The notes below the pieces were generated by a model that worked only from the letters and a program-made list of their open reading frames with translations, did no database searches and was not told the DNA's origin. The translations under genes were made by a program, and so were the position numbers. Positions 1-20,601 of a stretch of 20,601 nucleotides of DNA are shown here, piece by piece; the stretch's first letter is position 1, and each line of letters opens with the position of its first letter. The stretch lies in IMG/VR virus record IMGVR_UViG_3300028393_002123, positions 1 to 20,601 of that record. One strand, written 5' to 3'. The stretch comes from a virus.

Positions 1-446
1 CTGAATGTGATAATGTCAAGAAGCTGGCTTTCAGAAATTTTACGGTATGTGATTTCCGGTGATGGTCCAAATACTTGAAATCGACCCCAAGAAATAGAAT
101 CTGAGTCGGCAGGCGACTCACCAGAAAGAGACAAAACACCAACGCCGTGGTGCCTGACCTGCTTCCCATGTATCCGCTTGGTTCCGCGTTTCATCACATG
201 TTCCTTGAAAAGCGTATCGGTCTGCGATTTGTCCGGTTGTCCGTTCCTTGATTTTGTCTCGATATGAAGCATGAACTGAATCTCTCTCGTCCCGAGCGAG
301 TCCACCTGGGTCATGTATTGATGAATCAGAAAATCAACATCGTTGACAGTCCTGCCGTGGTTGATCGAATACGATGGCAATTCAGGGTGCGATCGTATCC
401 ACTCCATCATTGGTTTGTCCTCCCCAAAGATTCGTCTTTTGGTCAT
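1..446 (-). CDS. Partial phage protein, possible PD-(D/E)XK nuclease (3' end beyond window)
   Basis: An open frame of 148 codons starts at ATG 446 and runs off the left edge without a stop. The start overlaps the methyltransferase stop as ATGA (443-446), so the two genes are translationally coupled. I do not recognise the family with certainty. The visible part has NDVDFLIH (residues 35-42), then a hydrophobic strand ending in HIETKSR (61-67) and Q75. A D, E-x-K, Q arrangement of this kind is seen in PD-(D/E)XK nucleases, with candidate residues D36 or D38, E63 and K65. Lying directly after a DNA methyltransferase, it could be a restriction partner or another DNA-processing nuclease. The nuclease call is inference from motif spacing; that the gene is real is well supported by the overlap and the long open frame. 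Confidence 0.7.
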   Translation of the reverse strand, partial: MTKRRIFGEDKPMMEWIRSHPELPSYSINHGRTVNDVDFLIHQYMTQVDSLGTREIQFMLHIETKSRNGQPDKSQTDTLFKEHVMKRGTKRIHGKQVRHHGVGVLSLSGESPADSDSISWGRFQVFGPSPEITYRKISESQLLDIITF

Positions 447-1660
447 TTTGAAACCCTTTCCGCGATGATTTTCCCGTTTGTTTCGTCAATCTCAAACCCG
501 ATCCATCTACGACCAAGGTTCTTTGAAGCGGCGGCGGTTGTCCCGCCCCCCATGAAAGGGTCGCAGACCACGTCGTTTTTATTGGTGAGCTTTCCGATCC
601 AGTATTCTGCCTCACTTTGTGATTGCTGCCAGTCGTGGTGCGTCTTTTCCTCACCGCCACTCATGGTATCGTTCACCATGATGCTGTTGTCATGCCTAGT
701 GCCTTTGACAAACCAAAGAACAGCCTTCCATCCAGCGTTTAGACCGTATTCACGCATCACGGTTGACCGTCCAGCATGGACGCAGGCGATGGTCCACCAA
801 TAGCGCAAATGCGGTCTTAGAGCGTCAAGAGCGGCCGGGATTTGGGTTTGTCCGACGTATAGAATCAGGCTTCCGCCTTCCATTAGTTTAGACGCGGCAA
901 ACTCCCCAAGCTCCGGTAACATTTCAGACGCTTTTCTATCGTATGGCGGGTCGGTGAAAATAAGTGAAACGCTGCCGTCTGGAATCTTGCCAGCATGGTC
1001 GCGGAAGTCGCCAATGATTAGGTTTTCAGGAATGTCGATTTCCTTTACTGCCTCTACTCGCTTTTCTTCACGGGCTGCTTTCTGACGGGTTTCCTTGATG
1101 TCCTTGGCGACTCTGTGGATGGCAACCTTCCGGTGTCTCAAGTCGTCAACGGTTTGTTGTGGAATTTCCCCTTTGTCCGCCGCGTCTTTAATGAGCTTCA
1201 CAGCATCAAGGGTCCGCTCGCCAATCCCAGCCTCCTTCGCTGCCTCGCGCCGGGTGTCGATCTTGGAAATCGGGTTCGGCAATTTTGCCAAAGGCGATTT
1301 TCTATCACCTCCACCCGCAGACAAATTGGCAACCGCCATCGGCCTGAGCAGCTCCTGCTTCCGCATCGCCAGCAACCCCTTGTCGTAGTCGCTAACATTG
1401 CGTCGGCCCTTCTGGTTGTCGATCATCCAGAGCATTGCCGCCGTGCGGTCCAAAAACTTCATCTCAACCGTCTCGAACGCGATCTTGTGCTTCGTGCAAA
1501 TATCGTGTCGGTTGTGGCCGTCGATCAACAACCCACTCCAAACGACAAGTGGGTCTCTGCATCCATCACGGATAATGTTAGATTCAAGCTGTGCCAGTTC
1601 TTCCGGCGCGAGTGGCGGGATCAACGCCTTAAATTCAGGATCAATTTTTATGGTCATCAT
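443..1660 (-). CDS. ParB-like domain fused to a beta-class DNA methyltransferase
   Basis: A two-part DNA modification enzyme of about 405 aa. The N-terminal part looks like a ParB/sulfiredoxin-type domain: KALIPPLAPEE, a DPLVVW strand, and IDGHNR at about residues 46-51 from the chosen start. A basic linker with HTH-like stretches follows. The C-terminal part is an S-adenosylmethionine-dependent amino methyltransferase, with TDPPYD (catalytic motif IV, DPPY about 237-240) preceding DPFMGGGTT (SAM-binding motif I, about 367-375). This is the beta-class order used by N6-adenine or N4-cytosine methylases. ATG 1660 (or the adjacent 1657) is preferred over a TTG at 1735, because family members typically begin just before a DPEFKALIPPL-like segment. 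It probably protects phage DNA from host restriction. The target site and the role of the ParB domain cannot be read from sequence. Confidence 0.9.
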   Translation of the reverse strand: MMTIKIDPEFKALIPPLAPEELAQLESNIIRDGCRDPLVVWSGLLIDGHNRHDICTKHKIAFETVEMKFLDRTAAMLWMIDNQKGRRNVSDYDKGLLAMRKQELLRPMAVANLSAGGGDRKSPLAKLPNPISKIDTRREAAKEAGIGERTLDAVKLIKDAADKGEIPQQTVDDLRHRKVAIHRVAKDIKETRQKAAREEKRVEAVKEIDIPENLIIGDFRDHAGKIPDGSVSLIFTDPPYDRKASEMLPELGEFAASKLMEGGSLILYVGQTQIPAALDALRPHLRYWWTIACVHAGRSTVMREYGLNAGWKAVLWFVKGTRHDNSIMVNDTMSGGEEKTHHDWQQSQSEAEYWIGKLTNKNDVVCDPFMGGGTTAAASKNLGRRWIGFEIDETNGKIIAERVSK

Positions 1661-1975
1661 ATTCAAAAAAGGCGCGGCCACAGGGTCATTCCGGCTTGAG
1701 CGAATCAGCGCGATGCTGATTCCCGAAATGGCCAAGTGGCCGCATTGATGGTTCGATTGTGTTCATTCCGGCTCAAGTCGGATGGTCGTCTTCAACGACG
1801 CGTTCAGATTGCTGAAATCCCGGTTTCAGCGCAAACGGAATGTTTGCTTAAATTTGCCAACAATAGTTCCCTGCCTCCGCTGCCGCCCTCCCAGCCCTTC
1901 TGAAATTAGGCGAGCGGTCAGCGGATGGCGCGACTCGTCGGCACACGCCGGGAGCCTAGGGAAAATCAAATCAAA
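1661..1975. other. Intergenic region with tandem hairpins
   Basis: About 315 bases without a supportable gene separate the SSB-like gene from the methyltransferase gene. The short plus-strand frames crossing it run into the SSB-like gene and have no family character. The stretch holds three consecutive inverted repeats (listed separately) and a repeated TCATTCCGGCT motif near 1686 and 1763, followed by oppositely oriented CTTGAGC and CTCAAG. It is the largest non-coding stretch in this half of the window. It could hold the methyltransferase promoter or leader, a terminator without a T-run, or a replication or packaging signal. Confidence 0.5.
1785..1847. repeat. Three tandem inverted repeats
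   Basis: Three perfect short palindromes occur in 63 bases: GTCGT-N5-ACGAC (1785-1799), GCTGAAA-N6-TTTCAGC (1811-1830) and, directly abutting, GCAAAC-N5-GTTTGC (1831-1847). Each can fold on either strand. None is followed by a T-run, so a classical intrinsic terminator is unlikely. They lie upstream of the methyltransferase start and downstream of the SSB-like gene. Confidence 0.6.
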
Positions 1976-2296
1976 TTACCATGGAATGTCGGCGGTTTCG
2001 TCATTCGGATCTGGCTCATACCCACTCTTCGGCGGCGTAGGCGGTGCCGTCGCAGTCTTCGGCATCACGGTGCGGCCTGGTGCCGTGTTGACGTGCTTCC
2101 AGTTGCCAATGATCGGCCCTTTCTGACCGGCTTCCCGTCGTTCCTTGCCGATGTCTTGGACGATAAATCCCGCATTTCCGTACTGATCGGTTCCGTCTCG
2201 ATTCTCAAAAAGAGTCAGGCTCAGATACTTTCCCTTCTTGCCTTCGTAGAGTTCGGACTTGTCGATTAGGCTTACGTTAATGTTCAGTCGTTGCAT
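1976..2296 (-). CDS. Single-stranded-DNA-binding-like phage protein
   Basis: A 106-aa protein. The first 70 residues form a beta-rich domain with INVSLIDKSELYEGKKGKYL and a QYGNAGF segment, which I associate with small phage OB-fold ssDNA-binding proteins. A Pro/Thr-rich linker (about 75-92) then leads to an acidic tail ending DETADIPW. That tail closely imitates the conserved SSB C-terminal tip (D-D-D-I-P-F), which recruits replication and repair proteins, with Trp replacing the final Phe. The likely role is coating single strands during phage replication or RecT-type recombination. The tail match is direct; the OB-fold assignment is inference. It starts at ATG 2296 with no Shine-Dalgarno sequence, only an A/C-rich leader containing CACCAAC. 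It is separated from the upstream zinc-ribbon gene by about 80 bases. Confidence 0.75.
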   Translation of the reverse strand: MQRLNINVSLIDKSELYEGKKGKYLSLTLFENRDGTDQYGNAGFIVQDIGKERREAGQKGPIIGNWKHVNTAPGRTVMPKTATAPPTPPKSGYEPDPNDETADIPW

Positions 2297-2374
2297 TGTG
2301 TTGTGTGTTGGTGAGATTGTTTAGAACTGAGTGATGCACGAAACGCTTAGGCGTCCGTGATCGGAATGTTCGGA

Positions 2375-2905
2375 TCAGATAATGTGAATCGGAGTAGCCC
2401 CGGTGATTGTTCGCGTGGCTGTTGACAACTTGATGGACTTGCGATCCGTGAACTTGTTATCCTTCAAGAATTGCACTCGCTCCTTCGCTAGTTCCAGCGG
2501 AGTCAGTCCCCGACTGGACGAGAAGAAGTAATCCATTTTGTGGCCTAGCGTCTCGTTTTTATATTCTACTTTGTATCCGTGTTTTGTTTTCATCGCGGCC
2601 CCATTATAGCAAACGGCTTTTCTGATAGTTGGCATTTTGGCTTGTTTTGAGTGGTTTTCGGCAGATTGCCCCTTATGGCAGTAGGCGGAATTTTTCTGAA
2701 TTTTTTGCTTGGTGCCATTTTCTGTTATTTCGCCAAGTCCTTCACTTTCGCAGTTTGGACACCCATATTTGCCGAGTGAGTCGTGGTCGAACTCGTAGCC
2801 GCAAAACGCGCACGGAAGAACCCGAACAAGCCGAGGCACATCGACCCCCACTACGTCTCCAGTTTGCGACGGTTTCCGGCTTCGATTTCGGTTCTTGGTT
2901 TTCAT
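2375..2905 (-). CDS. Hypothetical zinc-ribbon protein
   Basis: A 176-aa basic protein of unknown function. After a Lys/Arg-rich N-terminus there is a zinc-ribbon-like module, CAFCGYEFDHDSLGKYGCPNC (about residues 32-52), with two CxxC knuckles about 16 residues apart. The middle is polar and basic. The C-terminal third (from about 105) reads MKTKHGYKVEYKN, then an amphipathic helix with LELAKERVQFLKDNKF. The C-terminal part could be a separate domain or even an internal translation product from ATG 105; the frame is continuous, so I keep one gene. Its position between the resolvase and the SSB-like gene suggests a DNA-metabolism role, but nothing in the sequence fixes it. Confidence 0.65.
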   Translation of the reverse strand: MKTKNRNRSRKPSQTGDVVGVDVPRLVRVLPCAFCGYEFDHDSLGKYGCPNCESEGLGEITENGTKQKIQKNSAYCHKGQSAENHSKQAKMPTIRKAVCYNGAAMKTKHGYKVEYKNETLGHKMDYFFSSSRGLTPLELAKERVQFLKDNKFTDRKSIKLSTATRTITGATPIHII

Positions 2906-2947
2906 AGTCGTTAGGCTTCGTTCCGTGGGGTCGTGTGCTCAGGGGCG

Positions 2948-3442
2948 TTAGAGGTTGGAGATTCGTGCGTATTCGGCGATCAAAGCCGCGTCAATCATGC
3001 CGTCATGCGGCTTCGTGCATCGCGTCGATGCTAGCCATGTTTCATCCGGCCAGAGTTGACGCGCCTTGAGCAGTGCCGCTGGCTTTGTGTCACCCTTAGC
3101 GCATCCCGGCAGCATCTTTTTTTGCCATGTCTGCGGCGCGATTCTGTGATGGCGAATTGCTTTGCTTTCGAGCACTCCACGAATGGCCCCGTAGCTATCC
3201 CACATTGAGCAGAGAGCTTGTGCTCCTGGTGAATGCTTACCGGGGGTTTCGAGGATCACGGTCGAGGAGCTAAGATCGAATTGAGAGAGCCAGCGCATGA
3301 CTTCCCACGCATCGACCTCGTTGCCTTTAGACTTGCCTCTTGTCGGCATCGGAATGCCGGCAATCGGCGGTCCTGGGTGATCGGAGAGCGCGACTAGGCC
3401 GCCTGTCAGGCCGTTGTCGATGCCGATGTAAATCTGGCTCAT
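2948..3442 (-). CDS. RuvC-like Holliday junction resolvase
   Basis: A 164-aa RNase H-fold nuclease of the RuvC-like family common in phages. The acidic active site is visible: D9 in YIGIDNG, E65 in VILETP, and the C-terminal pair D147/D151 in HDGMIDA. The length matches compact phage or bacterial RuvC. It would resolve four-way junctions and branched intermediates created by RecT/exonuclease recombination and replication, and could debranch DNA before packaging. The start ATG 3442 overlaps the upstream 64-aa gene stop as ATGA. Family membership is clear from the motifs; substrate preference is inference. Confidence 0.88.
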   Translation of the reverse strand: MSQIYIGIDNGLTGGLVALSDHPGPPIAGIPMPTRGKSKGNEVDAWEVMRWLSQFDLSSSTVILETPGKHSPGAQALCSMWDSYGAIRGVLESKAIRHHRIAPQTWQKKMLPGCAKGDTKPAALLKARQLWPDETWLASTRCTKPHDGMIDAALIAEYARISNL

Positions 3443-3633
3443 TGGTCGAACTTTTCCACATGTTCAATCCTGGCATACCCGTAGCCAAACGCACGCAGCG
3501 CGGGTTCCACAAGCATCTCTAGCACGTCGGGCAACATAAGGTCGTCATCTGGCACCAAGATGGTGACTACCGGATGCTTCATGTTTGGCTTCTCGTTAGA
3601 CTGGTCCTTGGTGGGTTCAATGGTGATTTTCAT
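3439..3633 (-). CDS. Small conserved-looking hypothetical protein (64 aa)
   Basis: A 64-aa protein of unknown function. The first 18 residues are polar and Lys/Glu-rich. A beta strand, HPVVTILVP, leads to DDDLMLPDVLEMLVEPALRAFGYG, which reads as a strand-loop-helix. The start is ATG 3633 and not the TTG 33 bases upstream, because ATG 3633 forms an ATGA overlap with the preceding stop. Its own stop overlaps the resolvase start the same way. The leader before the ATG contains AACCAA, not a Shine-Dalgarno sequence. Proteins with this short shape are common companions of phage recombination genes, but I cannot assign a role. Confidence 0.7.
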   Translation of the reverse strand: MKITIEPTKDQSNEKPNMKHPVVTILVPDDDLMLPDVLEMLVEPALRAFGYGYARIEHVEKFDQ

Positions 3634-3845
3634 GGTAGATTGATTTGGTTCTCCAGTTTGCAAATAGCTTCCAGCAGCGTGTCGCCTTGCGAAGCATGGT
3701 CAGGATCAAGTTGCAAATGTTCGCAGCATTTTTCGTGCATCTCAAAAGCGTATTCAAGTTGTGCTATTTCCTCGTCTATTCGTCGGTCTTGGCAAACGTA
3801 GCAGGAAGGATGATCGCCATTACAGCGCGAGCAATTGGTTTTCAT
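3630..3845 (-). CDS. Small Cys-rich (zinc-finger-like) hypothetical protein (71 aa)
   Basis: A 71-aa protein with a Cys-rich N-terminus, CSRCNGDHPSCYVCQDRR, giving two CxxC pairs with a His between them, a plausible single zinc site. A charged helix follows (DEEIAQLEYAFEMHEKCCEHL). It is bracketed by ATGA overlaps on both sides (3842-3845 and 3630-3633), which supports both the gene and its start. The function is unknown; the zinc knuckle suggests nucleic-acid or protein binding. Confidence 0.7.
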   Translation of the reverse strand: MKTNCSRCNGDHPSCYVCQDRRIDEEIAQLEYAFEMHEKCCEHLQLDPDHASQGDTLLEAICKLENQINLP

Positions 3846-4054
3846 AGCGTCGGTTGGTTGTGTGGAGAATCCATAAATTCGATCACTGGTTTTTCGGCGC
3901 GTGATTGGCGGTATTGCAGTTCCACCCGCAGTGAGCCGATGACTACCGCCCCGGCGCGACAGATTGCCATGGCTTCCTCCGCGCTGATTTCCTTCTTCTC
4001 CAGTGCCGTTACGGTGCTAGCCATCTTCTTTCTCAGTTTCTCGATTGTGTTCAT
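3842..4054 (-). CDS. Small helical hypothetical protein (70 aa)
   Basis: A 70-aa protein with two predicted amphipathic helices, TIEKLRKKMASTVTALEKK and SAEEAMAICRAGAVVIGSLR, followed by a polar tail. No catalytic motif is visible and I do not recognise the family. Its start (ATG 4054) and stop both lie in ATGA overlaps with neighbours, so translation is coupled along the chain. The leader upstream of the ATG contains GGAACCAAA, a motif that recurs before several starts here. Confidence 0.68.
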   Translation of the reverse strand: MNTIEKLRKKMASTVTALEKKEISAEEAMAICRAGAVVIGSLRVELQYRQSRAEKPVIEFMDSPHNQPTL

Positions 4055-4491
4055 ATTGATTTCATTTTGGTTCCAAGTGCTTTGCTTAGGCAGATGTGCG
4101 CTCGTTTCATTTCGATCAGTTCTTTAGGGCAGTCTGCCAGTTTTAGACCGAGGATGCTTGCCACGGTGCTGTCAGGCAGTCCGCGCTGGCGTTCCATGTC
4201 TTTTGCGTTCATTCGACTGCGATAGTCTGGATTTGATCGTCGGTTGCGTTGTTTTTGAATGCGGTCTTGCCATAGATTCGGGTTGCTACGCTCTTTCTCT
4301 TTTTGTCTTTTCGCTCCATTGCGGTTTTTCTCTAGGTGCGCTCGATATTTTTCAGGATTCAGCTTGAGCTTTTCGAGGTATCTTTGATTCCGCGTTTTTC
4401 CCGGCAATGAAGACACACAACAATAGATCGCTGCCAATGACTCCCGCGAGGAAGTCGGTGACGTAGCGGAGCGGGAGGGCGCGGGATTCAT
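4051..4491 (-). CDS. Basic hypothetical protein with NP-x-(Y/W) repeats (146 aa)
   Basis: A strongly basic 146-aa protein. After a Ser/Pro-rich N-terminus (1-25) the centre contains three related units, beginning NPEKYRAHLEKNRNGAKR, NPNLWQDRIQKQRNRRS and NPDYRSRMNAKDMERQR. These look like tandem short positively charged helices. The C-terminal third (LPDSTVASILGLKLADCP, then ELIEMKRAHICLSKAL) resembles the HTH-like tail of phage proteins that carry this repeat style. Nucleic-acid binding is likely from composition, but no enzyme motif is seen. It starts at ATG 4491 in an ATGA overlap with the DnaA-like gene, so the two may act together. Confidence 0.68.
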   Translation of the reverse strand: MNPAPSRSATSPTSSRESLAAIYCCVSSLPGKTRNQRYLEKLKLNPEKYRAHLEKNRNGAKRQKEKERSNPNLWQDRIQKQRNRRSNPDYRSRMNAKDMERQRGLPDSTVASILGLKLADCPKELIEMKRAHICLSKALGTKMKSI

Positions 4492-4796
4492 GGCAGGATT
4501 CTGGCGTTGGTCTTTGTGATTGCAGATTTTAGCTTATTTACCATCTGTCGGAACTCGGCATTGCTGTCGTAAAGTTCCTGACAGCGGATCAGGGCGTGTC
4601 GTGCGCTTCCATGGTCCGTCATTCCAAGCTCGTTGGCGATTCGGATCAAGCTCCATGTCGGTCGAATGAGCTTAATCCCCCAGGCTGCGATATTGCGAGC
4701 TTTGCAGATCGGAAACTCCCGGCAGCGGCTTGTGATTTCTTCACGCGGAATGCCGGTGATTTCCGCGGTCAGGTCGATGATTTGTTGAGGAGTCAT
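4488..4796 (-). CDS. Standalone DnaA domain IV-like DNA-binding protein
   Basis: A 102-aa protein that resembles only the C-terminal DNA-binding domain of the initiator DnaA. The order of elements fits: an N-terminal helix with a TGIPREEITSRCRE segment (compare the nVs-edl-skkR stretch of DnaA), KARNIAAWGIKLI (compare aRqiAmyLareL), TWSLIRIANELGM, and the signature TDHGSARHALIRC at 60-72, which corresponds to the DnaA box-reading R/T-DH-x-T-x-x-HA motif. The AAA+ ATPase and domains I-III are absent, so it cannot load helicase by itself. It may bind DnaA boxes to direct or block host initiation, or act as a phage origin or transcription factor. The start overlaps the upstream stop as ATGA. Confidence 0.8.
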   Translation of the reverse strand: MTPQQIIDLTAEITGIPREEITSRCREFPICKARNIAAWGIKLIRPTWSLIRIANELGMTDHGSARHALIRCQELYDSNAEFRQMVNKLKSAITKTNARILP

Positions 4797-5101
4797 TTTG
4801 GCAATTTCGGAAGCGGCATCCAGCGTTTCAAGGATGCTAATTTTTCGGTGTCTGTCTCAATATATGAGTTGATGCGACCACTAGCCATTGGACACGCTTG
4901 TAAAGTTGAGATGCACCAATGCTCGTCGTATTCGTCCCAGACTGCAAAGTTAGCCCACGGCCACCCAAAGTCGCCTAGAATAAGAGTCCCGTTGCGAGGA
5001 GCGGTTTCTGGCGGCAACCATCTAGCTTCTTTTACGCATTGATTAAGCTTTGCCCATTCACTGGCCCGAACTGGGATCAGCGGATCGTTTTCTGTGTTCA
5101 T
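4793..5101 (-). CDS. DUF551-like small phage protein (102 aa)
   Basis: A 102-aa protein resembling the short DUF551-type proteins of phages. It has a W-L-P-P-E-T-A-P-R-N-G core, a following VL/LILGD-like strand, a WANFAVWDEY stretch with several Trp/Tyr residues, and the closing RWMPLPKLP. That ending matches the usual W-M-P-L-P tail of the family. ATG 5101 is chosen over the upstream GTG (5137) because it makes an ATGA overlap with the exonuclease stop. No biochemical function is established for this family; the gene sits inside the recombination and replication operon. Confidence 0.72.
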   Translation of the reverse strand: MNTENDPLIPVRASEWAKLNQCVKEARWLPPETAPRNGTLILGDFGWPWANFAVWDEYDEHWCISTLQACPMASGRINSYIETDTEKLASLKRWMPLPKLPK

Positions 5102-5781
5102 TGCGCGTTTTGCAGTTCGGATTCTGACTTCGACCACTCAAGCAACGCCGACTGAGATTCGGCCAACGCTGTCATGCGCTCGCTGGTTTCGTAGAGATAG
5201 GCTGAGAATGCTTTCAATCCGGTCAGTATCGACTCGGTGTAATCATCGCGCTGGACCTCGATGTGGAACGCCGGAAGACCGCGATGATAGGCCAAGAAAT
5301 GCCAGGATGTTGCGCCGGTGACGGCCATGCTGCCGTGAACTTGGTCTTTGTATTCGGACGGCAATTCGCCAGCTTGATGATACTGGATTAACTTTGATGC
5401 CCTTGGACATTTAATTTCAACGCCGGATGCCGTTTCGAGAATCAATCCATCGGGTGAGCATCCGAAAAGGCCGTGCTTGGACTTGGCGAATCCGATAGGA
5501 TCAACCGTCAGCCCGGTCATGCGCTGAAAATACTGAAGAGCTTCTGGCTCCTGCTCAATGCCTCGTTTGATGTCGGCGTTCTCAAAAACAGGCGGATCAG
5601 GAAAACCAGCGGCCTGAGCAAGCACGGCAGCGGTCGCAGTGATCTTAGCCTTCCGGCTTGTCGCATCGTTCTTGGTCAGCCAGGTGCCGAATGCGGAAGC
5701 GGTTAGATGGCCCTTTCGAGCTTCAAACCATTCCGGTGTGCGCTGGTCGCAGTCGATTAAGATGCAGTCTGGGTATTTCAT
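5098..5781 (-). CDS. YqaJ/lambda-type recombinase exonuclease
   Basis: A 227-aa PD-(D/E)XK nuclease of the YqaJ viral recombinase (lambda exonuclease) type. Visible motifs are RTPEWFEARKGHLTAS (14-29), the family-start QrT-eWfe-R-G-lTaS pattern; GIEQEPEALQYF (75-86); CSPDG with catalytic D111; VEIKCP with E122 and K124; and YKDQVHG (144-150), whose Gln aligns with the conserved Y-x-x-Q. Such enzymes degrade one strand of double-stranded ends to leave 3' single strands for an annealing protein. The RecT-family gene in the same window is the obvious partner, although the two are separated by the regulator locus. It starts at ATG 5781 with an ATGA overlap. Confidence 0.93.
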   Translation of the reverse strand: MKYPDCILIDCDQRTPEWFEARKGHLTASAFGTWLTKNDATSRKAKITATAAVLAQAAGFPDPPVFENADIKRGIEQEPEALQYFQRMTGLTVDPIGFAKSKHGLFGCSPDGLILETASGVEIKCPRASKLIQYHQAGELPSEYKDQVHGSMAVTGATSWHFLAYHRGLPAFHIEVQRDDYTESILTGLKAFSAYLYETSERMTALAESQSALLEWSKSESELQNAQ

Positions 5782-5990
5782 GGCTGTGTATCTTCGGTGT
5801 TGTGCAGAGAAAGAAGAGCGGCAGCCATTGCAGCCCGATCATCGACGTATCCATAATGCATCTCCATCATGCCGCGCAATGCCGTTTCAAGCTCGCGGCA
5901 CAGTCTGGCGTATTCGGGTAGCTTGGCACTTGAAGGCAGATCTCGCTTGTCCATGTCGATTTCCCTGAGGTCTGTTAGCGGCGTTTCCAT
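5778..5990 (-). CDS. Small hypothetical protein (70 aa)
   Basis: A 70-aa mildly acidic protein that is probably helical throughout: LPEYARLCRELETALRGMM then DDRAAMAAALLSL. No known motif is visible. It opens this block of coupled genes directly upstream of the exonuclease, with its stop in an ATGA overlap with that gene. A perfect 11-bp hairpin (6007-6035) ends 16 bases before its ATG 5990, so its translation or expression may depend on that structure. Confidence 0.65.
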   Translation of the reverse strand: METPLTDLREIDMDKRDLPSSAKLPEYARLCRELETALRGMMEMHYGYVDDRAAMAAALLSLHNTEDTQP

Positions 5991-6006
5991 TTACTTTTTG
6001 CGTTAC

Positions 6007-6035
6007 GTGCCATGCGCTTTTTTTGCGCATGGCAC
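6007..6035. repeat. Perfect 11-bp hairpin with 7-base T/A loop
   Basis: GTGCCATGCGC (6007-6017), seven T, then GCGCATGGCAC (6025-6035). On the minus-strand transcript the loop is A7. It sits between the 61-aa gene stop (6043) and the start at 5990. Neither side of the stem is followed by a T-run on its own transcript, so it is not a standard intrinsic terminator. RNA stabilisation, attenuation or processing are alternatives. Confidence 0.75.
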
Positions 6036-6042
6036 ATTGTGA

Positions 6043-6228
6043 TTAGGCAGCTTTATAAGCTACCTCGAAAGGGATGAGTTCGACCTTGGATGGGTCGATG
6101 TTGAGTTTCTGGCAGACTGCCGGAAGTGAAGCCTGCGTAGTGCAGGCAAGTGAGAGATTGTTTGGACTTTTAGCCCAACCAAATGAGAGAGTGAGGAATG
6201 TTTTATCAGACTTACGTTGGATCAGCAT
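6043..6228 (-). CDS. Small hypothetical protein, first gene of the left operon (61 aa)
   Basis: A 61-aa protein from ATG 6228, ending in TAA. A short N-terminal beta region (FLTLSFGW) is followed by a helix and the segment LPAVCQKLNIDPSKVELIPF. I do not recognise it. The frame stays open upstream as far as 6507, but that extension is Asn/Gln/Ser/Pro-rich, overlaps the opposing regulator gene and looks non-coding, so the internal ATG is preferred. It is the first minus-strand gene left of the switch region, a position often used by lytic-cycle regulators or small early proteins. The leader carries AAACCAACAAACAA with no Shine-Dalgarno sequence. Confidence 0.55.
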   Translation of the reverse strand: MLIQRKSDKTFLTLSFGWAKSPNNLSLACTTQASLPAVCQKLNIDPSKVELIPFEVAYKAA

Positions 6229-6475
6229 TTGTTTGTTGGTTTGTTGTTTTTGGAAGATCTGCCCCGAAGGGCTTGGATTATTTTTGTTTTGTGAAGAGGC
6301 CACGTGGGCCACTCCGTTGTGGAGTTGGTTTTTGTTTTTTGGTTGGGAGGATGAGGATGATGGAGTCGACTTGTTGGTTGGTGTTGGACATGCGCAAACA
6401 ATGTATGCATTGCATTCACTTGTCCAGTTTTTATTTTTGCATTGCACACTTTTTTTTATGGGGTAGGATTCGCCC
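6229..6475. promoter_or_regulatory. Switch-like intergenic region between divergent genes
   Basis: This region of 247 bases separates the plus-strand HTH gene from the minus-strand 61-aa gene. The 9-mer TGCATTGCA occurs at 6406-6414 and 6438-6446, exactly 32 bp apart (about three helical turns). An overlapping inverted repeat, CAATG-TATG-CATTG, lies at 6399-6412, and TGGACA/TGTCCA arms flank it at 6385-6390 and 6421-6426. Repeated half-sites between divergent genes are what a repressor-operator region would look like. Assigning them to the adjacent HTH protein is inference. Confidence 0.55.
6410..6437 (+). promoter_or_regulatory. Candidate promoter for the HTH regulator
   Basis: TTGCAT (6410-6415) and TATTTT (6432-6437) are spaced 16 bases apart, about 40 bases upstream of ATG 6476. 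The match to sigma70 hexamers is only moderate. The -35 overlaps one TGCATTGCA copy and the second copy lies just downstream of the -10, so the promoter would be operator-controlled if real. Confidence 0.3.
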
Positions 6476-6670
6476 ATGAGCTTCACCGAAGACCTTGCCC
6501 CATACACCGCGCCTGAGATCGTCCAGTTTCTCGGTTGCCCTCGCGCTACAGCCTACCAGTGGAAGGACGGGCGACGGATGCCGCCTGAGTGGCAGCAATC
6601 GCATTGGCTCCGTATCCTGGCCGCAGCGTCGAAGAAGCACAACAAGACAGTGGACAGGGAATCACCATGA
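6476..6670 (+). CDS. Small HTH DNA-binding regulator
   Basis: A 64-aa protein and the only supported plus-strand gene. It is almost entirely a helix-turn-helix domain. YTAPEIVQFL (about 10-19) forms the first helix, GCPR the turn, ATAYQWKDG (24-32) the recognition helix, then RRMPPEW and WLRILAAASKK. The pattern with x-x-x-YQWKDGRRMPP is typical of Cro/YdaS-type phage regulators. It faces the minus-strand operon across a region with repeated operator-like sequences and converges on recT at its 3' end. A repressor or Cro-like role in an early-gene switch is the simplest reading; an excisionase-like role is an alternative. The start at ATG 6476 has only a weak GGGG-rich leader. Confidence 0.8.
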   Translation: MSFTEDLAPYTAPEIVQFLGCPRATAYQWKDGRRMPPEWQQSHWLRILAAASKKHNKTVDRESP

Positions 6671-6719
6671 GCGGTGAAGTCCTGCGTGATTGACTGGCCG
6701 TGTCCTCGCTCATGGTGAT
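6661..6719. terminator. Convergent-end 13-bp inverted repeat (possible bidirectional terminator)
   Basis: ATCACCATGAGCG (6661-6673) pairs perfectly with CGCTCATGGTGAT (6707-6719) around a 33-base loop. The stop codons of both converging genes (HTH at 6668-6670, recT at 6710-6712) fall inside the two arms. There is no T-run on either side, so termination is a guess from position; the inverted repeat itself is certain. Confidence 0.45.
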
Positions 6720-7447
6720 CCGTCACTTTTTGCGTTAAGGTTTTCGATCTCAGGCGTTGTCTCAATCGCTTTCGGCAGTGCAAATGATGGCACCGATGGC
6801 GTCACGTTTCGCATGGTAAACTGATCGTCATCACGCTCGACGTGGCGCATGATCTCGCTGGAAATCGGGAGCATCTTCGAGAGGCGCCGAACGGCAGTCT
6901 TTTTTGCCATTTCCGCCCAGTCGGTTTTCCATGGCCCATTGTTGCCGGATCGTGACCGGCTGCGAATTGCCTCGACCTCTTTCGTTGTCATCACTGCCGT
7001 CTGCTTTTCCCCGCTCTTCATCACGGCCACAGCATAGACAGCCTGGATCTCACCTCGATCCTCGCGCCAGTTGACAGCGTGAGTCACTTCGCCATTAGAC
7101 CATGAAAAGTCGTCCCGTTCGCAGACCGTTTCAGCTCGGATCGAAACCACGTCACCTGATCGGCGGATTAGCTCGATCAAGCCTTTATAGTCGATGATCA
7201 GAGTTGCCTCGGTGCCGTAGGGGATCAAATGCGCTCGCCGTCCATCCGGCTCAAGGCCCATTGCGGACAGATCAAGGAGGCACTTCATTAGGCTCGCTGG
7301 CGTGCAGTCCTGGAGCTTCGGAGTGCGCGTCAGAGCTGTGATTGCAACTCGGGAAAAGCGTTCGGCAGTGAGGTGCTTAGGTAAGGCGCGAGCGAATTGA
7401 TCGCGCATCGCGTCGGAATTGATCAGTGTTTTTAGGTCGTTGCTCAT
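6710..7447 (-). CDS. recT: RecT-family single-strand annealing protein
   Basis: A 245-aa recombinase of the RecT type. The family core is easy to follow: SLMKCLLDLSAMGLEPDG (52-69), HLIPYGTEATLIIDYKGLIE (73-92), a SIRAETVCERDDF segment (102-114), YAVAVMKSG (138-146), TTKEVEAIR (154-162) and W-x-x-D-W-x-E-M-x-K-K-T-x-V-R-R (about 173-188). It pairs complementary single strands produced by the YqaJ-type exonuclease, promoting phage recombination and repair of ends. The C-terminal 40 residues are variable and probably disordered. The start ATG 7447 overlaps a small membrane-protein gene as ATGA. The gene ends facing the plus-strand regulator. Confidence 0.93.
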   Translation of the reverse strand: MSNDLKTLINSDAMRDQFARALPKHLTAERFSRVAITALTRTPKLQDCTPASLMKCLLDLSAMGLEPDGRRAHLIPYGTEATLIIDYKGLIELIRRSGDVVSIRAETVCERDDFSWSNGEVTHAVNWREDRGEIQAVYAVAVMKSGEKQTAVMTTKEVEAIRSRSRSGNNGPWKTDWAEMAKKTAVRRLSKMLPISSEIMRHVERDDDQFTMRNVTPSVPSFALPKAIETTPEIENLNAKSDGSP

Positions 7448-7620
7448 GGTCGTTTCTGGTATGCTTTTTTGGTTTCGTTCGTGTGTGGAAAAACTTTGGA
7501 AGCGTGGTCGAGCGCGGTCGATTTTTCGATTTCGCGCCGGTAATATTCGCGCAGGACTTGGAGATTGAATAAAGCAAATCCGGCAAGCGCGAACACTGGA
7601 GTGATGTATGATGGATTCAC
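7444..7620 (-). CDS. Small single-pass membrane protein with GTG start (58 aa)
   Basis: A 58-aa ORF whose start is GTG 7620, overlapping the upstream stop as GTGA (7617-7620). Its stop overlaps the recT ATG as ATGA (7444-7447). The sequence opens with a hydrophobic helix, ITPVFALAGFALFNLQVL (about residues 6-23), followed by a charged tail (REYYRREIEKS and a Lys-rich end), giving an N-out/C-in single-pass topology by the positive-inside rule. Both junctions fit the coupling style of the operon, which is the main argument that this short ORF is real. The function is unknown; small early membrane proteins of phages often act on host functions or superinfection. Confidence 0.68.
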   Translation of the reverse strand: MNPSYITPVFALAGFALFNLQVLREYYRREIEKSTALDHASKVFPHTNETKKAYQKRP

Positions 7621-7850
7621 TCGTTCCAGAGTTTAAGATTTAATCCGCATTGCAGCTTTTCCAACAGGTCGTCAAAAGCGGCATTCTCAGTGTCTCCAGT
7701 GCCGATTACCGTTTTCGTGGCGATAAACTTCGGAAGACTTGGAGCATCCGCTTGAGGAGCCATCGGAATGATAGAAATGAGGTTGTCGCGCATCCACTGG
7801 AGACGAGGAGATGGCGACTCTGGAATGTCGAATAGGTTGTCAGTTGTCAT
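7617..7850 (-). CDS. Small hypothetical protein (77 aa)
   Basis: A 77-aa protein of unknown function. It has an N-terminal TDNLFDIPESPSPRLQWM segment, a central PKFIATKTVIGTG strand region, and ends with a helix (AAFDDLLEKLQCGLNLKLW). The NLFDIPE-like opening is reminiscent of interaction motifs in small phage proteins, but no family is recognised. ATG 7850 gives an 11-base overlap with the preceding gene; an alternative ATG at 7874 would lengthen the overlap to 35 bases and add 8 residues. Its stop overlaps the GTG of the 58-aa membrane protein. Confidence 0.65.
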   Translation of the reverse strand: MTTDNLFDIPESPSPRLQWMRDNLISIIPMAPQADAPSLPKFIATKTVIGTGDTENAAFDDLLEKLQCGLNLKLWNE

Positions 7851-8139
7851 TATCGTAGCTATTTTGTTGTTCATCGTCGCAAATCCTGATCATCGTCTCG
7901 ACAGCTTGTTTAATTGTGGTCCATTCAGCCGGATCAAATTGGACTTCTCCGATTTTAGAGTCGTCGTTGCACTGCTTCAACCTGATAAATGGTCCAGCTG
8001 CTTCATCGGTCATTTCAATTACAGTGGCTTGTTGGTCGTAAATCGGTTTGCCTTTTTCTTTGACGATCACGGACAGTGTGCAAATTTCGTATTGAGTCAT
8101 CAGTTTTCTTTGGTTCCTTTTATGCAATGTCTTGTTCAT
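7840..8139 (-). CDS. Hypothetical protein (99 aa)
   Basis: A 99-aa acidic protein with a beta-rich centre (CTLSVIVKEKGKPIYDQQATVIEM), a GPFIRLKQ strand, a helix containing TTIKQAVETMIRIC, and an Asp/Asn-rich tail. The family is not recognised. ATG 8139 is annotated because it overlaps the upstream stop as ATGA. ATG 8100 (86 aa, starting MTQYEIC) is a real alternative: it is preceded by GGAACCAAAG, which resembles the leaders of other starts here, and the 13 residues it removes are basic and unlike the rest. Confidence 0.65.
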   Translation of the reverse strand: MNKTLHKRNQRKLMTQYEICTLSVIVKEKGKPIYDQQATVIEMTDEAAGPFIRLKQCNDDSKIGEVQFDPAEWTTIKQAVETMIRICDDEQQNSYDNDN

Positions 8140-8324
8140 GGCGTTTCAATGGTCGGGCCGGTAAGTTTGACCTCGCCAGCTTTGAGGCTGTCGAGAGCGT
8201 GGTCGAGTAGCAACGTTGCGACCGCGTAAACCGGAAGCTGCCGCTTGAGTGCTTCCCGGCGCACCCGTTCGTGAGTTTTTTCGGCCACCTGGATCATGGC
8301 TCGGGCGGGTAGTTTGGCGGACAT
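8136..8324 (-). CDS. Ribbon-helix-helix-like small protein (62 aa)
   Basis: A 62-aa protein with the look of a ribbon-helix-helix or Arc/CopG-type DNA binder: an initial strand-like KLPARAMIQV, then helix EKTHERVRREALKRQ, a short turn (LPV) and a second helix YAVATLLLDHALDSLKAG. ATG 8324 is chosen over ATG 8372 because it makes a TAATG overlap with the upstream 47-aa gene. It may be a small transcriptional regulator of the operon or an antitoxin-like protein; no toxin partner is recognised next to it. Confidence 0.62.
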   Translation of the reverse strand: MSAKLPARAMIQVAEKTHERVRREALKRQLPVYAVATLLLDHALDSLKAGEVKLTGPTIETP

Positions 8325-8467
8325 TATCGTGTGGCGATGGCTAGCAAAATCAGGATGGCACCGGTAAAGCATCCGATTGCAGCGGCGGCGTAATGCCAGC
8401 GAGTTGATGGACGACGACGATTTAGGCTCAGAGATTGTCCTGTGCGAGCGCGTGTGTTTATTTGCAT
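8324..8467 (-). CDS. Tiny single-pass membrane protein (47 aa)
   Basis: A 47-aa ORF beginning at ATG 8467, sharing its A with the preceding TAA (TAATG), and ending TAA 8324-8326, again in a TAATG overlap. The N-terminal half is Arg/Ser-rich (three consecutive Arg near residue 17). The C-terminal half is a transmembrane helix, HYAAAAIGCFTGAILILLAI, ending in Thr-Arg. This is a type II-like single-pass topology with a cytoplasmic basic head. The double overlap makes it credible despite its size. No function can be assigned. Confidence 0.62.
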   Translation of the reverse strand: MQINTRARTGQSLSLNRRRPSTRWHYAAAAIGCFTGAILILLAIATR

Positions 8468-8619
8468 TAGTAGTCTAGTTTGGGTGAGCGGCGGACCTTG
8501 ATGCCCTCAGAGGCAGCGTATCGGCGAGCGGATGCGGTCGATGAAAAGCCGGTGCGAACGTCGCTAAATGCGAGCATCAGGTTCCAACCTGCGGGTGAGC
8601 GGTAGAGGAGTGCGGTCAT
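8467..8619 (-). CDS. Tiny basic hypothetical protein (50 aa)
   Basis: A 50-aa ORF from ATG 8619 to TAA 8467-8469, whose stop forms TAATG with the next gene. The protein is Arg/Ser-rich, with LLYRSPAGWNLMLAF near the start, a helix STASARRYAASEGI and the ending VRRSPKLDY. It may be a compact beta-alpha DNA- or protein-binding fold; the family is not recognised. A strong structured inverted repeat (8636-8678) ends 16 bases upstream of its ATG. Confidence 0.58.
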   Translation of the reverse strand: MTALLYRSPAGWNLMLAFSDVRTGFSSTASARRYAASEGIKVRRSPKLDY

Positions 8620-8635
8620 GGTGGCGGTTTTTGAA

Positions 8636-8678
8636 TCCCGCGCCTCCCTAGGTCAACCGACCAAGGAAAAGCGCGGGA
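8636..8678. repeat. Compound inverted repeat in the leader of the 50-aa gene
   Basis: TCCCGCGC (8636-8643) pairs with GCGCGGGA (8671-8678). Inside it a second stem is formed by CCTAGGTC and GACCAAGG around AACC (about 8647-8666), with one internal mismatch. The result is a long GC-rich hairpin on either strand, with no following T-run. It lies between two short genes of the early operon. Confidence 0.65.
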
Positions 8679-8691
8679 GAGGTTGGGAAGG

Positions 8692-8853
8692 TTAGTTGGC
8701 GGACTGAGCAGCAGAAAGCTCCGCGAAGTTCTTAAACTGCACTAGCTTTGATTCGCCACTTGAGTAAGTAACCACGCACTCAATTCCTGCTTTTCCGTTT
8801 GGAAGCTGGCAGGACTTAGGAGTAGAGGTCTTGATGATTTTCGGAGCGTTCAT
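8692..8853 (-). CDS. Small hypothetical protein, first gene of the early operon (53 aa)
   Basis: A 53-aa ORF from ATG 8853 to TAA 8692-8694. It starts with a basic segment containing KIIKTSTPKSCQLPNGKAG, has a strand pair around IECVVTYSSGESKLVQFKNF, and ends in a short helix (AELSAAQSA). Two Cys residues lie 12 positions apart. The family is not recognised. It follows the terminator and operator region and is the natural first gene of the operon that runs to recT. The leader is A/C-rich (GACCAACAAA before ATG), without Shine-Dalgarno. Confidence 0.6.
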   Translation of the reverse strand: MNAPKIIKTSTPKSCQLPNGKAGIECVVTYSSGESKLVQFKNFAELSAAQSAN

Positions 8854-8892
8854 TTTGTTGGTCGGTTGGCGTTGCTTGCTGCAACTGAGAAG

Positions 8893-8920
8893 ACCCTATC
8901 CGACGTTTACAGGTTGTAAA
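8893..8920 (-). promoter_or_regulatory. Candidate promoter for the early operon
   Basis: On the minus strand TTTACA (8920-8915) and TAGGGT (8898-8893) are spaced 16 bases apart, about 33 bases from the expected start site to ATG 8853. An alternative is TTGCGG (8956-8951), 17 bases, then TGTAAA (8933-8928). Either would be covered by the TGTAAAC palindrome. It is located just after a terminator, where a new promoter is needed. Confidence 0.35.
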
Positions 8921-8922
8921 CG
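8904..8922. promoter_or_regulatory. Operator-like palindrome CGTTTACA-N3-TGTAAACG
   Basis: A perfect 8-bp inverted repeat with a 3-base spacer, CGTTTACA GGT TGTAAACG. A third half-site (TTTACA, 8928-8933) lies 5 bases beyond the right arm, so two overlapping palindromes can be formed. It overlaps the candidate -35 of the early operon promoter. This is the geometry expected of a dimeric repressor site. The protein that binds it is unknown; the HTH regulator at 6476 or the RHH-like protein are candidates. Confidence 0.6.
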
Positions 8923-9004
8923 GAAAATTTACAAGGATGGCAAAAAAAGCCCGCAATCCCTTGTGGCAGTAGGGAAAGATTTTTTTGGCGAAGGTGAATT
9001 TTGC

Positions 9005-9040
9005 CAAGAAAAAAGCCGCCTCGGTTGCCCGAGACGGCTT
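9005..9040 (-). terminator. Intrinsic terminator after the phosphoesterase gene
   Basis: On the minus strand AAGCCGTCTCGG pairs with CCGAGGCGGCTT around a 4-base loop, with a single mismatch, and is followed by TTTTTTCTT. This is a textbook rho-independent terminator located 27 bases after the phosphoesterase stop. It closes the tail-lysis transcription unit. Confidence 0.9.
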
Positions 9041-9067
9041 AGCGACCGCGGAAATGTGCCGCTAAAA

Positions 9068-10069
9068 TCAACCCTTGATCCGACCGTGAAGCGATCCGAC
9101 GAGAGACTTGCCCTCCCAGATCGAAATATTCAAGTGCAGGAATTGCTCGCTCTTGGCCACGAATTGCACCGCGTAGCCGTGTGACCAGTTGGTAGGATTT
9201 GAATGCCTCCAGAGAGGTGCGCGTTGGCAAAGGCAACCGGGATTCCACGCCTTGATCAGGCCGACGCCCGGCAGCACCATCGTGGCCGAGTCCTCTTGGT
9301 GAGTATGGGCAAACACGACATTGCCGGCCGTTTTACCGGCAGCGGAAGCGGCAGCATTTTTGCCTCCGCCTAGTTCGTGGACGAAAAAGATTTTCCCAAG
9401 TTTGATCCAGCCCGGCGGAAGACCTTGAATGTGATGCTCACCGCGCCCGTAATAGTGGATTCCGCGCTCCTCAAGGCGCAGGAGGATCTTCGGAGAGATC
9501 AGTTCCCGCAAAAACGTCGAGTCGCGCGTGTGGCGCATCGTCTGGTCAACAATCCAACGCTCCACCCGGTCTTCGTGGTTTCCTTCGATGTAATGGATTA
9601 CCGCTCTCGGTGCGGCCTTTTGCACCTCGTCGAGAAACCAGTTCCCGGCAGCGATGTCTTCCTGCCATGAGTATTCGGTTTGCGAAACGTAACCGAGGAC
9701 ATGGTGAGCAGCCAAGAATCCACCACACTCAATGATGTCGCCGTTTAGCACGATCTCATCTGGATTCCAGTCGCGCAGGTCGCCAAGGAACGCTTCGACG
9801 GCCTGGCGGTCCATCATTTGGCCGTGAACATCGTTGGCAATGATGCGGACAAAATCATCCTTTGCAGGTTTCGGTTTTGTCCTTGATGCGTTGCCAGCGT
9901 ATCGAGCCTTTTGCAAGTCGCCGTATTCAACCAGCAACTCGTCTCGGTCCTTGGTGACCGCCACAAGCTCCTGCTTGAGCTTCGAGAGCGCAGCGCGAGC
10001 CTTGGTCACTTCCGAGATGGCGTCGTTGTCCGAGACGCGCATGGAGGATAGATTGATTCCTTCAGACAT
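9068..10069 (-). CDS. Calcineurin-like metallophosphoesterase
   Basis: A 333-aa protein. Residues 1-60 contain a predicted coiled coil (ARAALSKLKQELVAVTKDRD). The rest is a calcineurin-like phosphoesterase with its metal-binding motifs in order: D80-x-H82 (NDVHG), G110-D111 (LNGDIIE), G163-N164-H165-E166-D167, H231 (FFVHELGGGK) and H255-x-H257 (FAHTHQ). All canonical ligands are present, so an active two-metal phosphatase, nuclease or nucleotide hydrolase is expected. The substrate cannot be read from sequence. It starts 8 bases inside the preceding HTH gene and is followed directly by a strong terminator, making it the last gene of the long late transcript. Such genes occur in many phages with unclear roles. 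Confidence 0.9.
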   Translation of the reverse strand: MSEGINLSSMRVSDNDAISEVTKARAALSKLKQELVAVTKDRDELLVEYGDLQKARYAGNASRTKPKPAKDDFVRIIANDVHGQMMDRQAVEAFLGDLRDWNPDEIVLNGDIIECGGFLAAHHVLGYVSQTEYSWQEDIAAGNWFLDEVQKAAPRAVIHYIEGNHEDRVERWIVDQTMRHTRDSTFLRELISPKILLRLEERGIHYYGRGEHHIQGLPPGWIKLGKIFFVHELGGGKNAAASAAGKTAGNVVFAHTHQEDSATMVLPGVGLIKAWNPGCLCQRAPLWRHSNPTNWSHGYAVQFVAKSEQFLHLNISIWEGKSLVGSLHGRIKG

Positions 10070-10460
10070 ATTGCTTGGCAGTTTCGGGGTTCATCACGAC
10101 CGGCACCCACTCATCAGGTTCGACCTCTACATATTTTAGGCAACAAAGGTCTTTTGCGTGGCGGCGGATTGTTTCCTCGCCCATGCCCCATTCTTGCGAA
10201 AGTTTTCTGACATCAAAACCGCGACCAAGCGGAAGACGCTTGATGTATTTCGCAGCCGATTCTGTTGGACGCCGTGGTAGGACTCTAAGCTTGCTCAGAA
10301 TCAAGCCTTGATCCTGCTGTGGTGCCGTTGGAACATGTCCCATTTCAGCGCGGACCTTGGCGACCTCTTTCGCTGGGACAGCGAGATTACCGGCAATTCG
10401 GTAATTCGGCAAAGACGGATTCCGATTGATTGAATTTTGAATGCGTTGAGTATTGTCCAT
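10062..10460 (-). CDS. Protein with two HTH-like segments (132 aa)
   Basis: A 132-aa DNA-binding protein candidate. The N-terminal third has an HTH-like stretch (NYRIAGNLAVPAKEVAKVRA, 19-38). A Pro/Gln-rich linker follows (43-66), then a second, clearer HTH, GFDVRKLSQEWGMGEETIRR (81-100), and a beta-hairpin-like wing (YVEVEPDEWVPVVM). ATG 10460 is used because the upstream extension overlaps the metallopeptidase gene and is not family-like; the peptidase stop ends 1 base before. The leader contains AAACCAAC. It could be a late-gene regulator or a small packaging protein; the position at the end of the late operon gives no clear answer. Confidence 0.68.
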   Translation of the reverse strand: MDNTQRIQNSINRNPSLPNYRIAGNLAVPAKEVAKVRAEMGHVPTAPQQDQGLILSKLRVLPRRPTESAAKYIKRLPLGRGFDVRKLSQEWGMGEETIRRHAKDLCCLKYVEVEPDEWVPVVMNPETAKQYV

Positions 10461-10461
10461 G

Positions 10462-10740
10462 TCATTCGTTGGTTTTGAGTGATTCCAATGCTGGGAACAA
10501 GAGATTGTCGAGGCAGCGGACCACCGCTTCCTCTTCAAATCGTTTGAGGTGTGACAGGCCAGCGACGGCAAAGCAAGCATGAATCATTTCATGGCGAAGG
10601 GTTTCGAGCGGGTTGATCTTGGCCGACGGACCCAGTCGAATGATCCACTCGTCAGGGCTAAAAGTTCCGTATTCAGCGAGGTCCAGATCCTCGATGACCT
10701 CAATGCGCTTGCCGCCGATTGTGACGTGATCAGGTATCAT
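10462..10740 (-). CDS. Small HExxH metallopeptidase-like protein
   Basis: A 92-aa protein with a zincin motif, LRHEMIHACFAVAGL, giving H50-E51-x-x-H54. A downstream FEEEAVVR (about 69-76) could supply the third ligand, as in gluzincins. The short N-terminal beta part (DHVTIGGKRIEVIED, then a DEWIIRLG strand) matches the layout of minimal phage peptidases related to SprT or ImmA/IrrE. In phages such proteins are variously thought to process proteins or inactivate repressors. No HTH is attached here, but an HTH gene follows one base downstream. The stop of the preceding gene overlaps by 11 bases. Confidence 0.78.
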   Translation of the reverse strand: MIPDHVTIGGKRIEVIEDLDLAEYGTFSPDEWIIRLGPSAKINPLETLRHEMIHACFAVAGLSHLKRFEEEAVVRCLDNLLFPALESLKTNE

Positions 10741-10918
10741 TAGGCGTAATTTCCGCGCACATCGCTCCTTCTAGAAGCTCGCTAAGGTCGATGGCAAAGT
10801 CAGCCGCCGAGTGTTGTTGAGACTTGGCGAGCTTTCCGGTCTTAATGATGTCACTGAGCCATCCGCGAAGAGAGTGGAGCGTTTCCATTTCTTCGTGTGA
10901 GATCATGTAAACTTTCAT
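10730..10918 (-). CDS. Small hypothetical protein (62 aa)
   Basis: A 62-aa acidic helical protein. MKVYMISHEEMETLHSLRGW starts it, and a second helix (HSAADFAIDLSELLEGAMCA) follows a polar loop. ATG 10918 is chosen because it overlaps the holin-like gene stop as ATGA; the longer upstream frame reads through the holin gene in another frame. The family is not recognised. Confidence 0.62.
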   Translation of the reverse strand: MKVYMISHEEMETLHSLRGWLSDIIKTGKLAKSQQHSAADFAIDLSELLEGAMCAEITPNDT

Positions 10919-11106
10919 TTTGGCTTTTTCTTGAGAAGACTCCAGATTGTTAAAAATCCGACTGTGATACCGACGACCAGCGAAAAGATTCTCATCCCCC
11001 ACTCTATCTGCTCCTGCATGCTGGTCAGCACTGCAAGCGCATTTACGGTCATTCCGCAAATTCCCATTACAATCTTCGACCCAACCGTGAGCTGATCTTC
11101 ATTCAT
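10915..11106 (-). CDS. Holin-like two-helix membrane protein (63 aa)
   Basis: A 63-aa protein with two hydrophobic segments, about 11-30 (SKIVMGICGMTVNALAVLTS) and about 36-57 (GMRIFSLVVGITVGFLTIW), separated by a short polar turn (MQEQIEW) and closed by a Lys-rich tail. This is the layout of class II holins. It directly follows the GH75-like hydrolase gene with an ATGA overlap, which supports a lysis role: holes in the inner membrane would release or activate the hydrolase. Another membrane protein (57 aa) upstream competes for the holin role, so one may be an antiholin or pinholin. Confidence 0.68.
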   Translation of the reverse strand: MNEDQLTVGSKIVMGICGMTVNALAVLTSMQEQIEWGMRIFSLVVGITVGFLTIWSLLKKKPK

Positions 11107-11582
11107 GCCGGTTGCAGATTGTAGGTGGTGCCGTTGACGGTCGCCGGAACGCTCGGAAAAATCTCATACGTCACTTCATGCGAATCCGTTCCTCCATGGT
11201 TCGGATTCGGGTCGAGTCCGATGGCTTGTGCTGCGGCTGGCGATAGCTCTCCAATCTTCCGGCGCGGTCCAATGTCGGCCACTACGCAATCAACTGATCG
11301 GCCTCGATAGCTGGCTCGCGCTTTGCAGCCCATCACTACGCCTCTAGTGCGCTGGATGATGAGCGGAGGGACCACAATAAACGGGACCACGTCTGCATCG
11401 ATCGAGTGGCCATTGAAGCGCAGCGTTGTGTCCGGTTGCCAGCATGGATCGTGATGTGGATTGCTTCCTCCATCGCAATCAATCGCGGCCTTTGCCGTCC
11501 ACCAGGCTCGCTCTTGCCCGGTCGCTGATTGCTCAAGCCGAATGTCACATCCTTCGATTTTTCCGATGCTGGTCGAGTTCAT
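11103..11582 (-). CDS. GH75 chitosanase-like hydrolase, probable endolysin
   Basis: A 159-aa protein matching the glycoside hydrolase family 75 (fungal-type chitosanase) pattern: AAIDCDGG (32-39), PDTTLRFNG (50-58), a DADVVPFIVVPP strand (62-73), GVVMGCKA, then DIGPRRKIGELS (103-114) with candidate acidic catalytic residues D103 and E112, AAAQAIGLDPNP and the closing YEIFPS. There is no signal peptide. Position in a cassette of small membrane proteins, with ATGA overlaps on both sides, suggests that it degrades a cell-wall polymer at lysis. Whether the substrate is peptidoglycan or another glucosamine-rich glycan is inference; GH75 enzymes are classically endo-chitosanases. Confidence 0.78.
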   Translation of the reverse strand: MNSTSIGKIEGCDIRLEQSATGQERAWWTAKAAIDCDGGSNPHHDPCWQPDTTLRFNGHSIDADVVPFIVVPPLIIQRTRGVVMGCKARASYRGRSVDCVVADIGPRRKIGELSPAAAQAIGLDPNPNHGGTDSHEVTYEIFPSVPATVNGTTYNLQPA

Positions 11583-11668
11583 GGCGTGTCATCGTTACCT
11601 TCTGGACGGTAGGTCAACACATCCCAGAGGACGTAGATGATTGTCAGCACCCATTGGACGAGGATCAT
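11579..11668 (-). CDS. 29-aa membrane peptide of the lysis cassette
   Basis: A 29-codon ORF that opens at ATG 11668, in an ATGA overlap with the lipoprotein stop (11665-11668), and ends in an ATGA overlap with the hydrolase start (11579-11582). Residues 2-18 form one hydrophobic helix rich in Ile/Val/Leu with two Trp, followed by an acidic, polar tail (RPEGNDDTP). The two overlaps are the evidence for translation. Size and location suggest a lysis accessory such as an inner-membrane spanin subunit remnant, a pinholin-like peptide or simply a coupling ORF. It is too short for any homology argument. Confidence 0.55.
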   Translation of the reverse strand: MILVQWVLTIIYVLWDVLTYRPEGNDDTP

Positions 11669-11865
11669 TTCTCGGAGTGAATGGTGGCGTATGTGCGGAC
11701 CGCTAGGCCGGCGAGCGGCACCGCGGACGGGTCGATCCCACCTTTGATCTCGGTCTTCCGAACGGTGCCGTCTAGCAGCGTTTCGGTGATCGTGGTCGAT
11801 GGAGCGCAGGACGAGAGCGACCATACGAGCGCGAATGCTGCGGCGAGGTAAGCAAGTGTTCTCAT
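11665..11865 (-). CDS. Small lipoprotein, possible outer spanin
   Basis: A 66-aa protein with a clear lipoprotein signal: MRT, a hydrophobic core (LAYLAAAFALVW) and lipobox L-S-S-C with Cys20. The mature part is about 46 residues: a Ser/Thr-rich start, a polar LLDGTVRKTEIKGG strand and a short helix. A small lipoprotein beside holin and hydrolase genes fits an outer-membrane spanin (Rz1-like) or a wall-anchoring lysis component, and implies a Gram-negative-type envelope. It is not Pro-rich like classic Rz1, so this is inference. The start overlaps the upstream 57-aa gene as ATGA, and the stop overlaps the 29-aa gene. Confidence 0.7.
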   Translation of the reverse strand: MRTLAYLAAAFALVWSLSSCAPSTTITETLLDGTVRKTEIKGGIDPSAVPLAGLAVRTYATIHSEK

Positions 11866-12035
11866 GGCTTTCCTGTGGCGTTGAAGTCTTTTGAGACGTA
11901 ACCCATGACGGCGATGGCAACCGGAACTACCCAGGTCTTCCAGTCTTCCAGTTTTGCTCCGTTCTGGAGGATGTTGGTCAGTGCTACGAGCGCAGCAGTA
12001 ATGACCCCGGCGATGGTTGTTTTTAGATTCTTCAT
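11862..12035 (-). CDS. Two-helix holin-like membrane protein (57 aa)
   Basis: A 57-aa ORF from ATG 12035 to TGA 11862-11864. It starts MKNLKTTIAG, then has a hydrophobic helix (about 8-24, VITAALVALTNIL), a polar turn (NGAKLEDWK) and a second helix (WVVPVAIAVMGYV, about 35-47), ending in a short polar tail. I associate the MKTTIAG-start, two-helix plan with small phage holins. Both ends lie in ATGA overlaps, with the 124-aa gene before and the lipoprotein after. Either this or the 63-aa protein should be the holin. Confidence 0.68.
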   Translation of the reverse strand: MKNLKTTIAGVITAALVALTNILQNGAKLEDWKTWVVPVAIAVMGYVSKDFNATGKP

Positions 12036-12406
12036 AGTGCTTCTAGTTCGGCTTGTTTGGCAGCGATTTCCGCCGCGATTTCGAGTTTGCGTTTCTCCAC
12101 GGAAGGTAATTCGGCAGCGGCAAAAACTTGCTCGATGGCTGAAACCGTGGCGGCGTCATCGAGATTGGCGTCTGCGATGGCGGATTTGATCGCGTCCTTG
12201 GCAGAGTCGATCAAAGCATTCTTGGCAGCGAGGTCGATTTCCAGTTCGACGACTTTTGCGAGCGCGCCGAAATTTATCCCGTCGATGTTTCTTGGCCAGT
12301 CTTCGGGGTTGAGTGGACGAGGTTGCGAATCGGGCGTTTCGATAACATAGGCACCCTTAAAAGTGCCGTCTTCATTGTTACAAATACAAATTTGATATGG
12401 TGTCAT
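12032..12406 (-). CDS. Hypothetical protein after the tail fibre (124 aa)
   Basis: A 124-aa protein. Residues 1-45 form a polar beta-rich part beginning YQICICNNEDGTFKGAYVIE, and the remaining 80 residues are helical and Ala/Glu/Lys-rich (from ALAKVVELEIDLAAKNAL to the C-terminal AAKQAELEAL), a likely coiled coil. It directly follows the tail fibre gene, a place where fibre chaperones and fibre-associated proteins often occur, but no specific family is recognised. Its stop is coupled by ATGA to the holin-like gene; the leader has TAACCACC. Confidence 0.65.
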   Translation of the reverse strand: MTPYQICICNNEDGTFKGAYVIETPDSQPRPLNPEDWPRNIDGINFGALAKVVELEIDLAAKNALIDSAKDAIKSAIADANLDDAATVSAIEQVFAAAELPSVEKRKLEIAAEIAAKQAELEAL

Positions 12407-12434
12407 GGTGGTTAGGAAATTACGGTATCTGCTT

Positions 12435-14483
12435 TTAGTTGACCCTTACTACTTCAAGGAATGATCCTGCTAGGCGGGATACTGTTCCTGATCCTGATTC
12501 AATGTAGAAATACAAATACAAAGTTCCAGAGGTTTCGGCTGTTAGTGTGCCGCGAAACCCTGCCCCTTGGGTTCCGCCCGCTCCTACATTGTAGCATGAA
12601 TAACTTGCGTAAGCGGTGGGATAAGCGACTTGAACTACGCTTTCAGTATTGTATCCCACACGTTCGTAGATAAAGGATTGTTTAGCAGCTACAAGGGAGC
12701 ATGTTCCTGCTAGATTCCCATTTGGTGCAGCTGTGCCAGTGGCTTTCAACTTCGCCCACATGCTTATCTTGTAGATACCTCCAGCTACAACATTGACCGT
12801 TAAAGTAGTATCGTTCTGGGTTCCGCTGCTGATGGTAAGATCCGAAGTGGCAACTTTTCTTTGGAACTCGGTTTCAAATACTACGGAGCCGCTGCCTATT
12901 TCATCAGTCAATGCTGCGGCGAGATTCGCGCTTGATGGCGTAGCGAGGAAGGTTGCCACTCCGGTTCCGAGTCCAGAGACGCCAGTTGAGATCGGAAGCC
13001 CTGTTGCGTTTGTCAGCGTTCCCGAGCTTGGCGTGCCGAGTGTTGGAGTCGTTAATGTCGGACTCGTTAATGTCTTGTTCGTCAACGTATCTGTGCTCGA
13101 TGTCGTCACGACGTTGACCCCCTCGACTGCGATTCGACCTGCGGACACGCGGGAAATTGTAGTATCAGTAGCGTGGCCTAGCTCAATGCTGCCGACGCCA
13201 AGTGCAAGCGTGGTGGATGCTGTTAGTCCGCTGATCGGAAGACCTGTGCAGCTTGTAAGAGTGCCACCAGAAGGTGTGCCGAGTGTTGGAGTTGTCAGCG
13301 TCGGACTTGTGAGCGTCTTGTTCGTCAGGGTTTCCGTGCCTGTCAGTGTTGCCAATGTTCCGCTCGTCGGCAGTGTGACATTGGTTGATGCCGTCGTCGT
13401 CAGAGTCAGCGCAAAGTTGCCGCTCGTCGTCAGATTATTCGCAAGCGAAAGATCGCCAGACAGAGAAACTGTCCGCGCTGTGCCAGTTCCGTCTTTGATC
13501 CCGAATCCACCTGTGGCACCATAAATTGCAGTGCGTCCTGCTACAAGCGTCGGAGCAGTGCCTTGCAGCATGACAAAATGCCCAGCCGCACCTCCTGTCG
13601 GAATGCTGGCAAAGTGTCCGGTGTTGGTAGCATCGCCGCTGACGTTTGCAGTTCCGTCAAAGGCAAGTCCGAAGATATTCCGTGAGGTAGCCAGCGCGGT
13701 TGCCGTGGCGACGTTTGAGGTAGTCAGGGCGACTGTGCCGTCGGCGACGTCTGGGAATGCAAAGGCGCGATCGGCGGTCGGACTGTGGGAAAGCGTGGTA
13801 GTATAAGTGCCGTCGTAAAGTTTAAAGGTGGTGCGAGACTGGATGTATGCGTTTGGGCTAAGTGTGGAGATTGCGCCGTTATATGCGATAGTTCCAACTA
13901 CACCATCAATATTATTAGAAAACTCCATTATGATTCCTCCAGACGCAGAGAAGCTGCCAGCAACTCCGCTGCTTGTTGAGAAATTACCACCACTTCCAGA
14001 ATTACTCGCTCCAACAACACCGCTGCCGCTATCGCTCTCAAAAAGTCCTCCGTTTCCATTAGCTGATGCAACTCCCTCAACAGCATTTCCAGAAACGTTC
14101 GCAAATTTTGCGCCGCCTACTGTATTCCGCAGGACGATCTTGTTCGCCGTCGCTGCGCTGGTTGCGTCGGTGATATTGGCACTGACATGAGTGTGGACTA
14201 ATGCCGCATAAACCGTTCCAAAATAGCTTGCCAGAGTCGCCTTGATGTTCGCCCATGTGACCTTCTTCAGCGCGTTGGATGCTGCCGAGTCGGTCAATGG
14301 GATCGTGTCCGCGTCAATCGGAGTCGTCTTCGCTGTCGCTGCGGTTAGAACTGCGCCAACGTTTTCATTAGTGACGGAACCTCCTTGATAGACATTTACA
14401 CCAACAATATCCCGCGATTGAGTGGCCGCGACAGAAACATTGTTGGGAACTTGAGTGACGGTTACTGAAACTGATTCGCTCAT
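12435..14483 (-). CDS. Repetitive tail fibre with C1q-like C-terminus (682 aa)
   Basis: A 682-aa Thr/Ser/Ala/Gly-rich protein typical of trimeric phage tail fibres. The N-terminal region (1-120) includes a [11 protein letters not shown] segment; HTH motifs of this kind occur in fibre stalks. The middle carries Gly/Ser-rich stretches (about 140-200) and two copies of a 35-residue repeat starting [12 protein letters not shown] and ending GLPIS (about 382-417 and 463-497). The last 145 residues, with [12 protein letters not shown], a GTLYLYFY strand and [11 protein letters not shown], resemble a C1q/TNF-like jelly-roll tip, the likely receptor-binding head. It starts at ATG 14483 in an ATGA overlap with the preceding baseplate-like gene. 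Confidence 0.87.
12991..13098 (-). repeat. Tail fibre repeat, copy 2
   Basis: This stretch of about 108 bases encodes the second [12 protein letters not shown]...GLPIS unit of the fibre. It matches 13233-13340 over most of its length, with mainly synonymous differences, and the two copies are 242 bases apart. Such in-frame repeats can recombine to change fibre length. Confidence 0.8.
13233..13340 (-). repeat. Tail fibre repeat, copy 1
   Basis: This is the first unit of the pair in the fibre gene, encoding about residues 382-417. The amino-acid motif is nearly identical to the other copy, whereas the DNA differs at several third positions, so the duplication is not recent or has been under protein-level selection. 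Confidence 0.8.
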
Positions 14484-14839
14484 GCTGGTGGCGCGGTTGG
14501 TAAAACCGGAAGGGTTAGGAAAAGATATTCTTGAACTCCGCCGTTGGCGTCAGTCGTTTTGAACGATCCTGAATGATCTCCAACGGCAAGTGACGTTCTG
14601 CTAGCTGCAATCGGACCGACCGTAAACGTCCACGTTGCTGCGTTGTTAATCGTGATTCCATTTCCAACCGTCAAGGTTAGCGTCCGTGCGCCGTCTTTGT
14701 AAAAAACAACGGTTGCGCTTGAAAGCGAGTAGGTCGGAGCGATGCCGTTTGCCGTTATAACAAATTGCACAGATTTCATCGTCGTCCCTGAGACGAGAGC
14801 GGCAAATCGGAATGGTGCTTGTGTCTCTTTTCCGATCAT
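14480..14839 (-). CDS. Baseplate/minor tail-like protein (119 aa)
   Basis: A 119-aa beta-rich protein: [29 protein letters not shown], a [12 protein letters not shown] segment, a WTFTVGP strand and a C-terminal [16 protein letters not shown] tail. The alternation of strands and the a-T-v-x-F-Y-k-d-G type phrase resemble the N-terminal domain of BppU-type upper baseplate proteins, which attach receptor-binding fibres. ATG 14839 is the start because it overlaps the upstream stop as ATGA; the longer open frame is noise over the neighbour. Its stop is coupled to the tail fibre start, consistent with a fibre-attachment role (inference). Confidence 0.68.
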
Positions 14840-15237
14840 GACGAGTAGCTGTTTTGGATTGTGACCGGCAGGGTAGTAAGCAACGAGGAAATGCCGTCGA
14901 GCGTGTAGCCAATCGCTAAAACGCAATCGACCGATTCCAAGGTTGGATTCGTCGTGAAATAGGCGGTGCCGATAGTCAGTGAAAAAACGATCATATTCTC
15001 CCCGTCCTCGGCGGCAGTCGACGCGGTGGCGATTGGTGTCCCGGTGTAATTGCCGACAACCCGGATTCGTGCCAGCCATGCCGATGCTGCGCCCATGTCC
15101 TGCAATTCGCTTCCCCGATAGAATTGCACGCCGATGGAGTAGGTGCCTCCAGCGACTAGCGCCGGGGTCATTTGCGGCGGCGTCGAGTCACCTGGTCGCT
15201 GAACCCAAGCGTTAAGGTCAAGGTCGTAAATCAGCAT
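14836..15237 (-). CDS. Tail/baseplate-like structural protein (133 aa)
   Basis: A 133-aa beta-sandwich-like protein with LIYDLDLNAWVQRPGDSTPP at the start, GGTYSIGVQFYRGSEL, a WLARIRVVGNYTG strand and VIFSLTIG-like strands near 80-95 (seen as NMIVFSLTIGT). The pattern resembles its downstream neighbour, so the two may be paralogous baseplate wing proteins. The family is not recognised with certainty. It starts at ATG 15237 after about 45 bases of gap and is coupled to the 119-aa gene by ATGA. Confidence 0.65.
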   Translation of the reverse strand: MLIYDLDLNAWVQRPGDSTPPQMTPALVAGGTYSIGVQFYRGSELQDMGAASAWLARIRVVGNYTGTPIATASTAAEDGENMIVFSLTIGTAYFTTNPTLESVDCVLAIGYTLDGISSLLTTLPVTIQNSYSS

Positions 15238-15282
15238 GGCGGGAGATTTCTATTTTTGGCGGTGAATGTCAATTTCAAAACC

Positions 15283-15456
15283 TTAGTGGATTGGTAAGGA
15301 TTGCTTTTGAGTAGTAGGCGGGCAAGTTTTGCACCGTGCCTGTGTAGACGCTCCGGGAGTGGTCAAGATCGGAACGCCGACCGGACGTTCGGGCGTCCAT
15401 GTCGGGAGGTTCCTCGGACGAGGGCGAGGCCATTTCTTTTCTAGTTCTTCACTCAT
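15283..15456 (-). CDS. Small Pro/Arg-rich hypothetical protein (57 aa)
   Basis: A 57-aa ORF from ATG 15456 to TAA 15283-15285. The start overlaps the 262-aa gene stop as ATGA (15453-15456), which is why I accept it. The composition is unusual: an acidic N-terminus (MSEELEKK), then WPRPRPRN, LPTWTPERPVGVP and a C-terminal RCKTCPPTT with a CxxC pair. It is probably unfolded or a short linker or assembly peptide of the tail tip. No family is recognised. Confidence 0.55.
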   Translation of the reverse strand: MSEELEKKWPRPRPRNLPTWTPERPVGVPILTTPGASTQARCKTCPPTTQKQSLPIH

Positions 15457-16241
15457 GAGTCAAAAACAAAAACTTCGCCAGATATTGTCGGCTTAACACC
15501 AAGACGAGTAGACTTCCAACATTTTACCATTACATTGACAATACGAGTTTCCCCGACGTCAGACGGCACGGCTGGGTAAAACCATTCGCTAATGCCATCG
15601 CCTCCAGAATAATTCCATGAGCGCGAGGCTAAAAGAGACGGACGTGTAGGCTCAGGTCCGATTCTTCCGCCCGAATCCCAATCGAGCCACGCCTTCGGAA
15701 AGAAACCCTCGTCCCACTGCATTTCCCAAGTTGATCGGGTGTATCCAGTTGGAATACCAAACCGGTATCTGACAAACATTACTAGTATAATAATGTCACC
15801 ATACCCGTCAACTGGAGTATATTCTTTGCGAAAAGATACACAAGATCCATAATCGTCCATCGTTTCCCAATCGACTGCCGCAACCATTGCCGCAAATGAT
15901 GCGGACCGTGAAGCATTGATGTCAACCGGATTTGAAAAAGTTGCGGTAACGTCTCCAGTTTGCGGTTCGCCTTGAGTAAAATCAACATGAAACGGCTCTA
16001 TGTCGACGCCTCCTAAGGTAGCCCAATAGTTTTTGGGGGCATTGTATTCTTGAAATCCTCCATCCGCATAATCATATCGAAAAGTTCGGTAAAACTTATT
16101 TGTGACAGAATCATAGAATACATACATGAGGTATCCATTTCCAGATATGCTTTGGCATTCTTTTTTGGGAGTATCACACAATGGCAGCTCACAAGAGCAG
16201 CAATTTAGTAAGTTCACCTCTTCAATGGTGGCAATTTTCAT
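15453..16241 (-). CDS. Minor tail-like protein with Cys-rich N-terminus (262 aa)
   Basis: A 262-aa protein of unknown family in the tail-tip region. The N-terminus has a cysteine cluster (LLNCCSCELPLC, then KKEC; Cys14, 15, 17, 22, 29) that could bind metal or form a disulfide knot. The rest is aromatic-rich and probably beta (YVFYDSVTNKFYRTFRYDY and several Trp-containing strands), typical of phage structural proteins. It begins at ATG 16241 in an ATGA overlap with the 207-aa gene and ends the same way with the Pro-rich ORF. Confidence 0.68.
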   Translation of the reverse strand: MKIATIEEVNLLNCCSCELPLCDTPKKECQSISGNGYLMYVFYDSVTNKFYRTFRYDYADGGFQEYNAPKNYWATLGGVDIEPFHVDFTQGEPQTGDVTATFSNPVDINASRSASFAAMVAAVDWETMDDYGSCVSFRKEYTPVDGYGDIIILVMFVRYRFGIPTGYTRSTWEMQWDEGFFPKAWLDWDSGGRIGPEPTRPSLLASRSWNYSGGDGISEWFYPAVPSDVGETRIVNVMVKCWKSTRLGVKPTISGEVFVFDS

Positions 16242-16861
16242 GCGCGGGATGAGCTAAGGATTCCGGCGCATTGATTGATCGTCACGTTGCCGCAACCAAC
16301 TTTTTCAAAATCTGCACCGCCATTCCCGACCGTCAGCTTCCCAAGTGGTATGATCACGGTTCCGAGTCCATCTGACACGTCCGGGTTGGTGTTGTCGGGA
16401 TAGTTGGTCCCCTCCGTCCATTCTATCTTAGTGAATAAGCTTCCTGCGGAGGCGCTTGAAGTCACGATGCCAGGTAAAAAGATTTCCCCATCATCGTCGC
16501 GCTGAGATTCGCACGGAACCGATAGATAGACGAGCCATGCGCCATCGGCACTTAGATTGATCCCCTTGGGCGGAACGTTAAAATTCTTATCTCCGCAATA
16601 GCAGACACCGCCGCGAATGCCTCTGGTGAATCCTTCTAATTCGACGCTTATGATTTCCCCGAATGGGCAAAGGCTTGTAGTTGCGGGAGGTCGTTTTTTA
16701 ATCACTGAAAGCGTAGTCCCCCCCGGCGTGCGCGAGGTTCTAATTCCAAATCCCGGTTTGATTTCGCTTGCCTGTTGTCCAAGCACAATCGAATTTAGCC
16801 GAACTGACGACAGCTCGATGTGAAGCGGATTGTGAGGTTGGAAATGTGGGAAATCGTTCAT
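16238..16861 (-). CDS. Minor tail-like protein (207 aa)
   Basis: A 207-aa protein with no catalytic motif. It begins MNDFPHFQPHNPLHIELSSV, has a SEIKPGFGIRTSRTPGG region, an RGGVCYCGDKNF Cys pair, strands with WLVYLSVP, and ends in a Gly-rich GKLTVGNGGADF stretch. The fold is probably beta. Co-linear ATGA overlaps on both sides place it with the tail-tip genes. Whether it is baseplate, tail-tip or fibre-attachment protein cannot be told from sequence. Confidence 0.66.
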   Translation of the reverse strand: MNDFPHFQPHNPLHIELSSVRLNSIVLGQQASEIKPGFGIRTSRTPGGTTLSVIKKRPPATTSLCPFGEIISVELEGFTRGIRGGVCYCGDKNFNVPPKGINLSADGAWLVYLSVPCESQRDDDGEIFLPGIVTSSASAGSLFTKIEWTEGTNYPDNTNPDVSDGLGTVIIPLGKLTVGNGGADFEKVGCGNVTINQCAGILSSSRA

Positions 16862-17577
16862 CCTTGTGGGTAAAGGTCAGGGTCCCATCCTCCGGGGCCG
16901 GAAAGCTGGTATTCTTCAACAATGGTGACGACGCCCGCCTGCTTCGTCCATGAGACTCCCATCACAAGATAATTTTGATCAATGGGTGCAGGTGGACATG
17001 GAGACGGTGGAGCAAGTCTTTTTCCGACTTTATCAAGCAATCCACTGCCCGGGATTGAATCGCTCGCGTATGTGCGTTTGTAAATTGCACCCGGCTTCAA
17101 AAATGATTCAATGCCGCGACGTTTTTTTTCCCAGAGCCCTTTCACAAGTTCGCTCCATGCTGGATTCGCCTCTTGGCAATTTTGAAGCCTCAACTCAATA
17201 TCGTTGATGTCCGCTGCTGTTACTGGCGGATTGTCACGGGGTAGGTAGTATGCTGGATTTGTCTCAATCGGTGCTTCCGTCAATGTCCTGCTGTATTCGT
17301 GTTGCGCCAGTGATTGAGGATCGGTCGCAATGACTCCGCGATAAATCGACGTGATCCGAATGATTCCGCCGGGTTCTTGGTCAAGGTCCGATTCGTAGCA
17401 CTTGAGCGCAGGAATGAACGGGTGATTTGTGAGGTAAGCCGGAATGACCGCAAATGCCGACGTGTCCGCGCACTTGTAAGTAAGAGACGCCTGTGCGCTC
17501 CCGTCCGGGTTAAGATGCAGCGGGCGCTCTGCTTGGTATATCGCTCCGGTGACGTTGCCGATTTTGATTGTAGCCAT
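16858..17577 (-). CDS. Minor tail-like protein downstream of the tape measure (239 aa)
   Basis: A 239-aa protein beginning ATIKIGNVTGAIYQAERPLHL, with a GIIRITSIYRGVIA segment, a Tyr/Asn/Pro-rich centre and a C-terminal VVTIVEEYQLSGPGGWDPD. It is beta-rich and probably forms part of the distal tail or hub. The gene directly after the tape measure in siphophages is usually the distal tail protein or tip, which suits this position, but I do not see a diagnostic motif. The start is 1 base beyond the tape-measure stop (TAA T ATG). Its stop overlaps the next gene as ATGA. Confidence 0.66.
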   Translation of the reverse strand: MATIKIGNVTGAIYQAERPLHLNPDGSAQASLTYKCADTSAFAVIPAYLTNHPFIPALKCYESDLDQEPGGIIRITSIYRGVIATDPQSLAQHEYSRTLTEAPIETNPAYYLPRDNPPVTAADINDIELRLQNCQEANPAWSELVKGLWEKKRRGIESFLKPGAIYKRTYASDSIPGSGLLDKVGKRLAPPSPCPPAPIDQNYLVMGVSWTKQAGVVTIVEEYQLSGPGGWDPDLYPQG

Positions 17578-17578
17578 A

Positions 17579-19135
17579 TTATCGGGCGAGTGTTACGGGT
17601 TGTGGTTTCGACTCGGTGTTTTTTTTAATTGCTTGAAGTGTCTTTTCCGACTGCTGTTGAGCTTTGAGTTGTTCAATAGCGGTCCGCTCGGAAAGGGTCA
17701 ATGCTACTTTAAGATACCCACCGCCGCCACCAACCTTGGCAAGATTATCTGCAATGACGTAACGGCCTCCTTTTGTGTTGAGGTCGGAAAGAATCTTTGG
17801 TGCCTTCTCGCCCTCCCCTGCCTTACCGCCCATCTCCTTAGCGGTTGCGATTGCGCGTGCAATCACATCGGCAAACTTCGCCTTGTCATCGTCGGTATTA
17901 AAGACGTTCGACTTTTGGAATTTTCCGTTGCCGCCTTGTGGGAATAGATTTGCGGCAAACTGCTTAAATTCCTCACCACTTCGTCCCGTTAGCTCTTGAC
18001 CTGATCCCCTAACTTTGTCAATGTAGTCTTGAGATATTGGACCTTTTGTCCTTTTCATTATTTCATCAAAACTATCAGATTTAGTATCTTTCGCCGCGTT
18101 CAGATATTTATTGTAGCTATCAACGTAATTGTAACCATCGCCATATTTTGACATAACCCCGTCAGCTATTGCATTTACGTTAGCTACAAATTCATTCATC
18201 GCAGATGATGTCTGAATTGAGGATATTGCCGCCTGCATTCCTGCCGAAAAAACCTGAATTACGGTATTTATTCCGTCCAACATGGCGGCGGAAAACTGGG
18301 ATGCTACTCCTACGAATCCATCCACTACCATTTCAAAAGTTGAGCCGGAGAAAATGAAATCCCACGCTTTCTGAAGAAAGTCTATGGACTTTGTAAATGC
18401 TTTTCCTATGGCTGGACCAGTGACTCCAGCAACGTAATTAATTCCGCCGACAAGCCAGTTGATCGACTCCTTGAAGGCCAACGTCAATCCAAGTTGCAAC
18501 GCCGTGTAAATGTCGCCGTTTTTGAAAAGTCCAATCAGGATGTTGGCAGCGTCCGCGATGTATTTCCCGAACTCCGCGCCGATGCTCCCGAGGTCTATTT
18601 CATTGAGGTAGTCCAGAGCGACTTGAAGCGGTTTGACAAATTGCTCCGTCATAGTAAGAAAAAACGTGCGAACCTTGGAACTTATCGATTCAATCGTGTT
18701 CCAGACGGTTTGAAAATCCTTACCTGAACGGGTGAGAACGCCAGCTTGAGATCCAAAGTCCGTCGATGCGTCTTTCAACGCGTCGGCGTAGTTGTCCGCG
18801 CCCCCGAAGATTTCCGAAATGTCGCGGCCCGACTTGATGAAGTCGTCAATATGGCCTTGAGCCTCTTGCGCTCCCATCCCGGTGTTTTCAAGCGCCTTTT
18901 GAACTAGGAGGATGTAGCCAGGATCAAAGCCCGCCATCGTCCGGGATGCGTTTTGCATCTCCTTCCCAAATTCGATTGCATCCTTGATGCCGTCTTTGAA
19001 AAACTCTCCAACTTTGAACCCGGCGAACCCGGCGGCCAATCCGCCTAAAAGGTTTTTGGCAGACTTGATGGCTTTGTCAAATCCGTCGATATTGAGTTCA
19101 AGGTAGCCAATCGCTTTTGGTCCGGGACTTGCCAT
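17579..19135 (-). CDS. Tail tape measure-like protein (518 aa)
   Basis: A 518-aa protein with tape-measure character. The N-terminus, YLELNIDGFDKAIKSAKNLL then GGLAAGFAGFKVGEFFKDG, is the classic start of phage tail length proteins. Long helices follow, with hydrophobic patches (about 215-260, including INWLVGGINYVAGVTGPAIG) able to insert into membrane on DNA entry. The C-terminal part is charged and polar and ends in a Lys/Gln-rich helix. It is short for a siphophage tape measure, implying a short tail or that another protein contributes. It follows the assembly chaperone frameshift pair, exactly the lambda-like order (chaperones then tape measure). Confidence 0.82.
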   Translation of the reverse strand: MASPGPKAIGYLELNIDGFDKAIKSAKNLLGGLAAGFAGFKVGEFFKDGIKDAIEFGKEMQNASRTMAGFDPGYILLVQKALENTGMGAQEAQGHIDDFIKSGRDISEIFGGADNYADALKDASTDFGSQAGVLTRSGKDFQTVWNTIESISSKVRTFFLTMTEQFVKPLQVALDYLNEIDLGSIGAEFGKYIADAANILIGLFKNGDIYTALQLGLTLAFKESINWLVGGINYVAGVTGPAIGKAFTKSIDFLQKAWDFIFSGSTFEMVVDGFVGVASQFSAAMLDGINTVIQVFSAGMQAAISSIQTSSAMNEFVANVNAIADGVMSKYGDGYNYVDSYNKYLNAAKDTKSDSFDEIMKRTKGPISQDYIDKVRGSGQELTGRSGEEFKQFAANLFPQGGNGKFQKSNVFNTDDDKAKFADVIARAIATAKEMGGKAGEGEKAPKILSDLNTKGGRYVIADNLAKVGGGGGYLKVALTLSERTAIEQLKAQQQSEKTLQAIKKNTESKPQPVTLAR

Positions 19136-19138
19136 GGT

Positions 19139-19588
19139 TTAGAATGCTTTGGTGGTTTGATCTGCAAGCTTGTCGAGCTTGGCTTTGTAGCCGGATTTCG
19201 CCATTTCCGCCGACTTGTCGAAAACGTGTTTTTGCTTGTCCACGATTTCGGAAAATGCCGACTTGTTCATCACCCAAATGCGGATTGAAAAACCCACGCT
19301 CTCAATCTTCGTCGTCACCCATTTGCGGGCGAACGTGCCACGGGCGCGGATACGTCGATCAAGCTCTTGTTTGACGGTTGACCCTTTCTTGTAGTGCCTG
19401 ATTCGACCCTTTAGGCTTTTGACCTTTTCAAAGATCGTCTGTGGCGACGGCGCAATCAACCATCCTTGTGCCTTGGCGATCTTGATGAAAAATTGCCCTT
19501 GCTGTTCAGCGACGGTCCTACCTCCACGCTTGGCGGTTTCCTCCATGCGGTCAAATGCGCTGTCAAAGCCTGACGGGTCAAATCTCAT
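19139..19588 (-). CDS. Tail protein between chaperones and tape measure (149 aa)
   Basis: A 149-aa basic protein: RFDPSGFDSAFDRMEETAKR, a helix-rich first half, a basic strand-rich stretch (RRIRARGTFARKWVTTKIE), and a C-terminal Lys-rich helix. ATG 19588 is chosen; a TTG just before it is weaker. The ATG lies 11 bases inside the frameshifted chaperone ORF. It resembles short tail completion or minor tail proteins, with no firm family match. Confidence 0.65.
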   Translation of the reverse strand: MRFDPSGFDSAFDRMEETAKRGGRTVAEQQGQFFIKIAKAQGWLIAPSPQTIFEKVKSLKGRIRHYKKGSTVKQELDRRIRARGTFARKWVTTKIESVGFSIRIWVMNKSAFSEIVDKQKHVFDKSAEMAKSGYKAKLDKLADQTTKAF

Positions 19589-20143
19589 CAATCAGTTTTG
19601 CAAGTTCAGAGCGGGATGATTCCGGCTCGGTGTTGACGTTCTGCATTCGCATGAACGCGTGGCAATAGGCGTTTCCGCGTGCAAGTGGTAGTTCCCACCG
19701 AATGAAGTGTTCGCTCCATCCTGTGTAACGGGCAATGAGGGCGACGTAAGCTGCTTCATCTGGTGGGTCGATTAGTTTCCCAGTGGGTCCGGTTCCAAGG
19801 ATGGATCGGAAATAGGAACGGCGCGGTTGCTGTTGGAATGCTGCATGATCGCGCTGAACAACTCAGCAGCGGCGGAGTAATCGCTCGGTCCGTATTTGAT
19901 TTTGTCCATCCATTTAGCAACCTCGGCGTCAAAGTCTTCCGGTTTACGGCGACCCTTGCGAAGTTCAGCTTCGGGGCAAATGCACCCGAAAAGGAACGTG
20001 GCTGCGTCGGTCGGTCCGAAGTTTGATGAGTTGAGAAGGCTGATGATGTTGGCCTTCCTTGAATAGCTCGGTGCAAGGATTTCGATTCCCTTAAACTCCC
20101 AAGTTTGATCCATCGTGTCGATTGTTTCGAGTGTGTCGGTCAT
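19578..20143 (-). CDS. Frameshifted long tail assembly chaperone (gpGT-like)
   Basis: Predicted product of a -1 frameshift joining the gpG-like ORF (20143-19772) to a second ORF in the -1 frame that ends at TGA 19578-19580. After the GGGAAAC slip the extension is 65 aa, giving about 188 aa: it starts LIDPPDEAAYVALIARYTGW, continues with helical segments and ends SELAKLIDEI. The extension has no usable start codon of its own (its only ATGs are in the last third), has a protein-like composition, and overlaps the next gene by 11 bases. This is the lambda gpG/gpGT arrangement, where the fusion binds the tape measure. Confidence 0.78.
19772..20143 (-). CDS. Tail assembly chaperone, short form (gpG-like, 123 aa)
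   Basis: A 123-aa protein immediately upstream of the tail genes leading to the tape measure. It has an N-terminal TWEFKGIEILAPSYSRKANI segment, a helix region with PTDAATFLFGCICPE, and an AEVAKWMDKIKYG helix. It ends LEPDPLGN, with the last two sense codons GGA AAC inside the slippery heptamer and the TAA stop at once after it. Size, position and the frameshift signal match gpG-type chaperones, which coat the tape measure before tube assembly. Primary similarity to lambda gpG is not claimed. The start ATG 20143 overlaps the upstream stop as ATGA. Confidence 0.78.
   Translation of the reverse strand: MTDTLETIDTMDQTWEFKGIEILAPSYSRKANIISLLNSSNFGPTDAATFLFGCICPEAELRKGRRKPEDFDAEVAKWMDKIKYGPSDYSAAAELFSAIMQHSNSNRAVPISDPSLEPDPLGN
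19775..19781 (-). promoter_or_regulatory. -1 programmed ribosomal frameshift site GGGAAAC
   Basis: On the minus strand the zero-frame reads CTG GGA AAC TAA, so the heptamer is phased G GGA AAC, the required X XXY YYZ form. Slipping to GGG AAA leads straight into the 65-codon ORF. The TAA right after the heptamer would favour pausing. Lambda uses the related GGGAAAG. No obvious downstream stem was found by eye. Confidence 0.82.
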
Positions 20144-20544
20144 AGTAGTTTCTTCATTTTGTCACGCAATTCACGGCTTGCGTGTTCGCCGATGAGAACG
20201 GTTTTTTCGCCAACCTGGATGATCCTGATTGGCGCGACTTTCTTGCGGATTTCGCCAAGGTAGCATTCCCGGTTTTCAAGAACGCCTTTCATCCAGTAAA
20301 CCGGGTGTTCCTTGTCCATCGTAAACTCCTCCCAGTTTCGCGCCTTGGAATAAGCGTTGATAATTTCCTTGGCCGCGTCCCGATGGTCGGGGTTGTCAAT
20401 CTTAAACCAAAACTTGAATTGTTCCTTCCTAACGCCGTGGTGTTCCTCGATTTCGCAAGTGACGGGATCACTTGGACGCCGAGGAACGCCGAGAGCTACT
20501 AGAATGGACGCCAACTTGATGTCGGTGACGAAAATATCTGTCAT
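20140..20544 (-). CDS. Hypothetical tail-region protein (134 aa)
   Basis: A 134-aa protein between the probable major tail protein and the chaperones. It begins TDIFVTDIKLASILVALG, has a HHGVRKEQFKFWFKIDNPDH stretch, a basic, mixed alpha/beta centre and a C-terminal helix rich in Arg/Lys (ELRDKMKKLL). The family is not recognised. It starts at ATG 20544, 12 bases after the preceding stop, and its stop overlaps the chaperone start as ATGA. Confidence 0.65.
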   Translation of the reverse strand: MTDIFVTDIKLASILVALGVPRRPSDPVTCEIEEHHGVRKEQFKFWFKIDNPDHRDAAKEIINAYSKARNWEEFTMDKEHPVYWMKGVLENRECYLGEIRKKVAPIRIIQVGEKTVLIGEHASRELRDKMKKLL

Positions 20545-20556
20545 AGGTTTGGCGGT

Positions 20557-20601
20557 TTACGCGAACTTGTAGCGGGTCGCGGTGGCAGTGATTTTCTTGA
20601 A
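20557..20601 (-). CDS. C-terminal end of an upstream tail gene (partial)
   Basis: A minus-strand frame enters from the right edge and ends at TAA 20557-20559, giving 14 residues: FKKITATATRYKFA. A short strand-like basic ending immediately before the 134-aa gene and the chaperones is where the major tail (tube) protein is expected. Only 14 codons are visible, so both the gene and the tail-tube idea are provisional. Confidence 0.5.
   Translation of the reverse strand, partial: FKKITATATRYKFA

Follow-up and report, generated by a model that had tools for sequence, protein, structure and literature searches.

A GH75-type hydrolase as the probable endolysin in a compact phage lysis cassette

A 20.6-kb viral genome fragment (IMG/VR record IMGVR_UViG_3300028393_002123, 20,601 nt; hereafter the window), whose genes lie on the minus strand, harbors a cassette of five small overlapping ORFs in which a 159-aa GH75-type hydrolase is likely, on the basis of sequence comparison and structural modelling, to be the endolysin. 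The cassette as a whole would then belong to a known type of lysis cassette, its endolysin being of a class not previously recognised. In viruses, this type of enzyme has so far been described only as the product of a chitosan-degrading auxiliary gene, a label that probably needs revising. Wu et al. (2022) treated 142 viral GH75 genes as auxiliary metabolic genes (AMGs), one of which, V-Csn, was active on chitosan (PMC9485262); matches to lysozyme models were removed in that study, whose text was found to contain none of the words lysis, endolysin and peptidoglycan. No proposal of a GH75 enzyme as an endolysin was found in the literature searched, which lay outside subscription papers and preprints. 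A 2025 review gives a general warning that glycoside hydrolases labelled as AMGs can be lysins (PMC12713726).

Cassette architecture and selection

The five ORFs of the minus-strand cassette (12035-10915; 57, 66, 29, 159 and 63 aa) each start with an ATG that shares 4 bp (ATGA) with the stop of the ORF before, as originally predicted for this interval (Table 1). Counting the junctions with a 124-aa ORF before the cassette (stop at 12032) and a 62-aa ORF after it (start at 10918), there are six in all. Relatives were gathered from IMG/VR with several seeds, and related loci and contigs are given L and G numbers. In a comparison set comprising the window and L002, L003, L004 and L005, all five cassette ORFs are under purifying selection; as dN/dS is 0.04-0.23 across the cassette, even the 29-aa peptide is a real gene. 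The 124-aa ORF, though coupled to the cassette, is probably tail-related.

Two flanking ORFs, both on the minus strand, also deserve mention. The tail-fibre-like ORF at 12435-14483 diverges strongly in its N-terminus and middle among the window and L002-L005, with the next genes nearly unchanged, a pattern suggesting that host-recognition modules are exchanged. A 92-aa ORF (10462-10740) has a HEMIH motif of the HExxH type and weak SprT-like and phrog_1233 matches, and is possibly a small zinc peptidase.

Table 1. Coordinates of the cassette, its coupled neighbours and the active-site codons of the hydrolase in the window
Feature	Position	Strand	Remarks
124-aa soluble ORF lying between the tail fibre gene and the cassette	12032..12406	-	fast-evolving, dN/dS 0.39; weak phrog_27270 match, E 0.004
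57-aa membrane protein, holin candidate	11862..12035	-	dN/dS 0.04; weak PHROG holin matches; homologues near lysis enzymes
66-aa lipoprotein	11665..11865	-	lipobox LSSC20; dN/dS 0.08
29-aa single-helix membrane peptide	11579..11668	-	helix at residues 2-18; dN/dS 0.23
159-aa GH75-type double-psi beta-barrel hydrolase, proposed endolysin	11103..11582	-	dN/dS 0.04; phmmer, structure, acids
63-aa two-helix membrane protein	10915..11106	-	two helices; dN/dS 0.04
62-aa soluble ORF, coupled to cassette end	10730..10918	-	ATGA junction; dN/dS 0.09
D35 codon (= V-Csn D34)	11478..11480	-	28 D, 35 C and 1 N among 64 relatives
D37 codon (= V-Csn D36, proposed catalytic base)	11472..11474	-	kept in 64/64
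D103 codon (= V-Csn D148)	11274..11276	-	41 D, 23 E in 64 relatives
E112 codon (= V-Csn E157, proposed general acid)	11247..11249	-	kept in 64/64

Fold and active site of the hydrolase

The Pfam GH75 model (PF07335) gives the 159-aa hydrolase 19.4 bits, below the curated cut-off of 27, and the protein is therefore named GH75-type and not a GH75 member; the cut-off is passed by relatives including V-Csn, L027, L028, L042 and L067. The last of these (5821-7056, on a Microcystis contig) is a cellular GH75 protein of 411 aa, without a signal peptide and with a C-terminal domain that received no assignment. PF07335 matched none of the control genomes, so absences by this model were not counted.

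The GH75-like character claimed by the original prediction, sub-threshold in Pfam, was rescued by a phmmer match to V-Csn (E 1e-10), by structure and by the presence of all four active-site acids of GH75 enzymes, D-D-D-E (D35, D37, D103 and E112). The proposed structural check also bore it out: the AlphaFold2 model (55-sequence alignment, pLDDT 96.9) is a double-psi beta-barrel, one fold throughout, for which five V-Csn PDB entries rank top in Foldseek (E down to 4.9e-12). A weak match to a PGRP protein in BFVD was not relied on.

The hydrolase has no signal peptide, and by a hydropathy test 63 of 64 representatives have no hydrophobic stretch at the N-terminus beyond the domain. Since such a signal would be needed by a secreted metabolic enzyme and not by a holin-dependent endolysin, this absence favours the latter.

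Genomic context of GH75-type genes

An Amidase_3 domain precedes the GH75 domain in six distinct proteins (L060, L092, L108, L112, L133 and L136), that of L060 matching Pfam at 7.7e-26 and PHROGs 'endolysin' at 3.3e-54; the fusion order is reversed in L042, and in L030 the two are encoded by separate ORFs, that of Amidase_3 overlapping the GH75 ORF at its end. Amidase_3 was found in only 6 of 49 viral contigs with GH75-type genes, every time fused to or overlapping GH75, and family searches found SLT, Amidase_2, Phage_lysozyme and M15 absent or nearly so from the same contigs. A weak M15 match in G034, where the ORF upstream of GH75 is short and sub-threshold, was not counted. Amidase linkage appears in separate parts of the tree around the window sequence, in which many forks are weakly supported.

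A separate canonical endolysin elsewhere in the genome would speak against the prediction. The near-complete relative G002 (33.9 kb) has a tail fibre followed by replication, terminase, head and tail genes, and Pfam recognised no other peptidoglycan hydrolase in 41 proteins, taken from G002 and the tail proteins of the window, itself a genome fragment. The PHROG scan of G002, with the best 25 of 54 families listed, counts among the limits of the endolysin case.

Comparison of gene order in related phages, another check proposed at the outset, was likewise supportive. For 35 of 61 GH75 genes, the 1.5 kb upstream holds one or more small transmembrane (TM) ORFs, compared with 63 of 331 other genes at the same loci (P 3e-9), and a small TM ORF is the immediate upstream neighbour of 23 of 63 GH75 genes versus 32 of 389 control genes; these counts derive from crude ORF calling and from loci clustered at 80% identity, which are not fully independent. 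Downstream of GH75 genes, no such enrichment was found. L109 repeats the cassette order (TM, TM, lipoprotein, TM, GH75) with overlapping ORFs, its small ORFs being unrelated to those of the window. Counting against an endolysin, the crude ORF caller places no small TM ORF in the upstream 1.5 kb of about 43% of members, and L025 and L058 lie in head or baseplate regions without membrane neighbours.

Such positions raise the alternative of a virion-associated lysin, carried in the particle to open the cell wall at entry, to which the location of several fusion loci, with tail fibre genes on one side and baseplate genes on the other, also points. It is unlikely for the window enzyme, whose gene is ATGA-coupled to small membrane genes, whose 159 aa are all one fold without a structural domain, and which would require a separate lysis lysin, none being recognised. 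The L025 gene itself (5992-6438) encodes a 47% relative among head genes, directly after a protease-capsid-like ORF, unlike the arrangement in the window; its product may have a virion role.

Slightly less probable still is an auxiliary metabolic role, as proposed for V-Csn, in which a chitosanase would let the infected host feed on chitosan. The closest solved structure does cleave chitosan, all four acids are kept, and no report of peptidoglycan activity was found in the literature searched for any GH75 enzyme, which counts against an endolysin. Against a metabolic gene, however, stand the near-universal lack of a secretion signal, shared by the window enzyme, the placement of the gene among membrane ORFs, the fused or overlapping amidases of relatives, and G002 with its lack of another recognised lysin. 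Finally, weaker Foldseek matches to kiwellin, expansins and a Streptomyces papain inhibitor would suit an expansin- or kiwellin-like barrel that binds carbohydrate without catalysis, but the invariance of the proposed base and acid and the low dN/dS of the hydrolase make this very improbable.

The endolysin predicted from the window is thus backed by gene order, the missing signal peptide, the lack of a rival lysin in G002 and the amidase fusions; its activity is proposed, with peptidoglycan as the presumed substrate. The gene is also clustered with genes for small membrane proteins, among them a holin candidate by homology and position. Calling such an endolysin unusual agrees with a literature in which phage GH75 figures as an auxiliary metabolic gene, but not with how widespread the enzyme type is in uncultured phages. 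We lean moderately towards a wider view, in which GH75-type enzymes, alone or amidase-fused, form a broad class of phage endolysins that has gone unrecognised, and in which lysis genes account for most 'viral chitosanase AMGs', including V-Csn.

Holin candidate and other membrane proteins

The 57-aa protein, originally described as a two-helix membrane protein, has a clear first helix and a short second one (~14 residues) that falls below the hydropathy threshold. Its PHROG holin matches are weak (E 0.012 and 0.035), and homologues with 34-42% identity occur in other lysis cassettes. In L151, a tail-fibre-like ORF, a small ORF, a TM ORF, the homologue, a lipoprotein and a GH24 lysozyme (E 9.8e-35) follow one another; in L149, the homologue and a TM ORF precede a DUF5675 protein (3477-3860, E 2.4e-38) at the place expected for an endolysin, and DUF5675 may be a lysis enzyme too. 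Because its homologues adjoin these enzymes in other phages, the 57-aa protein is the candidate for the holin foreseen in the membrane set and likely acts as one.

The remaining three membrane-associated products are of the types predicted: a lipoprotein with Cys20, a single-helix peptide and a protein with two clear helices. The 66-aa lipoprotein (mature length ~47 aa) has no Asp at +2, which by the +2 sorting rule presumably places it in the outer membrane, and no C-terminal helix. It would fit the small outer-membrane lipoprotein half of a two-component spanin, and this half of the predicted spanin-like functions is plausible. No inner-membrane partner with a periplasmic coiled coil is present in the cassette, so that a spanin-like role is suggested tentatively. 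Pairing it with the 29-aa peptide, which has only ~11 residues beyond its helix, was not adopted for want of a periplasmic domain. Spanin-like lipoproteins with a C-terminal helix are found in L034 and L117. The 63-aa protein is a possible antiholin or second holin; like those of the 66- and 29-aa proteins, its role is suggested by protein type and position.

Host

The G002 terminase is nearest to those of the Akkermansia phages Chambord (45%) and Chantilly (39%), and the window metallophosphoesterase matches only Verrucomicrobia phage P8625. These phage relatives place the host of this tailed phage probably in the Gram-negative Verrucomicrobiota. The large tail proteins of the window have no homology with Chantilly or P8625. 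INPHARED gave no tblastn match to any of four GH75 members or two membrane proteins, and a scan of genome contigs gave only three distant cellular matches, from which no prophage or host emerged.

Proposed mechanism and implications

In the mechanism we propose, the 57-aa holin would open the inner membrane, and the GH75-type enzyme, having no signal peptide, would exit through the hole and cleave glycan strands in the peptidoglycan. By comparison with V-Csn, E112 would serve as the general acid and D37 as the base. The lipoprotein, perhaps together with the 29-aa peptide, may help to breach the outer membrane, and the 63-aa protein may tune the timing of lysis.

V-Csn has been cited as a soil-virus gene with a proven metabolic function; should its family turn out to be lytic, this evidence that viruses contribute to chitin turnover would be weaker, and a GH75 filter would be needed in AMG pipelines. 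The cassette would also represent a described lysis module from phages that infect Verrucomicrobiota, for which few phages have been isolated, and its putative endolysin offers a compact fold that is directly assayable.

Comparison with known systems

The window enzyme and the soil viral chitosanase V-Csn (PDB 7TVL-7TVP; PMC9485262) have a common fold (Foldseek E 5e-12) and the same four acids, and the V-Csn gene follows membrane ORFs too (L026); however, V-Csn is longer (230 aa), owing part of its length to an inserted second domain that is missing from the 159-aa enzyme. The same GH75 domain is fused in the six modular Amidase_3 endolysins (phrog_435) listed above, whereas in the window it stands alone. 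The L151 cassette has the same order as the window, including a 38% identical holin candidate, but its endolysin is of the GH24 type and its lipoprotein has a C-terminal helix, which the window lipoprotein does not. Akkermansia phage Chantilly (ON453895) likewise has a small ORF, two TM ORFs and an endolysin in a row; this endolysin, by contrast, carries PG_binding_3 (PF09374, E 8e-9) and not GH75, and the large proteins encoded upstream are dissimilar.
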